From NCBI RefSeq assembly GCF_014874095.1, contig NZ_JADBEB010000001.1, positions 1,984,001 to 2,048,000 of the forward strand: a DNA stretch of 64,000 nucleotides, in the 5' to 3' direction. The DNA is from Plantactinospora soyae (GTDB lineage: Bacteria; Actinomycetota; Actinomycetes; Mycobacteriales; Micromonosporaceae). Positions within the stretch are counted from its first letter, which is position 1. Every line of letters starts with the position of its first letter. Under the pieces are notes generated by a model that made no database searches, was not told the DNA's origin, and worked only from the letters and a program-made list of their open reading frames with translations. A program made the position numbers and the translations under genes. Shown piece after piece: positions 1-64,000 of this stretch.

Positions 1-1
1 G

Positions 2-910
2 ATCTACGGCACGACGGCGCCCGGAGCACGCCCGCTGGTGCTGCTCACCGCCGACGGCCGGCAGCACCGACTCGCGGATGGGGTCACCAGCAAGGACGGC
101 GTCTCCTACACCCGACCCGGACTGTCTCCGGACGGTCGGTGGCTGGGCGAGCAGCGGGCCGGCCGGTACGTGGTCCGCGACCTCCTCGGGACCGCACGGT
201 TCGAGCTGACGGACGGGCACGCGCCGGTCGCCTGGTCCCCGGACAGCCGCTGGCTGCTGCTCACCGACAACCTGAACGAGACCGCGCCGCCGATCCGGCT
301 CGACCTGAGCAGCGGAGCGCAGCAGCCGGTTCCGGTCGGCGACCGGCAGCGGTGGCGGGCGGAGGCGGTGCTGCCCGGCGGCGACGTACTGGTCAACCAG
401 ACGTGGCTCGACAACACCCGGCAGCGGAACCTCGACGCCCGGGTCGTCGATCCGGTGACCGGCCTCGACCGGTCCCGGATCCAGGTCGACCTGAATCCGT
501 ACCTCGGAGCGAAGGAGAGCCGGACCTACGATCCGCCGAGGCTCGCTCCGGACGGGCGGACGGTGTGGCTGGGCGTGGTGCACGCCGAGCGACCGGAGGA
601 CGGCATGCCGGGGCTGGACATGGGCGGTGACCTGCTACTGGTCGACCTGACCGCTGGCGGGATACGTCGGGCGAACCTGCCCCGCCCGACAATCACCACG
701 AAGACCGGACCCGGACCGACGCCGCCGCCGACCGGCACCGGTCGGATGGAACCGATCGGGTACCTGCCGGAGGGTGTGCTGCTGCGGACGACCGACGAGC
801 GGGGGGACGCACTGCGGATCATGGACCTCGCATCCGGCGCGACCACTCTCGTGACCGAGCTCACTGCTGCCCAGGGGGAGATGGACCAGGTGCAGGTACG
901 GGGAAGCTGA
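2..910 (+). CDS. Beta-propeller (TolB/WD40-like) protein, 5' end missing
   Basis: The reading frame is open to the left edge of the window, so the true start and any signal peptide lie outside; an internal GTG at 38 is only the first in-frame start codon visible. The visible 302 residues show repeated blade-like motifs (GLSPDGRW, AWSPDSRW, LAPDGRTVW) typical of PD40/TolB-type beta-propellers, with a proline/threonine-rich insertion near the centre of the last third. Such proteins usually act in or outside the membrane as interaction scaffolds; no catalytic motif is visible. It ends with TGA and converges on the P-type ATPase, with a strong hairpin between them. The specific function is unknown. 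Confidence 0.75.
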   Translation: MYGTTAPGARPLVLLTADGRQHRLADGVTSKDGVSYTRPGLSPDGRWLGEQRAGRYVVRDLLGTARFELTDGHAPVAWSPDSRWLLLTDNLNETAPPIRLDLSSGAQQPVPVGDRQRWRAEAVLPGGDVLVNQTWLDNTRQRNLDARVVDPVTGLDRSRIQVDLNPYLGAKESRTYDPPRLAPDGRTVWLGVVHAERPEDGMPGLDMGGDLLLVDLTAGGIRRANLPRPTITTKTGPGPTPPPTGTGRMEPIGYLPEGVLLRTTDERGDALRIMDLASGATTLVTELTAAQGEMDQVQVRGS

Positions 911-927
911 CCCCACGCCTCGGCACC

Positions 928-965
928 GTACGGCCACCGTCCGGAACCCCGGTCGGTGGCCGTAC
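928..965. terminator. Bidirectional hairpin between convergent genes
   Basis: Two perfect 12-bp complementary arms (928-939 and 954-965) enclose a 14-nt loop. The hairpin sits 18 bp after the propeller gene stop and 18 bp after the ATPase stop on the other strand, as expected for a shared terminator. There is no U-tract, which is usual in actinobacteria. Confidence 0.7.
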
Positions 966-982
966 CGGCTGTCCCGGGTACG

Positions 983-3900
983 TCAGGCCGGGCTGGCGGC
1001 CGTCGTGCCCTCGTCGTCCCTATCGGTCGGCCTGCCGTCACCGTCCGGCGAGGTGCCGATCAGGCGGTCCACGGCGGTGTTCGTCAGGGTGGCGCTGATG
1101 GCGCTGCCGGCGGCGATGCCCCAGCCCACCGGCCCGAGCGGTGTGCACCCGAAGAACTGGCTCAGCCCCGGTGTCTGGATCACCGCGGCGAGCAGGGCCA
1201 CGGAGGCGGCGGTCGACACCAGCACGCTCGGACTCAACCCGCCGTCGATCAGGGTCTGGCCGAGCTGCGTTCCGACGAGGGAGGCCAGCGCGACCGTACC
1301 GGCCCGGCGTCGGGTCCCGGTGTAGCGGGCGAGCGTCCAACCGGTGGTCGCACCGAGGGTTGTGGTGCCGGCCCGCAGCGCGATCTCGCGGGTGAGGGTG
1401 GCCCCGAGCGAGGTCTCCGGTCCCTCGGTGAGCAGGCTGTCCATGCTGTCCTCGCGGGGGGCCCGGATCGCGATGGCCATCGCCGGTGCGAGGTCGGTGA
1501 GCAGGTTGACCAGCAGCATCTGTCGACCGTTCAACGCGGATCGGCCGGTCAGCGCGGCGGTGAGGACGCTGAACGCGATTTCGCCGAGGTTGCCGCCGAC
1601 CAGGATGCTGAGCGCGTGCCGGACCGAGGACCACATCGCCCGCCCCTCGATCAGGGTCGCGATGATCGTTTCGAGCCGGTCGTCGGTGACCACGAGGTCG
1701 GCGGCGGCCCGAGCGGCCGGGGTACCCCGTTGGCCGAGCGCGATGCCGACGTCGGCCAGCCGGATCGCGGGGGCGTCGTTGGCGCCGTCCCCGGTCATCG
1801 CCACCGTACGGCCGCACTTCTGCAACGCCCGGATGATCCGTACCTTGTGTGTCGGCGTACACCGGGCGACCACGTCGGTCCGGGCCAGCCGCTCGGCGAG
1901 CGCGTCGTCGTCGAGTTGGTCGAGTTCGGTCGCGGTGACGACGCGTTGCGCCACACCGTCGGTGCTGATGATCGCCGCGATCGCCTCGGCGGTGGCCGGA
2001 TGGTCCCCGGTGATCATGATGGTGTGCACGCCGGCCTGCCGGATCCGGCGTACCGCCGGTGCCGCGCTCGCCCGGACCCCGTCGGACAGGGCCAGGAAGC
2101 CGACGAACGTCAGGTCCCCGATGTCGTCCTCGCCGACCGTGTCGGTGGGCAGCTCCCGTTCGGCCACCGCCAACACCCGCTGGCCCGCGCCCGCGTGCCG
2201 GTCCAGGGTCTCCTGTAGTGCCCGGCCGCCGGCCTCGTCCAACTCCCGGTCACCGCCCGGGTCGCGTCGTCGGGTACACCGGGGCAGGATCGTCTCGGGT
2301 GCGCCCTTGACGCTGAGCAGGAACTTTCCCCGGTACCGGCCGACGGTGGCGTGGTAGCCCCGGGACGCCTCGAACGGCAGCGCGTCGGCCTGGTGCCAGG
2401 CGTGGGTCCGGGTTCCGGTGTCCACCCCGGCCTGCCGGGCACCCGTCAGCACCGCCCGGTCGGTCTGCTGGCTGACCTCCTCGGGCCGGTCGGCCGCCGG
2501 GGTGGCCCGGAGCGCCGCCGCGAGGATCGGCCGCAGTCCCTTGTCCAGCGCGTCGAGTTCGGCGTACCGCTCGCCGTCGCCGAGGCCGGCCAGCATCAGC
2601 CGACCCTCGGTCAGGGTGCCGGTCTTGTCGAAGCAGAGCACGTCGACCCGGCCGAGCGCCTCGATGGTGCGCGGGTTCCGGACCAGCGCACCGTGTTCGG
2701 CCAGTCGGCGGGCGGCGGCCAACTGGGCGGCGCTGACCAGGAACGGCAACCCCTCCGGTACGGACGCGACGGCGAGGTTGGCAGCGGTACCGGCCGACTC
2801 GACGAGCGGTACGCCGCGCAGCAGGCCGGCTCCGGCGACCGCCACGGCGGAACTGGCGGCCAGTGGAATGGACATCCTGGTGAGCCGGCCGAGTCGGGCC
2901 TCGACCCCGCTGGTGGGGGTGGCCTCGCCGGCCAGCGCCATGCCCCGGCCGATCTCGGTGTCCACACCGGTCGCCACCACCACCGCGACGCCTCGTCCGG
3001 CGGCCACGGTCGTACCCTCGTAGAGCATCGACCGTCGGTCGGCCACCGCGGCGGCCACCACCGGATGGCTGGTCTTCGCCACCGGCAGCGACTCCCCGGT
3101 CACCGAGGACTCGTCGGTCTCCAGGCCGACCGCCTCGATCACCCGGCAGTCCGCCGGGATCGCGTCGCCCGGTTCGAACGCCACGACGTCCCCCGGCACG
3201 AGTTCGTCGGCCGCGACCACCCTCTCGGTTCCGTCCCGACGGACCCGTGCCGTCACCGCCGACCGGGACAGCAGCTCGGCGAGCGAACGTTCGGTGGAGA
3301 CGCGGTGTCCGGCGCCGATCAGCGCGGTCAGCCCGATCACCCCGCCGACGAGTGCGGCGTCGGCCACCGAACCCACTGCGGCGGAAAGGCCCGCGCCGGC
3401 CGCCAGCACCGGGGTGAGCGGGTTCGCCAGCTCCTCGACGAACGCCCGGGGCAGGTCGAGACCGTCGACGCCGCCACCCGCCGGACGTCGCCCACGCCGG
3501 TCGATCTTCTCGGTGGACAGGCCCGCCTGGTCGGTGTCGAGCCGGGCCAGCACGGTTTCGACCGGCATCAGGTGCCAGGGGGTCGGCGGCGCGGTGTGCG
3601 AGGTCCGTCGTTCGGGCAGCCGGCCGGCCCGCCAGACCCCGTGACCAAGGGCGAGTCCGGCGGCGGCGTTGACCGCCGCCATCGTCCGGGCGGGCAACTG
3701 GGCCGGCGGGGCGGTGAAGGCCGCCAACGCGCCCAGTCCGCTGCCGGCGGTGGCGAGCGCGATGCTCTGCCGGGCCACCGTCCGGGCCATTCCGGCGGCC
3801 TCGATCACCAGCGCCGGCACCGACAGGTCCGCACCGACCAGCAGGTGGGCTCCCCAGGGCGCCGGATCCTCGGGACGCCAGACGCCGAGCCCGCAGTCGG

Positions 3901-5500
3901 CGGCGGCAAGGGCACGCGGATCGCCGGAGACCAGGGCGACCATCGCACCCTCGGACTGCAACGACCGGATCGACCCGGCCAGCCGGGACCCACCCGGTAC
4001 GTGGCCGTCGGCGAAGTCGTACCGCTGGCTGTCCTCCTCCTCGCCCGCGACCAGTAGCCGCAGTCCGGCGCGGCGGGCCGCGGCCGGCAGCGCGTCGATT
4101 CCCGGGGCGGGCTCGGCGGCCACCCGGACCACCGCCGCGAGGGAGCCGTCCGTGGCCAGACCGAGCAGCGTGCCACCAGCGGAACGCAGCCGCTCGACCT
4201 CCTCGGTACCGGAGCCGTCGGACGCCGGCATCGCGTCGAGCGGTCCGAGGCGCCAGCTGTCCGAGTTCTGGACCTGGTCCGGGCGATCCGGATCGAACAG
4301 GCTGAAGGCCTGTACGGCGACCCGTTCGGCGTCGCTGCCCGGTAGTGGCACCAGGTCGGTGAGGACCCCCCGGGCGGACCGGAGAGCGGCGGCGTCCAGC
4401 ACCAGGACGTCGAGTCGTTCCAGTTCACGCAGGACGCCGCGGTCCATCGCGATCACTCCCCGGCGGGCGAGCAGCCAACCGAGCCGTGCGGCGTACCCCT
4501 CCCGGCCGGCGACGGCCGCGCTCGGCAGGCTGGCCAGGGCCAGTGCGGCGGCACGCTTGCGGCCGGCCAGAGAGAGCGTCGCGGCCCCGGCGATGGTGCC
4601 CGACTCCAGCACCCGGGCGAGGTACCGCTCGACCGGCCCGTCCGGCTTCCCCCGGGGACGCTCGTCCGGTGGTGGCGGTGCCGAGGCCCGCTCCGGCGTA
4701 CCGGCGAGGAGGGGTTCGGCTTCTTCCCAGGCGGCGAGTTGGGCACGCGCCTCGCCCCATTGCAGAACCCGCTGCGCGCCGTCGAGCAGGATGCCGGCCC
4801 AACCGCCGGTCAGTCCCTGGGCCAGCACCGCCGCCAGCGGCAGCACCGAGTCCGCCCGGTGGTCGCCGCGCAGCCCCCGGCCGGCCAGCGAGTGCAGCCT
4901 CGGATGCAGGTCCACCGCCCGGACGAAGCCGGCGAGTTCTCCCGGCGCCCGGGTGAACGGCAGGATCCGTACCGCCGCCGACAGGCCGAGGCCGAACGCG
5001 TCGGTGGCGATCCTGGTCATGGCGCTTCGGGTCCGTGGGCCCTCCTCCGGCGGATGCGGTTCCGGGCAGTCCGGGTCCGGTTCGAGACCGTCGGTACGCT
5101 CCACGGCGGCGATCGCCGCGACCAGTTCCCGCAGCCGGGGCTCGGGTGGGCCCACCGCCACCACCACCCGCCCGGAGGGCGCGTTGACCCGGGCCCACAG
5201 CACGCCGGGCATCCCGTCCAACGCCCGTTCGACCTGCGCGGCGAGTCGTTCACCGCCCGGCTGGGCGACCCCGTGCACCTCGATGTGGTGCCGGCCGGGG
5301 CGGGACCAGACAGCACGGCGCTTCAGCCCGGCGGCCTGCGCCGCCCGGAACACCACCGACTCGGCGCCCCGGGAGAACCCGGCGACGAGGTCCGGCACGG
5401 CGCCGGGCGAGACCGCGGCCGGCAGGTTGGGCAGGTGCAGCCGGGGCAGGTTGATGCCGGGCAGGTGTACCCGGGGAAGCCTGTGCCCCAGAGACGTCAT
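983..5500 (-). CDS. Giant P-type cation-transporting ATPase (CtpI-like)
   Basis: Membrane ATPase, 1505 aa from the ATG at 5500 (a GTG at 5536 would add 12 residues; neither has a clear ribosome site). Canonical P-type signatures are in the C-terminal half: TGES at about 801, the phosphorylation motif DKTGT with Asp958, an ITGDHPATA stretch, and TGDGANDAP from 1236. About 1500 residues is far longer than ordinary P-type ATPases (700-900 aa) but matches the mycobacterial CtpH/CtpI group. The N-terminal half contains an HMA-like region and a second phosphorylation-domain-like stretch (LDVLVLDAAALRSARG, Asp369) in which Lys-Thr-Gly-Thr is lost. The transported ion cannot be told from sequence; cation (Ca/Mg-like) transport is family inference. 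Confidence 0.9.
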   Translation of the reverse strand: MTSLGHRLPRVHLPGINLPRLHLPNLPAAVSPGAVPDLVAGFSRGAESVVFRAAQAAGLKRRAVWSRPGRHHIEVHGVAQPGGERLAAQVERALDGMPGVLWARVNAPSGRVVVAVGPPEPRLRELVAAIAAVERTDGLEPDPDCPEPHPPEEGPRTRSAMTRIATDAFGLGLSAAVRILPFTRAPGELAGFVRAVDLHPRLHSLAGRGLRGDHRADSVLPLAAVLAQGLTGGWAGILLDGAQRVLQWGEARAQLAAWEEAEPLLAGTPERASAPPPPDERPRGKPDGPVERYLARVLESGTIAGAATLSLAGRKRAAALALASLPSAAVAGREGYAARLGWLLARRGVIAMDRGVLRELERLDVLVLDAAALRSARGVLTDLVPLPGSDAERVAVQAFSLFDPDRPDQVQNSDSWRLGPLDAMPASDGSGTEEVERLRSAGGTLLGLATDGSLAAVVRVAAEPAPGIDALPAAARRAGLRLLVAGEEEDSQRYDFADGHVPGGSRLAGSIRSLQSEGAMVALVSGDPRALAAADCGLGVWRPEDPAPWGAHLLVGADLSVPALVIEAAGMARTVARQSIALATAGSGLGALAAFTAPPAQLPARTMAAVNAAAGLALGHGVWRAGRLPERRTSHTAPPTPWHLMPVETVLARLDTDQAGLSTEKIDRRGRRPAGGGVDGLDLPRAFVEELANPLTPVLAAGAGLSAAVGSVADAALVGGVIGLTALIGAGHRVSTERSLAELLSRSAVTARVRRDGTERVVAADELVPGDVVAFEPGDAIPADCRVIEAVGLETDESSVTGESLPVAKTSHPVVAAAVADRRSMLYEGTTVAAGRGVAVVVATGVDTEIGRGMALAGEATPTSGVEARLGRLTRMSIPLAASSAVAVAGAGLLRGVPLVESAGTAANLAVASVPEGLPFLVSAAQLAAARRLAEHGALVRNPRTIEALGRVDVLCFDKTGTLTEGRLMLAGLGDGERYAELDALDKGLRPILAAALRATPAADRPEEVSQQTDRAVLTGARQAGVDTGTRTHAWHQADALPFEASRGYHATVGRYRGKFLLSVKGAPETILPRCTRRRDPGGDRELDEAGGRALQETLDRHAGAGQRVLAVAERELPTDTVGEDDIGDLTFVGFLALSDGVRASAAPAVRRIRQAGVHTIMITGDHPATAEAIAAIISTDGVAQRVVTATELDQLDDDALAERLARTDVVARCTPTHKVRIIRALQKCGRTVAMTGDGANDAPAIRLADVGIALGQRGTPAARAAADLVVTDDRLETIIATLIEGRAMWSSVRHALSILVGGNLGEIAFSVLTAALTGRSALNGRQMLLVNLLTDLAPAMAIAIRAPREDSMDSLLTEGPETSLGATLTREIALRAGTTTLGATTGWTLARYTGTRRRAGTVALASLVGTQLGQTLIDGGLSPSVLVSTAASVALLAAVIQTPGLSQFFGCTPLGPVGWGIAAGSAISATLTNTAVDRLIGTSPDGDGRPTDRDDEGTTAASPA

Positions 5501-5629
5501 CGACCGGAGCCGCCGGCTGGCCGGCCGACCCGCCACGGGACGGTACCGCTGTCGCTGGCCGCACTCGGGTACCGCATGTCGCCCTCCCAGAGCCTGTGGA
5601 CCGGCGATGCCTTCCCCTCCACCGCTGCC

Positions 5630-6214
5630 TTATGCGCTCTGGACCAGCGGTTTTCCTGGCTGCGGAGGCGGCGCGGAGCAGTCCCCGACCACCGGCGCGC
5701 ACCCGGGCTGCGGGCCGCACGCCTGAGCGCTCCCGGCCTCGGGTACTGGCGTCTGTGTCGAGCCGGCGAGTCCGGCGAGCAGGCGACGCGGGCCCGTACC
5801 CGTGCTTCCCAGCACGTCGTCGGGGTTGGACAACGCGCAGCGGTCCAGCGAGAGGCAGCCGCAGCCGATGCAGTCCGACAGGTCGTCGCGGAGCCGCTGC
5901 ATCGCGGTGATCCGGTCGTCGAGTTGGGCACGCCAGTTCTCGGACAGCTGGGCCCAGTCGGCACGGGTGGGTGTGCGCTGCTCGGGCAGGCTGGCGAGCG
6001 CGGCACGGATCTCGGCGAGCGGCACACCGACCCGCTGCGCGAACCGGATGAAGGCGACCCGTCGGAGCGTGTCGCGGCCGTACCGGCGCTGGTTGCCACT
6101 GGTACGGGTACTGGTGATCAGGCCCTTGGCCTCGTAGAAATGCAGGGCCGAGACGGCGACGCCGCTGCGCTCGGCGAGCTGACCGACGGTGAGGGCGTAC
6201 GGAGACGAGGTCAC
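5630..6214 (-). CDS. soxR: SoxR-type [2Fe-2S] MerR-family redox regulator
   Basis: A 194-aa MerR-family regulator. The N-terminal winged HTH ([25 protein letters not shown]) is followed by a dimerisation helix and the SoxR cluster motif C-x2-C-x-C-x5-C at Cys115, 118, 120 and 126 ([12 protein letters not shown]), which ligates the redox-sensing [2Fe-2S] cluster. I chose the GTG at 6214 because it starts exactly at the family N-terminus; the open frame runs further upstream through unrelated sequence. A 65-residue, Gly/Pro-rich C-terminal tail with extra cysteines follows, as in other actinobacterial SoxR proteins. In actinomycetes SoxR senses redox-active small molecules rather than driving a soxS regulon. 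A SoxR-box-like dyad lies just upstream, so autoregulation is likely. Confidence 0.93.
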
Positions 6215-6234
6215 CCGACCCACGGTATCGCGTA

Positions 6235-6252
6235 CCTGGATATTAGTTGAGG
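6235..6252. promoter_or_regulatory. Candidate SoxR box
   Basis: An 18-bp element that begins CCT and ends TTGAGG lies 21 bp upstream of the soxR start. The right half-site matches the enterobacterial SoxR consensus (CCTCAAGTTAACTTGAGG) fully, the left half only partly; by eye 12 of 18 positions agree, and the flanking TA/TA extends the outer arms. Placement before soxR itself suggests autoregulation. Confidence 0.5.
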
Positions 6253-6404
6253 TAGCCGGCTGGTGGTCGCGATCACGGCGCAAGAACCGCCGGCCGGCTG
6301 CCCCGGCTACGACCACCGTCCAGCAAAGGGGCACCGGTAGGCGCTGACAGGTGCCGCTAGGTGCTGGTAGGCGCTGGCAGCGGAGGCGGACCGGTGGATG
6401 CTGC

Positions 6405-7229
6405 TCAGGACACCGGCGCCGAAGCGGTGACCCGGTCGACGAACCGGACCAGCGTCGGGTTGACCACCTCCGGGTACTCGGCCATCGGGTAGTGCCCGGC
6501 GTCCGGCACCAGCAGCAGGTCGGCGCGCAGCTGGGCGGCGGCGTACCGGCCCTCGGCCGGCGGGTCGGGGAAGTCGGCGTCCTTCTCACCCATTACCACC
6601 AGGGTCGGCGTGCGGAGTTCGGTCAGCCGGCGGGCCGCTGCCCGGTCCCGCATGGCGGTGCGGGCGGTGCGGACGAACGACCGCCAGTGATCGCCGGTGC
6701 CGAGGCTCCGCCGGATCCGGGCCTGGTGCTCGGCCAGATCGGTGGGCGGGCGGCCGGGATGGAACCGGCGGTAGTAGCCGGCCCAGACGGCCGGACCCCA
6801 GGGGCGGAGCAGCATCAGCCGGTACGCCAGCCGGGCGAGCGGGCTGAAGTCCGGTTCGCGGACGAAGGGGCCGATCAGGGCCAGCCCGGCGATCCGGCCG
6901 GGCTCGGCCAGCGCGGCGAGGATTCCGGCTCCGGTGCCGAGGGAGTGCCCGACCACCACGGCCGGGCCGCCGCCGAGGTGGTCGACCAGTGCCAGCAGGT
7001 CGGTCGCGATCGCGGCGTCGTCGTACCGGTCGAAGCCGTCGCTGCTGTCGCCGTGCCCGCGCAGGTCCATGGTGGCGACCCGGTAGCCGGCGTCGCGCAG
7101 CGCGGGGACGGTGAACCGGAAGACCGACCGGACGTCGCCCATCCCGGGTACGCAGACCACGAGCGGTCCCTCGCCCTGGACGTCGTACCCGATCCGGCCC
7201 TGTCCCCGATCAAGGTGAAGAATGTTCAT
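6405..7229 (-). CDS. Alpha/beta hydrolase
   Basis: A 274-aa alpha/beta-hydrolase-fold protein starting at ATG 7229; the open frame extends upstream through repeat DNA, which I reject. Visible are the oxyanion strand (VCVPGMGD), the nucleophile elbow GHSLGTG with Ser96, a late acidic segment ([11 protein letters not shown]) and the catalytic His in [12 protein letters not shown]. The family includes esterases, haloperoxidase-like enzymes and lactonases; the substrate is unknown. It lies upstream of soxR on the same strand with a 190-bp gap. An inverted repeat GCTAA-N5-TTAGC begins 10 bp upstream of the start, so a repressor probably controls it. Confidence 0.88.
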
Positions 7230-7238
7230 AGCTAAAAA

Positions 7239-7253
7239 GCTAACATGCTTAGC
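7239..7253. promoter_or_regulatory. Inverted repeat upstream of hydrolase gene
   Basis: GCTAA and TTAGC arms separated by five bases lie 10-24 bp upstream of the hydrolase ATG, in an AT-rich patch of otherwise GC-rich DNA. The size and spacing suit a TetR/MarR-type operator. No such regulator gene is adjacent. Confidence 0.4.
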
Positions 7254-7303
7254 CAACCTTCGGGAAGCCCCGCCGGCACAACAGCCCCGCCGGCAGGACA
7301 GCC

Positions 7304-7405
7304 CGGTCAGCACGACAGCCCGGTCAGCACGACAGCCCGGTCAGCACGACAGCCCGGTCAGCACGACAGCCCGGTCAGCACGACAGCCCGGTCAGCACGA
7401 CAGCC
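7304..7405. repeat. Tandem array, six perfect 17-bp units
   Basis: Six identical head-to-tail copies of the 17-mer cggtcagcacgacagcc, preceded by two degenerate copies (about 7271-7303) and followed by one degenerate unit. There are no spacers, so this is a minisatellite-type array and not CRISPR. It lies between the divergent starts of the hydrolase gene and the small membrane protein gene. Confidence 0.95.
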
Positions 7406-7464
7406 CCGCCGACACGACCGGGCGACGGCGCGTCGAACGAGAAACATTTTCCCGATTCGGCGCC

Positions 7465-7476
7465 TAGCCTTACGTC
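7465..7476 (+). promoter_or_regulatory. Leaderless -10 element (TAGCCT)
   Basis: TAGCCT at 7465-7470 is followed by exactly six bases and then the ATG at 7477, so transcription should begin at or next to the start codon. There is no Shine-Dalgarno sequence. The -35 region is not clear. Confidence 0.55.
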
Positions 7477-7671
7477 ATGATCTATATAGCTTTGGCCGCG
7501 ATTATGTACGTCTGCGGCTTCGTCTTCCTGTACGGCGTGGTCCGGCTGGCCGTCCGGCACGGCATCGAGGACGTCGACATCCGGCGGGCCCGTGCGGCCG
7601 ACGCGCCGGACCGGGCGAGGCTCCGGGACCGGACCCTGCTCCGGGACAACGCCTTCCTCGCCGGCAGTTGA
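7477..7671 (+). CDS. Small single-pass membrane protein, 64 aa
   Basis: The product starts with one hydrophobic segment (residues 2-22, IYIALAAIMYVCGFVFLYGV) followed by a basic/acidic cytoplasmic tail rich in Arg and Asp. I do not recognise a named family. The ATG is placed exactly for a leaderless promoter (TAGCCT, six bases upstream), which supports it being a real gene. It is bracketed by two different tandem repeat arrays (7304-7405 and 7684-7755), which is unusual for a gene this small. Function unknown. Confidence 0.65.
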   Translation: MIYIALAAIMYVCGFVFLYGVVRLAVRHGIEDVDIRRARAADAPDRARLRDRTLLRDNAFLAGS

Positions 7672-7683
7672 CGATCCCGGCAC

Positions 7684-7755
7684 GTGACCGCTGACCGGAA
7701 GGCAACCGCCGACCGGAAGGCAACCGCCGACCGGCACGCGACCGCTGACCGGTGC
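7684..7755. repeat. Tandem array, four imperfect 18-bp units
   Basis: Four 18-bp units at 7684, 7702, 7720 and 7738 follow the pattern gcRaccgcYgaccggNNN. The array begins 12 bp after the small membrane gene stop and runs to within 36 bp of the next start codon. The unit differs from that of the 17-bp array upstream. Confidence 0.85.
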
Positions 7756-7790
7756 AGCGGCCCGGGGCCTGCGGTGCGAGGATCACGGTT

Positions 7791-8348
7791 GTGATCGGAA
7801 CCCTGAAGACAGAGCCGGCCCGTACCCGCGCCGACCTGCTCGCACCGCCGGTGACCGCCGCTCTCGCACAGTGGCCGGCCGACGCGCCGGTGGACGTCGA
7901 CGACGTACTGGTCGCGCCGATCGACGCGACGCTCGCGGACACCGCCGCCTTCTGCGAGGCCTACGAGGTGGGACTGGACGTCTCGGCGAACTGCGTGGTG
8001 GTCGCCGGCAAGCGGGAGGGGACGGTCCGGTACGCGGCCTGCGTCGTACTGGCCACCACCCGGGCCGACGTGAACGGGGTGGTACGCCGCCACCTCAACG
8101 TACGCAAGGCGAGTTTCGCCCCGATGGACGACGCGGTCGAACTGTCCGGGATGGAGTACGGCGGGATCACCCCGATCGGACTGCCCGGGTCATGGCCGAT
8201 CCTGGTCGACTCGCGGGTGGTCGAGATGCCGTACGTGATCGTCGGATCCGGCGTCCGGCGTAGCAAGATCGCCCTACCCGGCTCCGCCCTCGGCCTCCTG
8301 CCCGGCGCCGAGGTGGTCGACGGACTGGCCCGACCCGTCGTCGGCTGA
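7791..8348 (+). CDS. YbaK/EbsC-family aminoacyl-tRNA deacylase-like protein
   Basis: A 185-aa protein from GTG 7791. The core (residues about 35-180) has the YbaK/prolyl-tRNA editing-domain pattern: an N-terminal variable helix, the segment CVVVAGKREGTVRYAACVV resembling the substrate-pocket strand, and the C-terminal GGITPIGLP...VDSRVVEMPYVIVGSG typical of free-standing editing proteins. These hydrolyse mischarged tRNAs such as Cys- or Ala-tRNA(Pro) in the cytoplasm. I chose GTG 7791 over 7752 because upstream residues are encoded by repeat DNA, and a GAGGAT element seven bases upstream fits a leaderless start. A perfect gatcac/gtgatc dyad (7781-7796) overlaps the start codon and may be an operator. 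Confidence 0.85.
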   Translation: MIGTLKTEPARTRADLLAPPVTAALAQWPADAPVDVDDVLVAPIDATLADTAAFCEAYEVGLDVSANCVVVAGKREGTVRYAACVVLATTRADVNGVVRRHLNVRKASFAPMDDAVELSGMEYGGITPIGLPGSWPILVDSRVVEMPYVIVGSGVRRSKIALPGSALGLLPGAEVVDGLARPVVG

Positions 8349-8504
8349 GCGGTCCGGCCAGCAGACCGGGCAGCCGCAGACCACCACCCGGACCTGCCCG
8401 GTGCCGGCGACCAGGCGTACCTGTCCGGGACAGCCGTGCGGCGGTGAGGTGACCGGCGGTCGCATGGCGAGCGCGCACGGCAGACACAGTGTCGTCTCGC
8501 TCAT
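8274..8504 (-). CDS. Small cysteine-rich protein (putative zinc ribbon)
   Basis: A 76-aa product with six ordered cysteines: C7-x2-C10, C25, and C43-x-C45-x2-C48 (VVCGCPVCWP). The spacing suggests one or two structural zinc sites, with a low-complexity Gly/Asp tail. Its ATG overlaps the stop of the upstream small gene as ATGA, so the two are translationally coupled. The 3' end overlaps the end of the YbaK-like gene on the opposite strand by about 75 bp. I do not recognise a named family. The pair is divergent from an XRE/TPR regulator, suggesting a regulatory module; function unknown. Confidence 0.55.
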   Translation of the reverse strand: MSETTLCLPCALAMRPPVTSPPHGCPGQVRLVAGTGQVRVVVCGCPVCWPDRSADDGSGQSVDHLGAGQEAEGGAG

Positions 8505-8788
8505 CCGGCTAGCTCCCCTTCGCCCCCGTCAACCGGCTCCCCACCGGTCGCCCCCATCGCTGAAAGGGTGGCACGGCTGTCGATGTGTACCACATCGACA
8601 GCGAGCCGCGCGGGTACAAATGGGTCGTTGACCACGTCCAAATATGCGGATGCCGTTGCCAGCGCCCAACAGTCCGGAAGTTTGCAGATCGGGCAGTTCC
8701 CGTCCGTTCCCGGCCAGTGCTCGACCACGATGAGCCGGGCGGAGAGGATCAGCCGGTTACGCGTCCGACGTGCGGCCGGGGCGGTCAT
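8501..8788 (-). CDS. Small C-x2-C-x4-C protein
   Basis: A 95-aa product if it starts at ATG 8788; a start at 8878 would add 30 Arg/Ala-rich residues encoded inside a strong hairpin, so I prefer 8788, without a clear ribosome site either way. Residues 30-50 hold GNCPICKLPDCWALATASAYL, resembling the cysteine motif of the small proteins beside the other XRE loci here (CRTCGAPWPC, CRRCGHPWPC, CRCGDRWPC) and followed by a similar Ala/Leu/Tyr helix. The gene is ATGA-coupled to the Cys-rich gene downstream. Probably a metal-binding protein of unknown role linked to the divergent XRE regulator. Confidence 0.55.
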   Translation of the reverse strand: MTAPAARRTRNRLILSARLIVVEHWPGTDGNCPICKLPDCWALATASAYLDVVNDPFVPARLAVDVVHIDSRATLSAMGATGGEPVDGGEGELAG

Positions 8789-9201
8789 CGCCCATCGCCG
8801 CGCCCCCCCGCGACCGAGCCGTGTGCCGCGCACAAGTCGCCTCCTGAGCTGGCGGGGAGGTGCGGCGGCCGCCGGCACGGCCGCCGCACCCGGTGGAGCG
8901 CGACCCGCCTCCCAGGGGGGAAGACGGCGGGTCTGCGCCCCGGCCCGCGCGGACAGATCACGCCACGACCTCGGAGGCCATTGAGGTCGGATCGTGTCGT
9001 ACCCGCGGGTCGCGGAGCTGACTGCCTCCGCACCGATCTCCGGTCACTCCAGGCTTACGTTCCGGACCTGGAAGCGGTAGAACATTGACCGGTGCCACAT
9101 CGAGCAGAAGCGATCCACATCCCCACATTCCCGTAACGAGAGAACTACCGATAGTAGGCGCGGTTTTCAGGTGTTTTCCGGAGCGCACAGGCGGTAGACG
9201 G
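8789..9201. other. Intergenic region with hairpin and candidate operator
   Basis: This 413-bp divergent region carries a perfect 13-bp-stem hairpin (8859-8871 with 8878-8890, 6-nt loop) and, nearer the XRE gene, a ctac/gtag dyad at 9145-9157 in a lower-GC stretch that could hold the promoter and operator. No convincing extra gene was seen. Confidence 0.6.
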
Positions 9202-10284
9202 ATGGATCACGTCGGCGCAAGGCTGAGGGTGGCGCGTACGGACGCCGCGGTCACCCTGACCCAGATGGCGGCCCGTACCAACTACAGCAAGAGTCATCTG
9301 TGCAACGTCGAGCTCGGCAAACGGCCGGCCACACCGGACCTGGTGTTGGCCTACGAGCGGGTGTTGGGAGACAGCGTGAACCGCAGAGGTGCCCTCGCAC
9401 TCGCCGCGGCCGTGGTCGTGCCCACGGCGGTCGCCGAGCTGATCCAGCACGGGTTCGCCGCCGCCATCGCCCCGCGTCGGCACGTCGACGACTGGATGGC
9501 GCAGGCCGAGGCGTACGGCCAGGACTACATGTCGCTCGGTGCGGCGGAACTCCAGGGCCGGCTCGCCGCCGACCTGGTCGTCCTGCAACAGGAGCTGGAC
9601 AGCCCACACCTGTGGGGCGTGGCGGCCCGGCTGATGACGGTGCACGGCAAGACCCTGCCCTCCAACGACGGCGGCCGGGGCGCGATCCGGTCGTACGAGA
9701 TGGCCGCGATCGCGGCGGACCGGGCCGGTGACCTGGACACCCGGGTCTGGGTACGCGGCCGCGCCGCCCTCGCCCTGGCGTACGAGGGGGCGCACCTGCC
9801 GGTCGCCGCCCGGCTCGCCGGCCAGGCCGTCGGGCTCTCCGAGCGACCGAGCCTGGGCCGGCTGAACGCGCTCACCGCGCAGGCCCACGTTGCGGCGTTC
9901 CGGGGCGACACCGTCGCCAGCCTGTCCAAACTGGACGACGCGCGGCGGGTCTTCGACACGGTCGGCAGCGCGGAGCAGATCTCCGACTTCGCGGTGCCGC
10001 AATGGCGGTTCCACACCTTCGAATCCATGCTGCTGTCCCGGCTCGGGCATCCGGGCGCGGTCGCCGCGCAGGAGGCGGCGGACCGCGCCCGGCCGGTCAC
10101 CCTGCCCCGGTTCGCGACCCACATCGAGCTGCACCGGGGCCTGATGATGGCCTCCGCCGGAGACGCGGCCGGCGGACTCGGGTACGCCCGCCGGGCGCTG
10201 GACCGGTTGCCGCCGGAGCGGCACAGCCTGTCGCTGCGGCTGATGCTGAACGAGGTGGAACGGGTGGCCGGCGCGGCGACCTGA
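9202..10284 (+). CDS. XRE-family regulator with C-terminal TPR-like domain
   Basis: A 360-aa protein from ATG 9202. An HTH_XRE domain (residues about 3-55, ARLRVARTDAAVTLTQMAARTNYSKSHLCNVELGKR) is followed by a short hydrophobic linker (ALALAAAVVVPTAVAEL) and a long alpha-helical region with TPR-like repeats (AWVRGRAALALAYEG, LNALTAQAHVAAFRGD, HRGLMMASAGDAAGGLGYARRAL). Proteins of this layout in actinomycetes are DNA-binding regulators whose TPR part may sense a peptide or partner. Upstream in-frame residues from 9085 are dismissed because they match intergenic sequence. It diverges from the two coupled small Cys-motif genes, a likely target. Confidence 0.85.
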   Translation: MDHVGARLRVARTDAAVTLTQMAARTNYSKSHLCNVELGKRPATPDLVLAYERVLGDSVNRRGALALAAAVVVPTAVAELIQHGFAAAIAPRRHVDDWMAQAEAYGQDYMSLGAAELQGRLAADLVVLQQELDSPHLWGVAARLMTVHGKTLPSNDGGRGAIRSYEMAAIAADRAGDLDTRVWVRGRAALALAYEGAHLPVAARLAGQAVGLSERPSLGRLNALTAQAHVAAFRGDTVASLSKLDDARRVFDTVGSAEQISDFAVPQWRFHTFESMLLSRLGHPGAVAAQEAADRARPVTLPRFATHIELHRGLMMASAGDAAGGLGYARRALDRLPPERHSLSLRLMLNEVERVAGAAT

Positions 10285-10324
10285 ACCGTGGCGCCGTCAC
10301 CCACCATTGCCGGCACCCTAACGG

Positions 10325-11704
10325 TCAGCGGATCTTCGGCGCGGCGCGCATGCCGACGTACACGCACTCGGTGCCGTTGGCCAGGGTGGCGAAGACCACC
10401 GGCATGTAGTCCTCGCTGAACGAGGGCCCGGCCCCGGAGGCGGCGAAGACGTTCTCCGACACCGGCGTCAGCTCCATCTCCAGCGGCGGCGAGAGGTCCC
10501 GCATGCCGTCGACGAACTCGTACCGCAGGTGCGCGGCGCCGTCGGCCTGCCGGCTGACCGTGATGACGACACCCTCCCGCCGGTACGTGCCGAGCAGTGG
10601 CGTGACGTCCACCGTGGGCGGTTGCGCGGCCGGCCCGAACGCCTCCGGCATGCGTACTCCGGCGAACTCGGCCAGCAGTTCGCGGAACAGCGCGGCGTAC
10701 AGCTGTCGGGCGCCGCCGCCGTTGGTCAGCAGGACGACCGCGACCCCGGCGTGCGGAACGATCCGCAGGTAGGCGTACTGGCCGATCGCGGCGCCGTCGT
10801 GGCCGTAGCCGGCGATGCCGTCCCAGTCGTACAGGGTCCAGCCCAGGCCCCAGCCGTCCGCGCTGACGGTCCACTTGTCCGGTACGTCCACCTCGCGGCG
10901 CTGCATCGCCGTCACGCTGTCGGCGGAGAGGATCCGGGTGCCGTCCGGGGAGGTGCCCCCGGCCAGGTGCAGTTGGGCGAAGCAGGCGACGTCGGCGGCG
11001 GTGATCAGGACCCGGCCGTACGGGCCCGCCGAGCGTGGCATCAGGTCCCAGGCCGGAGCCGGATCGGGGTCCTGGCCGGGCTCGCCGAGGTGACTCATGG
11101 CCACCCGGAACCGGAGCGCCTCCTCGGGCAGCGTCATCGTGTGCGCGAGCCCGAGCGGTCCCGCGAGGTAGTCCTGAAGTGCCTGGTCCCAGGTCTTGCC
11201 GGTGAGCACCTCGATGAGGCGGCCCAGTACGACGTATCCGAGGCTGCCGTAGGAGACCGCCGTGCCGGGCGGGCAGTCCAGCGCCACCTCCTTGGCGGCC
11301 TCGACGTACCTGGCCAGACAGTCGTCGCCCCGGCCCGAGTCGTAGGTGAAGTCGTTGGTCACCCCGGCGGTGTGGCTGAGCAGTTGTCGGGTCGTGATCC
11401 GCTTCGTCGCCTCGGGGTCGGGCGTGCCGAACTCCGGCAGCACGTCCACCACCGGCGCGTCCAGGTCCAGCTTGCCGGCGTCGACCAACTGCATCACCAG
11501 GGTGGCGGTGTAGACCTTGGCGATCGAGCCGGACTGGAAGACGGAGTCGGTGGTCGTCACCACTCCGGTGCCCCGGTGCAGGACGCCGCTGGCCAGCTCG
11601 TGGATCTGTCCGTCGACGAGTACGGCCAGGGTCGCACCGGGTACGTGGTGGATCTCGCGCAGTTCGTCGAACCGGGCCTGCCAGGCGGCGTTGTCGAAAG
11701 TCAT
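10325..11704 (-). CDS. Serine hydrolase, class C beta-lactamase/DD-peptidase fold
   Basis: A 459-aa protein without an obvious signal peptide. The penicillin-binding SxxK motif is S60-I-A-K63 in FQSGSIAKVYT. The second motif, normally YxN, reads Y152-G-S154 (SYGSLGY), so the Asn is replaced. A C-terminal GHDGAAIG segment stands where HxG/KTG is expected, and a lipocalin-like C-terminal domain (about 360-459) follows. The family includes esterases and D-aminopeptidases; resistance activity should not be assumed. ATG 11704 has GGAG eight bases upstream. It lies 47 bp downstream of the MFS gene on the same strand and is probably co-transcribed. Confidence 0.88.
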   Translation of the reverse strand: MTFDNAAWQARFDELREIHHVPGATLAVLVDGQIHELASGVLHRGTGVVTTTDSVFQSGSIAKVYTATLVMQLVDAGKLDLDAPVVDVLPEFGTPDPEATKRITTRQLLSHTAGVTNDFTYDSGRGDDCLARYVEAAKEVALDCPPGTAVSYGSLGYVVLGRLIEVLTGKTWDQALQDYLAGPLGLAHTMTLPEEALRFRVAMSHLGEPGQDPDPAPAWDLMPRSAGPYGRVLITAADVACFAQLHLAGGTSPDGTRILSADSVTAMQRREVDVPDKWTVSADGWGLGWTLYDWDGIAGYGHDGAAIGQYAYLRIVPHAGVAVVLLTNGGGARQLYAALFRELLAEFAGVRMPEAFGPAAQPPTVDVTPLLGTYRREGVVITVSRQADGAAHLRYEFVDGMRDLSPPLEMELTPVSENVFAASGAGPSFSEDYMPVVFATLANGTECVYVGMRAAPKIR

Positions 11705-11751
11705 CGTGGGATCTCCGTTCGAGGGGGGTGGATGGTGGCGGCGGGGCGGGG

Positions 11752-13290
11752 TCAGTGGCCGACGAGTACCAGGCTCGGTTCCTCCACCGGGCCGGCGGTC
11801 GGGGTGGGCCCCGCCTTCGGGTCACGCATCACGAGCAGTGCGAGTACGGCCGCGGCCAGGACGCCGCAGGCGGCCGCCGCGAAGCTGGCGGACATCGCGG
11901 TGCCGAAGGCGTCGCGGGCGGCGGCGGCCAGTCCGGCATCGCCGGTCCGGGCGGCGATGCCGAGCGCGTCACCGATCGAGTGGCGGGCGGCCTCGGGCGC
12001 TGCTCCGGACATGGCGCCGGTGAACGCGCTCGACACGATGCTGCCGAGGATGGCCACCCCGAGGGCGGCCCCCGCCTGCTGAATGGTGTCGTTCAGCGCG
12101 GAACCGACCCCGGCCTGCTCGGCGGGCACCGTGCCCATCAGCGCCGCGATGGCCGCCGGCATCGCCAGCCCGCCGCCCGCACCGAGGACGAACAGGGCCG
12201 TTCCCAGCATCAGGAACCCGGCGTCCGGCGAGACGACCGCGAGCAGGCCGAACCCGACCGCCATCACCGTCAGCCCGACCGCGGCCAGGACGCGGTTGCC
12301 GAGCCGGTTGCCCAGGGTGGCGCCGAGGATGTTGAAGACCAGCGAGGCGACCGCCATCGGAATGAAGGCCAGGCCCGCCTCGGTCGGCGTGTAGTCGAGG
12401 ACGAACTGCAGGTACTGGGTCAGCACCAGCAGCAGTCCGCCGTTACCGATCTGTACCAGGGTGAGGGAGAGGCTGCCGCCGCTGAAGTTGCGGGCCCGGA
12501 ACAGTCCCAGCGGAACCATCGGAGCCGAGGTGCGGGTCTCCCAGACCACGAACCCGGCCAGGGCCAGTACGGCCACCGCGAAGGCGCCGAGGGTGCCGGG
12601 ATGGGTCAGGCCGTGTGCGGGCAGCTCGATGATCGCCCAGACCAGGGCGGTCATCCCGACCACGGAGAGGATCGCGCCCAGCGGATCGGGTCGCAGCCAG
12701 GGGCCCTTGGACTCCGGCATCAGTACGAGTGCCGCGATGATCGCCAGCGCCGCGATCGGCACGTTGATCAGGAACACCGCGCCCCACCAGAACCAGGCGA
12801 TCAACGCACCGCCGAGGACCGGGCCACCCACCAGGCCGACCATCGCCACGGCGCTCCAGGCGGACATCGCCTTGCGGCGCTCGGTGTCGTCGAACACCGT
12901 GATCAGGATCGACAGCGTGCTCGGCATCACCAGCGCGCCACCCACGCCCATCACGATCCGCGCGATGATCAGTTGGCCGGGGTCCGAGGCGAAGGTGGCC
13001 ATCAGGGAGGCCACTCCGAACAGCGCCAGCCCGATGATCATGACCTTCCGGCGGCCGAACCGGTCCGAGAGGCTGCCGGTCGTGAGTAGCAGGCCGGCGA
13101 AAACCAGGATGTAGGAATCCAGAATCCACTGGATGTCCTGGGCGCTCGCGCCAAGATCCTTGGCCAGGGACGGGACCGCCACCGTCAACGCCATGTTGTC
13201 GATCACCAGCACCAGCGTGCTGAGGCACAGCACGACCAGGATGAGCCAACGCCCTGGGTGGCGCTCCGGCACCGCACTTCCGTTCAACAT
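11752..13290 (-). CDS. MFS drug exporter, DHA2 (14-TM) family
   Basis: A 512-aa integral membrane transporter with the DHA2 layout: TM1 with motif D1-like DNMALTVAVPSL, the MFS loop 2-3 signature GSLSDRFGRRKVM, and motif C in VGLVGGPVLGGAL, with about 14 hydrophobic helices. Proton-driven efflux of drugs or metabolites is the family role. ATG 13290 follows GGGGGAGA with good spacing. The serine hydrolase lies downstream in the same operon. Two related dyads at 13326-13347 and 13363-13383 lie upstream and suggest repression, probably by a TetR-type protein, although no such gene is adjacent. Confidence 0.92.
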   Translation of the reverse strand: MLNGSAVPERHPGRWLILVVLCLSTLVLVIDNMALTVAVPSLAKDLGASAQDIQWILDSYILVFAGLLLTTGSLSDRFGRRKVMIIGLALFGVASLMATFASDPGQLIIARIVMGVGGALVMPSTLSILITVFDDTERRKAMSAWSAVAMVGLVGGPVLGGALIAWFWWGAVFLINVPIAALAIIAALVLMPESKGPWLRPDPLGAILSVVGMTALVWAIIELPAHGLTHPGTLGAFAVAVLALAGFVVWETRTSAPMVPLGLFRARNFSGGSLSLTLVQIGNGGLLLVLTQYLQFVLDYTPTEAGLAFIPMAVASLVFNILGATLGNRLGNRVLAAVGLTVMAVGFGLLAVVSPDAGFLMLGTALFVLGAGGGLAMPAAIAALMGTVPAEQAGVGSALNDTIQQAGAALGVAILGSIVSSAFTGAMSGAAPEAARHSIGDALGIAARTGDAGLAAAARDAFGTAMSASFAAAACGVLAAAVLALLVMRDPKAGPTPTAGPVEEPSLVLVGH

Positions 13291-13325
13291 GGTCTCTCCC
13301 CCGACGAGGCGTACGGCGTTTCCGT

Positions 13326-13383
13326 ACTGCGCACACTGTACGCACAGGGTCGGGTGAACGCAACTGCGTACGCTGTTCGCAGG
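13326..13383. promoter_or_regulatory. Paired repeats/dyads upstream of MFS exporter
   Basis: Two related sites, actgcgcacactgtacgcacag (13326-13347) and actgcgtacgctgttcgcagg (13363-13383), lie 36-93 bp upstream of the exporter ATG. The second contains perfect ctgcg/cgcag arms around nine bases. Repetition and dyad symmetry fit a TetR-like operator pair. Confidence 0.5.
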
Positions 13384-13431
13384 AGGCGGGATCGAGGTGC
13401 GGAGGGTCGGGCGAATGAGGGCTATCGATGC

Positions 13432-13447
13432 TGTTGCACGTGAAACG
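13432..13447. promoter_or_regulatory. parS: Near-consensus parS (ParB-binding) site
   Basis: The 16-mer tgttgcacgtgaaacg matches the 14-bp parS core GTTTCACGTGAAAC at 13 of 14 positions (13433-13446), with one T-to-G change. It lies in the intergenic stretch between the MFS exporter and sufE, where chromosomal parS sites are often found. No parA/parB gene is in this window. Confidence 0.6.
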
Positions 13448-13485
13448 TTGCCGGAGCGGGGTTTAGTGCCTGGTGGCGACGTACC

Positions 13486-13929
13486 TCAGCCGAGCTGTTC
13501 GCGTACCTGCCGCTTGAGGCGGGCCAGGATGGCGTTGCCGCCCCGGATCCGTAGCGGGCTGATCGCCTGCGCCAGGCCCATCCGCTGATAGAGATCGTCC
13601 GGTACGCCCAGCACCTCCTCGGCGCTCGCCCCGGCCAGACCCTCGGCCAGGATTCCGGCGAAGGCCCGGGTGGTGGGCGCCTCGGGCGGACAGTCGAACC
13701 AGGTGGTCACGGTCCGGTCCGGAGCCACCTCGGCGCGGAGGAAGAACGCCGTCTGACACTCCGGCACCTGCTCCATGCCGGTCCGGTCGGTCAGATGGGC
13801 CGGCAGCGGCGGAACCGCGTCGGAGAACTCCAGCAGCATTTCGAGGACCACGTCCCGGGGGGCGTCGGCGAACTCGGCCACGATCTCGGCGAGTTTCGGT
13901 GGCATCGGCTGCGGGGTGGATTGCGGCAT
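13486..13929 (-). CDS. sufE: SufE family Fe-S cluster assembly protein
   Basis: A 147-aa cytoplasmic protein with the SufE fold: an N-terminal helix pair (PPKLAEIVAEFADAPRDVVLEMLLEFSD), the sulfur-accepting cysteine C58 in VPECQTAFFLRAEV, and a C-terminal helical region (GLAQAISPLRIRGGNAILARLKRQV) matching the family end. SufE accepts persulfide sulfur from a cysteine desulfurase and passes it to the Fe-S scaffold. No suf genes adjoin it; a thiosulfate sulfurtransferase gene, often beside sufE in actinobacteria, is about 5 kb away. It stands alone between the CBS gene and the exporter operon. Confidence 0.9.
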   Translation of the reverse strand: MPQSTPQPMPPKLAEIVAEFADAPRDVVLEMLLEFSDAVPPLPAHLTDRTGMEQVPECQTAFFLRAEVAPDRTVTTWFDCPPEAPTTRAFAGILAEGLAGASAEEVLGVPDDLYQRMGLAQAISPLRIRGGNAILARLKRQVREQLG

Positions 13930-14015
13930 GATCCCCAGGCTACCGAGGTCGCCGCCGGATCGGACGGTCCAGTCGGCGGCGGAAGCGGGTCGGACCCGGG
14001 CCGGCCCCGGGTCGC

Positions 14016-14441
14016 TCAGCTGTCGGGACTCGCCTCGCTGATCTCGCCGAGCGTGGACGACGGGTCCAGGCGAACCGCCAGGTCACCCAGGGAGACGATG
14101 CCGACCAGTTGGCGGTCCGTGTCGCACACCAGGATCCGGCGTACGGACCGCTCCCGCATCAGCATGGCCGCCTCCGTTGCGGTCGCATTCTGCTCGATCA
14201 TCACGATTTCCCGGGTGGTCACCGAGCCGAGGGTGGTCTGTCGGGCGTCCCTGCCCTCGGCCACCGCGCGGACCACGATGTCCCGGTCGGTCACCATGCC
14301 GAGCAGGTTCGGCCCGTCGGTCACCACCACGTCGCCGATGTCGGCGTCCCGCATCGCCCGGGCGGCCTCGTCCAGCGGTGTACCCAGAGGCAGGTAGACG
14401 ACCTGCCTGGTCATGACGTCGCGGACCCTGAGCTGCGTCAC
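14016..14441 (-). CDS. Tandem CBS-domain protein
   Basis: A 141-aa protein made of two CBS domains (residues about 5-60 and 70-130; VRDVMTRQVVYLP and GSVTTREIVMIEQN begin them), which together form a Bateman module that binds adenosyl ligands. I chose the GTG at 14441 over 14453 because GGAGG lies five bases before it. There is no fused enzymatic domain, as with the hypoxic-response-protein-like CBS proteins of actinobacteria. Likely a soluble energy or ligand sensor; partner unknown. Confidence 0.9.
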   Translation of the reverse strand: MTQLRVRDVMTRQVVYLPLGTPLDEAARAMRDADIGDVVVTDGPNLLGMVTDRDIVVRAVAEGRDARQTTLGSVTTREIVMIEQNATATEAAMLMRERSVRRILVCDTDRQLVGIVSLGDLAVRLDPSSTLGEISEASPDS

Positions 14442-14617
14442 GAGAGCCTCCACACCCCGGTCTGTCGCCCCCTAGTGGTTCGATAGCACCTGCTACCCCC
14501 TGGCCGGCACGCTAACACCATGTCGGGTTTCCGATCGACCACTCTGGGTTGTCGGGCGGTATGGTGCGGTTGGCCCGGATAATCCGGCGGGACGCCAGGA
14601 AAGTCTGAGAGGTGCGA

Positions 14618-15238
14618 GTGAAGGCCACCGAGCTCTCCATCCCCGGCGCCTGGGAGTTCCTGCCCCAGCAGTTCTCCGACGACCGGGGCAGTTTCCTGGT
14701 CGGGTACGACGCGGAGTTGTTCGCCGACGCGCTCGGGTTCGAGTTGGCCGTCGCGCAGGTCAACCAGAGCGTGTCCCGCCGAGGCGTGATCCGGGGCGTG
14801 CACTGGGCCGACGTGCCGGTCGGGCAGGCCAAGTACGTCTACTGCTCCCGAGGAGCCGTACTCGACATCGTCGTCGACCTGCGGGTCGGCTCGCCGACGT
14901 TCGGCCAGCACGAGGTGACCCGACTCGACACCATCGACAACCGCGCGGTCTACCTGGCCGAAGGGCTCGGTCACGCCTTCGTCGCGGCGGAGGACGAGAG
15001 CGTCGTCAGTTACCTCTGCTCCACCCGGTACGCCCCCGCCCGGGAACGCATCGTGCACGTACGTGACGAGGAACTGGCGCTGCCCTGGCCGGCCGACATC
15101 GAGCCGATCCTCTCCGAGCGGGACAGGAACGCCCCCACCCTGGCCGAGCTGCGGGCCGCCGGCCTGCTCCCGGACTACCGCGAGTGCCAGCGGTCCTACC
15201 AGGCACATCGGGCCCGCCCCACTCCCCGGACCGGCTGA
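14618..15238 (+). CDS. dTDP-4-dehydrorhamnose 3,5-epimerase family (RmlC-like)
   Basis: A 206-aa cupin-fold sugar epimerase. The family core is intact: RGVIRGVHWADVP with the catalytic His, QAKYVYCSRGAVLDIVVDLRVGSPTFG, and GLGHAFVA. These enzymes epimerise C3 and/or C5 of dTDP-4-keto sugars in rhamnose or deoxysugar synthesis. I chose GTG 14618 rather than 14612 because GAGAGG then has proper spacing and the protein begins at the usual MKATEL. No other rml or sugar genes are adjacent, so the pathway (cell-wall rhamnose or secondary-metabolite sugar) is undetermined. Confidence 0.87.
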   Translation: MKATELSIPGAWEFLPQQFSDDRGSFLVGYDAELFADALGFELAVAQVNQSVSRRGVIRGVHWADVPVGQAKYVYCSRGAVLDIVVDLRVGSPTFGQHEVTRLDTIDNRAVYLAEGLGHAFVAAEDESVVSYLCSTRYAPARERIVHVRDEELALPWPADIEPILSERDRNAPTLAELRAAGLLPDYRECQRSYQAHRARPTPRTG

Positions 15239-15295
15239 GCCCAGACCGCCGGGGTGCCGTCTCGGCCGTTGTCGAGGGGCCACCCCCTGGGCCGG

Positions 15296-17038
15296 TCAGC
15301 CGGTCAGCCGCGCCACCAGGTCCGGCACCGACAGCTCGGCCCGATCGCCGGTGGCCCGGTCGCGCAGTTCGACGTACCCCTCGGTCCAGCGGCGGCCGAC
15401 CACGACGGCGCGGGGGATGCCGATCAGTTCGGCGTCGGTGAACTTGACCCCGGCCGAGACGTGCGCCCGGTCGTCGACCAGCACTCGCAGGCCGAGGTCG
15501 ACGAGCTGGCTCGCGAGTTCGAGCGCCGCCTCCGTCTGCGGCCCCTTGCCGGCGGCGATCAGGTGTACGTCACACGGCGCCACCGCCGCCGGCCAGACCA
15601 GACCCTGCCCGTCGTGGTGCTGTTCCGCGATCACCGCCACCGCCCGGGACACCCCGATGCCGTACGAGCCCATCGTCAACCGGGCGGGCTTGCCGTCCCG
15701 GTCGAGGACGTCGACCCGGAAGGCGTCGGTGTAGCGCCGACCGAGCTGGAACACGTGGCCGATCTCGACGCCCCGGCGGATGGTCAACGCTCCCGGCCGG
15801 CAGGCGGGACACGGGTCGCCGGCCCGTACCTCGGCCGCCTCGATCGTTCCGTCCGGGTTGAAGTCCCGCCCGCAGACCACGCCCGTCGCGTGCCGGCCCG
15901 GCTCGTTCGCCCCGGTCAACCAGGCGGTGCCGGGCGCCACCCGGGGATCGACCAGGTAGCGGATGCCCAGCTTGGCCAGCAGCTGCGGGCCGATGTAGCC
16001 CCGGACCAGGCCACTGCCGTCGGTCCCGGTCCAGTCGAACATCGAGACGGTGGCGGGGCTCAACGACGCGGCGAGCCGCTTCAGGTCGACCTCCCGGTCG
16101 CCCGGTACGCCGACCACCAGCAGCTCCGGCTCGTCCAGTCCGGGACGGCGTACCGCCACGACCACGTTCTTGAGGATGTCGGAGCCGGTCCAGTCGGTCC
16201 GGTCGCCGAGCTGCCGGTCGTTGGCCAGCTCGACCAGGGCGTCGATGGTCGGGGTGTCCGGCGTGTCGTACACCTGGGCCGACGGCTGGGCGTGGACGTC
16301 CCCGGCCGGCGGCGCCGGAGTGGTCACCGCCTCCGTGTTGGCCGCGTAGTCGCAGGCGGTACAGCCGACGAAGGTGTCCTCGCCGGCCGGCGTCGGGGCG
16401 AGGAACTCCTCGGAGGCGGAACCGCCCATCGCACCGGAGATCGCCGCGACGATGGTGTAGTCGATGCCCAGCCGGTCGAAGATCCGCTGGTAGGCGTCGC
16501 GGTGCCGGCCGTACGCGGCCCGCAGGCCGGTCTCGTCCAGGTCGAACGAGTAGGAGTCCTTCATCAGGAACTCGCGTCCGCGCAGCAGCCCGGCCCGGGG
16601 CCGCGCCTCGTCCCGGAACTTCGTCTGCACCTGGAACAACGACACCGGAAAATCGCGGTACGAGGTGAGCGTGTCCCGGACCAGCAGCGCGAACATCTCC
16701 TCGTGGGTGGGCCCGAGCAGGTAGTCCGCGCCCCGCCGGTCGTGCAGGGTGAAGACCTCGTCGCCGTACTCGGTCCACCGGCCGGTCGTCTCGTACGGCT
16801 CCCGGGGCAGCAGGGCCGGCAGCAGCACCTCTTGGGCGCCGATCGCGAGCATCTCCTCCCGGACCACCTGGGTGACCCGGTCCAGTACCAGCCGGCCGAG
16901 CGGCAGCCACGTGTAGCCGCCCGGGGCGACCCGCCGGATGTAGCCGGCGCGGACCAGCAGCCGATGGCTCGGCACCTCCGCGTCGGCCGGGTCCTCGCGC
17001 AGCGTACGCAGAAACAGCGTGGACATCCGTAGCAGCAT
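15296..17038 (-). CDS. proS: Prolyl-tRNA synthetase
   Basis: A 580-aa class II aminoacyl-tRNA synthetase that charges tRNA(Pro). The start at 17038 gives the standard N-terminus [21 protein letters not shown]; the longer open frame to 17302 is upstream DNA. Visible are motif 1 region (YTWLPLG), motif 2 (LGPTHEEMF and [12 protein letters not shown]), an inserted editing domain (about 220-385), motif 3 ([12 protein letters not shown]) and the anticodon-binding domain at the C-terminus. This is the bacterial-type ProRS with an editing insertion. It converges on the RmlC-like gene and diverges from the GDSL gene. Confidence 0.97.
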
Positions 17039-17243
17039 CCGGGCAGCGTAGTCCCGGACTTCGGGTCGGAGCAGCCGATTTGTCGGGTAGCCGCGCACGC
17101 CCTCCGGGGCTGGCGCGGTGGCGCCGATGCGGCTCCGGTCACCTTCCTCCGGCGGGCGTACGCTCGCCGCGATCCGGCTGACAGACTGGCCCGCAGGGTC
17201 GAGCGGGAGCAAGCAGAGCGGCAGTACGACGGGAGGGCGCGAC

Positions 17244-18026
17244 GTGCGCTGGCGCAACTTCGTGGCGGTGGGGGACAGCTTCACCGAGGGACTGGACGAC
17301 ACCTACCCGGACGGCAGTTTCCGGGGCTGGGCCGACCTGGTGGCCGCGACGCTGGCCGCCGAGGCCGGTCCGGACTTCGGGTACGCCAACCTCGCGATCC
17401 GGGGTCGACTGTTCGGCAACGTCGTGGCGGAGCAGGTGCCCGTCGCCCTCGACATGCGACCCGACCTGATCAGTTTCGCGGCCGGCGGCAACGACGTACT
17501 GCGTCGCAACTTCGACCCGTACCCGCTGATGGAGCGGTTCGACAAGGTCGTCGCGGAACTGCGGGCCGATGGGGCCGACGTACTGCTGTTCCGGTTCGCC
17601 GACGTGATGGCCCGGCTGCCCGGTCAGCGCTTCGTCGCGCCCCGGGTGGCGACCCTGAACCAGGCCGTCGGCGAGGTGGCGGAGCGGCACGGCGCGATGC
17701 TGGTGGACCTCTTCGCCGACGAGGTCTTCCTCAACCCGGTGCTGTGGAGCCCCGACCGGCTGCACCTGTCGGCGGCCGGGCACCGCCGGGTGGCGGCCCG
17801 GGTGCTGGCCACGCTCGAATTGCCGCCGGACGAACAGTGGCTGGTGGTGCCGCCCCGGCCGGCCCCGACGCCGTGGCTGGCGGCCCGGGGCGCGGATCTG
17901 CGCTGGGCCGGACAGCACCTGGCGCCGTGGGTCAAGCGCCGGCTCACCGGCCGGTCGTCCGGGGACACGGTCAGCGCGAAACGGCCGATGCTGGGCCCGT
18001 TCCCCCACCAGCCGTTCGTGGACTGA
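17244..18026 (+). CDS. SGNH/GDSL-type esterase
   Basis: A 260-aa hydrolase of the SGNH superfamily. Block I is [10 protein letters not shown] with the nucleophilic Ser near residue 10, block II Gly in NLAIRGR, block III Asn in AAGGNDVL, and block V Asp-x2-His in SPDRLHLS, so all four SGNH residues are present. No signal peptide is seen, so it should be cytoplasmic; the basic/proline-rich C-terminus (about 205-260) is outside the catalytic domain. GTG 17244 is preceded by GGGAGG with good spacing. The ester substrate is unknown. Confidence 0.9.
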
Positions 18027-18060
18027 GCATTGCCCGGGGCATCACCGCGACGATCGCCCC

Positions 18061-18124
18061 GGGCGTTGGTGCGAACCCGCCGGGCGTCGGTGCGAACCCG
18101 CCGGGCGTCCGTGCGGAACCCGCC
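18061..18124. repeat. Three 21-22-bp tandem units
   Basis: Units at 18061, 18082 and 18103 share gggcgtYSgtgcgaacccgcc with few changes. They lie between the convergent GDSL and pentapeptide-repeat genes, 34 bp after the former's stop. No hairpin terminator is obvious in the same stretch. Confidence 0.8.
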
Positions 18125-18172
18125 CGGGTACGTCCGCTGTGGATGCCGCCGGTGCCGACCGACCTGCGGCGA

Positions 18173-18796
18173 TCAGCGGGCTGGGCGTACCTCGAAGCCG
18201 AGCGCCTGGGCGAGCACGATCGACTGTTCGGCGGTGACGATCGCGCCGGTCCGCTCGACGAGGGTCGGGTCGAGCGCGCTCAGGTCGCTGCCGCGCAGGT
18301 CACATCCGGTGAACCGGGTGCGATTGAGCTGCGCTCCGGAGAGGTCGACGTCGGCGAGAACCGCGTCGGTGCAGTTCGCCCCGGTCAGATCCGCCTCGCG
18401 CATCCGTACCCCGTGCACGGTGATGCCGCGCAGGTCGGCGCCGGGCAGCCCGACGAACGACCAGTCCCCGCCGAGCACCTTCAACGGGCGCAGGGACGAC
18501 TGGTCGAAGACGCTGCCGACGAGCTTGCAGCCGACGAACTCGGCCTCGAAGAAGTTGCAGCGGGTGAAGGTGCAGCGTACGAACGCCGAGTCGGTGTGCC
18601 GGGAGGCGTTGAACCGGACGTTGCCGAAGGTGCAGTTCGTAAAGCTGACCTGCCGGGTGGTCGCCTCGGTCAGGTCGACGTCGAAGAACTCGCAGTCGAC
18701 GTACTCGCGTTCGGCCAGCTCGTCGCCGTACCAGTCCTCGCGCCGGAACGTCTCTCCCTCGTACCGGGCCGTACGGCCCTGTGTCGACTCCGTCAT
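18173..18796 (-). CDS. Pentapeptide repeat protein
   Basis: A 207-aa protein built of pentapeptide (A(D/N)LxF-like) repeats over residues about 25-180, for example [35 protein letters not shown] and [23 protein letters not shown]. These fold into a right-handed quadrilateral beta-helix. Some members (Qnr, MfpA, McbG) mimic DNA and protect gyrase, but that cannot be assigned from sequence alone. TAGCGT lies exactly six bases before the ATG, a leaderless promoter. The start is 63 bp from the divergent rhodanese gene, so the promoters are back to back. Confidence 0.88.
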
Positions 18797-18859
18797 ATGG
18801 CGACGCTAACCGAGCCGAGCCGGCCTCTGGACCGACCCGCCCGGCGTACCGTGGAGATC

Positions 18860-19765
18860 ATGCCGATGCCGAGCGACCCCGCCCCCGAGCTGCAGGACTA
18901 CGCCGACCCCCAGCGCCTGGTCACCACCGGGTGGCTGGCCGAACACCTGGGTTCGGACGGGCTGGTGGTGATCGAGTCCGACGAGGACGTGCTGTTGTAC
19001 GAGACCGGGCACATTCCCGGCGCCGTGAAGGTCGACTGGCACCTGGAGCTGAACGACCAGGTGACCCGGGACTACCTCGACGCCGAGGCGTTCGCCCGGC
19101 TCTGCGCGGCGAAGGGGATCAGCCGGGACGACACGGTCGTCTTCTACGGCGACAACTTCAACTGGTGGGCGGCGTACGCGCTCTGGGTCTTCACGCTCTT
19201 CGGCCACCCCGACGTACGGCTGCTCGACGGTGGTCGGCAGAAGTGGGTCGAGCAGGGGCGGGAACTGACCCGGGACCGTACCGAGCGGGCTCCGGCGAAG
19301 TACCCGGTGCCGCAGCGCGACGACGCGCCGGTCCGGGCGTACCGGGACCAGGTGCTGGCGCACATTGCGGCGGCCCGCCCGCTGGTCGACGTACGGTCTC
19401 CGGCCGAGTACACCGGTGAGCTGACCCACATGGCGAACTACCCGCAGGAGGGTGCACTGCGCGGCGGGCACATTCCCGGCGCGGTGAACAAGCCGTGGAA
19501 GGCGGCGGCGAACGACGACGGCACGTTCAAGCGTCCCGACGAGCTGCGGTCGATCTACGCCGACCAGCTCGGGCTCTCGCCGGACGACGACGTGATCGCG
19601 TACTGCCGGATCGGCGAGCGGTCCAGCCACACCTGGTTCGTGCTGCACCACCTGCTCGGCTACCCGAGGGTGCGCAACTACGACGGCTCGTGGACCGAGT
19701 GGGGCAACCTGGTCCGGGCACCCGTGGTCCAGGGCGACAAGCCCGGCGGCCTCACCACCGGCTGA
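18860..19765 (+). CDS. sseA: Thiosulfate/3-mercaptopyruvate sulfurtransferase (two rhodanese domains)
   Basis: A 301-aa protein with two rhodanese domains: a non-catalytic N-terminal one (about 20-140, [19 protein letters not shown]) and a C-terminal one (about 160-285, [24 protein letters not shown]) carrying the catalytic Cys in [15 protein letters not shown]. It transfers sulfane sulfur from thiosulfate to thiophilic acceptors. TACCGT seven bases before ATG 18860 fits a leaderless start; ATG 18866 is an alternative. In many actinobacteria this gene neighbours sufE, which here is about 5 kb away. Confidence 0.93.
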
Positions 19766-19802
19766 ACCAGGGTGTGGGCCCTTGCTCAGGCGTGGCCCTG
19801 AG

Positions 19803-20291
19803 TCAGGTGTAGTCCTCGGTGTTCCGGACCTCGCCGAACCTTGGAAAGATCTTTTCGACGGTGAAATCGTGCTCGTCGGCGGCGAGGCCGGACATCGCGT
19901 CGGCGACGAACTCGACCTCGTAGCCGTGGTCGCTGGCCGCCCGCGCGGTCGACTCCACTCCCATCGTGGTGACCAGCCCGGCGAGCACGAGCGTGTCCAC
20001 GCCCCGGCTCTGCAACTGGTGGTGCAGGTCGGTGGCGTGGAACGCCCCGATTGTGCGTTTGACGACCACCACGTCACCGGGCTGGACCAGACCGTCGACG
20101 AGGTCGCTGCCGGCCGGCTGCTCGGTCACGTTCGGCCGTTCCACCCGGACGAGCACGACCGGGCGGTCGTCTGCCCGGAACGCCTCGGCCAGCCGGCGGC
20201 AGCGGTCCAGGACCTCCGTGCCGGTGTGCGGTGCGAGGGGCAGGGCGACGATGCGGGGCATCAGGTCGATCAGTACCAGTGCGGAGGTCAC
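19803..20291 (-). CDS. Isochorismatase-like hydrolase without the catalytic Cys
   Basis: A 162-aa protein with the isochorismatase/cysteine-hydrolase fold. Asp9 (LVLIDLMPRI) and Lys78 (VVVVKRTIGAF) of the usual Asp-Lys-Cys triad are present, but the nucleophile position reads Gly111 in GLVTTMGVESTARAA, where amidases have Cys in TxxCVxST. True isochorismatases such as EntB and PhzD also lack this Cys, so the protein may act on an enol ether rather than an amide, or have lost activity. GTG 20291 has TAAGAT eight bases upstream. No siderophore or phenazine genes adjoin it. Confidence 0.85.
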   Translation of the reverse strand: MTSALVLIDLMPRIVALPLAPHTGTEVLDRCRRLAEAFRADDRPVVLVRVERPNVTEQPAGSDLVDGLVQPGDVVVVKRTIGAFHATDLHHQLQSRGVDTLVLAGLVTTMGVESTARAASDHGYEVEFVADAMSGLAADEHDFTVEKIFPRFGEVRNTEDYT

Positions 20292-20321
20292 GGGGGCTGA
20301 TCTTAGGCCGACGGCCGGGGG

Positions 20322-21683
20322 CTATGTCGAGGCGATGACCTGCCGAAGGGCCACCAGCCCGGGTACGTCGATACGCTGCCGTACCGTCCCGGTGCCGGCA
20401 TCGACCCGGAGTACGGCGTTCGGCTGCCCGACGTACAGCCGGGTGCCGTCGGGCGGGCCGGCGAGGCCGCGTACCTCGGCCGGCGTGGACCACCGCGGAT
20501 CCGTGCCGCCGCCCGCGGTGACCGCCATCCCGACCACCTCGCGGCCGGCACCGACCAGCAGCATCCCGGCGCCGTCGAAGGTCGCGGCGGCCGGTACGGC
20601 GTTACCCGACCCGGCAGTACCGGCCAGCGCGTCGAACCGGACGCTGTCCATCACGGTCAGCCCTGCGGGGTCGATCGTGGCCAGCGCGCCGCTACCGGTG
20701 TCCGCCACGTAGAGCCGGCTGCCGTCCCGGTTCAGCGCGATCGTGTGTCCGGCGGCCGCGCGCTCGCCGAACGGCGCCGGCAGGTCGACGCAGAACGCCC
20801 AGCGTTCGGTCAGGTCGAGGGTGTGTACGAAGGCGTGCACGTGCGGGGCGTCGTCCCGCGCCCCGGCACCGGTCGGGTCCGTGGCGGCGGCGATCCGGTC
20901 CCGGGTGTGCACGTGGTCCGGCTGGTGCGTGTAGAGCGTGAACAGCCGATTGCGCTGCCGGTCGTACACCGCCTGCCGGCCCTCGCCGCGCATCTCCTCC
21001 TCGGTGCCCTCCGGCACCACCGCCTTGACCCGGGTCAGCAGCGGCTGCACCTGCCCGGACGCGAGGTCGACGACCCGTACCCGGTACCGGTCCGGCGCGG
21101 TCGGCGGCAGGTAGTCGAGGACGAACAGCGCCTGGCGGGACGCGTCGAACGCCTCCGGTTCGAGGTTGCCGGGCAGTTCCAGTCGACGGCGTTGCCCGGC
21201 ACCGTCGGCGACCACGATGGTGGTCCGCTCCCGTGGCCCTGGCCGGTAGGGCGTGTGCCCCGGCCCGGCGTCGTCGGCGAGCGCCACCAGGTCGCCGTCC
21301 GCCGAGATGGTGCGGACCGTGAGCGCCCCGGTCAGGGTGCCGGCGCTGACCGCCGCACCGTCCGGCAGCCGGTGACTGGTCAACCGGGTACCCCCGTCGG
21401 GGCGCTCGACCCGGACCAGCCGCCGGCCGTCGCCGCTGACCACCGCCGGGGCCGGCTGGACCAGCATCCGCCCGGTCACCGCGTCGACCACCGCCAGCTT
21501 GCCGTCGGACAACTCCACCACCAGCGCCTCACGCGGAGTCGGCTTGCGGCCGGCGGCCTCCGCGTCGTCCCGGTCGCCGGACCCGAACTGGCAGCCCGCG
21601 CTGGCCGTGACCGCCCCGACTCCGGCGGTCCCGGCCAGCAGCGCGCCGGTCAGCCGCAACACGTCACGCCTCGTCGTCGTCAT
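20322..21683 (-). CDS. Exported beta-propeller lipoprotein (Tat-type signal)
   Basis: A 453-aa protein starting MTTTRRDVLRLTGALL. The twin-arginine TRRDVLRL, hydrophobic core and lipobox ASAGC (Cys near residue 30) indicate a Tat-exported lipoprotein. The rest is made of beta-propeller-like strands (ALVVELSDGKLAVVDAVTG, LNRDGSRLYVADTGSGALATID, GPPDGTRLYVGQPNAVLRVDAGTG) similar to YncE/WD40-like repeat proteins. An upstream ATG at 21722 would add 13 residues and is less likely because it would bury the signal. It probably serves as a cell-surface scaffold or binding protein; no enzymatic motif is visible. Confidence 0.8.
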   Translation of the reverse strand: MTTTRRDVLRLTGALLAGTAGVGAVTASAGCQFGSGDRDDAEAAGRKPTPREALVVELSDGKLAVVDAVTGRMLVQPAPAVVSGDGRRLVRVERPDGGTRLTSHRLPDGAAVSAGTLTGALTVRTISADGDLVALADDAGPGHTPYRPGPRERTTIVVADGAGQRRRLELPGNLEPEAFDASRQALFVLDYLPPTAPDRYRVRVVDLASGQVQPLLTRVKAVVPEGTEEEMRGEGRQAVYDRQRNRLFTLYTHQPDHVHTRDRIAAATDPTGAGARDDAPHVHAFVHTLDLTERWAFCVDLPAPFGERAAAGHTIALNRDGSRLYVADTGSGALATIDPAGLTVMDSVRFDALAGTAGSGNAVPAAATFDGAGMLLVGAGREVVGMAVTAGGGTDPRWSTPAEVRGLAGPPDGTRLYVGQPNAVLRVDAGTGTVRQRIDVPGLVALRQVIAST

Positions 21684-21821
21684 GCCGGGTAGAGGCGTGA
21701 CGCCCGCGACAGGTTCCGCCATCGGTTCGCCCCGGCCCGGACGGTTTCAAGATCCTTGGCAATCTACGGTCCTCAGCACGCCACCGGTCGCCAAGAATCT
21801 TGGTGGGTTCCGGCTCGTCGG

Positions 21822-22076
21822 TCAGGGTGGTCGGGAGCGGGGGAGCCAGTAGACGATCCGGGCGGAGAGTTCGCGGGGATCGGTAGTGGGCAGGTCCTGC
21901 AACGCGTGTTGAAGTTGGCTGGCGAGATAGACCAGCAGTCCGATCCGGTTGTCGCGGTAGGCCCGCAGCAGGCCGAGCCGGGCGGGTTGGCAGGGCCAGG
22001 GCGCGCCGCAGGTACGGCATCGGAACGACGGTCGTGCGGGTGTGTGCGGGCGGAACCGCGCATGGGGGCCGTACAT
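21822..22076 (-). CDS. Small CxxCGxPWPC protein (module A partner)
   Basis: An 84-aa product with the motif CRTCGAPWPC at residues 20-29 followed by a helical region PARLGLLRAYRDNRIGLLVYLASQLQHALQDL. The protein encoded at 40309-40578 has the same plan (CRRCGHPWPC...ARLTLLSEYRHDRVALHVYL), so they are homologues. Both lie divergently upstream of an XRE/DUF397 module. Two Cys pairs could bind zinc. The frame stays open upstream to 22337, so a longer N-terminus is possible; I chose ATG 22076 because it starts close to the conserved part. Function unknown. Confidence 0.6.
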   Translation of the reverse strand: MYGPHARFRPHTPARPSFRCRTCGAPWPCQPARLGLLRAYRDNRIGLLVYLASQLQHALQDLPTTDPRELSARIVYWLPRSRPP

Positions 22077-22627
22077 CGAGCTGTCCCGGTCACCGGCGCT
22101 CGATTTGCCGGCTGAGTCCCGTCCGGTGACGGTGCCCGGCTCGGCCGGCCCTGTCCCAGATCGGACGGGTGTTGGTGTGTCGGGCCCGCACCGGTGGCGG
22201 TGGCGGATCCGGCGGGACCTGGACGAGCGCCGGACGAGGGGCCGGCGGCGCTCCGGGCCTGCGCGGTGCCGGGATGGAATGTGGGCAGCGCCAGCGGCGG
22301 CCACAGGAACAGAAGATCCAGAGGAAGTACCAGGCACGGTAATGCCGAATCGGCAGGCGATGGCGTCTGGGCATTGATCATCCCTTCTTCTCGATCTCGC
22401 AATGGGAATTGGATGCGGGGTCGTTCCGATGCCGGACGGAACGGCCCCGCTCGGTTCCGCCCGTCCTATTCCGACCCCGAACGGTCCCGCTGCCTTCCAC
22501 TCTGGACGGCCGCCCCCTAACCTCGATAGGTGTGCATTGCACCCGTTGTGACCTGCGTGAATGATCCGGGGCTTGGGGTGAACCGAGGCGAACTGTGGAG
22601 TGGATCCATTGACTTGCGGGAGGATTT
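22077..22627. other. Divergent intergenic region of module A
   Basis: No convincing gene in about 550 bp. Close to the XRE gene lies a GTGCA-T-TGCAC dyad (22532-22542) followed by a lower-GC stretch that could carry the promoter, and GGGAGGA before the XRE start. The middle (22300-22450) has lower GC than its surroundings and may be a remnant of older sequence. Confidence 0.5.
22532..22542. promoter_or_regulatory. Dyad upstream of XRE module A
   Basis: Perfect 5-bp arms GTGCA/TGCAC around one base, about 85 bp upstream of the XRE start. A plausible autoregulatory operator; there is no direct evidence for which protein binds. Confidence 0.3.
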
Positions 22628-23437
22628 ATGACAGAGGCGCGGCAATCCATGATCGAATTCATCATCGAAGAAATCCGTCGGGCGAGGGTGACCGCCGGAA
22701 TGACTCAGGACCGGTTCGGCCGGGGTGCCAACTTCTCGGCGTCACAGGTGAGCGCCGTCGAGACGGGCACCCGCGCGCTGACCCGGGAGTACGTCCGGGG
22801 CGCAGACAAGGCGTTGAAGACCGGCGGCCTCTTCGAGCGCATGGTGATCAAGCTCAAGCTCGACGGCGAGCCATCCTGGCTCCGCGAGTGGATCGAAATC
22901 GAACGCAAGGCCGAGTCGTTCCGCTGGTTCGAGAACACCGTCATTCCGGCCTTGCTTCAGACCGAGGCCTACGCGCGGGCCATCTTCGCGAGTACGGGTG
23001 TGCTGACTGCTGACGAGGTGACCACTCGTGTCGCCGCGCGGTTGGATCGACAGGCCATCCTCAATCGAGGGAAGCCCCCGCAGATGACCGCTGTCCTCGA
23101 TGAAGGGGTGCTCCACCGGCCGATCGGCGGACCGGATGTGATGCGTGAGCAGTTGCGGCATCTGGCGAAAGTTGCGGGCGATATGCCCCAGGTTCGGCTC
23201 CAGGTAGTGCCGACCGGCGTTGGCGCGTACGCCGGGCTGAGCGGGCCGTTCGTCGTTGCCATGTTGTCTGCCGACGAGAATTTGGCTTTCCTTGACAACT
23301 ACCTCCAAGGCATGGTGGTGCACAACGCATCGGAAGTAGCGTGGATCGTCAAGGCATGGGAGTCCATTCGAAGCGAGGCACTACCGCATCAGCAGTCCAC
23401 CAAGTTGATATTGGAAGTGGCGGAGACATGGAATTGA
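22628..23437 (+). CDS. XRE regulator with DUF5753 (Scr1/WhiJ-like), module A
   Basis: A 269-aa protein with an N-terminal HTH_XRE (residues about 10-65, EEIRRARVTAGMTQDRFGRGANFSASQVSAVETGTR) and a C-terminal DUF5753 domain (about 95-262: ENTVIPALLQTEAYARAIF, RLDRQAIL, VLDEGVLHRPIGG, RLQVVPTGVGAYAGLSGPFVVA). Such proteins pair with a small DUF397 protein and are described in Streptomyces as WhiJ/BldB-like or Scr1/Scr2-like, partly toxin-antitoxin-like, regulators. GGGAGGA precedes ATG 22628. Its last codons overlap the start of the first DUF397 gene by 10 bp, so synthesis is coupled. Confidence 0.9.
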   Translation: MTEARQSMIEFIIEEIRRARVTAGMTQDRFGRGANFSASQVSAVETGTRALTREYVRGADKALKTGGLFERMVIKLKLDGEPSWLREWIEIERKAESFRWFENTVIPALLQTEAYARAIFASTGVLTADEVTTRVAARLDRQAILNRGKPPQMTAVLDEGVLHRPIGGPDVMREQLRHLAKVAGDMPQVRLQVVPTGVGAYAGLSGPFVVAMLSADENLAFLDNYLQGMVVHNASEVAWIVKAWESIRSEALPHQQSTKLILEVAETWN

Positions 23438-23616
23438 CCGGGGCGGCTTGGCGCAAGAGCAGTCGCAGCAACGGGCACAGTGGGAACTGTGTGGAGGTGG
23501 CGGACAACCTGCCGGAGGTCGTGGGGGTGCGGGACAGCAAGGATCCGTCGGGTCCGGCGCTGGTCTTCGCCCCGCACGCTTGGCGGTCGTTCGTCAGAGG
23601 TGCGGGATCGCTTTGA
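23428..23616 (+). CDS. DUF397 protein, first copy of module A
   Basis: A 62-aa DUF397 protein with the conserved core WRKSSRSNGHSGNCVEVADNLPEVVGVRDSKDPSGPALVFAPHAWRSFV. ATG 23428 overlaps the XRE stop by 10 bp; in-frame residues upstream of it belong to the XRE gene region. DUF397 proteins are small partners of DUF5753 XRE regulators. The following gene is nearly identical, so this is one half of a tandem duplication. Its C-terminus (RGAGSL) differs from the second copy (RQVRTR). Confidence 0.9.
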   Translation: MELTGAAWRKSSRSNGHSGNCVEVADNLPEVVGVRDSKDPSGPALVFAPHAWRSFVRGAGSL

Positions 23617-23636
23617 CGTTTAGGAGTGGCGGTGAC

Positions 23637-23825
23637 ATGGATCTGACCGGGCCGGCTTGGCGCAAGAGCAGTCGCAGCAACGGAGCCAGTGGGAACTGTG
23701 TGGAGGTGGCGGACAACCTGCCGGAGGTGGTCGGGGTGCGGGACAGCAAGGATCCGTCGGGTCCGGCGCTGGTCTTCGCCCCGCACGCCTGGCGGTCGTT
23801 CGTCCGGCAGGTCCGGACGCGCTGA
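23637..23825 (+). CDS. DUF397 protein, second copy of module A
   Basis: Another 62-aa DUF397 protein, differing from the first copy at only a few internal residues (MDLTGPAW for MELTGAAW, GAS for GHS) and at the last six residues. The repeat unit is 209 bp from start to start, and DNA identity is very high through the core, indicating recent duplication. A TAGGAG ribosome-site-like sequence lies ahead of ATG 23637, so it can be translated independently of the upstream genes. It ends 20 bp before the convergent Nudix gene. Confidence 0.9.
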   Translation: MDLTGPAWRKSSRSNGASGNCVEVADNLPEVVGVRDSKDPSGPALVFAPHAWRSFVRQVRTR

Positions 23826-23845
23826 CCGGCGGCGTCACACCCAGC

Positions 23846-24415
23846 TCAGAAGCGGACCCGCTGGAGCTTCCGCCAGAAGCGGGTGAAGTGCGGGTCGAAG
23901 CGGGTGGGATCGGCGTCGCGTACCTCAGCCGGCGACCACCAGCGCGCCTCCCGGAACTCGCCGCTGTCCAGCGAGAGCGGCTGCTCCCGGTCGAGCCGGA
24001 GCAGGAACCACAGGCTCACGTCGGTGTGCCCGGCGTCGATTCCGACGGTACGCGTCACGGTGACGAAGACCGGCTCCGTCTGGACGAGGCCGCTTCCGAC
24101 CGGTACGCCCAACTCCTCGTACGCCTCCCGGCGGGCCGTCTCGGCGGGGTGCTCGTCCGGGTCGACGTGCCCACCCGGCGGTAGCCACAGCCCGGCGTTG
24201 ACGTGGTCGACCAGCAGCACACCGCCGTCGGCCGGATCCACCGGCACCACGTACGACACCAGGTGCCGGGGCGGGACGGCCGGTTTCACCCGCCGGAACA
24301 CGTCGTCGGTGCTGCGCAACCAGTGCAGCGTCTCCGTCCGGTGGCGTTCCTCCAACTCGTCGGTCGGGACGAGCCCGGAAACGAGGTCGTGCACCGCCGC
24401 GACGGAGTCCCGCAT
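23846..24415 (-). CDS. Nudix hydrolase
   Basis: A 189-aa protein starting at ATG 24415; earlier in-frame residues are Cys/Trp-rich and unlike the family. The Nudix box is intact: GGHVDPDEHPAETARREAYEELGV (residues about 91-114), giving the metal-binding REAYEE core for pyrophosphate hydrolysis. An N-terminal helical part (DSVAAVHDLVSGLVPTDELEERHR) precedes it. Substrate unknown; nucleotide-derivative clearance is the usual role. CATGAT six bases upstream may be a leaderless -10. It converges on the DUF397 genes. Confidence 0.9.
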   Translation of the reverse strand: MRDSVAAVHDLVSGLVPTDELEERHRTETLHWLRSTDDVFRRVKPAVPPRHLVSYVVPVDPADGGVLLVDHVNAGLWLPPGGHVDPDEHPAETARREAYEELGVPVGSGLVQTEPVFVTVTRTVGIDAGHTDVSLWFLLRLDREQPLSLDSGEFREARWWSPAEVRDADPTRFDPHFTRFWRKLQRVRF

Positions 24416-24571
24416 GCAGCGATCATGCCAGCACCCGCCGCAGTACCCCCGCCAGAGCGGCGTGACGTGCGGTGACGCGCACACCGATCGCCAGCATTGA
24501 CAGGCCAAGGAGCTCGGTCGCGCCACTGGCGATTATCCGCCGGCTGGCGAGTCTTTTGGGCCTCGGCCTGC

Positions 24572-25876
24572 TCAGGGACGCCCCGATTCGACTTCAACTC
24601 CACGGTGCAGCATCGGCCACGAGACGACGGTGACCAGGGCGAAGACGGCGGTGGCGGCGTACAGCACCGAGGAGAGCCCGGCTGCGGAGCCGAGGACGCC
24701 GGCACCGATCGCACCGACCGGGGCGGCCAGCAGGGCGACCGTACGCTGCGCACTGCCGACACGGCCGAGCATCTCGACGGGCACGTTCCGCTGGCCGTAC
24801 GTCGACGAGAGCGCATTCCAACTCGCGGTGCCGGCGGAGAAGACGGCGAGTGCGATGGCGCCCGGCACCGGATGACGGGCCACCGCCAGGGTGGCGATCG
24901 CCAGCGTCTCGGCTCCCAGCACCGAGCGCAGACCCGGCAGTGTGCCGAGCCGGGTGGCGATCCGGCCCGCGAGCAGCCCGCCGCCCAGTGCGCCGAAGAC
25001 TGCGGCCGACATGAACAGCCCGTAGCCGGTGGCGGGGACCTTCAGCACGTCCAGCGCGTACAGCACGATGATCGCGATCAGGCCGCTGGTGGCGAGGTTG
25101 GTGACCATCGCCAGAAGGGTGATCTGCCGTAGCGTCCGGTCCCGCCAGATCCAGCGCAGCCCGTCACCGGCCGCCCGCCAGGCGACACGTCGGTGAACCG
25201 TCGGACCGGGTGGCCGGGACGAGGCCACTATCGGCCGGAGGGTCAGGGCCAGCAGCGCGGCGACGGCGAACGTGACGGCGTCGACGGCGAAGGGCAGGGC
25301 GGCGCCGACCGCGAAGAGCACTCCGGCGAGCGGGGCACCGACAAGTCCACCGGCCATCGCCGTACCCGCCTGGAGTCGGCCGTTGGCGACGGCCAGCCGG
25401 TCCGCCGGCACGAGCGCGGGCAGCACGGCGAAGGCGGCGGCGTCGAAGAAGGTGCCGAGGGTGGCGAGCAGGAAGGCGCAGCCGGCCAGCACGCCGACGT
25501 GCACCTCGCTGGTGGCGACCAGCAGCGCGAAACCGCCGACGAGGACGGCCCGGAGAGCGTCCGAGCCGGCCATCGTCCGCCGCCGGTCCCAGCGGTCCGC
25601 GTACACCCCGCCGAGCAGGCCGAAGAGCAGTGGCGGCAGTTGCCCCGCGACCACCACCGCTGCGATGGCACGCGGGTCGCGGGTGACCGATGCGGCGAGC
25701 AGGGCCAGTGCCGGGGTACGCAGCGTGTCGCCGAGCCGGGAGACCACCGCCGCCGTCCACAGTCGAGCGAACGCGCCGCCGAGCCCCGCAACGCCCGGTC
25801 GTCCATCGGTTCCGTCCGCCGGGATTGTCCGGCGGTCGGTCGCGTCCGGCGTCGACGGGATCGTCGTATCGGTCAT
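24572..25876 (-). CDS. MFS transporter (EntS/MFS_3-like)
   Basis: A 434-aa, 12-TM major facilitator with the loop 2-3 signature VYADRWDRRRTM and a second-half counterpart LAGRIATRLG. The pattern resembles the EntS/MFS_3 family, which exports siderophores or other small molecules. No siderophore synthesis genes adjoin, so the substrate is unknown. ATG 25876 is preceded by AGGA-containing sequence. The N-terminal 30 residues are polar and probably disordered. It stands alone, 230 bp from the divergent HSP90-like gene. Confidence 0.88.
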   Translation of the reverse strand: MTDTTIPSTPDATDRRTIPADGTDGRPGVAGLGGAFARLWTAAVVSRLGDTLRTPALALLAASVTRDPRAIAAVVVAGQLPPLLFGLLGGVYADRWDRRRTMAGSDALRAVLVGGFALLVATSEVHVGVLAGCAFLLATLGTFFDAAAFAVLPALVPADRLAVANGRLQAGTAMAGGLVGAPLAGVLFAVGAALPFAVDAVTFAVAALLALTLRPIVASSRPPGPTVHRRVAWRAAGDGLRWIWRDRTLRQITLLAMVTNLATSGLIAIIVLYALDVLKVPATGYGLFMSAAVFGALGGGLLAGRIATRLGTLPGLRSVLGAETLAIATLAVARHPVPGAIALAVFSAGTASWNALSSTYGQRNVPVEMLGRVGSAQRTVALLAAPVGAIGAGVLGSAAGLSSVLYAATAVFALVTVVSWPMLHRGVEVESGRP

Positions 25877-26109
25877 GGTTCCTGCCGTCCTCTGCTGCTC
25901 GGGCCGGGATGTCGGACGGGGACGTTGCCGCCTCGATCGGGTCGAGGGTCAAGTCAGCCGTGCCGTCCGATCGTCCGAGCCTCGCCGTGACAGGGCTGCC
26001 CAGACGCATGAAAGGAGGAGGCGGAGCGTCACTCGGGACCGGTACGGTGAGCGCCGGCAATCGGACGCCGACCACAGGGACATCCCGGTGTCGGACGGAG
26101 TGAAGAATC

Positions 26110-27903
26110 GTGGACCGGACCTTCCAGGTCGACCTGCGTGGCGTGGTCGACCTGCTCAGTCACCACCTCTACGGCAGTCCCCGGGTCTACGTCCGGGAGC
26201 TGTTGCAGAACGCGGCGGACGCGATCACCGCCCGCCGGGCCACCGAGCCAGCGGCCCCGGCCATGGTGCGGATCGAGCCGCCCGAGCTGACCGGGGACGG
26301 CACGCTGCGGGTGCACGACACCGGCATCGGGCTGACCGAACCCCAGGTACACGAACTGCTCGCCACCATCGGTCGCAGCTCGAAGCGGGACGAGCTGGGC
26401 TTCGCCCGGCACGAGTTCCTCGGCCAGTTCGGCATCGGCCTGCTCTCCTGCTTCCTGGTCGCCGACGAGGTCCGGGTGCGGACCCGACACGGGGACGAGC
26501 CCACCGTGGCGTGGACCGGGTACGCCGACGGCCGCTACCGGGTCGAGTTGGCCGCCGAGGGAGAGGCGCGGGCCGAGGTCGGTACGACGGTGACCCTGGT
26601 GCCGCGCCGGGACGCCGAACAGTGGTTCCTCGGCTCGACGGTGACGGAGCTGGCCGGTTTGTTCGGATCGCTGCTGCCGATCCGGGTCTTCGTCGGCGGG
26701 ATCGAGACCACCACCGGAGCGCCGCCCTGGTCGGCGTCCGCCGGCACCTCCCCCGCCGCCCGCCGGGACCGGCTCGTCCGGTACGCCCGCGAGGCGCTCG
26801 GCTTCACCCCGTTCGACGTCGTACCGCTGTCGGTGCCGGAGGCCGGGCTGACGGGTACGGCCTTCGTGCTCCCCGCACCGGTGAATCCGGCAGCCCGCGC
26901 CGGGCACCGCGTCTATCTGAAGCGGATGCTGCTCACCGAGGGCGCCGAGGGCCTGTTGCCGGACTGGGCGTTCTTCGCGCGCTGCGTCGTCGACTCCAGC
27001 GAGCTGCGGCCGACCGCCAGCCGGGAGGCGCTGTACGAGGACAACCTGTTGGAGAGCACCCGTGAGGCGCTCGGCGATCAGCTCCGGGGCTGGCTGGTCC
27101 GGCTGGCCGGCAGCGATCCCCAGCGGCTCGCCGACTTCCTCCAGGTGCATCACCTCGGGGTGAAGGCGCTGGCGCTGCACGACGACGAGATGCTCCGGCT
27201 GGTCGAGCGCTGGTGGCCGATGGAGACCAACACCGGGCAGACCACCCTGGCGGAGTTCCGCGAGCGGCACGGCCTGATCCGGTACGCGGCCACCATCGAC
27301 GAGTTCCGCCAACTCGCCGCGGTGGCGGCGGCGCAGGATCTGGCGGTGGTCAACGCCGGTTACACGTACGACGCCGAGATCATCGAGCGGCTGCCGTCGG
27401 TGGACCGGTCGGTGCTGGTCGAACGGCTGGAGCCGACCGATCTGACCACCCGGTTCGACATCCTCGATCCGGGTGTGGAGCTGGCCGTCCGACCGTTCCT
27501 GAGTACGGCACAGCGGGCCCTGGACCGGTTGGGCTGTGAGGTGGTGCTGCGGTCGTACGCCCCCGCGTCGTTGCCCGCCCTCTACCTGGTGAGCCGTTCG
27601 GCGGCCTTCCACGAGCAGTTGCAGTCGACCCGGGAGCGGGCCGACGAGATGTGGGCCGGGGTGCTCGACGCGCTCGCCGCGTCCGGCCCGCCGGAGCGCC
27701 CGCAACTGGTGCTCAACCACCGCAATCCGCTGGTCCGCCGGGTCACCGCGCTCGCCGATCCGGAGCTGGTCGGTCTCGCCGTGGAGGCGCTGTACGGGCA
27801 GGCGTTGCTGCTCGGCTACCACCCGATCCGACCGGCCGACGCCGCCCTGCTCAACAGTTCGTTCCTCGGCCTGCTCGGGCGGGCCGTGCCGGGACAGGAG
27901 TGA
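26110..27903 (+). CDS. HSP90-family (HtpG-like) ATPase
   Basis: A 597-aa HSP90 homologue. The GHKL ATPase domain has catalytic Glu30 and Mg-binding Asn34 (RELLQNAADA), the nucleotide loop DTGIG (70-74) and the lid-adjacent GQFGIG (105-110). The middle domain holds the ATP-contacting Arg305 in TASREAL, matching the conserved Arg of HSP90. The C-terminal part (about 330-597) is present, so it is near full length (HtpG is about 620-630 aa). It ends VPGQE, without MEEVD. GTG 26110 is preceded by GGAG. A 1019-aa TPR gene starts 5 bp after its stop, so the two are one operon and probably one chaperone system. Confidence 0.9.
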   Translation: MDRTFQVDLRGVVDLLSHHLYGSPRVYVRELLQNAADAITARRATEPAAPAMVRIEPPELTGDGTLRVHDTGIGLTEPQVHELLATIGRSSKRDELGFARHEFLGQFGIGLLSCFLVADEVRVRTRHGDEPTVAWTGYADGRYRVELAAEGEARAEVGTTVTLVPRRDAEQWFLGSTVTELAGLFGSLLPIRVFVGGIETTTGAPPWSASAGTSPAARRDRLVRYAREALGFTPFDVVPLSVPEAGLTGTAFVLPAPVNPAARAGHRVYLKRMLLTEGAEGLLPDWAFFARCVVDSSELRPTASREALYEDNLLESTREALGDQLRGWLVRLAGSDPQRLADFLQVHHLGVKALALHDDEMLRLVERWWPMETNTGQTTLAEFRERHGLIRYAATIDEFRQLAAVAAAQDLAVVNAGYTYDAEIIERLPSVDRSVLVERLEPTDLTTRFDILDPGVELAVRPFLSTAQRALDRLGCEVVLRSYAPASLPALYLVSRSAAFHEQLQSTRERADEMWAGVLDALAASGPPERPQLVLNHRNPLVRRVTALADPELVGLAVEALYGQALLLGYHPIRPADAALLNSSFLGLLGRAVPGQE

Positions 27904-27908
27904 GCACA

Positions 27909-30900
27909 ATGGAGAACGTCAACAGGGACCTCTGGCGGGCGCTGCACCGGATCACCGAGATGCCGTACGGCGCCGGTCAGATCGCCGCCGTCGAGCAGCT
28001 GATCCGGCAGGCGGACGCGGACGGCGACGACGAGATCGCCTTCGTGGCCCGGGTGGTCGGCACCGACAGTTACGTCTTCGGCGGGGAGCCGGGCCGGTCG
28101 TTCGTCACCTTCTCGTGGTGTCTGGCCGAGTTCGACGGGCCGTCGAAGCCGTACCACCAGCGGAACGAGTACAACCTGCTCCGGCAGTTCAAATACATGA
28201 TCAACAGCTTGTTGAACTTTCCCGACGTTCCGCTGGACCGGACGTACGCGGTGCTGGACGACATGGAGCGGCGCTACCGGGACGGTGGCCACAGCCTCCA
28301 GGCCGTCTACAAGCGACGGCACCGGGTGGCCCGGCACGTGGGGGCGCCGGACGAGGCGGAGGAGTGGTACAGGCGCTGGCTCACCGCCCCACGGAACCAG
28401 CTCTCCGACTGCGCCGGCTGCGATCCGACCTCCCAGATCGACTACCTCGCGTCGAGCGGGCGTCACGAGGAGGCGGTCGCGCTGGCGGAACCGGTGCTTA
28501 CCGGTCGGCTCGGCTGTGCGAAGCAACCGCAGGCGGTCCTCACCGCCCTGCTGCGGCCGTACCTGCACAGCGGGCGACGGGCGGAGGCGCGGGACGCGCA
28601 CCTGCGGGCGTACCGCCGGCATCGGAGCAACGTCGCCGACCTGCGGGACATCGGTGAACACCTGACGTTCTGCGCGTTGACCGGGAACGAGCCGCGCGGC
28701 CTGGAGCTGCTGGAACGGCACCTGGATTGGCTGGACCGTGCCCCGTCCCCGGGCGCCGCGATGGAGTTCGCCGTCGGCGCGGCACTTCTGCTCCGCCGGC
28801 TGGACTCAGCCGGGCACGGCACGTTGACCGTGCACCGGTCGGCGTACGGGGAGCGGTCGGCGACCGAGGTGCCGGTGACGGTACTGGCCGAGGAACTGAC
28901 CACGACGGCGCACGCGTTGGCCGCTCGGTTCGATGCCCGGAACGGCACCTCCACCAAGTCGAACTGGGTCGGCGAACACCTGGCGCTGGAGCCGATCGGC
29001 CCGTACCTGCCGCTGTCCGCCACCGCCGCACGCCAGGACGTCGGCCCGGTCGGGTCCACCGGCACGTCCGGTACGTCAGCCGGCGTCGATCCCCCGCCGC
29101 CCCCGCCCCCGGCAGAGACCCCGCCGCCAACCGCGCCGCCAACCCCGCCGCCAACCGCGCCGCCAACCGCGACCCGAACCGCGACCCGAACCGACCCGGG
29201 GGCGACCTCGCCCGATCTGGCGGCCGACGTACCACCGATCCGGCTGCTCGAACTGATCGAGGAACGGTGGCTGCGTCACCGACAGGACGATCACCTGGCG
29301 ACGGCGCTGCGGACCTTCGACGAACGGTTCGCGGACGTGTCCCTGGACGCGTCGGTGCTGGCCCGGCGGGCCGAGTTGCGGGCCCTGCAACGGCACACGG
29401 TCGACGATGTCACCGGCGGGGTGACGGCGAACCGGGAGGCGATCGCGCTGCACCGCCAGGTTCCGGACCCGGTCCGGGAGCAGATCGTGGCGGGACGCCT
29501 GGGCGTGCTGCTGGCGCTCGCCGACGATCCGGCCGAGGGACTGTCACTGGCCCAGGGGTCGGCCGACTACCTGGCCGAGCACGGTGACGGGGTTGCCCGG
29601 GCCGGCGGATACGACCGGCTCTCGATCGTCCTGTTCAACCAGGAGCGGACGACCGAGGCGCTGGAGGCGGTGGACCGGGCGGCGGCCGAGGCTGCCGGTG
29701 TCGGGGACCGGTACCTGCTGGCCCGGATCGCGCTGCGCCGGACCCGTTTCCTGGATCTGCTCGGCCGACGGGTCGAGGCCAACGAGGCCGTACGGCAGGC
29801 CCGGGATCTGCTCCTGGACCTCGGCGGCCCGCCGGACTACCTCGCCACGGCCTGCCTGCGGTACGCGGACTCGGTCGAGGAGCCGGCCGAGGCGGTTCCG
29901 GCCTGGGACGAGGCGGTACGGACGGCGACGGACGAAACGGTGGTGCAGGCCCGCAGTCTTCGGGCCCGGGCACTGCTGCTGGTCGACCGTCCGGCCGAGG
30001 CGGTCGACGACCTCGTGGAGGCGGTCGCCCTCAGTGTGCGGTGGGGGATCGCGGACGGCGCGGCCCACCTGCGGTGGAAGCTGGCGGAGGCGTACCAGCG
30101 GGCCGGCATGTTGACGGAGGCGGCCGAGGCGGCCGAAGAGGCGATCGGTGAACTGAAGCGGCTCGGCCGGCAGGCCGACGCGGACTGCTGCCGGCACCTG
30201 CTCGCCGCCGTATACGCCGCGCTGCACGAGTACGACCTGGCCGTGGCGTTGCTCGACGAACTCGCCGCCAACCTGGACAGCCCGGACAATCTCGTCTGGC
30301 GGGGACGGGTCCTGGAGGAAGCCGGTGACCTGCTCTACCGGCAGGACCGGGACAGTCTCGCGGCGCAGCGGTTCGCGGCGGCGGCGACGGCGTACCGGCT
30401 CGCGGAGCGGGGCATCGACGAGTTGCGCACCTGGCGCCGGGAGGTCTCCGCCCAGATCTGGGCCCGTGATCCCGACGCGGCGTTGGCGGCGCTCGGCCGT
30501 GCGGACCGGGTGGCGGCGACCCTGGATCCACCGGATGTGGCGTCGCCGACCCCGACCGCCGACCCGGCGGTGTCGCTCGGCGAGCCGGCGGAGGACGCCG
30601 TTTCGGCCGCTGCCACGCTGCGCTGGGAGCGGGCGCTGCTGGCGGAGGCGGCGGCCCGCGCTCTGCTCGCCGTCGGTCGCCCGGAGGAGGCGTTGGGCCG
30701 GCTGCCCGGTGTCGCCGACGAACTCCGGTCGTTGGAGGCGCTCGGCGAGGCGCAGCACGTCGACCTGCTGACCGGCGAGCTGCTGGTCCGGTCGGATCGG
30801 CCGGCGGAAGCGGAGCCGCTGCTGCGGACGACGCTCGGTGTCGTGACCGAGCGCCCCGACCTGGCCTCCCGGGGTGCGTTGTGGCTTGCGGAGGCGTTGA

Positions 30901-30968
30901 CCGCGCTCGGCCGGTACGAGGAAGCCACCGCCCTGCGCGCCGAGTACGCCCTCGACCCCGACCAGTGA
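27909..30968 (+). CDS. Large TPR-repeat partner of the HSP90-like protein
   Basis: A 1019-aa protein from ATG 27909, immediately after the HSP90-like gene. Residues 1-390 are helical with an N-terminal region (YVFGGEPGRSFVTFSWCLAEF...YAVLDDMERRYRDGG) and TPR-like units. A Pro/Thr-rich linker of repeated PPTAPPT units covers about residues 393-435. The C-terminal half (about 440-1019) is a long TPR-like superhelix (AGGYDRLSIVLFNQERTTEALEAVDRAA, WKLAEAYQRAGMLTEAAEAAEEAI, AEPLLRTTLGVVTERPDLASRGALWLAEALTALGRYEEA). No signal or TM segment, so it should be cytoplasmic. Co-chaperone function with the HSP90 partner is inferred from operon position and TPR content. Confidence 0.85.
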   Translation: MENVNRDLWRALHRITEMPYGAGQIAAVEQLIRQADADGDDEIAFVARVVGTDSYVFGGEPGRSFVTFSWCLAEFDGPSKPYHQRNEYNLLRQFKYMINSLLNFPDVPLDRTYAVLDDMERRYRDGGHSLQAVYKRRHRVARHVGAPDEAEEWYRRWLTAPRNQLSDCAGCDPTSQIDYLASSGRHEEAVALAEPVLTGRLGCAKQPQAVLTALLRPYLHSGRRAEARDAHLRAYRRHRSNVADLRDIGEHLTFCALTGNEPRGLELLERHLDWLDRAPSPGAAMEFAVGAALLLRRLDSAGHGTLTVHRSAYGERSATEVPVTVLAEELTTTAHALAARFDARNGTSTKSNWVGEHLALEPIGPYLPLSATAARQDVGPVGSTGTSGTSAGVDPPPPPPPAETPPPTAPPTPPPTAPPTATRTATRTDPGATSPDLAADVPPIRLLELIEERWLRHRQDDHLATALRTFDERFADVSLDASVLARRAELRALQRHTVDDVTGGVTANREAIALHRQVPDPVREQIVAGRLGVLLALADDPAEGLSLAQGSADYLAEHGDGVARAGGYDRLSIVLFNQERTTEALEAVDRAAAEAAGVGDRYLLARIALRRTRFLDLLGRRVEANEAVRQARDLLLDLGGPPDYLATACLRYADSVEEPAEAVPAWDEAVRTATDETVVQARSLRARALLLVDRPAEAVDDLVEAVALSVRWGIADGAAHLRWKLAEAYQRAGMLTEAAEAAEEAIGELKRLGRQADADCCRHLLAAVYAALHEYDLAVALLDELAANLDSPDNLVWRGRVLEEAGDLLYRQDRDSLAAQRFAAAATAYRLAERGIDELRTWRREVSAQIWARDPDAALAALGRADRVAATLDPPDVASPTPTADPAVSLGEPAEDAVSAAATLRWERALLAEAAARALLAVGRPEEALGRLPGVADELRSLEALGEAQHVDLLTGELLVRSDRPAEAEPLLRTTLGVVTERPDLASRGALWLAEALTALGRYEEATALRAEYALDPDQ
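29085..29210. repeat. Short repeats encoding the Pro/Thr linker
   Basis: Repeated ccgccaacc-type units and then cgacccgaac units encode a PP(T/A)-rich linker between the two TPR halves. The low complexity is confined to this part of the gene. Confidence 0.75.
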
Positions 30969-31197
30969 CGGTATGCCCGTTCGGGCCGATCGCGTCCCCG
31001 ACCCGGGGCCGGTACGCGTCGCGGGCGGGTAACGGTCTGGCCGCTCGCGCCGGTCACATCCTCGACGCCGAGGCGTGACGACCTGGTCGCTGTCGGCTCC
31101 GGTTACCGGTCCGACCAGCGGCAGCGCCGGGGCGGGCCGGGTGGATCGGAGGGGCCTGGGGGTAAAGGGGCAGGTCGTCGGCGATTGACACCTGGCT

Positions 31198-31208
31198 AGG
31201 CTGGTCGG
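31198..31208 (+). promoter_or_regulatory. Leaderless -10 element of tetR gene
   Basis: TAGGCT (31198-31203) is followed by about six bases and then the GTG start at 31209. A TTGACA lies only six bases upstream of it and is too close to be its -35. Confidence 0.45.
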
Positions 31209-31838
31209 GTGACGGTGGAGGAGCAGGTGATGGGGGCGGAGGCCGGCGTGCCCGCCAGCGGCGTACGGCGGCGGCGGTCCCGCCGCGACGAGATCCTGGA
31301 GATCGCGGTCGGCCTGTTCGCGGCCCGCGGCTACCACGGGGTGTCGATGGACGACATCGGGTCGGCGGCGGGGGTGACCGGGCCAGCGCTCTACCACCAC
31401 TTTGCCGGCAAGGAGGCGATGCTCGCCGCCGCGCTGATGCCGGTGAGCGACGGGCTGCTGGCCGGCGGTCGGCAGCGGGTCGCCGATCATCCGGAGCACG
31501 CCCGCGCGGCACTGGAGTCATTGATCGATTTCCATGTCGAGTTCGCGCTCGCCAACCCGGCGGTCATCGCGTTGCACCTGCACGAGCTGGACCGACTGCC
31601 CGAGGAGCCGCGTCGGCAGATCCGTCGGCTGCAACGGCTCTACGTCGAGGAGTGGGTGGGGGTGCTGACCGCGCTGCATCCGAAGCTGTCGGCCGGCGAG
31701 GCCCGGGTGCTGGCACACGCCGCTTTCGGTCTGATGAACTCCACGCCGTTCCTCGGCGGTGAGGTCGACCGAGAGCGCCGGGCCGCGCTGCTGAGGGCCG
31801 CGACCCTCGCCGCCCTGCTGGCCGATCCGGACGACTGA
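31209..31838 (+). CDS. TetR-family regulator of the isovalerate/leucine degradation genes
   Basis: A 209-aa TetR protein with an N-terminal HTH (residues about 25-70, RDEILEIAVGLFAARGYHGVSMDDIGSAAGVTGPALYHHFAGKEAML) and a helical ligand-binding domain. It lies upstream of the biotin carboxylase, HMG-CoA lyase, carboxyltransferase and acyl-CoA dehydrogenase genes, so it is the likely repressor of this catabolic set; acyl-CoA ligands are inferred from family and context. GTG 31209 has TAGGCT about six bases upstream; ATG 31230, with GGAGGAG before it, is an alternative start. Its 3' end is part of a 37-bp tandem triplication. Confidence 0.87.
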   Translation: MTVEEQVMGAEAGVPASGVRRRRSRRDEILEIAVGLFAARGYHGVSMDDIGSAAGVTGPALYHHFAGKEAMLAAALMPVSDGLLAGGRQRVADHPEHARAALESLIDFHVEFALANPAVIALHLHELDRLPEEPRRQIRRLQRLYVEEWVGVLTALHPKLSAGEARVLAHAAFGLMNSTPFLGGEVDRERRAALLRAATLAALLADPDD

Positions 31839-31937
31839 GCCCGGCGGACGACTGAGCGCCGATGCGCCGATGCGGACGGTTGAGCCCGGCGGACGACTGA
31901 GCGCCGATCCGGACGATTGAGCCCGGCGGACGCCGAT
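31821..31937. repeat. Three 37-bp imperfect tandem units at the tetR 3' end
   Basis: Units begin at 31821, 31866 and 31903. The first contains the last tetR codons and the TGA; later copies repeat them (gccgatSSggacgRYtgagcccggcggacg). The repeats end 29 bp before the biotin carboxylase start and seem to duplicate the end of the coding sequence. Confidence 0.85.
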
Positions 31938-31966
31938 ACCACACCTGGAGAGGGACGCAACAGAAC

Positions 31967-33313
31967 ATGATCGAGTCGCTGCTCGTCGCAAACCGTGGCG
32001 AGATCGCTCGCCGGATCATCCGTACCGCCCGGCGGCTCGGTGTACGGACGATCGCCGTCTACTCCGAGGCAGATGCCGACCTGCCGTTCGTGCGTGAGGC
32101 CGACGAGGCGGTCTGTGTCGGACCGGCCAACCCGGCGCAGAGCTACCGCAACCCGGAGGCGATCCTCGCCGCGGCCAAGTCGACCAACGCCAGGGCGATC
32201 CATCCCGGGTACGGCTTCCTGTCGGAGAACGCGGACTTCGCCCGTACCGTCGAGGCGAACGGCCTGATCTGGGTCGGGCCCGGCGCCGACGCGATCACCG
32301 CGATGGGCGACAAGATCAACGCGCGTAACCTGATGGCGGACGCCGGGGTACCGGTCGCGCCCGGCACCACCGACCCGGCCGCCGACGTGGACGCGGCGCT
32401 GGCCGCCGCCGGGACGATCGGCTTCCCGGTCATGGTCAAGGCCGCCGCCGGTGGCGGCGGAATGGGCATGGCGGTCGCCGCCGACGAGGCCGGCCTGCGG
32501 ACCGAGTACGACAAGGTACGCGCCTTCGCCGAGCGGATGTTCGGGGACGGCTCGGTGCTGATCGAGCGCTACTTTCCCCGGGTACGGCACGTCGAGGTGC
32601 AGATCCTCGGCCTGGCCGACGGCCGGGTGGTGGCGCTGGGCGAGCGGGAGTGCTCGGTGCAGCGGCGCAACCAGAAACTGGTCGAGGAGTCGCCGTCACC
32701 GGCCGTGTCGGCAGAACTCCGGAAGCGGCTGTTGGCCGCCGCGGTCCGGGCCGGCGAGGCGGTCGGCTACCGCAACGCGGGCACCGTGGAGTGCCTGCTC
32801 GATCCGGCCACGGGGGAATTCTTCTTCCTGGAGATGAACACCCGGCTCCAGGTCGAGCACCCGGTGACGGAGTTGGTCTACGGCGTGGACCTGGTGGAGG
32901 AACAGCTCCGGGTGGCGGCCGGACTGGCGCCCGGCTTCGACCCGGACGCGTTGACGGCGCGCGGGCACGCCATCGAGCTGCGGATCAACGCCGAGGACCC
33001 GAAGCGGTTCCTGCCGGGACCGGGCGCGGTGACCGCGTGGACCGAGCCGACCGGGGAGGGGGTCCGGGTCGATTCCGGGTACGCCCTCGGCACCACCGTC
33101 ACGCCGCACTACGACTCACTGATGGCCAAACTCATCGTGTACGGCGCGGACCGGTCCGAGGCGATCGCAAGGGCCCGGACGGCGGTGGCCGGATTCGAGA
33201 TCGCCGGTCCGAAGTGCAACCTGCCGTTCTTCTCCGAGCTGTTCGACAACTCCGAGTTCCTCGGCGGCGACTACGACACCGGTATCGTCGGCCGGATGCG
33301 GGCGAAGAAGTGA
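31967..33313 (+). CDS. Acyl-CoA (methylcrotonyl-CoA-type) biotin carboxylase subunit
   Basis: A 448-aa biotin carboxylase: N-terminal BC domain (LLVANRGEIARRIIRTARRLG), ATP-grasp with the Gly-rich loop AAAGGGGMGM (about residues 157-168), catalytic EMNTRLQVEHPVTE (about 287-300) and a C-terminal BC domain ending at 448. The biotin-carboxyl-carrier domain with its AMKM lysine, carried by AccA-type subunits of about 650 aa, is missing, and no small BCCP gene follows. It therefore needs a carrier from elsewhere. With AccD and the acyl-CoA dehydrogenase this fits methylcrotonyl-CoA carboxylation in leucine breakdown. GTGA overlap couples it to HMG-CoA lyase. Confidence 0.92.
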   Translation: MIESLLVANRGEIARRIIRTARRLGVRTIAVYSEADADLPFVREADEAVCVGPANPAQSYRNPEAILAAAKSTNARAIHPGYGFLSENADFARTVEANGLIWVGPGADAITAMGDKINARNLMADAGVPVAPGTTDPAADVDAALAAAGTIGFPVMVKAAAGGGGMGMAVAADEAGLRTEYDKVRAFAERMFGDGSVLIERYFPRVRHVEVQILGLADGRVVALGERECSVQRRNQKLVEESPSPAVSAELRKRLLAAAVRAGEAVGYRNAGTVECLLDPATGEFFFLEMNTRLQVEHPVTELVYGVDLVEEQLRVAAGLAPGFDPDALTARGHAIELRINAEDPKRFLPGPGAVTAWTEPTGEGVRVDSGYALGTTVTPHYDSLMAKLIVYGADRSEAIARARTAVAGFEIAGPKCNLPFFSELFDNSEFLGGDYDTGIVGRMRAKK

Positions 33314-34233
33314 CCGGCCGGGCGGAGCTGCCGAGCGTGGTGTCGATCCGTGAGGTCGGTCCGCGCGACGGTCTCCAGAACGAGGATCCGGTACCCACCG
33401 ACGGCAAGGTACGGCTGCTCGACGCGCTGTCCCGGACCGGCGTACGCCGGATCGAGGCGGTCTCCTTCGTCCATCCGAAGGCGATCCCGCAGATGGCCGA
33501 CGCGGACGAGGTCTGGGCGCGGGCGTCCCGGGCGTCCGGGGTCCGCTACTCGGCGCTGGTGCCGAACTCCCGCGGTGCGCAGCGGGCTCTCGCGGCCGGG
33601 TTCACCGAGATCGAGGTGGTGGTGTCGGCCAGCGACACCCACAACCGGCGCAACGTCAACCGGTCCACGGCCGAGTCGCTGGACGACATCGCCGGGCTGA
33701 TCGACCTGCTGCACTCCGCCGGGGCGACCGCCGAGGTGATCGTGGCGACCAGCTTCGGCTGCCCGTACGAGGGGGACGTCGATCCGGCCCGGGTCGCCGG
33801 CATCGTGGACCGGGTGGTGGCGGACGGGGCGGACCGGGTGGCGTTCGGCGACACCACCGGGATGGCGACCCCGCGTCGGGTCCGGGAACTGGTCACCGCC
33901 GTTCGGGACCGGCAGCCCGACATCCCGGTCCTGCTGCACTTCCACAACACCCGGGGTACCGCGCTGGCGAACCTGCTCACCGCCCTCGAACTCGGGATCA
34001 CCGAGTACGACGCCAGCGTCGGCGGCCTGGGCGGCTGCCCGTACGCCCCGGGGGCGAGCGGGAACGTGGCGACCGAGGAGGTCGTGCACATGCTGCACGA
34101 CATGGGCATCGAGACCGGGATCGACCTCGACGCGCTGCTGGAGGCGGCGGCGCTGGCCGAGGAGCTGGTCGGCCGGGAGCTGCCCTCCGGAGTGCTCCGC
34201 GCCGGCCCCCGCAGCCGCCTGACGGCGGTGTAA
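33310..34233 (+). CDS. Hydroxymethylglutaryl-CoA lyase
   Basis: A 307-aa TIM-barrel lyase that splits HMG-CoA into acetoacetate and acetyl-CoA, the last step of leucine degradation. Hallmarks: VGPRDGLQNE at the N-terminus, metal-binding HFHNTRGTALANL, and GLGGCPYAPGASGNVATEE with the catalytic Cys. GTG 33310 overlaps the biotin carboxylase stop (GTGA), so I place the start there rather than further upstream. Its stop codon lies inside a palindromic GGAAGGGCCCCTTC element. The snapalysin gene converges on it from the right. Confidence 0.94.
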   Translation: MTGRAELPSVVSIREVGPRDGLQNEDPVPTDGKVRLLDALSRTGVRRIEAVSFVHPKAIPQMADADEVWARASRASGVRYSALVPNSRGAQRALAAGFTEIEVVVSASDTHNRRNVNRSTAESLDDIAGLIDLLHSAGATAEVIVATSFGCPYEGDVDPARVAGIVDRVVADGADRVAFGDTTGMATPRRVRELVTAVRDRQPDIPVLLHFHNTRGTALANLLTALELGITEYDASVGGLGGCPYAPGASGNVATEEVVHMLHDMGIETGIDLDALLEAAALAEELVGRELPSGVLRAGPRSRLTAV

Positions 34234-34281
34234 GGAAGGGCCCCTTCTTATCGCTTTCTGTATAGGAAGGGCCCCCTCTTA
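34232..34281. repeat. Two GGAAGGGCCCCTTC-type palindromic elements
   Basis: aaggaagggccccttctt (34232-34249) overlaps the lyase stop codon, and aggaagggccccctctta (34264-34281) follows 14 bases later as a second, imperfect copy. The element can fold as a hairpin with an A/T-rich flank. Similar palindromes are common in Micromonospora intergenic regions, from memory; here they probably act as terminators. Confidence 0.6.
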
Positions 34282-34304
34282 ACTCCCACCACTGCGTACG
34301 ACGA

Positions 34305-34330
34305 AGGGGCCGGCGGGTTCGCCGGCCCCT
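34305..34330. terminator. Hairpin terminator between lyase and snapalysin genes
   Basis: A perfect 11-bp stem (aggggccggcg with cgccggcccct) and a GGTT loop. It lies 72 bp after the lyase stop and 45 bp beyond the snapalysin stop. Confidence 0.7.
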
Positions 34331-34338
34331 CCGTCGCT

Positions 34339-34369
34339 GGCGCCCGCCCCGGGGGCAGGGGCGGGCGCC
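34339..34369 (-). terminator. GC-rich hairpin terminator of snapalysin gene
   Basis: A perfect 12-bp stem (ggcgcccgcccc with ggggcgggcgcc) and a 7-nt loop, starting 6 bp after the snapalysin stop on the minus strand. It is GC-only with no U tract. Confidence 0.7.
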
Positions 34370-34374
34370 CCGGC

Positions 34375-34947
34375 TCAGCCGATCGGGGCGAGCACGGCCG
34401 GCCAGCTGTCCGGGAACACCTGGCTTCCGGTGCCACGGGCGTCCTCACCACTGACCCGGGTACCGGCGAAGAGGTTGGTCACCCGGCTCGCCTCCGCACT
34501 GCTCGGGTTCGGGTTGGTGCAGCTGGTGCCGGCGCTGCCACCGGACATCAGCAGGGAGCAGTTCCCGTTGTAGTTGTCCGGCAGCCCGAGGATGTGGCCG
34601 ATCTCGTGGCTCATGATCCGCAGTGGGCTGTACTGCGCGGCCTGCCGGGTGTCGATGTAGACCCGGCCGTTGCCGAGACTGGTCCGTTGGGCGTACGAGC
34701 CACCGCCGGTGATCGAGTAGATCCGGAGGTTGTTGCCGCAGTTCGCCGAGAGCGTCAGGTTCGACGTGGCGTTGTTCCAGATCGAGGCGGCCTGGTTGGC
34801 GACGCCGGCGAAACTGCCCGCCTGGCTGGTGTTGTAGCAGATGGTCATGGCGGCGGACGCGGGCGACGGGTTGGCGATGGTGACGCCCAGGGTCGCACCT
34901 GCCGTCGCGACGAACGCGACGACGAGCCGGCTGATCCGTGAGGTCAT
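34375..34947 (-). CDS. Snapalysin-family secreted zinc metalloprotease (peptidase M7)
   Basis: A 190-aa secreted protease. Residues 1-32 form a Sec signal peptide (RLVVAFVATAGATLGV core, cleavage after ASA). The metzincin-like zinc site is H114-E115-x2-H118-x5-D124 (HEIGHILGLPD), which in snapalysin uses the Asp as the third ligand. Four Cys in the mature part suggest disulfides. Snapalysins are small neutral extracellular proteases of Streptomyces and relatives. The gene lies on the opposite strand inside a leucine catabolic gene set, which it interrupts. An AT-rich stretch with a GACAATTGTC palindrome sits upstream and is probably its promoter/operator. No LysR activator is adjacent. Confidence 0.92.
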   Translation of the reverse strand: MTSRISRLVVAFVATAGATLGVTIANPSPASAAMTICYNTSQAGSFAGVANQAASIWNNATSNLTLSANCGNNLRIYSITGGGSYAQRTSLGNGRVYIDTRQAAQYSPLRIMSHEIGHILGLPDNYNGNCSLLMSGGSAGTSCTNPNPSSAEASRVTNLFAGTRVSGEDARGTGSQVFPDSWPAVLAPIG

Positions 34948-34986
34948 GACTCACACTCCGATCCGGTTTTAAGGGGGTGCCAGCAG

Positions 34987-35030
34987 CATAATTATCGACA
35001 ATTGTCAATTTCAACATCCTTTCCACATAC
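34987..35030 (-). promoter_or_regulatory. AT-rich promoter/operator of snapalysin gene
   Basis: A strongly AT-rich patch in very GC-rich DNA contains the perfect palindrome GACAATTGTC (34997-35006). On the minus strand it includes TTGACA. It lies 40-80 bp upstream of the protease start; the exact -10 is not certain. Confidence 0.4.
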
Positions 35031-35144
35031 GTGGTCGCTCGGTATGACGGTTGCTCGGACACGCGGAGCCTGGCCGTTGCGCCGGACGATCCAGCGCGAG
35101 GTCGACAACCGGGGTGGCCCGAAGTTGCCCGGATGCCGTAACCT

Positions 35145-35154
35145 AACGATCGTT
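35145..35154. promoter_or_regulatory. TetR-type operator (aacgatcgtt) before accD-like gene
   Basis: A perfect 10-bp palindrome AACGATCGTT is flanked by acct on the left and caggt on the right, 37 bp upstream of the carboxyltransferase GTG. AACGNNCGTT cores are typical of TetR-family operators. The TetR at 31209 is the obvious candidate. Confidence 0.5.
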
Positions 35155-35190
35155 CAGGTCAAGTCAGGCAAGGCGGGCTAGGGGGTCGGC

Positions 35191-36747
35191 GTGGCACTCG
35201 ACGGAGCGGCACCCGGACAACACGGCGGGGCGGAGCTGGAACAGCTCGGCAAGCGGGTCCGGTCCGGCGGCGCGGAGAAGTACCACGCGGCCAACGCCGC
35301 CAAGGGCAAACTGTTCGCCCGCGAGCGCATCGCGATGCTGGTCGACGAGGGCTCCTTCGTCGAGGACGGCATGTACGCGAACGCGCTCGCCGACGGCCTT
35401 CCCGCCGACGGCGTGATCACCGGTTCGGCCCGCATCGACGGCCGGCAGGTCTGCCTGATGGCCAACGACTCGACCGTCAAGGCCGGCAGTTGGGGCGCGC
35501 GTACGGTCGAGAAGATCATTCGGATCATCGAGCGGGCGTACGCCGCCGGACAGCCGATGGTCTACCTGGTGGACTCGGCCGGCGCCCGGATCACCGACCA
35601 GGTGGACCTCTTCCCCGGCCGGCGCGGCGCCGGAAAGATCTTCTGGAACCAGGTCCGCGCCTCCGGCTCGATACCGCAGGTCTGCGCGCTGTTCGGGCCG
35701 AGCGCGGCCGGCGGCGCGTACATTCCGGCGTTCTGCGACGTGGTGGCGATGGTGGACGGCAACGCCAGCATGTACCTCGGCTCCGACCGGATGGTCGAGA
35801 TGGTCACCGGGGAGAAGACCACACTGGAGGAGATGGGCGGGGCCCGGGTGCACTGCGCCGAGTCCGGGGTCGGGCACTTCCTCTGCAAGACCGAGGCCGA
35901 CGCCCTCGACGTGGTCCGCCGCTACCTGTCGTACCTGCCGGCGAACTGGACGCAGCCGCCACCGGTCGCGCCGTCCGCCGCCGCGCCGGGCAACGTCGAC
36001 CTGGCCGCGCTGGTGCCGGCGAGCGAGCGGCAGGCCTTCGACATGCGCCGGTACGTCAAGGGCCTGCTCGACGCCGACTCGTTCCTGGAGATCCAGGCGC
36101 TCTGGGCGAAGGAGCTGACCATCGGCTTCGGCCGGTTGAACGGCGAGGTCGTCGGGGTGGTCGCGAACAACTCGATGTTCAAGGGCGGGGTGCTCTTCGT
36201 CGACTCGGCCGACAAGGCGACCCGGTTCGTCCAGCTCTGCGACGCGTTCAACGTGCCGCTGCTGTTCCTCTCCGACGTCCCCGGGTTCATGGTCGGTACG
36301 GCGGTGGAGAAGCAGGGCATCATCCGGCACGGCGCCAAGATGATCACGGCGATCTCCGAGGCGACCGTACCCAAGATCTGTGTGGTGGTCCGCAAGGCGT
36401 ACGGCGCCGGCCTCTACGCGATGGCCGGCCCCGGCTTCGAGCCGGACGCCACGATCGCGCTGCCCACCGCGAAGATCGCGGTGATGGGTGCCGAGGCGGC
36501 GGTGAACGCGGTCTACGCGAACAAGATCGCGGCGATCGCGGACCCGGACGAGCGGGCCGCCTTCGTCGCGGAGCGGCGTGCCGCCTACGAGCAGGACATC
36601 GACATCGTCCGGCTGGCAAGCGAACTGGTCGTCGACGCGATCGTCGAACCGGGTGACCTACGGCCGGAGCTGATCCAGCGGTTCGACGCCGCCCGGGGCA
36701 AGGACCGGCAGTTCTCCCGGCGCCGGCACGGCGTCACGCCCGTTTAA
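35191..36747 (+). CDS. Acyl-CoA carboxylase carboxyltransferase (beta) subunit
   Basis: A 518-aa protein with two crotonase-fold carboxyltransferase halves (about residues 40-270 and 280-500). Conserved features are the N-terminal LFARERIAMLVDEGSF, the oxyanion region FGPSAAGGAYIPAF, and the C-terminal SDVPGFMVGTAVEKQGIIRHGAK and RKAYGAGLYAMAG. It transfers CO2 from carboxybiotin to an acyl-CoA; 3-methylcrotonyl-CoA is inferred from context. GTG 35191 is weakly supported by AGGGGG. It is separated from its carboxylase partner by the snapalysin gene and has its own TetR-type operator. Confidence 0.93.
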   Translation: MALDGAAPGQHGGAELEQLGKRVRSGGAEKYHAANAAKGKLFARERIAMLVDEGSFVEDGMYANALADGLPADGVITGSARIDGRQVCLMANDSTVKAGSWGARTVEKIIRIIERAYAAGQPMVYLVDSAGARITDQVDLFPGRRGAGKIFWNQVRASGSIPQVCALFGPSAAGGAYIPAFCDVVAMVDGNASMYLGSDRMVEMVTGEKTTLEEMGGARVHCAESGVGHFLCKTEADALDVVRRYLSYLPANWTQPPPVAPSAAAPGNVDLAALVPASERQAFDMRRYVKGLLDADSFLEIQALWAKELTIGFGRLNGEVVGVVANNSMFKGGVLFVDSADKATRFVQLCDAFNVPLLFLSDVPGFMVGTAVEKQGIIRHGAKMITAISEATVPKICVVVRKAYGAGLYAMAGPGFEPDATIALPTAKIAVMGAEAAVNAVYANKIAAIADPDERAAFVAERRAAYEQDIDIVRLASELVVDAIVEPGDLRPELIQRFDAARGKDRQFSRRRHGVTPV

Positions 36748-36840
36748 CGATCAGGACCCGCTGCGGGCTCTGGAGCAGCAACCTCCCGCCGGCCGCCACG
36801 AGCGCTCCCGGTGGACCGACCGATCCGTATGGAGGAACCC

Positions 36841-37989
36841 ATGGACTTCCGGCTCACCGACGAGTACGAGGCGCTGCGATCCAGTGTGCGGGAGTTCGCC
36901 CGCGAGGTGGTCGCCCCGGTCATCGCCGACCACTACGAGCAGCACACCTTCCCGTACGAGATCGTCGCGCAGATGGGCAAGATGGGGCTGTTCGGCCTGC
37001 CGTTCCCGGAGGAGCACGGCGGAATGGGCGGGGACTACTTCGCGCTCTGCCTCGCGCTGGAGGAACTGGCCCGGATCGACTCCAGTGTCGCGATCACCCT
37101 GGAGGCGGCCGTCTCGCTCGGCGCGATGCCGATCTACCGGTTCGGCACCGACGAGCAGCGGGCCCGGTGGCTGCCGAAGCTGCTCAGTGGCGAGGCACTG
37201 GCCGGCTTCGGCCTGACCGAGCCGGGCACCGGTTCGGACGCCGGCGGTACGGCGACCCGGGCGGTCCTGGACGGCGACGAGTGGGTGATCAACGGTTCGA
37301 AGGCGTTCATCACCAACTCCGGCACCGACATCACGGCGCTGGTCACCGTGACCGCGGTGACCGGGGTGAACGCCGACGGATCCAAGGAGCTGTCGAGCAT
37401 CATCGTCCCGTCCGGCACTCCGGGCTTCACCGTCGCGCCGGGGTACTCCAAGGTGGGCTGGTGCGCCTCCGACACGCACGAGCTGACCTTCGACGACTGC
37501 CGGGTGCCGGCGGAGAACCTGCTCGGCCAGCGCGGCCGGGGCTTCGCCCAGTTCCTGCGGATCCTCGACGAGGGACGGATCGCCATCGCCGCCCTGTCGG
37601 TCGGGCTCGCCCAGGGCTGCGTCGACGAGTCGATCCGGTACGCGAAGGACCGACGCGCCTTCGGCCAGCCGATCGGCAACTTCCAGGCGATCCAGTTCAA
37701 GATCGCTGACATGGAGCGGCGGGCGTACACCTCGCGGCTGGCGTACTACGACGCGGCGGCGCGGATGCTGGCCGGCGAGGACTTCAAGCGGCAGGCGGCG
37801 ATCGCCAAGCTGCACTCCAGCGAGTGCGCGGTGGACAACGCCCGGGAGGCGACCCAGATCCACGGCGGCTACGGCTTCATGAACGAGTTCCCGGTGGGCC
37901 GGTTCTGGCGCGACTCGAAGATCCTGGAGATCGGTGAGGGCACCTCCGAGGTACAGCGGATGATCATCGCCCGGGACCTGGGCCTCTGA
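36841..37989 (+). CDS. Acyl-CoA dehydrogenase (isovaleryl-CoA type by context)
   Basis: A 382-aa FAD-dependent acyl-CoA dehydrogenase. N-terminal helical domain (DFRLTDEYEALRSSVREFAREVV), central ACAD signatures (GFGLTEPGTGSD, INGSKAFITNSG), and the C-terminal HGGYGFMNEFPVGRFWRDSKILEIGEGTSEVQR with Glu in the GEGTSE motif. GGAGGA lies four bases before ATG 36841. Placed with AccD, biotin carboxylase and HMG-CoA lyase, it most likely oxidises isovaleryl-CoA to 3-methylcrotonyl-CoA. A methylglutaconyl-CoA hydratase gene is not in this window. Confidence 0.92.
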   Translation: MDFRLTDEYEALRSSVREFAREVVAPVIADHYEQHTFPYEIVAQMGKMGLFGLPFPEEHGGMGGDYFALCLALEELARIDSSVAITLEAAVSLGAMPIYRFGTDEQRARWLPKLLSGEALAGFGLTEPGTGSDAGGTATRAVLDGDEWVINGSKAFITNSGTDITALVTVTAVTGVNADGSKELSSIIVPSGTPGFTVAPGYSKVGWCASDTHELTFDDCRVPAENLLGQRGRGFAQFLRILDEGRIAIAALSVGLAQGCVDESIRYAKDRRAFGQPIGNFQAIQFKIADMERRAYTSRLAYYDAAARMLAGEDFKRQAAIAKLHSSECAVDNAREATQIHGGYGFMNEFPVGRFWRDSKILEIGEGTSEVQRMIIARDLGL

Positions 37990-38037
37990 CGGTTCCCGGC
38001 CGGTCGGGCACCGGCGCCACCGTGGCGGGGGCGCCGG

Positions 38038-38598
38038 TCAGTCGGCGGCCAGCTCGGCCAGGGCCCGGACGGTCTTCCAGTTGCGGGTGGTCGACACCGT
38101 CCCCAACTGCTTCTCCAGGTAGGCGTTGCTGAACTTGGTCCGGCCGAACCCGTCCGGGTAGTGCAGGTAGATCTCCCGACCCGCGAGGGTGAACTCGGCG
38201 GTGTCCGTACCCGGCACGGTCAGTTCGGCCGCCTTGTCCGTCGCTGGTGCCCCGGCCAGGAAGGCGACCAGCAGCTTGGTCTCGTCGCGCTCCGATTTCA
38301 GGTACGGGTTCTCGGCGGCCAACGCCGCCAGCTCCGCGCCCGACCGAACCAGCACGGGTACGTCCACGCCCAGCTCGTCGGCGACGGCCTTCCGGATGGC
38401 GGTGGCGAGCCGATCCGGGCCCGGGGCGCCGCCCTTCCCCGCCCCCGGCTCTGCGCCGAAGACCACGTTTCCGCTCTGTAGATAGGTCTTCACGTCCTCG
38501 TGCCCGAGGTCGGTGACGATCCGGCGCAGGTCGGCCATGCCGATCCGGTTGCCCGAGCCGACGTTGATGCCGCGCAGCAGTGCCACGTACTGGGTCAT
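38038..38598 (-). CDS. DUF1697 family protein
   Basis: A 186-aa protein starting MTQYVALLRGINVGSGNRIGMADLRRI, the typical DUF1697 N-terminus, with the YLQSGNVVF strand and a GREIYLHYPDG segment near the C-terminus. The family is widespread and uncharacterised. TAGCCT seven bases before ATG 38598 fits a leaderless promoter. It stands alone, convergent with the acyl-CoA dehydrogenase. Confidence 0.88.
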   Translation of the reverse strand: MTQYVALLRGINVGSGNRIGMADLRRIVTDLGHEDVKTYLQSGNVVFGAEPGAGKGGAPGPDRLATAIRKAVADELGVDVPVLVRSGAELAALAAENPYLKSERDETKLLVAFLAGAPATDKAAELTVPGTDTAEFTLAGREIYLHYPDGFGRTKFSNAYLEKQLGTVSTTRNWKTVRALAELAAD

Positions 38599-38608
38599 GC
38601 CGGTCAGG

Positions 38609-38818
38609 CTAGTGCGGACCGGGTGGGCTGGACATGTTGCTAAGCAGGCTCTTGTAGACGCCGTACAACGACTCCAGACCTCCAGCGACCATCATGACCA
38701 CGCCGACCTTTGACGGCGTGAAGACGAGAATCTCCTCGTCCGAGCCGAACAGCCAGAGCGCCAGCCCCACTACGACGGTGAGTGAACCGGTCAGGAGCGT
38801 CTTACGGGCAGAGGCCAC
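38609..38818 (-). CDS. DUF5708-like small membrane protein
   Basis: A 69-aa protein with two hydrophobic segments (LTVVVGLALWLF and KVGVVMMVAGGLESLYGVY). It resembles DUF5708, a family of short actinobacterial membrane proteins of unknown function. GTG 38818 has GAAGGA upstream. Family assignment is from memory of the pattern. Confidence 0.7.
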   Translation of the reverse strand: MASARKTLLTGSLTVVVGLALWLFGSDEEILVFTPSKVGVVMMVAGGLESLYGVYKSLLSNMSSPPGPH

Positions 38819-38945
38819 GGGCGTCCTTCTTCGCGGAGGGCTGGTGTACCAGGTCTGCCAAAAAACCTAGTCGGGCCCGGCCCGCGCGCCCTCCTGCCCG
38901 CCGACGAAATCGGGCTACACCCTTTGGCCCACCCGGCCCCTCTGC

Positions 38946-40217
38946 TCAGTCGTCGGCCAGGCGGCGCCGCCGGAGCAGGAAGAGGATCGTCAGCAGGATG
39001 CCGAGGAGGATTACCGGGGCGCCGGCCATCAGCAGCCAGTTGGGACGCCAGCGCGGATCGACCTCGGCCCGGGCCTCGGTCCCGGCGGCCTGGGACGGGA
39101 TCCGCCCCCGCGAGTCGACCTGCCCCGGGGAGACGAGCTGGCCGACGCGGGCGTTGGTGGGCAGCGCGAAGCCCCAGTCGAGGAGCGCGGCGCCCTGTTG
39201 CCAGCCGGCGAGCGGCTGCGACTCCGCGCCGAGCAGGGTGACCAGCAGGGTACGGCCGTTCCGCTCGGCCGCCCCGACGAAGCTGTGCCGGGCCAGATCG
39301 GTGAAGCCGGTCTTGCCGCCCAACGCGCCGGGATAGTTGTGCAGCAGTTTGTTGTCGTTCCAGATCGGGAAGCCCTTGGTGTTCCCCGCCGTCTGGGCCG
39401 GCACCTGCGCCATCCTCGTCGCGGCGTACCGCCGGAAGTCCTCGCGGGCGAAGCAGGCGCGGGCGATCAGCGCCAGGTCGTACGCGCTGGTGAACTGCCC
39501 CGGCCCGTCCAGCCCGGACGGCGTCGCGGCATGCGTCTGGTACGCCCCGAGCCGGCGGGCCTCGGCGTTCATCGCGGCGACACCGCCGGCCATCCCACCC
39601 GTCCCGCCACCGAGCCGGGCCAGTACGTTCGCCGCGTCGTTGCCGGAGTTGAGGATGAGTCCCAGCCACAGCGTCTCGACCGAGTACCGACCGCCCCGGA
39701 CCAGCCCGACGGCCGAACTGCCCGGCTCGAAGTCGAGATCCGACTCGGTCACCTCGATCAGTTGTGCCGGATCGAGCCGTGGCATCACCGTCGCGGCGAG
39801 CAGGAGCTTCTGCACGCTCGCCGGTACGCCGTACTCGTGTGGGCCGCAGCCACCGAGCACCGCGCCGGTGGTCAGGTCCGTCACCAGCCACGACGTCGCG
39901 GTGATCTTCGGCGGTGTCGGTGCGCCGGCCGGAAGGACCAGCCCGGCGGTCGCCAGTTCCGGGCCACCGACCGTGCGGTGGGCCGGATTGAGCGGTGGCG
40001 GCGCGGGTCGGGTCGGTCGGGCCACCGGCGGGGTCGGCGCGGGACACGGTATCTCCGGCGCGGCCACCCGCACCGTCGTCGGCTGCCGTGCCATCGGGGC
40101 CTGTCTCGCGGCGGCGAACTGCCGCGTCGCCGCCGTCCCGGGAGCACCCGCCATCGTCACCGACGGCAGCACCAGCACGGCGCTGGCTACTCTGAGTACC
40201 AGCAACCCTCGGGTCAT
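38946..40217 (-). CDS. D-alanyl-D-alanine carboxypeptidase (class C PBP, membrane-anchored)
   Basis: A 423-aa cell-wall enzyme that trims peptidoglycan stem peptides. Signal sequence (LLVLRVASAVLVLPSV), a Pro/Ala-rich linker (about 45-103), and the three PBP motifs: S134-V-Q-K137 (ASVQKLLL), S191-G-N193 (NSGNDAAN) and K302-T-G304 (GGKTGFTD). A C-terminal TM helix (LLMAGAPVILLGILLTILFLL) followed by Arg residues anchors it in the membrane, as in DacC-like enzymes. ATG 40217 has a TACTCT seven bases upstream (leaderless) and GGAGT next to it. Confidence 0.93.
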   Translation of the reverse strand: MTRGLLVLRVASAVLVLPSVTMAGAPGTAATRQFAAARQAPMARQPTTVRVAAPEIPCPAPTPPVARPTRPAPPPLNPAHRTVGGPELATAGLVLPAGAPTPPKITATSWLVTDLTTGAVLGGCGPHEYGVPASVQKLLLAATVMPRLDPAQLIEVTESDLDFEPGSSAVGLVRGGRYSVETLWLGLILNSGNDAANVLARLGGGTGGMAGGVAAMNAEARRLGAYQTHAATPSGLDGPGQFTSAYDLALIARACFAREDFRRYAATRMAQVPAQTAGNTKGFPIWNDNKLLHNYPGALGGKTGFTDLARHSFVGAAERNGRTLLVTLLGAESQPLAGWQQGAALLDWGFALPTNARVGQLVSPGQVDSRGRIPSQAAGTEARAEVDPRWRPNWLLMAGAPVILLGILLTILFLLRRRRLADD

Positions 40218-40308
40218 ACTCCGGAGAGTAACCGTCGTCCCTCGTACGGGTGGCGGTTTGCCGTATCGGCCCCGACGGCCGCAGGCGGGGCGGCGGGAAT
40301 GCTCCGGA

Positions 40309-40578
40309 TCAGCGGCGCAGGCGGGCCCAGCCGAGAAACCGGCTGAACAGGGCAGCGGGGTCGGGCCCGGGCTCGGGATTCAACCGGTACAGGTCGGCGG
40401 TGGCGGCGAAGAGCGCCGAGCCGAGGTAGACGTGCAGGGCCACCCGATCGTGCCGGTACTCGGAGAGCAGCGTCAGCCGGGCGGTGGCACACGGCCACGG
40501 ATGACCGCACCGCCGGCAGATCCAGAGCGGACGGATCGGCAGGTGCGATCCGGACGGGCGGTCCCTGGGCGGGTTCAT
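40309..40578 (-). CDS. Small CxxCGxPWPC protein (module B partner)
   Basis: An 89-aa product whose motif CRRCGHPWPC is followed by ARLTLLSEYRHDRVALHVYLGSALFAATADL, homologous to the module A protein at 21822-22076. The start ATG 40576-40578 overlaps the stop of the preceding small gene as ATGA. An alternative far upstream start lies in the other small gene's frame-shifted sequence and is rejected. Probably zinc-binding; function unknown. It lies divergently from the XRE/DUF397 module. Confidence 0.7.
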   Translation of the reverse strand: MNPPRDRPSGSHLPIRPLWICRRCGHPWPCATARLTLLSEYRHDRVALHVYLGSALFAATADLYRLNPEPGPDPAALFSRFLGWARLRR

Positions 40579-40841
40579 CTCGACGCGTACCAGTGACGGG
40601 GTGGGGTCAGCTGCCAGCCGGGTCCCCGGTTCGTCGGACGCTTCCGGGGACGCTCGGGCGGCAGGTTCGAGGTGATCCGGGAATCCGGGTACGGCGGGAC
40701 GAGTGGCGGTGGATTGAACCGGTCCCGGCACGGCCACCGGTCACCGCAGCGGCAGTGCCGCCACCAGGGGCGCCGCCAGTCGCGTCGGTGTTGTGGGGCG
40801 TACCGGAGGGGTTCGGGTCGGTGCCGGAACGGTGACCACAT
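40575..40841 (-). CDS. Small basic protein with CRCGDRWPC motif
   Basis: An 88-aa Arg/Trp/Pro-rich product, MWSPFRHRPEPLRYAPQ, with CRCGDRWPC at residues 30-38, another variant of the WPC motif in the next gene. ATGA overlap couples the two. GGAGGAGG lies about ten bases upstream of ATG 40841. The rest is disordered-looking and Arg-rich. I do not recognise the family; the shared motif suggests it acts with its neighbour. Confidence 0.6.
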   Translation of the reverse strand: MWSPFRHRPEPLRYAPQHRRDWRRPWWRHCRCGDRWPCRDRFNPPPLVPPYPDSRITSNLPPERPRKRPTNRGPGWQLTPPRHWYASR

Positions 40842-41023
40842 CGGACCATCGACCTCCTCCTGGCTGGGCTCTGGGTGGCGAAGAGCGTGGGTACCGAATC
40901 GGGTACCGGTGCCGCCGGACGCGTTTCCCGGTTCACAGTCTGGTGATCGAGCCACTACTGTCGGAAGTGCTCGCCGGGCGACCCGAGGCGTTGTCCGGAG
41001 TCGAGAAGTCCGAGGTAAGGAGC

Positions 41024-41827
41024 ATGTCCGTGGCCGAGCCGTCGACCCTCGCGCTCTTCGCCGGAGAGCTACGCCGGTTCCGGGGCATCGCCGGGCTGTC
41101 CCAGGACGGGCTGGCACAGCGGATCAACTTCTCGTCGGCGCTGATCGCCAAGATCGAGCTGTGCCAGCGTCGACCGACCCGCGACTTCGCCAAGCGCTGC
41201 GACGCGGTGCTGGACACCGGCGGCCTGCTGGAACGCATTCAGGCCGTGCTCGGCCCCGGCCCGATGATGCCCTGGTTCCGGCAGTGGGCGGTGCTCGAAC
41301 GGGAAGCGCTCGCATTGCGCTGCTTCGAGTTGACCGTGATCCCCGGTCTGTTGCAGACCGAGGCGTACGCCCGCGCGCTGCTCAGCGGCGGAAGGTTGTT
41401 CACGAACGCCGAGGTGGAGCAGCACGTCGCCACCCGGATGGCTCGTCAGGAGATTCTGACCGGGGAGACTCTGCCGCTGTTCACCGCCGTGATCGACGAA
41501 CGGGTGCTGCGTCAGCCGGTCGGCGGCGCCGAGGTCATGGGCGATCAACTCCGGCACATCGCCAAGCTCTGCGCCGAGCAGCCCAGAATCCGGGTCCAGG
41601 TCGTCCCGACCTCGGTCGGGGCCTACGTCGGAGTGAACGGTCCCTTCGTGATCGCGACACTGTCCCACGGAGACGACGTCGGTTTTCTGGACGACCAGCT
41701 TGAGGGACGGTTGATCGAGCGTGCGGACGAGGTCGCGGCGATCAACCGGATCTGGGAGACAATTCGGTGCGAGGCGCTGTCCTACCCGCAGTCGATCGAG
41801 TTGATTCAGGAGGTGGCGGAGTCATGA
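41024..41827 (+). CDS. XRE regulator with DUF5753 (Scr1/WhiJ-like), module B
   Basis: A 267-aa protein: HTH_XRE (about residues 12-65, FAGELRRFRGIAGLSQDGLAQRINFSSALIAKIELCQR) and DUF5753 (about 95-262; FELTVIPGLLQTEAYARALL, VIDERVLRQPVGG, RVQVVPTSVGAYVGVNGPFVIA). AAGGA lies just before ATG 41024; upstream in-frame residues are rejected as noncoding. The stop overlaps the start of the DUF397 gene as ATGA, giving translational coupling. It is closely related to the module A regulator and less so to module C. Confidence 0.9.
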   Translation: MSVAEPSTLALFAGELRRFRGIAGLSQDGLAQRINFSSALIAKIELCQRRPTRDFAKRCDAVLDTGGLLERIQAVLGPGPMMPWFRQWAVLEREALALRCFELTVIPGLLQTEAYARALLSGGRLFTNAEVEQHVATRMARQEILTGETLPLFTAVIDERVLRQPVGGAEVMGDQLRHIAKLCAEQPRIRVQVVPTSVGAYVGVNGPFVIATLSHGDDVGFLDDQLEGRLIERADEVAAINRIWETIRCEALSYPQSIELIQEVAES

Positions 41828-42012
41828 CGTGGAGTGGCGCGACGTGGCGGAAAAGTAGCCGCAGCAACGCCAACGCCGGCAACTGTGTCGAGGTGGCCGG
41901 CGACCTGACCGGAGTGGTCGGGGTTCGGGACAGCAAGGACCCGGACGGTCCGGTGCTGGCCTTCGAGCCGGTCGCGTGGCGGTCGTTCGTGCGTACCCTG
42001 AAGGACCGTTAG
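41824..42012 (+). CDS. DUF397 protein, module B
   Basis: A 62-aa DUF397 protein, TWSGATWRKSSRSNANAGNCVEVAGDLTGVVGVRDSKDPDGPVLAFEPVAWRSFVRTLKDR, coupled to the XRE gene by ATGA. The pair follows the regulator/small-partner layout of the Scr1-Scr2 and WhiJ-associated families. Downstream is an AraC gene with its own leaderless promoter, so the module ends here. Confidence 0.92.
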   Translation: MTWSGATWRKSSRSNANAGNCVEVAGDLTGVVGVRDSKDPDGPVLAFEPVAWRSFVRTLKDR

Positions 42013-42058
42013 CCGGGCGGGTCGGTGCTGCGGGCCGGCCCGGCGGGTCTGAGCAGCC

Positions 42059-42070
42059 TAGACTGGCGCG
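42059..42070 (+). promoter_or_regulatory. Leaderless -10 of AraC gene (TAGACT)
   Basis: TAGACT (42059-42064) precedes the GTG start at 42071 by exactly six bases; no Shine-Dalgarno is present. Confidence 0.55.
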
Positions 42071-42529
42071 GTGAGCGCACCGCCGCGCCGAGCCCCGGGC
42101 GACATGCTGGTGCATCTACGCCGGGCTCGTGACCATGCCGACCGCCACTACACCGAGCCGCTGGATCTTGAGACGTTGGCCGCCGTGGCCGGCATCAGCA
42201 AGTACCATTTCCAGCGGTTGTTCACCGCCACGTACGGCATCTCGCCGTCGGCGTACGTGTCGCAGCGGCGGGTCGAACGCGCGCAGGATCTGCTCCGGGC
42301 CACCAACCTCACCGTCACCGAGGTCTGCCACGCCGTCGGCTTCTCCAGCCTCGGATCGTTCAGCAGCCGGTTCCGGGAACTGATCGGGGAGACGCCGAGC
42401 GAGTTCCAGCGGCGCTGGGCCGCCACTGGTGCGCCCCGCATCCCCGGATGTTTCGTGTTCATGTGGGGCCTGGCCGAACGTCGCGGCTGCGCAAACCAGG
42501 AGAAGCCGCAGGCAGACGCCGGCTCCTAG
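42071..42529 (+). CDS. AraC-family regulator (DNA-binding domain only)
   Basis: A 152-aa protein consisting essentially of the AraC double HTH (residues about 15-115; LETLAAVAGISKYHFQRLFTATYGISPSAYVSQRRVERAQDLLRATNLTVTEVCHAVGFSSLGSFSSRFRELIGETPSEF) with a short C-terminal tail and no sensor domain. It lies just upstream of the VOC and MFS genes, probably their regulator; such short AraC/VOC pairs are common in actinobacteria. Its stop codon TAG is also the first part of the leaderless -10 of the next gene. Confidence 0.9.
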   Translation: MSAPPRRAPGDMLVHLRRARDHADRHYTEPLDLETLAAVAGISKYHFQRLFTATYGISPSAYVSQRRVERAQDLLRATNLTVTEVCHAVGFSSLGSFSSRFRELIGETPSEFQRRWAATGAPRIPGCFVFMWGLAERRGCANQEKPQADAGS

Positions 42530-42538
42530 CCTGGTCCA

Positions 42539-42973
42539 ATGATCACAAACATTTCGATCACCGCCGTTTTCGTGAAGGACATCGACGCCTCCAAGGCGTT
42601 CTACATCGACGTCCTCGGGTTCGCCGAGCACACCGACATCACCCTCGGCGACGGGTCCTACCGGTGGTGCACGGTGAAACACCCGAGCCAGCCCGAGTTG
42701 GAGGTCCACCTGACCCCGCCCGGCCCGCCGTACTCGCCGGAGATGGTGGACTCGATCAAGCGCGCGATGGACGAGGGCGGCATGTTCAGCCTCGGTCTGC
42801 GGGTGGACGACTGCCGGAAGACGTACGACGAGTTGCGGGCCAAGGGCGTCGAGTTCATCCAGCCTCCGGAGGACCGCCCGTACGGCGTCGAGGCGGTCGC
42901 CCGCGACAACTCGGGCAACTGGATGGTGCTGGTCGAGTCGCGGGAGTTCAGCCCCGCGGACTTCGAGGCGTGA
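42539..42973 (+). CDS. VOC-family protein (glyoxalase/dioxygenase superfamily)
   Basis: A 144-aa protein with two beta-alpha-beta-beta-beta units (ITNISITAVFVKDIDASKAFYIDVLGF and GMFSLGLRVDDCRKTYDELRAKGVEF). VOC proteins include glyoxalases and drug-binding resistance proteins; the substrate is unknown. ATG 42539 has TAGCCT exactly six bases upstream. It overlaps the MFS gene start by the GTGA arrangement, so enzyme and exporter are co-expressed. Confidence 0.88.
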   Translation: MITNISITAVFVKDIDASKAFYIDVLGFAEHTDITLGDGSYRWCTVKHPSQPELEVHLTPPGPPYSPEMVDSIKRAMDEGGMFSLGLRVDDCRKTYDELRAKGVEFIQPPEDRPYGVEAVARDNSGNWMVLVESREFSPADFEA

Positions 42974-44469
42974 CCACGGCTCAGTCGGTCGGGGCCTCGG
43001 TCGATGTCGAGGCCCCGGCGCAGGATCCCCGGCGCTGGTGGGTGCTCGCCCTGCTCTCCGGCCTGTCGTTCATGATCCTGCTGGACATGACCGTGGTGAA
43101 CGTGGCGCTGCCCCGGATCCAGGACAGCCTGCGCTTCTCCGACTCCGGCCTGACCTGGGTGGTCAACGCGTACGTGCTGGCGGCCGGCGGCCTGCTGATC
43201 CTCGGCGGGCGGTTGGCCGACGTCTTCGGCCGGCGACGGCTGCTGCTGACCGGCGTCGTCATCTTCGCGGTCTCCTCCGCCGTCTGCGGTGCGGCCGTCT
43301 CCCCGGCGACGATGGTGGCTGGGCGGTTCGGCCAGGGCGTCGCCGAGGCGATCGCCGCTCCCGCGTCGCTCGGCCTGATCGCACTGCTCTTCACCGATCC
43401 GAAGGAACGGACGAAGGCGCTGGGGATCTGGAGCGGGCTCGTGGCGCTCGGCGGGACCTCGGGCTACGTCATCTCCGGTCTGCTGACCGACCTGACGTCG
43501 TGGCGCTGGATCTTCTTCATCAACCTGCCGGTCGCGGTGGTGGTGCTCCTGATCATGCCTCGGCTGGTCCGCGAGAGCCGGATGGTACGGGCGAAGAACG
43601 CCGGACTCGACCTCCCCGGGGCGATCACCCTGACGGCCGGCCTCGTCGCCATCGTCTACGGGCTGCTCCAGGCTGCCGAGCATCCGTGGGGATCCGCATC
43701 GGTGCTGATTCCGCTGGTGGCCGGAGTCTGTCTGCTCGCCGGGATGCTCGTGATCGAGCGTCGGGCGAAGGACCCGCTCATCCCGCTCGGCTTCTTCGCC
43801 AACCGGACCAGGACGGTCGTCAACGCCACCTCGCTGTTCTTCATGGCGGCGTTCATCTCGTACACCTTCATGCTGACCCTGTTCGAGCAGCACGTGTTGG
43901 GCTACACGCCGCTGGTCAGCGGGCTGGCCTGGCTGCCGCTCTCGGTGGCGATCGGGGCCGGCATCGGCCTCGGCGCCACGTTGACGCCCCGGCTCGGGGT
44001 CAAGGCGGTGACGTCCGCCGGCTTCGTCGGCGCCGGCATCGGGCTCCTGCTGACCAGCATGATCGATATCGACACCAGCTACCCGGGCGGGATCCTGCCG
44101 GGGATGATCGTGTTCGGGCTGTTCGCCGGGGCGACCATGCCGGCCGCGACCACCGCCGCGTTGCACGGGGTCACCGTCCAGGACTCCAGCCTGGCGTCCG
44201 GGGTGCAGAACACCATGCAACAGGTCGGTGGGGCGCTCGGCCTCGCCGTCCTGGTCACCCTCGCGCTGCGGTACAGCGGCGACGAGATTCAGCGTGGCGT
44301 GGATCCGCAGGTCGCGATGACCGAGGGGTACGCGCTGGCGCTGCGCGTCGGCGCCGCGCTGATGATCTTCGGCGGCCTGCTCGTCATGGTGCTGTTCGAG
44401 CGGGTCGACCCGGAACTGCGCGACCCGACGGCCGAGATCGTCGGGGAGACAACCGCCGGAAGGTCCTAG
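42970..44469 (+). CDS. MFS drug exporter, DHA2 (14-TM) family
   Basis: A 499-aa transporter of the EmrB/QacA type: DMTVVNVALPRIQDSL in TM1, GGRLADVFGRRRLL in loop 2-3, GTSGYVISGLLTD in TM5 and about 14 hydrophobic helices. GTG 42970 overlaps the VOC stop; the longer open frame upstream is not credible. Part of an AraC-VOC-MFS unit, likely small-molecule tolerance. A single leaderless promoter may serve VOC and MFS together. Confidence 0.92.
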   Translation: MTTAQSVGASVDVEAPAQDPRRWWVLALLSGLSFMILLDMTVVNVALPRIQDSLRFSDSGLTWVVNAYVLAAGGLLILGGRLADVFGRRRLLLTGVVIFAVSSAVCGAAVSPATMVAGRFGQGVAEAIAAPASLGLIALLFTDPKERTKALGIWSGLVALGGTSGYVISGLLTDLTSWRWIFFINLPVAVVVLLIMPRLVRESRMVRAKNAGLDLPGAITLTAGLVAIVYGLLQAAEHPWGSASVLIPLVAGVCLLAGMLVIERRAKDPLIPLGFFANRTRTVVNATSLFFMAAFISYTFMLTLFEQHVLGYTPLVSGLAWLPLSVAIGAGIGLGATLTPRLGVKAVTSAGFVGAGIGLLLTSMIDIDTSYPGGILPGMIVFGLFAGATMPAATTAALHGVTVQDSSLASGVQNTMQQVGGALGLAVLVTLALRYSGDEIQRGVDPQVAMTEGYALALRVGAALMIFGGLLVMVLFERVDPELRDPTAEIVGETTAGRS

Positions 44470-44480
44470 GCTTCCTCGGC

Positions 44481-44999
44481 GTGAGCATCAACGGGAACTG
44501 GTTGCGGGTGACACCGGCCGAGTTGGCGCGGGCCAAGGACGATCTCGACTGGGCGGAGGAGTTCGTCCAGGCCGCCGTGGCAGCCGAGGACGAGCGGCTG
44601 TGCGGCACCGACAAGGCGTGGCAGGCCTTCGAATTCCTGCTGGAGCGGCGCGGCTTCGACATCGAGATCGCGTACGGCGCCGAGTCGTTCGTCGAGACTC
44701 CCGACCTGGATCCGGACGACGAGGAATTCGTCGAGCCGGAGGTCGACTGGGGGTACGGGCCACCGCGTTACCTGACCCCGGAGCAGGTGGCCACGGCCGC
44801 GACGGAGTTGGCCGGTCTGACCGAGGACGATCTGATCCGTGGTGTCGATCCGGCGGAGCTGACCCGGGCGCAGATCTATCCGGATGTCTGGGACCGGCCC
44901 GACGAACTCCGCTGGGTCACCCACCACCTGCCGTACGTCCAGGACTATTTCGCCGCCGCCGCGAAGGACGGCGACGCCATCATCTGCTGGTTGGACTAG
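44481..44999 (+). CDS. DUF1877 (YfbM-like) protein
   Basis: A 172-aa acidic protein, MSINGNWLRVTPAELARAKDD, matching DUF1877/YfbM: an N-terminal segment naming this family, a central DKAWQAFEFLLERRGF-like helix, and C-terminal IYPDVWDR and YVQDYFAAAAKDGDAIICWLD. Cytosolic; function unknown. GTG 44481 has TAGGCT eight bases upstream. It stands 11 bp after the exporter stop. Confidence 0.85.
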   Translation: MSINGNWLRVTPAELARAKDDLDWAEEFVQAAVAAEDERLCGTDKAWQAFEFLLERRGFDIEIAYGAESFVETPDLDPDDEEFVEPEVDWGYGPPRYLTPEQVATAATELAGLTEDDLIRGVDPAELTRAQIYPDVWDRPDELRWVTHHLPYVQDYFAAAAKDGDAIICWLD

Positions 45000-45029
45000 G
45001 GTCTGCTGAGCCGTTGCTGCCTTCGGGCA

Positions 45030-45638
45030 TCAAGCCGGGCCGTTTGCGGCATAACACCGGACGGCCACCTTCTGCTCCGGGCTCCACTGCTGTTCGACTG
45101 TGGCCAGCAGCTGCCAGCCGAGCCTCTCGTACAGAGCCGCCGCCGCAGTGTCAGAAGCCACCACGTCGAGCACCGGATGCAAGCCACGATCCTGTGCTTC
45201 TCTGACAGCCTGCGCCATCAGCAGCGCACCGATCCCATGGCCGCGGGCCGACGGAGCGACGAACAGTCGGTTGACCACGGCGGTCGCGTCGATACTCACG
45301 CCTGCACGAGCGCTCCACAGCCGAGGTGCCGCGTCTCCCGCGTCGCTCCGGGACAAGCCGATATGGCCGGCTATGCGGCCATCCAGTTCCGCCACCCAGG
45401 AGGCGATGAGCGATGGCGGCGTGAGCCATGCGTCCGGGAAATCGGGCCAGTTCACCGGATAACCGTCGCGCTCATGGACCTCTGCCAACACCCGCACACA
45501 GTCACCGAGGTCGCGATCAGTCCGCTGTCGGACACTCGGGGGTACGTCCGCGCCGGACACGTTCTCGCTCTTCACTGCGGCATGGAAACACAGCCCAAGG
45601 CCCGTGACCAGCGACTTTCCTAGGCCGACGAGCCGCAT
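45030..45638 (-). CDS. GNAT family N-acetyltransferase
   Basis: A 202-aa GNAT protein: acetyl-CoA loop VAPSARGHGIGALLMAQAV with the Q/RxxGxG/A pattern, preceded by NRLFV and followed by LDVVASDTAAAALYERLGW. It transfers an acetyl group to an unknown amine. The first about 25 residues look non-conserved; GTG codons at 45572 or 45560 are plausible alternative starts. Its start is about 25 bp from the divergent VOC gene, with overlapping promoters around a CCTAGG sequence. Confidence 0.82.
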   Translation of the reverse strand: MRLVGLGKSLVTGLGLCFHAAVKSENVSGADVPPSVRQRTDRDLGDCVRVLAEVHERDGYPVNWPDFPDAWLTPPSLIASWVAELDGRIAGHIGLSRSDAGDAAPRLWSARAGVSIDATAVVNRLFVAPSARGHGIGALLMAQAVREAQDRGLHPVLDVVASDTAAAALYERLGWQLLATVEQQWSPEQKVAVRCYAANGPA

Positions 45639-45651
45639 CCTGGCTGGCGCC

Positions 45652-45663
45652 TAGGATCGGCTC
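45652..45663 (+). promoter_or_regulatory. Leaderless -10 of VOC gene (TAGGAT)
   Basis: TAGGAT (45652-45657) with exactly six bases to ATG 45664, in the short region shared with the divergent GNAT gene. Confidence 0.55.
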
Positions 45664-46041
45664 ATGATCGCTGACCTCCAGTGCGTCGTGCTGGACTGCC
45701 CCCACCCGATGGAACTTGCCGAGTTCTACCAGGCGCTCCTCGGCGGTGCCGTCAACCAACGGGATCAGCGATGGGCGCTCAGCAACGACTGGGCGACGTT
45801 ACACACGTCGTCTGGTCTCGTCCTGGCCTTCCAACGCGCATTGAATTACCAGCCACCGCAGTGGCCCGACCCGGCCCGGCCCCAGCAATTCCACCTGGAC
45901 TTCGGCGTTACGGACCTGGACCGCGCCCAAGAGCAGGTGCTGGCCCTGGGAGCAACGGTGTTGGACGAAGGAGTAGATAGACGCGGTTGGCGTATCTATG
46001 CCGACCCCGCAGGGCATCCGTTCTGCCTGGTCCGCCACTAA
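45664..46041 (+). CDS. VOC-family protein
   Basis: A 125-aa glyoxalase-like protein (MIADLQCVVLDCPHPMELAEFYQALLGG, then QFHLDFGVTDLDRAQEQVLALGATVLDEG and IYADPAGHPFCLVRH). The DPAGHPFCL end is typical of a glyoxalase-like subfamily common in actinobacteria. No catalytic assignment is possible. It is 18 bp before a HAD hydrolase gene. Confidence 0.88.
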   Translation: MIADLQCVVLDCPHPMELAEFYQALLGGAVNQRDQRWALSNDWATLHTSSGLVLAFQRALNYQPPQWPDPARPQQFHLDFGVTDLDRAQEQVLALGATVLDEGVDRRGWRIYADPAGHPFCLVRH

Positions 46042-46059
46042 CGGAACACGGCCTACGCT

Positions 46060-46710
46060 GTGCAGCGGTTGGTGCTCTTCGACCTGGACAACACGCTGGT
46101 GGACCGGGCGGCCGGTCTCCGGCTCTGGGCGCAGGAGTTCTGCGTACGGCGTGGTCTCGGCCAGGCCGACGTCGAGTGGATGGTGGAGGCGGACGGAGAC
46201 GGACTGGTGCCGAAGGAGATCTTCTTCGGCGAGCTACGCGACCGGTTCCGGCTGCCGGACTCGGTGTCGAGCCTGTGGGCGCAGTACCGGGTACGTCATC
46301 CCGCCCTGATTCCGGTCTTTCCCGGTGTCCCCGCCGGCCTTACCCGGCTGAGGGCCGAGGGCTGGAAGGTCGGCCTGGTCACCAACGGCTTCGCCGACGT
46401 ACAACTGCGCACGATCACCGGTAGCGGGATGGGCGCGTACCTGGATGGTTGGGCGATCTCCGGCGCCGAGGACGTACGCAAGCCGGACCGGCGGTTGTTC
46501 GAGATCGCCGCGCGGCGGTGTGGCACCACCTTGTCCGATGGTGGCTGGATGATCGGTGACAGCGCGACATCGGATGTCGGCGGCGGCCAGGCGGCCGGGC
46601 TGCGAACCGTTTGGGTCGACCGGGGTGGTGCCTGGCCGAGCGGCTTGCCCGTGCCCGACCACGTCACGCCCAGCGTGGTGGAGGCGTTCGCGGTCCTGCT
46701 CGCCGGATAG
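46060..46710 (+). CDS. HAD-family hydrolase
   Basis: A 216-aa HAD-superfamily hydrolase with motif I FDLDNTL (Asp8, Asp10), motif II in VGLVTNG, motif III Lys in EDVRKPDRRLFE, and motif IV IGDSATSDVGGGQAAG. The cap is short helical, as in subfamily IA phosphatases/dehalogenases. Substrate unknown. GTG start at 46060; the -10 is unclear because TACGCT abuts the start. Confidence 0.9.
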   Translation: MQRLVLFDLDNTLVDRAAGLRLWAQEFCVRRGLGQADVEWMVEADGDGLVPKEIFFGELRDRFRLPDSVSSLWAQYRVRHPALIPVFPGVPAGLTRLRAEGWKVGLVTNGFADVQLRTITGSGMGAYLDGWAISGAEDVRKPDRRLFEIAARRCGTTLSDGGWMIGDSATSDVGGGQAAGLRTVWVDRGGAWPSGLPVPDHVTPSVVEAFAVLLAG

Positions 46711-46791
46711 CCGGCCCAGACACCGACGCCCGCCACCCGAGCCTCCAGGTCCGCCAGGTCATGCCCGCGACCGGCGGGTCCAGGCCGTGTT

Positions 46792-47694
46792 TTAGGTAGC
46801 GGGTGAGTCTTGGGCGGATAGCTCTATGGCCAGTTCCTCACAGCGCAGGCGGGCTGGGGAGAAGTCGTAGGGCATCTTGCCGACGGCTTCAAGTACGCTC
46901 ATCTCCCGCCTGCCAGAGCTGAAGTCGGCCTCGTCCTCGCCGTGATCGGCGGTAGCAGGGTGCAAAGTGTCCCAGGCGTCGAAGAGGGCATCGTCGTCCC
47001 TATCCAGGCCGGACTCCTCGATGACGGCCTGCAGGGCGCTTTCGAAGGCGTGCCGCTCGGCGGCCACTTGCGCCACCCGTGGATCATCGACGGCGACGCT
47101 GTCATCGAGTGCCTCCTCGGCGGCATCGATGCGGTCGGAATCCTCCCGCAGAGTGGGATGCGTGGCCAGGGCGACGAAGCGGGTGGCCTGGACGGCCGCG
47201 CCGAGCGGGCCGAAGATCCGCTCAGTGACCAGCAGAGCGTCCAGGTCCGCCTGACGCAGGGAGCCTTCGGGCAGGCTCTTGAGGCGTTCGGTGACGAAGT
47301 CGGAGAGCAGGCCCATCCGGCTGCCTTCGGTGCGCATCCGCTGCACGGCGGTCCGTTGCCGCCGCAATTCCGCCTCCTGCTCGGCGAGGGTTTCCTCCAA
47401 GCGCTCCAGGATGCCCGCGATACCGTCTCCGCTGTCCGCACCGGCGGAAGCCGTGCCGGTGGTAAAGGCGTCACGGATGTCGTCCAGGGCGATCCCGGCG
47501 TCGGCCATCTTGCGAATCCACAGCAGGCGGATCATGTCCTCGTACCCGTAGCGGCGGCGGTTGTCACCGCCCCGCTCAGGCTCGGGGAGCAGGCCGATCT
47601 CGTGGTAATGGCGAATCGCCCGTGGCGTGCTGCCGGCGAAGGCCGCCGCGTCACCGATCTTGACCTGGCGGGGTGGCATGAAAGACGAATGCAT
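46792..47694 (-). CDS. MerR-family transcriptional regulator
   Basis: A 300-aa regulator from ATG 47694 (ATG 47679 is an alternative). The N-terminal MerR HTH (VKIGDAAAFAGSTPRAIRHYHEIGLLPEPERGGDNRRRYGYEDMIRLLWIRKMADAGI) is followed by a coiled coil and a 170-residue helical C-terminal region that may bind a ligand. It converges on the HAD gene and has a gtcc-act-ggac dyad upstream (47730-47740), probably its own operator. Target genes are not evident; the Bcr-type exporter gene lies behind it. Confidence 0.87.
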   Translation of the reverse strand: MHSSFMPPRQVKIGDAAAFAGSTPRAIRHYHEIGLLPEPERGGDNRRRYGYEDMIRLLWIRKMADAGIALDDIRDAFTTGTASAGADSGDGIAGILERLEETLAEQEAELRRQRTAVQRMRTEGSRMGLLSDFVTERLKSLPEGSLRQADLDALLVTERIFGPLGAAVQATRFVALATHPTLREDSDRIDAAEEALDDSVAVDDPRVAQVAAERHAFESALQAVIEESGLDRDDDALFDAWDTLHPATADHGEDEADFSSGRREMSVLEAVGKMPYDFSPARLRCEELAIELSAQDSPAT

Positions 47695-47729
47695 GAGGAG
47701 CGACCTTTCCTCAAGGGATCGGGACGTAA

Positions 47730-47740
47730 GTCCACTGGAC
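47730..47740. promoter_or_regulatory. Small dyad upstream of merR gene
   Basis: gtcc-act-ggac, 36 bp upstream of the MerR ATG and near a TTGCAC on the minus strand. MerR proteins bind such dyads in long promoter spacers; spacing was judged by eye. Confidence 0.3.
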
Positions 47741-47782
47741 CACATGCCGCTACGGAAGGTGCAACCCCGTACACACCACGGT

Positions 47783-49168
47783 CTAGCCGGCTACCGCCGG
47801 GCGTCGGGTGAACCGCAGGGCAAGGCAGGCGAGCCCGACGCAGACGGTCATGCCGAGGAAGAGCGGTTCGGCGACGTCCCGTCCACCGAGGCCCATCAGC
47901 GGTGCGACGGTCGCGGCGAGAACGGCCTGCAACGTGCCGAGCACCGCCGATCCGGTCCCGGCGGCGTGCGGAACCCGTTGGATCGCCAGCGCGGTCGCGT
48001 TCCCCATCATCATGCCCAGCCCGACGAAGAAGAGCAGCAGCGGTCCGAGTACGACGATCCGGTCGAGCTGCCCGGCCAGCGTGACGCCCAGCAGGGCGGC
48101 GCTGCTGGTGAGCATCGCGGCCAGGCCGGTCCGGAGCAGGGTCACCGGGGAGATCCGGCCGACTATCTTGGCGTTCACCGCGCTGCTCAGGGTGGCGACG
48201 AGTGCTCCGGCGGCGAACGCCACGGAGGCCTGTCCGACGGTGAGGCGCAGGACGTACTGGAGGAAGAAGGGCGAGGCGGCGATGTAGCAGAACAGGGCCG
48301 CGAAACCGAAACCGAACGCGAACGTGTAGCCGAGATAGATCCGGTCGCGCAGCAGCGACCGCGCGGTGGCCAGGGTGGATCGCAGGCCGCCGGCATGCCG
48401 CCGCTCCGGCGGCAGACTCTCCGGTACGGCGACCAGCGTGATCAGGAAGGTCAGCAGCGAACCGGCGGCGAGGACCCCGAACACCGCCCGCCAACCGGCG
48501 GCGCTGATCACGGCACCACCGATCAGGGGTGCGACGATCGGGGCGATCCCGCCGAGCGCCATCAGGATGCCGAACATCCGGGCGGCGGCAGGACCCTTGG
48601 CGGTGTCGGAGACGACGGCGCGACCGACGACCACTCCGGCCGCCCCGCTGAATCCCATCAGGAACCGCAGTACGGTCAGCGACTCCAGCGAGGGAGCGAT
48701 CGCGCACGCGGCGGCGGATGCCGCGCACAGGGCCGTACCGGTGAGGATCAGGATCCGCCGGCCGTACCGGTCGGAGAGCGGGCCGAGCACGAGCTGCCCG
48801 AGTGCCAGGCCGACCAGGAAAGCGGTGAGGGTGAGCTGGATGCCGGACGGGTCGGTCCGGAACTCCTCGGCCATCAGCGGGAACGCCGGCAGGTACATGT
48901 CGATGCCCATCGGGGGCACGAAGGCCAGCAGCACCAGCGCGACGGTGAGCAGCACCGGCAGTCCGGCGGGCCGTACCGGGCTCGGCTCCGCTGGCGACGG
49001 CTCCGGTGGCGAGGGCTCCGCCGGCGGCGGCTCCGATGGAAGCTGCTGCGCCGGGTTCGGGTGCGCCGGGATCGACTGGGACGGAAGTGGCTCCGGCGAA
49101 AGCGGCTGCGGGGGAATCGAGGGAATCGGCGGACTCGACTGCTCGCTTCGCGAGGGGGTGGAAGTCAC
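47783..49168 (-). CDS. MFS exporter, Bcr/CflA family
   Basis: A 461-aa transporter with a 65-residue Pro/Ser/Glu-rich disordered N-terminus before TM1. Features are PPMGIDMYLPAFPLMAEEF (Bcr/CflA signature), GPLSDRYGRRILILTG, and about 12 helices. The family exports bicyclomycin-, chloramphenicol- and sulfonamide-like compounds, though substrates vary. GTG 49168 has TAATTT six bases upstream. It diverges from a MarR gene across an AT-rich operator region, so MarR probably represses it. Confidence 0.92.
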   Translation of the reverse strand: MTSTPSRSEQSSPPIPSIPPQPLSPEPLPSQSIPAHPNPAQQLPSEPPPAEPSPPEPSPAEPSPVRPAGLPVLLTVALVLLAFVPPMGIDMYLPAFPLMAEEFRTDPSGIQLTLTAFLVGLALGQLVLGPLSDRYGRRILILTGTALCAASAAACAIAPSLESLTVLRFLMGFSGAAGVVVGRAVVSDTAKGPAAARMFGILMALGGIAPIVAPLIGGAVISAAGWRAVFGVLAAGSLLTFLITLVAVPESLPPERRHAGGLRSTLATARSLLRDRIYLGYTFAFGFGFAALFCYIAASPFFLQYVLRLTVGQASVAFAAGALVATLSSAVNAKIVGRISPVTLLRTGLAAMLTSSAALLGVTLAGQLDRIVVLGPLLLFFVGLGMMMGNATALAIQRVPHAAGTGSAVLGTLQAVLAATVAPLMGLGGRDVAEPLFLGMTVCVGLACLALRFTRRPAVAG

Positions 49169-49175
49169 GGCAGGA

Positions 49176-49213
49176 AATTACTATAACTATATAAGTATGT
49201 CTACCGGTACCCT
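49176..49213. promoter_or_regulatory. AT-rich divergent promoter/operator (Bcr exporter-MarR)
   Basis: About 25 bp of A/T-rich sequence (49176-49200) in GC-rich DNA between the two starts. It contains a leaderless -10 for each gene: TACCCT (49208-49213) six bases before the marR GTG at 49220, and TAATTT on the minus strand six bases before the exporter GTG. A MarR operator is expected here; I found no perfect palindrome. Confidence 0.55.
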
Positions 49214-49219
49214 CGTGAA

Positions 49220-49705
49220 GTGAAACGAGTGATGGACGCGGACGAGACGGTTCTCCGGGAGGCGAGGGCACTCGTACCAGTCCTGTACCAACTGGGCCGG
49301 GTGATGCGGCTCCAGGGCGTCGACGAGGCCGGGCTGGGCCAGTTGCCACCCTCGGAACTCGAGGTGCTCCGGTACGTCCTCGAAACTCCCGGCGTCTCCG
49401 TGAGCACCCTGGCCCGCGACCTTGGCCTGCACGCCAGCAACGTGAGCGCGACCGTCCGCGCCCTGGTGGCCCGGGAACTGATCCGCCGCGAGCCCGACCC
49501 GAACGACCGACGCGCCGTACGGCTCCAGCCGACGGTCGACGCCGCGCACGGCTCGGCCCGGATCGAGGACTCCTGGGCCCGGATCTTCGCCGCCGCCCTG
49601 GACGACCTCACCGACGAGCAGCGTACGGCCGTCGCCAGCGCCGCTCCGGCGCTCGGTGCGCTCGCCGAACGCCTTCGGGTCCGGCGCGTCGCCGAGCGGG
49701 GCTGA
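49220..49705 (+). CDS. MarR-family regulator
   Basis: A 161-aa MarR protein with the winged HTH (LPPSELEVLRYVLETPGVSVSTLARDLGLHASNVSATVRALVARELIRREPDPNDRRAVRLQ; residues about 43-104) between dimerisation helices. GTG 49220 has TACCCT six bases upstream; ATG 49232 is an alternative. It diverges from the Bcr/CflA exporter gene, the probable target. Ligand unknown. Confidence 0.9.
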   Translation: MKRVMDADETVLREARALVPVLYQLGRVMRLQGVDEAGLGQLPPSELEVLRYVLETPGVSVSTLARDLGLHASNVSATVRALVARELIRREPDPNDRRAVRLQPTVDAAHGSARIEDSWARIFAAALDDLTDEQRTAVASAAPALGALAERLRVRRVAERG

Positions 49706-49840
49706 CGCGCACCTCCGCACGGCGCTTTTGGTCCGGTTGGCAGCCCGGACTGCCGGAAAGGGGGCTGACGTCCGACTCCCCAGAGTGTTTGCATGTGCGC
49801 CGAGGGCGACGAGCGGGCGTCGGCCCGGGGGAGGTCGACG

Positions 49841-52087
49841 ATGTTCCCGGTACTCGGGCGCGCGATGTGGCGGTGGCGCTGGCCGGTCCTGATCGGCTGG
49901 CTCGGACTGGTGCTGGCCGGGGCGACCCTCGGCGGCCAGGTCTTCGACCGGCTGTCCAGCACCGACAACCTGCGACCCGACGCCGAGTCGGAGCAGGCAG
50001 AGCGGCGGGTGGACGAACTCCTGCCCGAGGGGCCGATCGTGGTCGCGGTGGTCCGCGACCGGGACCCGTACGACCCCGCGCTGGTGGCCAGCGTCGGACA
50101 GGTCCGCGACGAACTGCTGGCCGTACCCGGGGTGAAGGCCGTCGAGGACCTCTACAACGCGGCGGGCGGACGGATCGGCGCCGACAACCGCAGCACCCTG
50201 GTCCAGGTCGAGTTGGCCGAAGGACTGGCCCCGGAGCAGCGGGAGCGGGCCGAGGACCGGGTCAGTGTCCTGCTCCGGCAGATCGACGCGCCCGAGGTGC
50301 TGGTCGGCGGGGAGAAGTTGGCCGAGCGCGCCTTCGCCGAGCAGGCGATCGAGGACGCGGCCGTCGGGGAGTCGATCGCGCTCGGCGTACTCCTGATCGC
50401 CCTCGTGGTGATCCTCGGCGGCCTGCTGGCCGGGCTGCTGCCGATGCTGGCCGCGCTCGCCGCCGTCGCGGTGACCCTGCTCGGCCTGTACGGGCTCAGC
50501 ACCGTGACCGGGATCAGCGAGTTCACCCTCAACGTGGTCACGCTGCTGGGCATCGGCCTGACCGTGGACTACGCGCTGCTGCTGGTGGCCAGGTTCCGGG
50601 AGGAACGGGCCGCAGCCGTTGCCGCCGCCCGGGGGGACGGCGTCGTGGATCCGGGGATCCTGCTGGCCCGGACGATGGCGACCGCCGGCCGGGCCGTACT
50701 CGTCTCCGGCCTCGCGGTGGCGGTGGCGATGATCGGCCTGTACGCGTTCGCCGAACCGCTGCTCTCCGCGATGGCGCTCGGCGGCGCGGTCGCGGTGCTG
50801 CTCTCCACCCTGGCCGGACTGACCCTGCTGCCGGCGCTGATCGCGGTCGCCCACCGGCACATCCCCGCCCCCGGGTCCGACACCTGGGTACGCCGCGCGC
50901 TGGCCGCGACCCGCCGGCGGAAGAACCCCGTCGACGGCCCGGGGCTGCTCGGACGCCTGGCCGGGTACGCCCAGCGGAAACCGGGACCGGTGGCGTTCAC
51001 CGTCACGGCCGGTCTGCTGCTGCTCTCCCTGCCGTTCCTGTTCGGCGCCAACCTGGCCAACTCCGACGCCCGCGCACTGCCCCGGTCGATGGAGGCCCGG
51101 CAGGTGCACGACGTGCTGCTCCGGGACTTCGAGGCGGGTCGGGCGGCGCCGGTGACCGTGGTGGTGGAGGCCGATCCGGCCAGTGCCGAGGTCCGTGACC
51201 TGATGAACCAGCTCAACGTCCTGCCCCAGGTGATCAGGATGCAGCCCCGACCCGACGTGCCGGGCGCCGCCGTGGTGATCGACCTGACTCCGAAGGGCAG
51301 CACCGGCGGGCCGGAGTCGCGGGAACTGGTCCGCGCGGTACGCGCCCTGGAGCAGCCCCTTCCGTTGCTGGTCGGAGGGCCGGCCGCCGAGTTGGTGGAC
51401 TACCGGTCGTCGGTGTCGGCGCGACTGCCGTTCGCCGTACTGGTGCTGTTGCTGGTCACCACCGTGCTGCTGTTCGCGCTCACCGGTTCGCTGGTCATCC
51501 CGGTGAAGGCCCTGGTGATGAACGCGCTGACCCTGCTCGCCACGCTCGGCGTGCTGGTCGTGGTGTTCCAGTGGGGTGTCGGCTCGGCCCTGCTCGGGGT
51601 GGAGTCCTGGGGAGCGATCGACCTCACCACCCCGGTGCTGCTGTTCGTCTTCGTCTTCGGCCTGTCGATGGACTACGAGGTGTTCCTGCTCGCCCGGATC
51701 CGGGAGGAGTGGGATCGCTGGTCGGACCTGCGTACGCCGGCCGCCCGGATCCGGGCCAGCCAGCGGGCGGTGCTGGCGGGGATCACCCGGACCGGTCCGG
51801 TGGTGACGGCGGCGGCGGTCTGCATCACCATCGTCTTCCTCGGATTCCTGCTCGGTGACCTGACCGCGGTCAAGGAGATCGGGTTCGGAATGGCGGTGGC
51901 GGTGCTGCTCGACGTGACGGTGGTCCGGGGTCTGCTGCTGCCGGCGGTGATGAGCCTGCTCGGGAAGTGGAACTGGTGGGCACCCGGGCCGCTGCGCCGG
52001 CTGCACCGACGATTCCTCGGCGGCGGACGACCGACGACACCCGCGCCCGTACCGACCCCACCGGAGCCGGTCCGGGCCGGACCGTGA
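49841..52087 (+). CDS. MMPL-family RND transporter
   Basis: A 748-aa membrane transporter. Two duplicated halves each begin with a TM and a large external loop, followed by five TMs. The essential Asp-Tyr pairs of MmpL proteins are in TVDYALLL (first half) and SMDYEVFLLARI (second half), so proton coupling is intact. MmpL proteins export lipids or lipophilic compounds. GGGGGAGG lies six bases before ATG 49841; the upstream ATG is less likely. No regulator or lipid synthesis gene adjoins directly. Confidence 0.92.
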   Translation: MFPVLGRAMWRWRWPVLIGWLGLVLAGATLGGQVFDRLSSTDNLRPDAESEQAERRVDELLPEGPIVVAVVRDRDPYDPALVASVGQVRDELLAVPGVKAVEDLYNAAGGRIGADNRSTLVQVELAEGLAPEQRERAEDRVSVLLRQIDAPEVLVGGEKLAERAFAEQAIEDAAVGESIALGVLLIALVVILGGLLAGLLPMLAALAAVAVTLLGLYGLSTVTGISEFTLNVVTLLGIGLTVDYALLLVARFREERAAAVAAARGDGVVDPGILLARTMATAGRAVLVSGLAVAVAMIGLYAFAEPLLSAMALGGAVAVLLSTLAGLTLLPALIAVAHRHIPAPGSDTWVRRALAATRRRKNPVDGPGLLGRLAGYAQRKPGPVAFTVTAGLLLLSLPFLFGANLANSDARALPRSMEARQVHDVLLRDFEAGRAAPVTVVVEADPASAEVRDLMNQLNVLPQVIRMQPRPDVPGAAVVIDLTPKGSTGGPESRELVRAVRALEQPLPLLVGGPAAELVDYRSSVSARLPFAVLVLLLVTTVLLFALTGSLVIPVKALVMNALTLLATLGVLVVVFQWGVGSALLGVESWGAIDLTTPVLLFVFVFGLSMDYEVFLLARIREEWDRWSDLRTPAARIRASQRAVLAGITRTGPVVTAAAVCITIVFLGFLLGDLTAVKEIGFGMAVAVLLDVTVVRGLLLPAVMSLLGKWNWWAPGPLRRLHRRFLGGGRPTTPAPVPTPPEPVRAGP

Positions 52088-52241
52088 CCCCGGTTTCATC
52101 GACGTACGGTAATGGTGTCGGCTCGCTCCGCTGCATCGTGGGAGCGTGCTCGGGGAAGCTGTCGGATATCTATGTCTTCCTCGGTCGGTAGCGCGACGCA
52201 TCGCTGCCGGCGTCGATCGAGGGTGCGTACTCTTCCTGGCC

Positions 52242-54914
52242 ATGACTCCGGATCATGGCTCCGACCGGATCCCGATCGGCTTCGACGAGTTGCTTCGCCG
52301 GTGCCGGTTGGCGGCCGGCCTGACCCAGGTCGAACTCGCCCAGCGGGCCGGGGTCGGGGTCCGTACGGTCCGGGACCTCGAACGGGGCCGCTCGTCCCGT
52401 CCGCAGCGTACGACCGTCGAACTGCTGGCGACGGCACTGGCGCTCGCCGGCCAGGACCGGACCGACTTCGTCGCCTCGGCCCGTGGCCAGGCAGGACCGG
52501 TTCCCGAGACGGTCGCCGGTACGCCGATCCGCCGACTTCCCGCCCGTGGCCTGGGCCTGCCCGATCCGGGTGAGTTGATCGGACGGGATCGGGACGTCGC
52601 CGAGTTGGCCGCGATGCTGACCGAGCGACCACAGTTGACACCCGGGGTGGTGAGCCTGGTCGGCCTGGCCGGGGTCGGGAAAACCGGCCTGGCCCTCAAG
52701 GTCGCCCAGCGGGTGGCCGGCGAGTTTCCCGGCGGGGTCAGCGGGATCGTGATGATCGAGGGTTCCACCGAGGGTGACGTACTGGCCGCCGTCGCCATGG
52801 TGTTCGGGGTCGGCCGGGCGAGCGAGCTGGCCGGCCGCTTCTCCGACGTACCCTCGTTGCTGCTCGTCGATGCCGTCGAACGGGCCCCGGGAGCGGCGGT
52901 CGAGGCGCTGAACCGGCTTGCCGGGACCGCGCCGATGCTCCGGATCCTGGCCACCGGCCGGCATCCGGTCGGGTTGCCCGGCGAGCGGGTCCGGCCGGTG
53001 ACCCCCCTGGAGGTGCCGCCTGTCGACGCCCCGGCCGAGTTGGCGGCGCTGACCGAGTACCCGGCGGTCGCGCTGCTGCTCGCCCGGCTGCGCCAGATCC
53101 GCCCCGAGCCGCCGCGCCCGGACGAGGTGCTCGCGCTCGTCGAACTGGTACGCCGACTCGGCGGGCTGCCGCTGGCGATCGAGCTGGCCTCGGCGCACGG
53201 CCGGGTGCTCGATCTCAACGAGATTCTCGACCGGTACGGAAATCGGGTGCTCGACCTCGGCAGCCCACCCGTCGCCCGCGAGGCGGCGGTGACCCTGCGG
53301 GACGCCGTGGCGGCGAGTTACCGGTTGCTCGGAGCCGGCGAGCGGTCCGCGCTGCGCCGGCTGTCGATGCTCCGCAACCGGTGGTCGGTGGAGCTGGCGG
53401 AGGCCATGCTCGACGACGATCCGTCCTCGACGGGTCGCATCCTCCCCGCCCCGGGCGCTCACTCAGCCCCGGGCGCTCACTCAGCCCTGGGCGATCACTC
53501 GGCCCCGGCTGGAAACCCGGCCCCGGCCGGGCCGGACAGCGGCGGGGACCCGGTCCGGGTGCTCGACCGCCTGCTGGCGCTGGGGCTGATCAGTTCCCGG
53601 GGTACCGGGCCGCTCCGGTTCCGACTGCTCGACGTCGTACGCGACTTCGCCGCCGAGCGGGCGGCGGCCGACGGCGAACTGGCGGCGATCCGGGGTCGGC
53701 ACGCGGCCGTGTTCGCCCGGTTGGCCGGTCGGGTCGCACCGGACCTGGCCGGCGGGAAGCTCGTCGAGGCGGTCGGCCTGCTGGACGAGGTGGCCGGCGA
53801 CCTCTGGACCGCGCTGGCACACTCGGCCAACGACGATCCGCACACGGCGCTCCGGCTGGCCGCGAACCTTGCCCGCTGGTGGCGCTACCGGGGGCGGGAC
53901 GTCGCCGGTCGGCAGTGGCTGCGCCGGCTGCTGGACGATCCCCGTACCGCCGATGCGGATCCCACGGCACGGGCCTGGGCGCAGGTGGGTGTGGCGCAGC
54001 TCGCCCAGGAACACGGCGCCGGGCCGCAGGAGATGCCGGCCGTGGAGGCGGCGTTGACGGCGTTCCAACGGTTGCGGGACGTCCCCGGCGAACTCGCCGC
54101 CCGCAGTGTGCTCTGTGGACTCTGGACCGCCGTCGGCGGGCACGACGAGGCCCGGCGGCACGGCGAGGCGGCGTTGGAGCTGGCCACCCGTACCGGTCGG
54201 ATCCGGGACATGGCGGTGTCGCAGAACAACCTGACCTGGCACGAGATCCGGATCGGTGACCTGCGTGCGGCTCGGCGGCGGTTGGCGGCGGTGGACCGGC
54301 TGGCCGGCGAGTGCGGCGAGGAGCGGCTCCGGGTACTGGCCCGGGCGAACCTCACCGAGGTGACCCGGCTGGAGGGCCGGTACGCGGACGCGGTCCGGCA
54401 GGGGCGCCGGGTGATGGCGGCGCTGGTCGCGCTCGGGGATCCCGGCCACCGTCGACGGGTTCTCGGCACGGTCGGGCTCGCGCTCGCCCAGGACGGACGG
54501 CTCGACGAGGCGGCGGCGGTACTCGCCGAGCTTCGGGCGCGTAGGACGGTGGGTTCTGGCGGCCGGGCGGCCGAGCCGGAGTCGGGTCGCGCGGCGGTCG
54601 ACGAGGCCGTACCCCGGGAGGACGGGATCTGTGCGCTCATCGAGGCGAGCCTGGCGATGCAGCGGGGTGACCGGGAGTGGGCGGCCGAGTGGTTCGCGGC
54701 GGCGGCCCAGGCCAGCGCCGGGTCCAGGGATCAGCGGGACGTCGCCGAGGCGTTGGTCGGCCTGGTGGCCAGCACCGACGATCCGGCGGCGCGGGCGGTG
54801 GCGGTCAAAAGCCTTGATCAGGTTTGCCGGGAGGGCGGGATCGTCCTGTTGCCCCGGGAGCGGGCCATGATCAACCTCGCTGGGCTCGACCAGGGCACCT
54901 TCGGTGACGACTGA
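52242..54914 (+). CDS. XRE-STAND (NB-ARC) regulator with TPR-like C-terminus
   Basis: An 890-aa signal-transduction ATPase. HTH_XRE at residues 13-60 (FDELLRRCRLAAGLTQVELAQRAGVGVRTVRDLERGR), an NB-ARC domain with P-loop GLAGVGKT at 141-148 and Walker B-like SLLLVDAVER, and a helical C-terminal part (about 450-880) with TPR-like repeats. This is the SARP-like/AfsR-related STAND layout but with an XRE DNA-binding domain. Residues about 404-421 are a repeated PGAHSA insertion. ATG 52242 has TACTCT eight bases upstream; earlier in-frame residues are rejected. Target and ligand unknown. Confidence 0.87.
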   Translation: MTPDHGSDRIPIGFDELLRRCRLAAGLTQVELAQRAGVGVRTVRDLERGRSSRPQRTTVELLATALALAGQDRTDFVASARGQAGPVPETVAGTPIRRLPARGLGLPDPGELIGRDRDVAELAAMLTERPQLTPGVVSLVGLAGVGKTGLALKVAQRVAGEFPGGVSGIVMIEGSTEGDVLAAVAMVFGVGRASELAGRFSDVPSLLLVDAVERAPGAAVEALNRLAGTAPMLRILATGRHPVGLPGERVRPVTPLEVPPVDAPAELAALTEYPAVALLLARLRQIRPEPPRPDEVLALVELVRRLGGLPLAIELASAHGRVLDLNEILDRYGNRVLDLGSPPVAREAAVTLRDAVAASYRLLGAGERSALRRLSMLRNRWSVELAEAMLDDDPSSTGRILPAPGAHSAPGAHSALGDHSAPAGNPAPAGPDSGGDPVRVLDRLLALGLISSRGTGPLRFRLLDVVRDFAAERAAADGELAAIRGRHAAVFARLAGRVAPDLAGGKLVEAVGLLDEVAGDLWTALAHSANDDPHTALRLAANLARWWRYRGRDVAGRQWLRRLLDDPRTADADPTARAWAQVGVAQLAQEHGAGPQEMPAVEAALTAFQRLRDVPGELAARSVLCGLWTAVGGHDEARRHGEAALELATRTGRIRDMAVSQNNLTWHEIRIGDLRAARRRLAAVDRLAGECGEERLRVLARANLTEVTRLEGRYADAVRQGRRVMAALVALGDPGHRRRVLGTVGLALAQDGRLDEAAAVLAELRARRTVGSGGRAAEPESGRAAVDEAVPREDGICALIEASLAMQRGDREWAAEWFAAAAQASAGSRDQRDVAEALVGLVASTDDPAARAVAVKSLDQVCREGGIVLLPRERAMINLAGLDQGTFGDD
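53451..53504. repeat. Three 18-bp tandem units inside the STAND gene
   Basis: ccgggcgctcactcagcc at 53451 and 53469, then a variant at 53487, encode PGAHSA, PGAHSA and LGDHSA within a Pro/Ala linker after the ATPase domain. All units are in frame. Confidence 0.85.
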
Positions 54915-54924
54915 TCCGGCACCT

Positions 54925-54993
54925 GGGGCCGTGGCGCGAGTGGAACTGCCCCCCGACAGAGCCCCTCACCGGTCCCCCTCGCGCCACGTCCCC
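54925..54993. other. Long inverted repeat downstream of STAND gene
   Basis: Arms ggggccgtggcgcgag (54925-54940) and ctcgcgccacgtcccc (54978-54993) pair at 15 of 16 positions around a 37-nt loop. It lies between convergent genes, 10 bp after the STAND stop, and could be a terminator or a small structured RNA. Beyond it (55010-55060) the sequence is unusually AT-rich. Confidence 0.6.
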
Positions 54994-55185
54994 AGAGCCC
55001 CCCGGTTGTTCGAAGATTAACCAGCAGTGGCATCCGTTTTTTCCGATTAATGGGTCATGTTGCGATGTGTACGTGACTTCTGCCGGTCTTTCTGCCGGTG
55101 CCCCTCGGACGGCCTCGCCGACCGGCTGCGCCATTCGGCCAGCGGGCCGCGATATTCGGCCACGGAGCCAGAAAACGGGCAGAAT

Positions 55186-55674
55186 TCAGCAGTCGCCGGC
55201 CCGGCCCGCGCTTCCGGCGGTGGCACCCGGGTGAACCGCGTCCCGGACGATCCGGAGGGAATCGAGCAGGTTGTCCAGTGCGGCGGAGTCGAGCTGACTG
55301 ATGAACCAGTCCTCGATGAGCTGGATGTGTCCGGGGAGCGTCTCGTCGAGCCTCGTCATGCCGGACTCCGTCACGACCGCGTACGCGCTGCGCCGGTCGG
55401 AGGGGCAGGCGCGCCGGCAGAGCAGCCCGTCGCGCTCCATCCGGTCGACGACCCGGGTCACCCCACTGGTGGAGAGGGAGGTCTGTGCGGCAAGGTCGGT
55501 CATCCGGAGTTCGTGCTGGGGCGATCGGGCCAGCCGCATCAGGACCTCGAACTCCACGGACGAGAGGTCGTGCTCCTCGAACTGGGCGGCGAATCTGGCC
55601 GCGAGCCCGGCGTGCACCTCCATGACCAGGCCCATGGCCGTCAGGCGGGAGTCATCGTAGAGGTTCTCGGTCAC
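55186..55674 (-). CDS. MarR-family regulator (divergent from yceI)
   Basis: A 162-aa MarR protein: dimerisation helix (LYDDSRLTAMGLVMEVHAGLAARF), wHTH (LSSVEFEVLMRLARSPQHELRMTDLAAQTSLSTSGVTRVVDRMERDGLLCRRACPSDRRS) with the conserved DRR wing. GTG 55674 has TAGGAT exactly six bases upstream. MarR/YceI divergent pairs are common in actinobacteria, the MarR protein repressing yceI. The single-domain protein contains two Cys that could be redox-active. Confidence 0.92.
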   Translation of the reverse strand: MTENLYDDSRLTAMGLVMEVHAGLAARFAAQFEEHDLSSVEFEVLMRLARSPQHELRMTDLAAQTSLSTSGVTRVVDRMERDGLLCRRACPSDRRSAYAVVTESGMTRLDETLPGHIQLIEDWFISQLDSAALDNLLDSLRIVRDAVHPGATAGSAGRAGDC

Positions 55675-55693
55675 GATCCCATCCTAGCAGTAC

Positions 55694-55730
55694 TTGACAC
55701 GGGGAATATTGCTGCATCTATAGTTGCTGC
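55694..55730 (+). promoter_or_regulatory. yceI promoter (TTGACA / TCTATAGT) and MarR operator region
   Basis: TTGACA (55694-55699) with -10 candidates TCTATA (55717-55722, 17-bp spacer) or TATAGT (55719-55724, 19-bp spacer). Direct repeats ttgctgca and ttgctgcg overlap the -10 and could be MarR contacts. ATG 55777 follows with GGGAAGG as ribosome site. Confidence 0.6.
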
Positions 55731-55776
55731 GTCAGTCATCGGTCCACACAAACTATTTTCCTGGGAAGGCAGCACC

Positions 55777-56358
55777 ATGAGCAGCAGCACCGAATCCGCC
55801 ACCCGTTCGTGGGAAGGGCTGACGATCCCGGCCCCGGGTACGTACCTGCTCGACCAGGCGCACAAGCGCGTCGGGTTCGTGGCTCGACACATGATGGTGA
55901 GCAAGGTGCGCGGCCAGTTCCGTGAGGCCGAGGCGACCATCACGGTAACGGAGAACCCGCTCGAGTCCGCGGTGTCCGCCACCATCTCGACCGGCAGCAT
56001 CGACACCGGCGCGACTGACCGCGACAACCACCTGCGCAGCGGTGACTTCCTCGAGGTGGAGCAGTTCCCGACGCTGGAGTACCGCAGCACCGGCGTCAAG
56101 TCGCACAGCGGCAACGAGTTCGTGCTCACCGGCGATCTCACGATCAAGGGCGTGACCCGCCAGGTCGACCTTGAGGTCGAGTTCGAGGGCGCCGGACGTA
56201 GCCCGTTCGGCCAGGACCTCTTCGGCTTCACCGCCACCACCGAGATCGACCGGGAAGAGTTCGGCCTGACCTGGAACGTCGCGCTGGAGACCGGCGGCGT
56301 GCTGGTCAGCAAGAAGATCAAGATCGAGATCGAGGGCGAGGCCATTCGCCAGGCATGA
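55777..56358 (+). CDS. YceI-family protein
   Basis: A 193-aa YceI-fold protein (GLTIPAPGTYLLDQAHKRVGFVARHMMVSKVRGQFREAEATI...VSATISTGSIDTGATDRDNHLRSGDFL...EFVLTGDLTIKGVTRQVDLEVEFEG...GFTATTEIDREEFGLTWN). Members bind isoprenoids or other lipids in a beta-barrel; no signal peptide here, so it is cytosolic. GGGAAGG eight bases before ATG 55777 supports the start. It diverges from the MarR gene, its likely regulator. Confidence 0.93.
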   Translation: MSSSTESATRSWEGLTIPAPGTYLLDQAHKRVGFVARHMMVSKVRGQFREAEATITVTENPLESAVSATISTGSIDTGATDRDNHLRSGDFLEVEQFPTLEYRSTGVKSHSGNEFVLTGDLTIKGVTRQVDLEVEFEGAGRSPFGQDLFGFTATTEIDREEFGLTWNVALETGGVLVSKKIKIEIEGEAIRQA

Positions 56359-56367
56359 CGAATGCCG

Positions 56368-56388
56368 CCCGATCGGCTTCCGGTCGGG
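56368..56388. terminator. Hairpin after yceI
   Basis: A 9-bp stem (cccgatcgg with ccggtcggg, one G-T pair) with a 3-nt loop, 10 bp downstream of the yceI stop. Likely its terminator; GC-rich and without a U tract. Confidence 0.6.
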
Positions 56389-56649
56389 CCGGTACGGACG
56401 ACGGCGTTACGCCCCGGGCACCGATTGACTGGTGACCGGGGCGTCCCGTTGGGTAATGCGCCCGGTGGAAGGGGTATGTCGATCGTGTGCGAAGGTGGAC
56501 GCAGCGCCGCCGGTCGCTCACTCTCGGCCGGCGGGCGCTGTGGTTGTGGCCGCGTGCGCTCGGCGCTCCTACGGTGACAGTTCGAACATGCGTCCGGCAG
56601 GTACGGCCAGCCGGACCGCGGCGACAGCGCCTCGCGGCGGGGAGGGCAC

Positions 56650-58131
56650 ATGGGCCAGGACGTCTCGGAGGTGCTCCCCTTCTCCCGGGAGGACCGGATT
56701 CGTTACCGGCAGAAGGTACGGCGGTGCCTGGACGTCTTCGCCCTGATGCTCGACGACTTCGGCTTTGACGCCGACCGGCCGACCACCGGCCTGGAGATCG
56801 AGCTGAACCTGGTCGACGATGACGCCGAGCCCGCGATGCGCAACGCCGAGGTGCTGGACAACCTCGGCGATCCCACCTTCCAGACCGAACTGGGCCAGTT
56901 CAACCTCGAACTCAACGCCCGGCCCCGGCTGATCGAGGGTGCCGGCTTCGCCGACTACGAGCAGGACCTGCGGGAGAGCCTCGGCCGCGCCGAGGAACTC
57001 GCGGTGAAGTCCGACGCCACGATCATCCTGATCGGCATCCTGCCCACCCTGACCCCCCGGCACCTGGTGCTCGACAACCTGTCCAGGAACAAGCGCTACC
57101 GGGTGCTCAACGACCAGATCGTGGCCGCCCGGGGCGAGGACATCGAGCTGGACATCCGGGGCGTGGAGCGGTTGCAGACCCACACCGACTCGATCGCCTC
57201 CGAGGCCGCCTGCACCAGCCTCCAGTTCCACCTCCAGGTGGCGCCGGACAGCTTCGCCAACTACTGGAACGCCTCCCAGGCCATCGCCGGGGTACAGGTC
57301 GCACTCGGCGCCAACTCGCCGTTCCTGCACGGGCGCCAGCTCTGGGCCGAGACCCGCGTCGCCCTCTTCGAACAGGCCACCGACACCCGGCCCGACGAGC
57401 TGAAAGCCCAGGGCGTACGGCCCCGGGTCTGGTTCGGCGAACGGTGGATCACCTCGATCTTCGACCTCTTCGAGGAGAACGTCCGCTACTTCCCGCCGCT
57501 GTTGCCGATCTGCGACGACGAGGACCCGGTCGAGGTCCTGCACAACGGCGGTACGCCCAAGCTGGCGGAACTCCGGCTGCACAACGGCACCGTCTACCGC
57601 TGGAACCGGCCGGTCTACGACATCATGAACGGCCGCCCGCACCTGCGGGTGGAGAACCGGGTCCTGCCGGCCGGGCCGACCGTGGTCGACATGCTCGCCA
57701 ACGCCGCCTTCTACTTCGGGCTGGCCCGGGACATGGCGGAGGGTGACCGGCCGATCTGGAGTCAACTGACGTTCAGCGCGGCCGAGGAGAACTTCCACGC
57801 GGCGGCCCGGCGGGGCATCGACGCCGTCGTCGCCTGGCCCCGGCTGGGTCAGGTACGCGTGACCGACCTGGTGCTCGACGTACTGCTGCCCCGGGCGGCT
57901 GCCGGACTCGACCGGTTCGGTGTCGGCGCCACGCACCGGGACCGGTTGCTCGGGATCATCGAGCAGCGCTGCCGTACCGGACGCAACGGCGCGGTGTGGC
58001 AGGTCGAGGCCGTACGGGCGGCCGAACGTGGCCGGGGCATGAACCGTCCCCAGGCACTCCGGCACATGCTCCAGCGGTACGGCGAACTCCAGCGGACCGA
58101 CGAGCCCGTGCACACCTGGCCGGTGGACTGA
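56650..58131 (+). CDS. GCS2-family glutamate-cysteine ligase-like protein
   Basis: A 493-aa ATP-dependent ligase of the GCS2/YbdK type widespread in actinobacteria: ELGQFNLELNARP, SEAACTSLQFHLQVAP, MNGRPHLRVENRVLPAGPT. The exact reaction is not settled for this subfamily, and mycothiol rather than glutathione is the usual actinobacterial thiol, so glutathione synthesis should not be assumed. GGGGAGG precedes ATG 56650. It ends 9 bp before the convergent membrane protein gene. Confidence 0.88.
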   Translation: MGQDVSEVLPFSREDRIRYRQKVRRCLDVFALMLDDFGFDADRPTTGLEIELNLVDDDAEPAMRNAEVLDNLGDPTFQTELGQFNLELNARPRLIEGAGFADYEQDLRESLGRAEELAVKSDATIILIGILPTLTPRHLVLDNLSRNKRYRVLNDQIVAARGEDIELDIRGVERLQTHTDSIASEAACTSLQFHLQVAPDSFANYWNASQAIAGVQVALGANSPFLHGRQLWAETRVALFEQATDTRPDELKAQGVRPRVWFGERWITSIFDLFEENVRYFPPLLPICDDEDPVEVLHNGGTPKLAELRLHNGTVYRWNRPVYDIMNGRPHLRVENRVLPAGPTVVDMLANAAFYFGLARDMAEGDRPIWSQLTFSAAEENFHAAARRGIDAVVAWPRLGQVRVTDLVLDVLLPRAAAGLDRFGVGATHRDRLLGIIEQRCRTGRNGAVWQVEAVRAAERGRGMNRPQALRHMLQRYGELQRTDEPVHTWPVD

Positions 58132-58140
58132 GGCGTCCGG

Positions 58141-59547
58141 TCACCGCGACCGGCGGCCGAATCGGCCCAGCCTGCCCTTCGACTTACCGTCTCCGCTGCC
58201 CGGGGACGCCCCGTCGGCGGGCTCGTCGGTGCGCTCCCCGGCACCGCCGCTGCCACCCGCCCCGTCGGACGTCGACCCCGACCGGTCGAGCCCGTCCGAG
58301 CCGGCGGGATCGGTGGACCCGTCGGTGTGCCGGGACGGGACCGGGTCGGCGTCGTCGGAGGTACGCCAGGATCCGCCGGTCGGCTGGGCCGGCAACCGGG
58401 GCGCAGGTCCGGAACCATCCGGAACACCATCGGCGGGTTCGGCACCGGCATCGGCCGGCCCGGCGTCGGCGCCTATCGGTCGGCCGGATTCGTTCCGGGA
58501 GTCCCCGGCCGCCTCGGAGCCGCCGTACGGCCGCCCCGCCGATTCGGCTTCGGTCGCGGGTGCCTCGGCTGCGGGTACCAGCGGTTCGGGCCGGGGAGCC
58601 TGCGACTCCGCGTGTTGGGCGCGCGCCTCCGCTCGTTGTGCCAGCGCCGCCACCAGGGCGGATCCGGCGAGCCCCGCGACCACCGCGTACGGCGCCATCA
58701 GGTGTGCCGACACCTGCTCGGGGCGGATGCCGACCAGCCGGGGCGCGGCGAAGAAGTAGGCGACGGCCACCAGCAGCGGACCGCTGATGCCCGAGATGGC
58801 GGCCCCGACCCGGGCCGCCGGTCGCCGGGCCGCGGCTCGGGCGGCGAACATGCCGATCAGCAGTGCGGAGCCGAGCGACAGCGCGGCTCCGGGCCAGTAG
58901 AAGTACTCGCGGAACCAGAAGCGTTCGCTGTCCGACGTCAGCTGCCAGACCCCGAGTTGAGCGCTGGCCAGCCCACGGCCGGACAGCACCCCGTCGATGA
59001 CCGCGACCACCGCGAGGGTCCAGAGCCAGCCGACGGTGGCCAGCACGTTGGTGGCGACGGCCGGCGACGAGGTCGCCCAGATCGCCATCAGCAGCCCGAT
59101 CATGACGCCGACGACTGCGTAGCCCGCGGCGACGGTCTGCGGTGACGAGGTGTCCGCGCGTACCGCCGCCCGGGCGGGTACGGCGACGAGCACCACGGTG
59201 ACCAGTCCGCCGATCGCGGCGGAGACCGCGAGCACGGCCCGCCACAACCCGCTGGCCAGGGTCGGGGGCGGTTCGGTGGCCGGGCCGCCGCTGGGGGCGG
59301 TCGACTTCCGGGTCCGGCCGGCACCACTGAGCCGGTGCGCGCAGATCGCCCCGGCGACGGTGGAGGTGGCGGCTATCCATGCCGCCCAGGTGAGACTGGC
59401 CACCCAGGCGGCCTCGCTGGTGCCGTCGCCGGAGGGCAGCCAGGCGATGATGCCGAGCCCGTAACCGAGACCCAGTTGAGCGGCGCCGGCGCCGGCAGCA
59501 ACGCCGATCGCCGTCGCGACTGATCCTCCCCAGCCTCGTGCGGCCAT
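58141..59547 (-). CDS. Multi-pass membrane protein with long disordered C-terminus
   Basis: A 468-aa protein from ATG 59547 (TACGCT seven bases upstream). Residues 1-290 hold about nine hydrophobic helices (AAWVASLTWAAWIAATSTVAGAIC, AVLAVSAAIGGLVTVVLVAVPA, AALSLGSALLIGMFAARA, GPLLVAVAYFFAAPRLVG). The last 150 residues are Gly/Ser/Asp/Pro-rich and disordered, ending in a basic KSKGRLGRFGRRSR. No transporter signature is recognised. Function unknown. It diverges from the PASTA genes and converges on the GCS2 gene. Confidence 0.8.
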   Translation of the reverse strand: MAARGWGGSVATAIGVAAGAGAAQLGLGYGLGIIAWLPSGDGTSEAAWVASLTWAAWIAATSTVAGAICAHRLSGAGRTRKSTAPSGGPATEPPPTLASGLWRAVLAVSAAIGGLVTVVLVAVPARAAVRADTSSPQTVAAGYAVVGVMIGLLMAIWATSSPAVATNVLATVGWLWTLAVVAVIDGVLSGRGLASAQLGVWQLTSDSERFWFREYFYWPGAALSLGSALLIGMFAARAAARRPAARVGAAISGISGPLLVAVAYFFAAPRLVGIRPEQVSAHLMAPYAVVAGLAGSALVAALAQRAEARAQHAESQAPRPEPLVPAAEAPATEAESAGRPYGGSEAAGDSRNESGRPIGADAGPADAGAEPADGVPDGSGPAPRLPAQPTGGSWRTSDDADPVPSRHTDGSTDPAGSDGLDRSGSTSDGAGGSGGAGERTDEPADGASPGSGDGKSKGRLGRFGRRSR

Positions 59548-59727
59548 GCGGGGCAGCGTAGCGTCCACCCGGCGGCGGGGCGAGGGGCGACCGGGTACCC
59601 GCGGCAAACCTCGACCGGTGCCGGTTGCGCTCCGGGGGCCGGGCCACCGATGCTGGCGTGCGGCACACTTCGGATGTGGAATATCGGCGTGGAACCCCCG
59701 TACGCCGGATGGTGAGGCGGATTCGGC

Positions 59728-60411
59728 ATGTCGGATGAGTACGTGGCGGGACAACCGGACGCGGGCGGCCGGTCTGGTTCCTCGAATCGGACCGGGCTGG
59801 TGGCCGGTGCGGCCGTCGGCCTGGTCATCTGTGCCGTCGTCGGTGCCCTCGGCGGCTTCCTGTTGGCCGGCGGCGGTGAGGAACCGACCGACCAGCAGGC
59901 CGGCTCCGGTGCGACCGCCACCAACGTGGTGCCGAGCACCCCGCGCGTCACGCCCAGCCGGACGCCGAGCCGGCGGCCGACCGCAGCCTCGCCGCCACAG
60001 ATTGGCGAGATGCGGCTGCCGGACCTGGTCGGGATGGACTTCGAGGAGGCTCGGGAGGAACTGCTCCGCCGTGGCCTCGGTGCCCAGATCGTCTTCGGTA
60101 GGGCGGGCAACGACCGCAGCGTCGCGAGCACCAACCCGAAGGCCAACACCTCCGTCCGGAAGGGCATCACGGTCCGGCTGACCGTGGTCGGCGCGCCACC
60201 GGAGGTGGTCGTACCCGAGCTCGTCGGGCAGTCCTGCGCACAGGCGGCGCGGCGAGTGGTGGAGGACGGCCTCTACCCCAGCTATCCGACCGGCAAGAGC
60301 GGCGAGGTACGCAGTCAGGATCCGAAGGGGGGCGCCACGTTGCGCTGGAACGAGCGGGTGAACCTGCACTGCTCGGACTCCGCCGGTCCGACCGCCACAC
60401 CGACGTTGTAG
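59728..60411 (+). CDS. PASTA-domain membrane protein (no kinase)
   Basis: A 227-aa protein: cytoplasmic N-terminus (1-25), one TM (about 26-50, VAGAAVGLVICAVVGALGGFLL), Pro/Thr linker, and two PASTA-type domains (about 98-155, RLPDLVGMDFEEAREELLRRG; and 160-215, VVPELVGQSCAQAARRVVEDGL). PASTA domains bind muropeptides or beta-lactams, usually in Ser/Thr kinases (PknB) or PBPs; here no catalytic domain is present. GAGG lies upstream of ATG 59728. A similar gene follows. Confidence 0.85.
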   Translation: MSDEYVAGQPDAGGRSGSSNRTGLVAGAAVGLVICAVVGALGGFLLAGGGEEPTDQQAGSGATATNVVPSTPRVTPSRTPSRRPTAASPPQIGEMRLPDLVGMDFEEAREELLRRGLGAQIVFGRAGNDRSVASTNPKANTSVRKGITVRLTVVGAPPEVVVPELVGQSCAQAARRVVEDGLYPSYPTGKSGEVRSQDPKGGATLRWNERVNLHCSDSAGPTATPTL

Positions 60412-60540
60412 CCGGTCCGGCACGTTCCCGTACGGACACGCCGGACGCGCGCTGAGCGTGCGCGACCGGTTGGGCGACCGTCTGCCGGCTAGGTTTGACG
60501 GTGGTTGGCCCGGTCCCATCCGGTGGCGAGAGGACGTGCC

Positions 60541-61221
60541 ATGGCCGACGACGACCCGCCTCGATCCCCCGACCTTCCGGACGTTCCGGACGCGGACGGC
60601 GACGCCGTCCCGCCGGTTCCGCCCCGGGCACCGACCTGGGCCGGACGGGCCGAGGTGCCGGTGCGCGGCCCGGGTACGACCGGCCGCCCGCCGTCGGCGG
60701 ACTGGTCCTACGGCGACGGGTCCTACGCCGACGAGCCGGACGGTCGTCGTTGGTGGATGCCGATCCTGATCGGGGTGATCGCCCTGGTTCTGGTGACCGT
60801 CCTGATCGTCGCCGGGTGGGTGATCATCGACTCGGCCCGGCGGACGACGCCCGCTCCACCGCTCCCGGCGACCAGCACGCCCGCCGCGACATCCGTCCGT
60901 ACCTCCGCCGCGCCGACCACCACTGCGCCGGACCCGACCCCCACGCCGACCGCCACCGCCGGTACGACCGTGGTGGTGCCACCACTCGTCGGGTTACCGG
61001 AGCAGGCGGCGGTGGACCTGCTGGAGCAGTTCGGGCTCGTCCCCCGGATCCGGTTCCGTGGCTCGGACCGACCGCCGGGCACCGTCCTGGAGACGGACCC
61101 GCCGGCCGGTGACGAGGTCGCACCCGGAGACCGGGTCACGCTGGTGATCGCCGAGTCCCGACTGGATCCGACCCCCACCGCCGTGCCCACCACCTCGGCG
61201 CCGCCGCAGGGGGACGGCTGA
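60541..61221 (+). CDS. PASTA-domain membrane protein (no kinase), second
   Basis: A 226-aa protein with a Pro/Asp-rich cytoplasmic N-terminus (1-80), a TM (about 84-105, WWMPILIGVIALVLVTVLIVAGWVII), a Thr/Pro linker, and one PASTA domain (about 153-215, VVPPLVGLPEQAAVDLLEQFGLVPRIRFRGSDRPPGTVLETDPPAGDEV). The same plan as the previous gene suggests a duplication. GAGAGGA lies six bases before ATG 60541. It probably binds cell-wall fragments or partner proteins. Confidence 0.85.
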   Translation: MADDDPPRSPDLPDVPDADGDAVPPVPPRAPTWAGRAEVPVRGPGTTGRPPSADWSYGDGSYADEPDGRRWWMPILIGVIALVLVTVLIVAGWVIIDSARRTTPAPPLPATSTPAATSVRTSAAPTTTAPDPTPTPTATAGTTVVVPPLVGLPEQAAVDLLEQFGLVPRIRFRGSDRPPGTVLETDPPAGDEVAPGDRVTLVIAESRLDPTPTAVPTTSAPPQGDG

Positions 61222-61310
61222 GACCGGCGGCGGCCCACCGGCCCCGCCGTCGTCGTTCCGGTCCGGCGGACGGCTGACCCCGGCCGGCGGCCCACCCGCC
61301 ACCGGAGTGG

Positions 61311-61913
61311 TCACCAGCATCGGCGGCGGTAGCCGACCATCGCCAGTCCGACGGCCGAGATGACCAGGCCGAGCAGCCCCGACCAGGCCAGCGAACGCCG
61401 GTACCCCGCAGACAGCCCGTCGGTGGCCGGTGGCGATCCGGACCGCTGGTCCAGGGGTACGACCCGAGCGGGCCCCCCGGCCCGATGTTCCTGGGGTACG
61501 GCCCGGTCCCGGGGCACCTCGCCGGCACCGGGCGGGGCGGACGGGCCGGATGTCTGCGGGCTGCCCTGTGCCGGAACCTGTCGCCAGGGTGGCCAGTGGT
61601 GTTTGCGTCGTGCCGGTTCGGCGGCGGACGGATCAGCGGGAGGCGCCGCCGCGCCGCCGCCGGTCGGCTCCCCGGAGTGTGGACCGGCTTCGGCGTCCAT
61701 GGACGTGGCGGGGTGCGGCTGCGCTCCGGGTTCGGCGCGGGCCGGTTCGGCGGAGGCCGCCGGACCGGTCGTCGGGTAGCGGCCGGCCGGTGGCCGGGAT
61801 GCTCCGGCACCGCTCACGCAGCCGGGTACGCCAACGGTGATCAGGATCAGCAGAACGCTGACCCGCATGCTTCGGTACGTCGTTCGGGGTGGGGCGAAGG
61901 GCTCCACGGCCAT
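61311..61913 (-). CDS. Putative lipoprotein with C-terminal TM helix
   Basis: A 200-aa protein with an N-terminal signal ending in lipobox GVPGC (VSVLLILITVGVPGC), a long Pro/Ala/Glu-rich disordered middle (about 35-165), and a C-terminal TM (SLAWSGLLGLVISAVGLAMVGY) followed by RRRCW. GGGAG is six bases before ATG 61913; ATG 61868 is an alternative. A membrane-bound, extended surface protein of unknown function. Confidence 0.7.
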   Translation of the reverse strand: MAVEPFAPPRTTYRSMRVSVLLILITVGVPGCVSGAGASRPPAGRYPTTGPAASAEPARAEPGAQPHPATSMDAEAGPHSGEPTGGGAAAPPADPSAAEPARRKHHWPPWRQVPAQGSPQTSGPSAPPGAGEVPRDRAVPQEHRAGGPARVVPLDQRSGSPPATDGLSAGYRRSLAWSGLLGLVISAVGLAMVGYRRRCW

Positions 61914-62029
61914 GGGCGGCTCCCAGGTTCGGGGCCCTTGACGACGTGCGGGGTTGGCAACCTGCGATGGGGTGTACCCAGTCTAGGGCGGGTCACCCGG
62001 TCACCGGCGGCGTTCCGGCGGATGCGGCC

Positions 62030-62407
62030 TCAGCCGACCCTGACCCGCTGGGCGAGCGCGGTGGAGTTGTTCCGCATCGGTCGCTGCGCCGGCAGGTGGT
62101 TGCGTCGGGTGGTGTTGGTGTAGAGCTGACGTAGCCCGTTGACCTGTACGAATATGGATCGGCGCTCGACCGCGTCGCCGCTGCCGTCGAGTTCGTAGCC
62201 GTCGAGCCAGACCCACCCGTGATAGGTCGGCCAGTCGTGCACCCGGATTACCCGGAAGAAGATCGGGTCGGCGAACTGCACGCTCGCCGTACGGGTCACG
62301 TGGAGCACATCACCGGAGCGGGGAAGCACATCAGCTCCTGTCCGACTGGCCGGGCTGGCCGGCGGTAGTGGCGGGCGGGGGTCTGGTGGGGGGTCTGACC
62401 CGGGCAT
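62030..62407 (-). CDS. Conserved hypothetical protein
   Basis: A 125-aa product with an apparently conserved core (ASVQFADPIFFRVIRVHDWPTYHGWVWLDGYELDGSGDAVERRSIFVQVNGLRQL) and basic C-terminus. I recall similar proteins in Micromonospora genomes but know no function. The first 30 residues are Pro-rich and the start at 62407 is uncertain; no ribosome site is evident. Upstream is a 511-bp gene-free region. Confidence 0.5.
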   Translation of the reverse strand: MPGSDPPPDPRPPLPPASPASRTGADVLPRSGDVLHVTRTASVQFADPIFFRVIRVHDWPTYHGWVWLDGYELDGSGDAVERRSIFVQVNGLRQLYTNTTRRNHLPAQRPMRNNSTALAQRVRVG

Positions 62408-62918
62408 ATGTCGGCAAGAACATCAGGACTCTGCATGACTGGGGCATCGGCCGGGACGATGCGTCGGGATTCCGTCACACCGTCCCGGCCGATACCTGTC
62501 GACTCCGGGACGCGCCCGCCGCCGTAGCGGCCCTGGCATACAGCGGCGGGGGCTCTTACCCCGGAGCGGGGCTTCTCGCCGTACCGTCGGTACGACCGTC
62601 GCCCCGGTCAGGCGAGAATGGGGGAGCATTGCATCGCCTGACCAGATCGGAACGCTGTGTAGCCCGAGCCATACGGACAGGGTGCATCAAGAACATGATC
62701 AATGCAAGTTGCAGTTTGCCCTTTGCTCCGGGATGGCGATAGTGGACCGTCCGGTCCTTGATGCGCCGCGCGTCGAAGCGGCAGACTGGACCCGCTTTCG
62801 GTCGCCTTGACCGACAGGGTCATCGTTCCATCCGCCGTGAACGTATCCCCGCCGATCGGCGGTCGTCCGCGCGGCGGACAATCAGACCTCTCTTATTGAT
62901 CAATACGGAGGTGACCCG
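62408..62918. other. Intergenic region upstream of module C
   Basis: No convincing gene. It holds three dyads: tgcaa-g-ttgca (62703-62713), the 14-bp palindrome ccgccgatcggcgg (62849-62862) and tattgatcaata (62894-62905), plus an AT-richer patch around 62690-62715. Likely a promoter/operator region for the XRE gene. Confidence 0.55.
62894..62905. promoter_or_regulatory. Perfect 12-bp palindrome before XRE module C
   Basis: TATTGATCAATA lies immediately upstream of the GGAGGTGA ribosome site and 13 bp before the GTG start at 62919. This is a strong position for autorepression by the XRE protein. Confidence 0.5.
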
Positions 62919-63800
62919 GTGACCGAGCGCCGGAGCCCGACCATCCGCCGCCGCCGACTCGGCGCGGAACTTCGCCAGCGCCGGGAGAAGGCCGGGGTCA
63001 CGATAGAAGCCGTCGCCGACCTGCTGGAGTGTTCCGGGTCCAAGGTATCGCGCATAGAGACGGGCCACACCACGGCAACGGTCCGGGACGTCCGGGACAT
63101 GCTCGGCATCTACGGCGTCACAGGCGCCGAGTGCGACGAGTTGATCCAGATCGCCCGGGAGGCCCGGCAGAAGGGCTGGTGGCATCCGTACAGCCCGGTG
63201 CTCGCCGGGGCGTACGTCGGCCTCGAGGCCGCGGCGGGTTCGATCCGCGCGTACGAGCAGCAGACCGTGCCGGGTCTGTTGCAGACGGAGGAGTACGCCC
63301 AGGCAATGATCAGGTCCGCCCGACCGGACTGGGTCGCCGAAGAAGTCAACCAGCGGGTCCGTGTCCGGTTGGGTCGCCAGTCGTTAGTGGACCAGGACGA
63401 TCCGATCGATCTGTGGGTGGTGCTCGATGAGACGGTGATCAGCCGACCGGTGGGCGGCGACGCGGTCATGCGGGCCCAGTTGGAGCGGTTGGTGGAAGCC
63501 GCTGACCTACCGAACGTCACGCTTCAGGTCCTGCCGTTCGACGTCGGCGCGCATGCCGGCATGGACGGCACCTTTACCATCCTCGGCTTTCCGGAACCGG
63601 GTGATCCGGACGTGGTGTACGCCGAAAACGCCACGGGTGGGTTATTTCTGGAGAAGCGGGATGAGCTGCAGAAATACATATTCATCTTCGATCATATTCG
63701 AGCAGCGGCCATGCGCCCGGAAGAGTCCGTCGCTTTGATTGCGAAGTTGGCAGAGGAGCCATTGTGGAAGTGGAGACAAAGGGGTACCGCGTCGACCTGA
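62919..63800 (+). CDS. XRE regulator with DUF5753 (Scr1/WhiJ-like), module C
   Basis: A 293-aa protein: HTH_XRE (about residues 13-70, LGAELRQRREKAGVTIEAVADLLECSGSKVSRIETGH) and DUF5753 (about 100-285; YEQQTVPGLLQTEEYAQAMI, VLDETVISRPVGG, TLQVLPFDVGAHAGMDGTFTIL). It is longer and more divergent than the regulators of modules A and B. GGAGGTGA precedes GTG 62919. The DUF397 gene starts inside its 3' end (37-bp overlap). Confidence 0.9.
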   Translation: MTERRSPTIRRRRLGAELRQRREKAGVTIEAVADLLECSGSKVSRIETGHTTATVRDVRDMLGIYGVTGAECDELIQIAREARQKGWWHPYSPVLAGAYVGLEAAAGSIRAYEQQTVPGLLQTEEYAQAMIRSARPDWVAEEVNQRVRVRLGRQSLVDQDDPIDLWVVLDETVISRPVGGDAVMRAQLERLVEAADLPNVTLQVLPFDVGAHAGMDGTFTILGFPEPGDPDVVYAENATGGLFLEKRDELQKYIFIFDHIRAAAMRPEESVALIAKLAEEPLWKWRQRGTAST

Positions 63801-63991
63801 GCGGGGCAGCCTGGCACAAGAGTTCGCGTAGCGGACCTAATTGTGACAACTGCGTCGAGGTGGCTTTCGCGGGCGGCGCGATCGCGGTGCGTGATTCGAA
63901 GAACCCGACCGGGCCAGCCCTGATCTTCACGCCTGACGAGTGGGACGCGTTCGTCGGCGGTGCCAGGGACGGAGAGTTCGACCTGGTCTGA
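63764..63991 (+). CDS. DUF397 protein, module C
   Basis: A 75-aa DUF397 protein (DLSGAAWHKSSRSGPNCDNCVEVAFAGGAIAVRDSKNPTGPALIFTPDEWDAFVGGARDGEFDLV), longer than the 62-aa versions because of a 10-residue N-terminal extension and a C-terminal acidic tail. GTG 63764 lies 37 bp before the XRE stop, overlapping in another frame; a start closer to the conserved core would need a less common codon. It completes the third XRE/DUF397 pair of the window. Confidence 0.88.
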   Translation: MEVETKGYRVDLSGAAWHKSSRSGPNCDNCVEVAFAGGAIAVRDSKNPTGPALIFTPDEWDAFVGGARDGEFDLV

Positions 63992-64000
63992 CGGTCACGA

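Follow-up and report, generated by a model that had tools for sequence, protein, structure and literature searches.

Eukaryotic HSP90 works with TPR co-chaperones, among them Hop, FKBP51/52 and PP5. For HtpG of Escherichia coli, no co-chaperones had been identified as of 2014 according to the available part of PMC4428384, and the HtpG of Mycobacterium tuberculosis is described in the accessible text of PMC10269695 as directly associating with DnaJ2. Streptomyces coelicolor carries two HTPG copies that belong to different groups in a scheme of HTPG groups A, B and C, as far as the available part of that paper goes (Chen, Zhong and Monteiro 2006, PMC1525184). From its length and the two-copy pattern, our guess is that the S. 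coelicolor HTPG2 (615 aa) is probably a member of the NCBIfam family NF010683, with group C its likely slot. This HSP90 family is already named, and the finding of such a second HSP90 with a helical-repeat gene beside it almost throughout the related bacteria compared suggests a bacterial chaperone with a built-in helper.

We analysed a 64,000-nucleotide stretch of the Plantactinospora soyae genome (the window), in which an HSP90 gene is followed 5 bp later, on the same strand, by a gene for a 1019-aa TPR protein; a first-pass annotation had reported this arrangement and the window sequence confirms it (Table 1). The same annotation described the HSP90 as 'HtpG-type', which holds for the fold and fails for the family. 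The protein has the N-M-C fold of HSP90 and retains the ATPase residues named in that annotation (Glu30, Asn34, DTGIG, GQFGIG and Arg305), and in the AlphaFold model (pLDDT 87) residues 4 to 597 align to solved HSP90s. It is a member of NF010683 and not an HtpG: it scores 824.5 bits over residues 2–594 against NF010683, passing the curated cut-off of 455, and 148.7 bits against the HtpG model NF003555, under the cut-off of 371. The host genome encodes one NF010683 HSP90 and a second, ordinary htpG, for which the first-pass annotation had proposed to look, 4.3 Mb away. Among the control genomes of the profile search, Deinobacterium chartae and Corynebacterium glutamicum also contain an NF010683 protein above the cut-off.

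Table 1 Features of the HSP90–TPR locus (window coordinates, except for the ordinary htpG)
Feature	Position	Strand	Remark
Conserved block CCGGTACGGTGAGCGCC, candidate promoter element	26039..26055	+	Best conserved stretch in a MAFFT alignment of 8 close-relative upstream regions; function putative
HSP90 family protein gene (NF010683/PRK14083)	26110..27903	+	Product 597 aa, N-M-C fold
GGACAGGAG, probable ribosome-binding site for the TPR gene	27892..27900	+	Within the end of the HSP90 gene; judged from sequence
Partner protein gene	27909..30968	+	1019 aa, two helical-repeat parts
TPR_N, residues 1-375	27909..29033	+	Constant domain beside NF010683 HSP90; AlphaFold pLDDT mostly >90
C168-x2-C171, near-invariant	28410..28421	+	Partner alignments; possible metal site with C203
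C203, third near-invariant cysteine	28515..28517	+	Partner alignments
Disordered hinge, residues 377-431	29037..29201	+	pLDDT <50; proline-rich run begins at residue 395
Variable C-terminal TPR superhelix, residues 440-1019	29226..30965	+	AlphaFold; low identity among relatives
Ordinary htpG of the host genome	C1:6304172-6306049		4.3 Mb from the window HSP90

In the AlphaFold model of the partner, two well-predicted helical-repeat parts are linked by a disordered segment. Pfam TPR matches in the window protein fall in the second part only, and it has no NCBIfam match. Sequence comparison identifies the first ~375 residues (TPR_N) as the constant part of the partner, with the remainder varying: mean pairwise identity among 49 aligned proteins is 40% in TPR_N versus 25% in the C-terminal part. 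The libraries searched hold no dedicated family for TPR_N, bar one uncharacterised PHROG, and one Listeria TPR_N copy barely passes the generic TPR_8 model (26.1 bits against a cut-off of 25.7). The TPR_N profile matches no PDB sequence, the whole partner gave a single, chance-level match to PDB sequences (in its C part), and large TPR proteins dominate the results of a fold search with the whole partner. Across 127 pairs the partner exceeds 800 aa in 98, carries a YbjN domain in place of the long C part in six and is at most 400 aa long in eight. Four of these eight short partners are truncated at contig ends (L100, L133, L143 and L171), one is divided between a TPR_N frame and a YbjN frame (L066), and three consist of TPR_N alone (L108, Listeria L177 and Paenibacillus L178).

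The proposal of a dedicated HSP90–TPR pair is supported by its conservation as neighbours in two phyla. A TPR_N gene lies downstream of HSP90 in all of the best 80 of 289 confirmed GTDB loci, all actinobacterial by title (70/70 where the HSP90 ORF was found by motif, 10/10 where it was found by position). The ORF caller missed the HSP90 ORF itself in L138 and L144. In L080 and L121 the partner is split into two frames right after an intact HSP90, through decay or sequencing error; in L121 the first of these frames directly follows HSP90. From the host-family search we picked 40 regions, 20 with high-scoring and 20 with lower-scoring matches, and a TPR_N-type gene adjoins HSP90 in 36 of them (35 downstream), the other four being divergent HSP90s. 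The 150 host-family genomes contain 139 HSP90 places over the NF010683 cut-off, in 117 genomes, and among the matches listed TPR_N is adjacent at 126 of these places (125 downstream, one upstream). Of the 13 others, five were judged contig breaks (G005, G025, G072, G089 and G138), five have their partner side beyond the matches listed (G033, G039, G071, G123 and G128), and three are divergent HSP90s with a remote TPR_N relative, which is adjacent in two (G066 and G147) and three genes away in G004. An Actinomycetota sample of 396 genomes yielded NF010683 HSP90 in 12 (14 places) and TPR_N in 13 (17 places); by hand comparison TPR_N adjoins 13 of the 14 HSP90 places, and four of the 17 TPR_N places are without HSP90. 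By these counts, the pair is common in the host family and patchy elsewhere. As a control, we searched 18 kb at each of five ordinary htpG loci of the host family, whose proteins all score above the NCBIfam cut-off for HtpG and below the one for NF010683, and found TPR_N at none.

The two genes are closely spaced. The gap was measured in 125 pairs, and leaving out the one with its partner upstream (L068), 118 of the 124 downstream partners start within 30 bp of the HSP90 gene; 85 overlap or abut it (gap of zero or less), and in 62 the gap is exactly −4, a 4-base overlap. No HSP90–TPR_N fusion was found among 3358 ORFs. Elements of the HAIR/CIRCE type, the operators of the HspR/HrcA heat-shock regulon, were found in none of 59 upstream regions and nowhere in the window; their absence is weak evidence on a stress role because the ordinary htpG locus (L003) shows none either.

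The surroundings of the pair change while the pair stays together, with contexts that include TetR/biotin carboxylase, FtsK, RecG and Listeria fri. In the window, positions 31209-37989 hold genes for TetR, biotin carboxylase, an HMGL-like protein, an M7 peptidase, a carboxyltransferase and an acyl-CoA dehydrogenase, and together these resemble a cluster for leucine/isovalerate degradation. Other genomes have the pair in different surroundings, and for that reason we rejected a general link to these catabolic genes. Positions 983-5500 of the window encode a P-type ATPase of 1505 aa whose long N-terminal part has no Pfam match. Several genomes carry two HSP90–TPR pairs at separate sites (L040 with L063; L080, with its broken partner, and L083), and in one locus (L101:3061-8373) a single HSP90 is followed by two consecutive TPR_N genes of 964 and 751 aa.

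HSP90 and TPR_N are also inherited together. Over 127 pairs (125 actinobacterial and two from Bacillota), the protein distances of the two correlate with a Mantel r of 0.92, a value reached by 0/2000 permutations. The HSP90 tree has 64 splits with support of at least 0.95; the TPR_N tree reproduces 54 of these and contradicts three. With support of at least 0.7, 23 of 102 are contradicted. The same nearest neighbour was found for both genes in 73 of the 127 pairs, a count inflated by genomes that are present twice via different collections (L060 and L111, for example). Neighbourhood by itself is no proof of interaction, and the two genes could have separate functions and simply share an ordinary operon; however, the pair has persisted in two phyla and in several genomic contexts, and its trees are congruent, so that we consider such an operon very improbable.

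The Bacillota pairs came from a plasmid collection in which some large replicons are included. In Listeria monocytogenes (L177:5980-10607) HSP90 is followed by two tandem TPR_N genes and then an SMI1/KNR4 gene, and in Paenibacillus cellulosilyticus by a 353-aa TPR_N with a 4-base overlap. The two HSP90s score 799.4 and 714.7 bits, over the NF010683 cut-off; searched in a file of 16 proteins, the partners match TPR_N with E-values of 1e-60 to 4e-65. From gene order and numbering, with fri beside lmo0942, we take lmo0941 to be a Listeria TPR_N; the accessible part of PMC6901971 calls this protein hypothetical and reports signs of selection on it. We also considered a phage origin of the pair and rejected it. 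A viral contig collection gave two short HSP90 matches per scan, at 31–36% identity, and the matches listed from a phage collection (10 of 32 records) include one with both halves, on the unverified 6.6-kb scaffold MT837560. In two 'Listeria phage' assemblies, pieces of HSP90 and TPR_N lie on separate short unannotated records and are perhaps host DNA. Two uncharacterised viral-library families, PHROG 32952 and 34905, match HSP90 and TPR_N and may stem from bacterial contigs assigned to viruses in error.

Eight residues of TPR_N (K95, G145, C168, C171, C203, P207, D342 and R344) are identical in nine of nine aligned sequences from the two phyla. Across the 127 partners they are retained in 122 (K95), 123 (G145), 124 (C168), 124 (C171), 122 (C203), 124 (P207), 125 (D342) and 124 (R344), and the departing partners include L068, L095, L096, L121 and L146. 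The three cysteines are identical in all 49 long partners. In the AlphaFold model C168 and C171 sit in the loop that precedes helix 172-182 and C203 in the loop that follows helix 186-197, a helix order that should put all three at one end of a single helical hairpin and makes a metal site plausible. Such conservation could also mean that the pair is a signalling or sensory switch, in which the cysteines sense metal or redox state and control another process. YbjN, which is fused or adjacent to the partner in FtsK-context loci, would then be a further module. Yet the metal is itself putative, the function of YbjN is poorly known, and across the contexts listed above the partner is the sole gene that stays beside HSP90; we therefore regard a switch as quite unlikely.

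TPR_N also occurs apart from HSP90. Among the matches listed in the host family, 24 of 150 TPR_N places have no NF010683 HSP90 beside them, a number that includes G138 and probably G089 as contig-break artefacts. One of the 24 is in the host genome itself, which has a YbjN gene and a TPR_N–YbjN gene in an FtsK context (L090:7128-9285; host C1:about 4001100-4003300), with a 115-bp gap where relatives carry HSP90. A third TPR_N paralogue of 779 aa (L091:7188-9527), which falls below the 150 places listed, lies beside ligA (NAD-dependent DNA ligase) and an ADP-ribosylglycohydrolase gene with no HSP90. In Actinomyces oris (L180:4262-8979) genes for a YbjN, a YbjN-like and a 1011-aa TPR_N protein stand in a row, and the 12.9-kb region examined has no annotated HSP90. 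Occurrence without HSP90 suggests that TPR_N may have a second role of its own outside the pair.

These solitary copies bear on another explanation, in which the TPR protein is an obligate client that acts elsewhere, and this hard-to-fold alpha-solenoid has the HSP90 as its private folding chaperone. One HSP90 gene per partner gene would suit it, as would the 85 overlapping or abutting frames and roles of TPR_N outside the pair. However, TPR_N proteins persist without such an HSP90 nearby and so can probably fold without it, and the domain that tracks HSP90 is the constant one, while the rest varies. We judge the client explanation unlikely, although it deserves some weight.

Some divergent HSP90s have other neighbours. 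At the three divergent HSP90s over the cut-off, the remote TPR_N relative lies 31 bp (L071) and 61 bp (L093) downstream and, in L070, three genes downstream; a search of a small file gave these relatives full-sequence E-values of 5e-10 to 5e-12. In G473 (L089) the neighbour of HSP90 is a different TPR protein of 297 aa. A divergent HSP90-like protein is followed by a 784-aa protein in L073:7902-12130 and a 783-aa protein in L094. Neither neighbour gives a TPR_N model signal, that of L073 also has no Pfam match, and they are possibly a different partner family.

A role in defence, suggested in the first-pass annotation, did not hold up and was dropped. An anti-phage or stress island would fit the patchy distribution outside the host family (12/396 genomes of the Actinomycetota sample) and the weak PADLOC matches of the HSP90 ATPase domain to TmtA and a restriction enzyme model. 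However, these matches cover ~95-125 residues, within the ATPase domain alone, and the TPR protein has none. A search with ten additional proteins, including seven neighbours in the window, yielded a single weak match, of the NUDIX neighbour to a defence candidate; the neighbours examined are not defence-like, and 117 of the 150 host-family genomes have an HSP90 that passes the cut-off. We give this explanation almost no weight.

We favour, with a probability of roughly 0.6, a dedicated HSP90–adaptor pair in which TPR_N would dock on HSP90 and the variable part would choose clients; binding, ATPase control and client selection are all inferred. The second, non-HtpG HSP90 of this two-gene module would cycle on ATP. 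None of the 127 NF010683-type HSP90s has an EEVD tail in its last 15 residues (the window protein ends VPGQE), so docking would have to use another surface, in agreement with the earlier suggestion that any binding must take a non-EEVD route. The constant TPR_N would dock there and probably adjust the HSP90 cycle; constancy of this domain with variation in the rest is what one would expect if the domain docks on HSP90 and the client modules can be exchanged. The variable C-terminal part, here a 580-residue TPR superhelix and elsewhere a YbjN domain, a shorter part or nothing, would select or hold clients, and the partner would thereby act as a dedicated co-chaperone or adaptor. More tentatively, and at slightly under even odds, these proteins may form an HSP90 lineage with its own co-chaperone family, common to Actinomycetota and Bacillota, in which TPR_N with a three-cysteine, probably metal-binding site presents interchangeable adaptors (TPR superhelix, YbjN), and which arose independently of the eukaryotic EEVD/clamp arrangement.

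The partner, which many actinomycetes and some Bacillota conserve and inherit along with HSP90, is a concrete candidate for a bacterial HSP90 co-chaperone, and the pair would make it directly testable whether bacteria evolved co-chaperones of their own. The minimal version of the partner, about 320-370 aa, should purify easily, and the natural partner variants provide a set of modules that may select clients. A literature text search, with subscription journals mostly outside its scope, found no published description of the HSP90–TPR_N pair, and the word tetratricopeptide is absent from the available text of the HTPG group A/B/C paper (PMC1525184). Compared with the known systems, the window HSP90 is a clear member of NF010683/PRK14083, whose model name, 'HSP90 family protein', is silent on a partner. 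It shares the N-M-C fold and catalytic residues with HtpG (NF003555), but HtpG loci are without TPR_N (0/5). The HtpGs of E. coli and M. tuberculosis are also chaperone-assisted bacterial HSP90s, but their partners, in the available parts of PMC4428384 and PMC10269695, are Hsp70/Hsp40 (DnaK/DnaJ). The likeness to eukaryotic HSP90 lies in the pairing of an HSP90 with a TPR partner; in contrast to the eukaryotic EEVD proteins, the 127 NF010683-type HSP90s compared do without that tail, and their partner is encoded next door.
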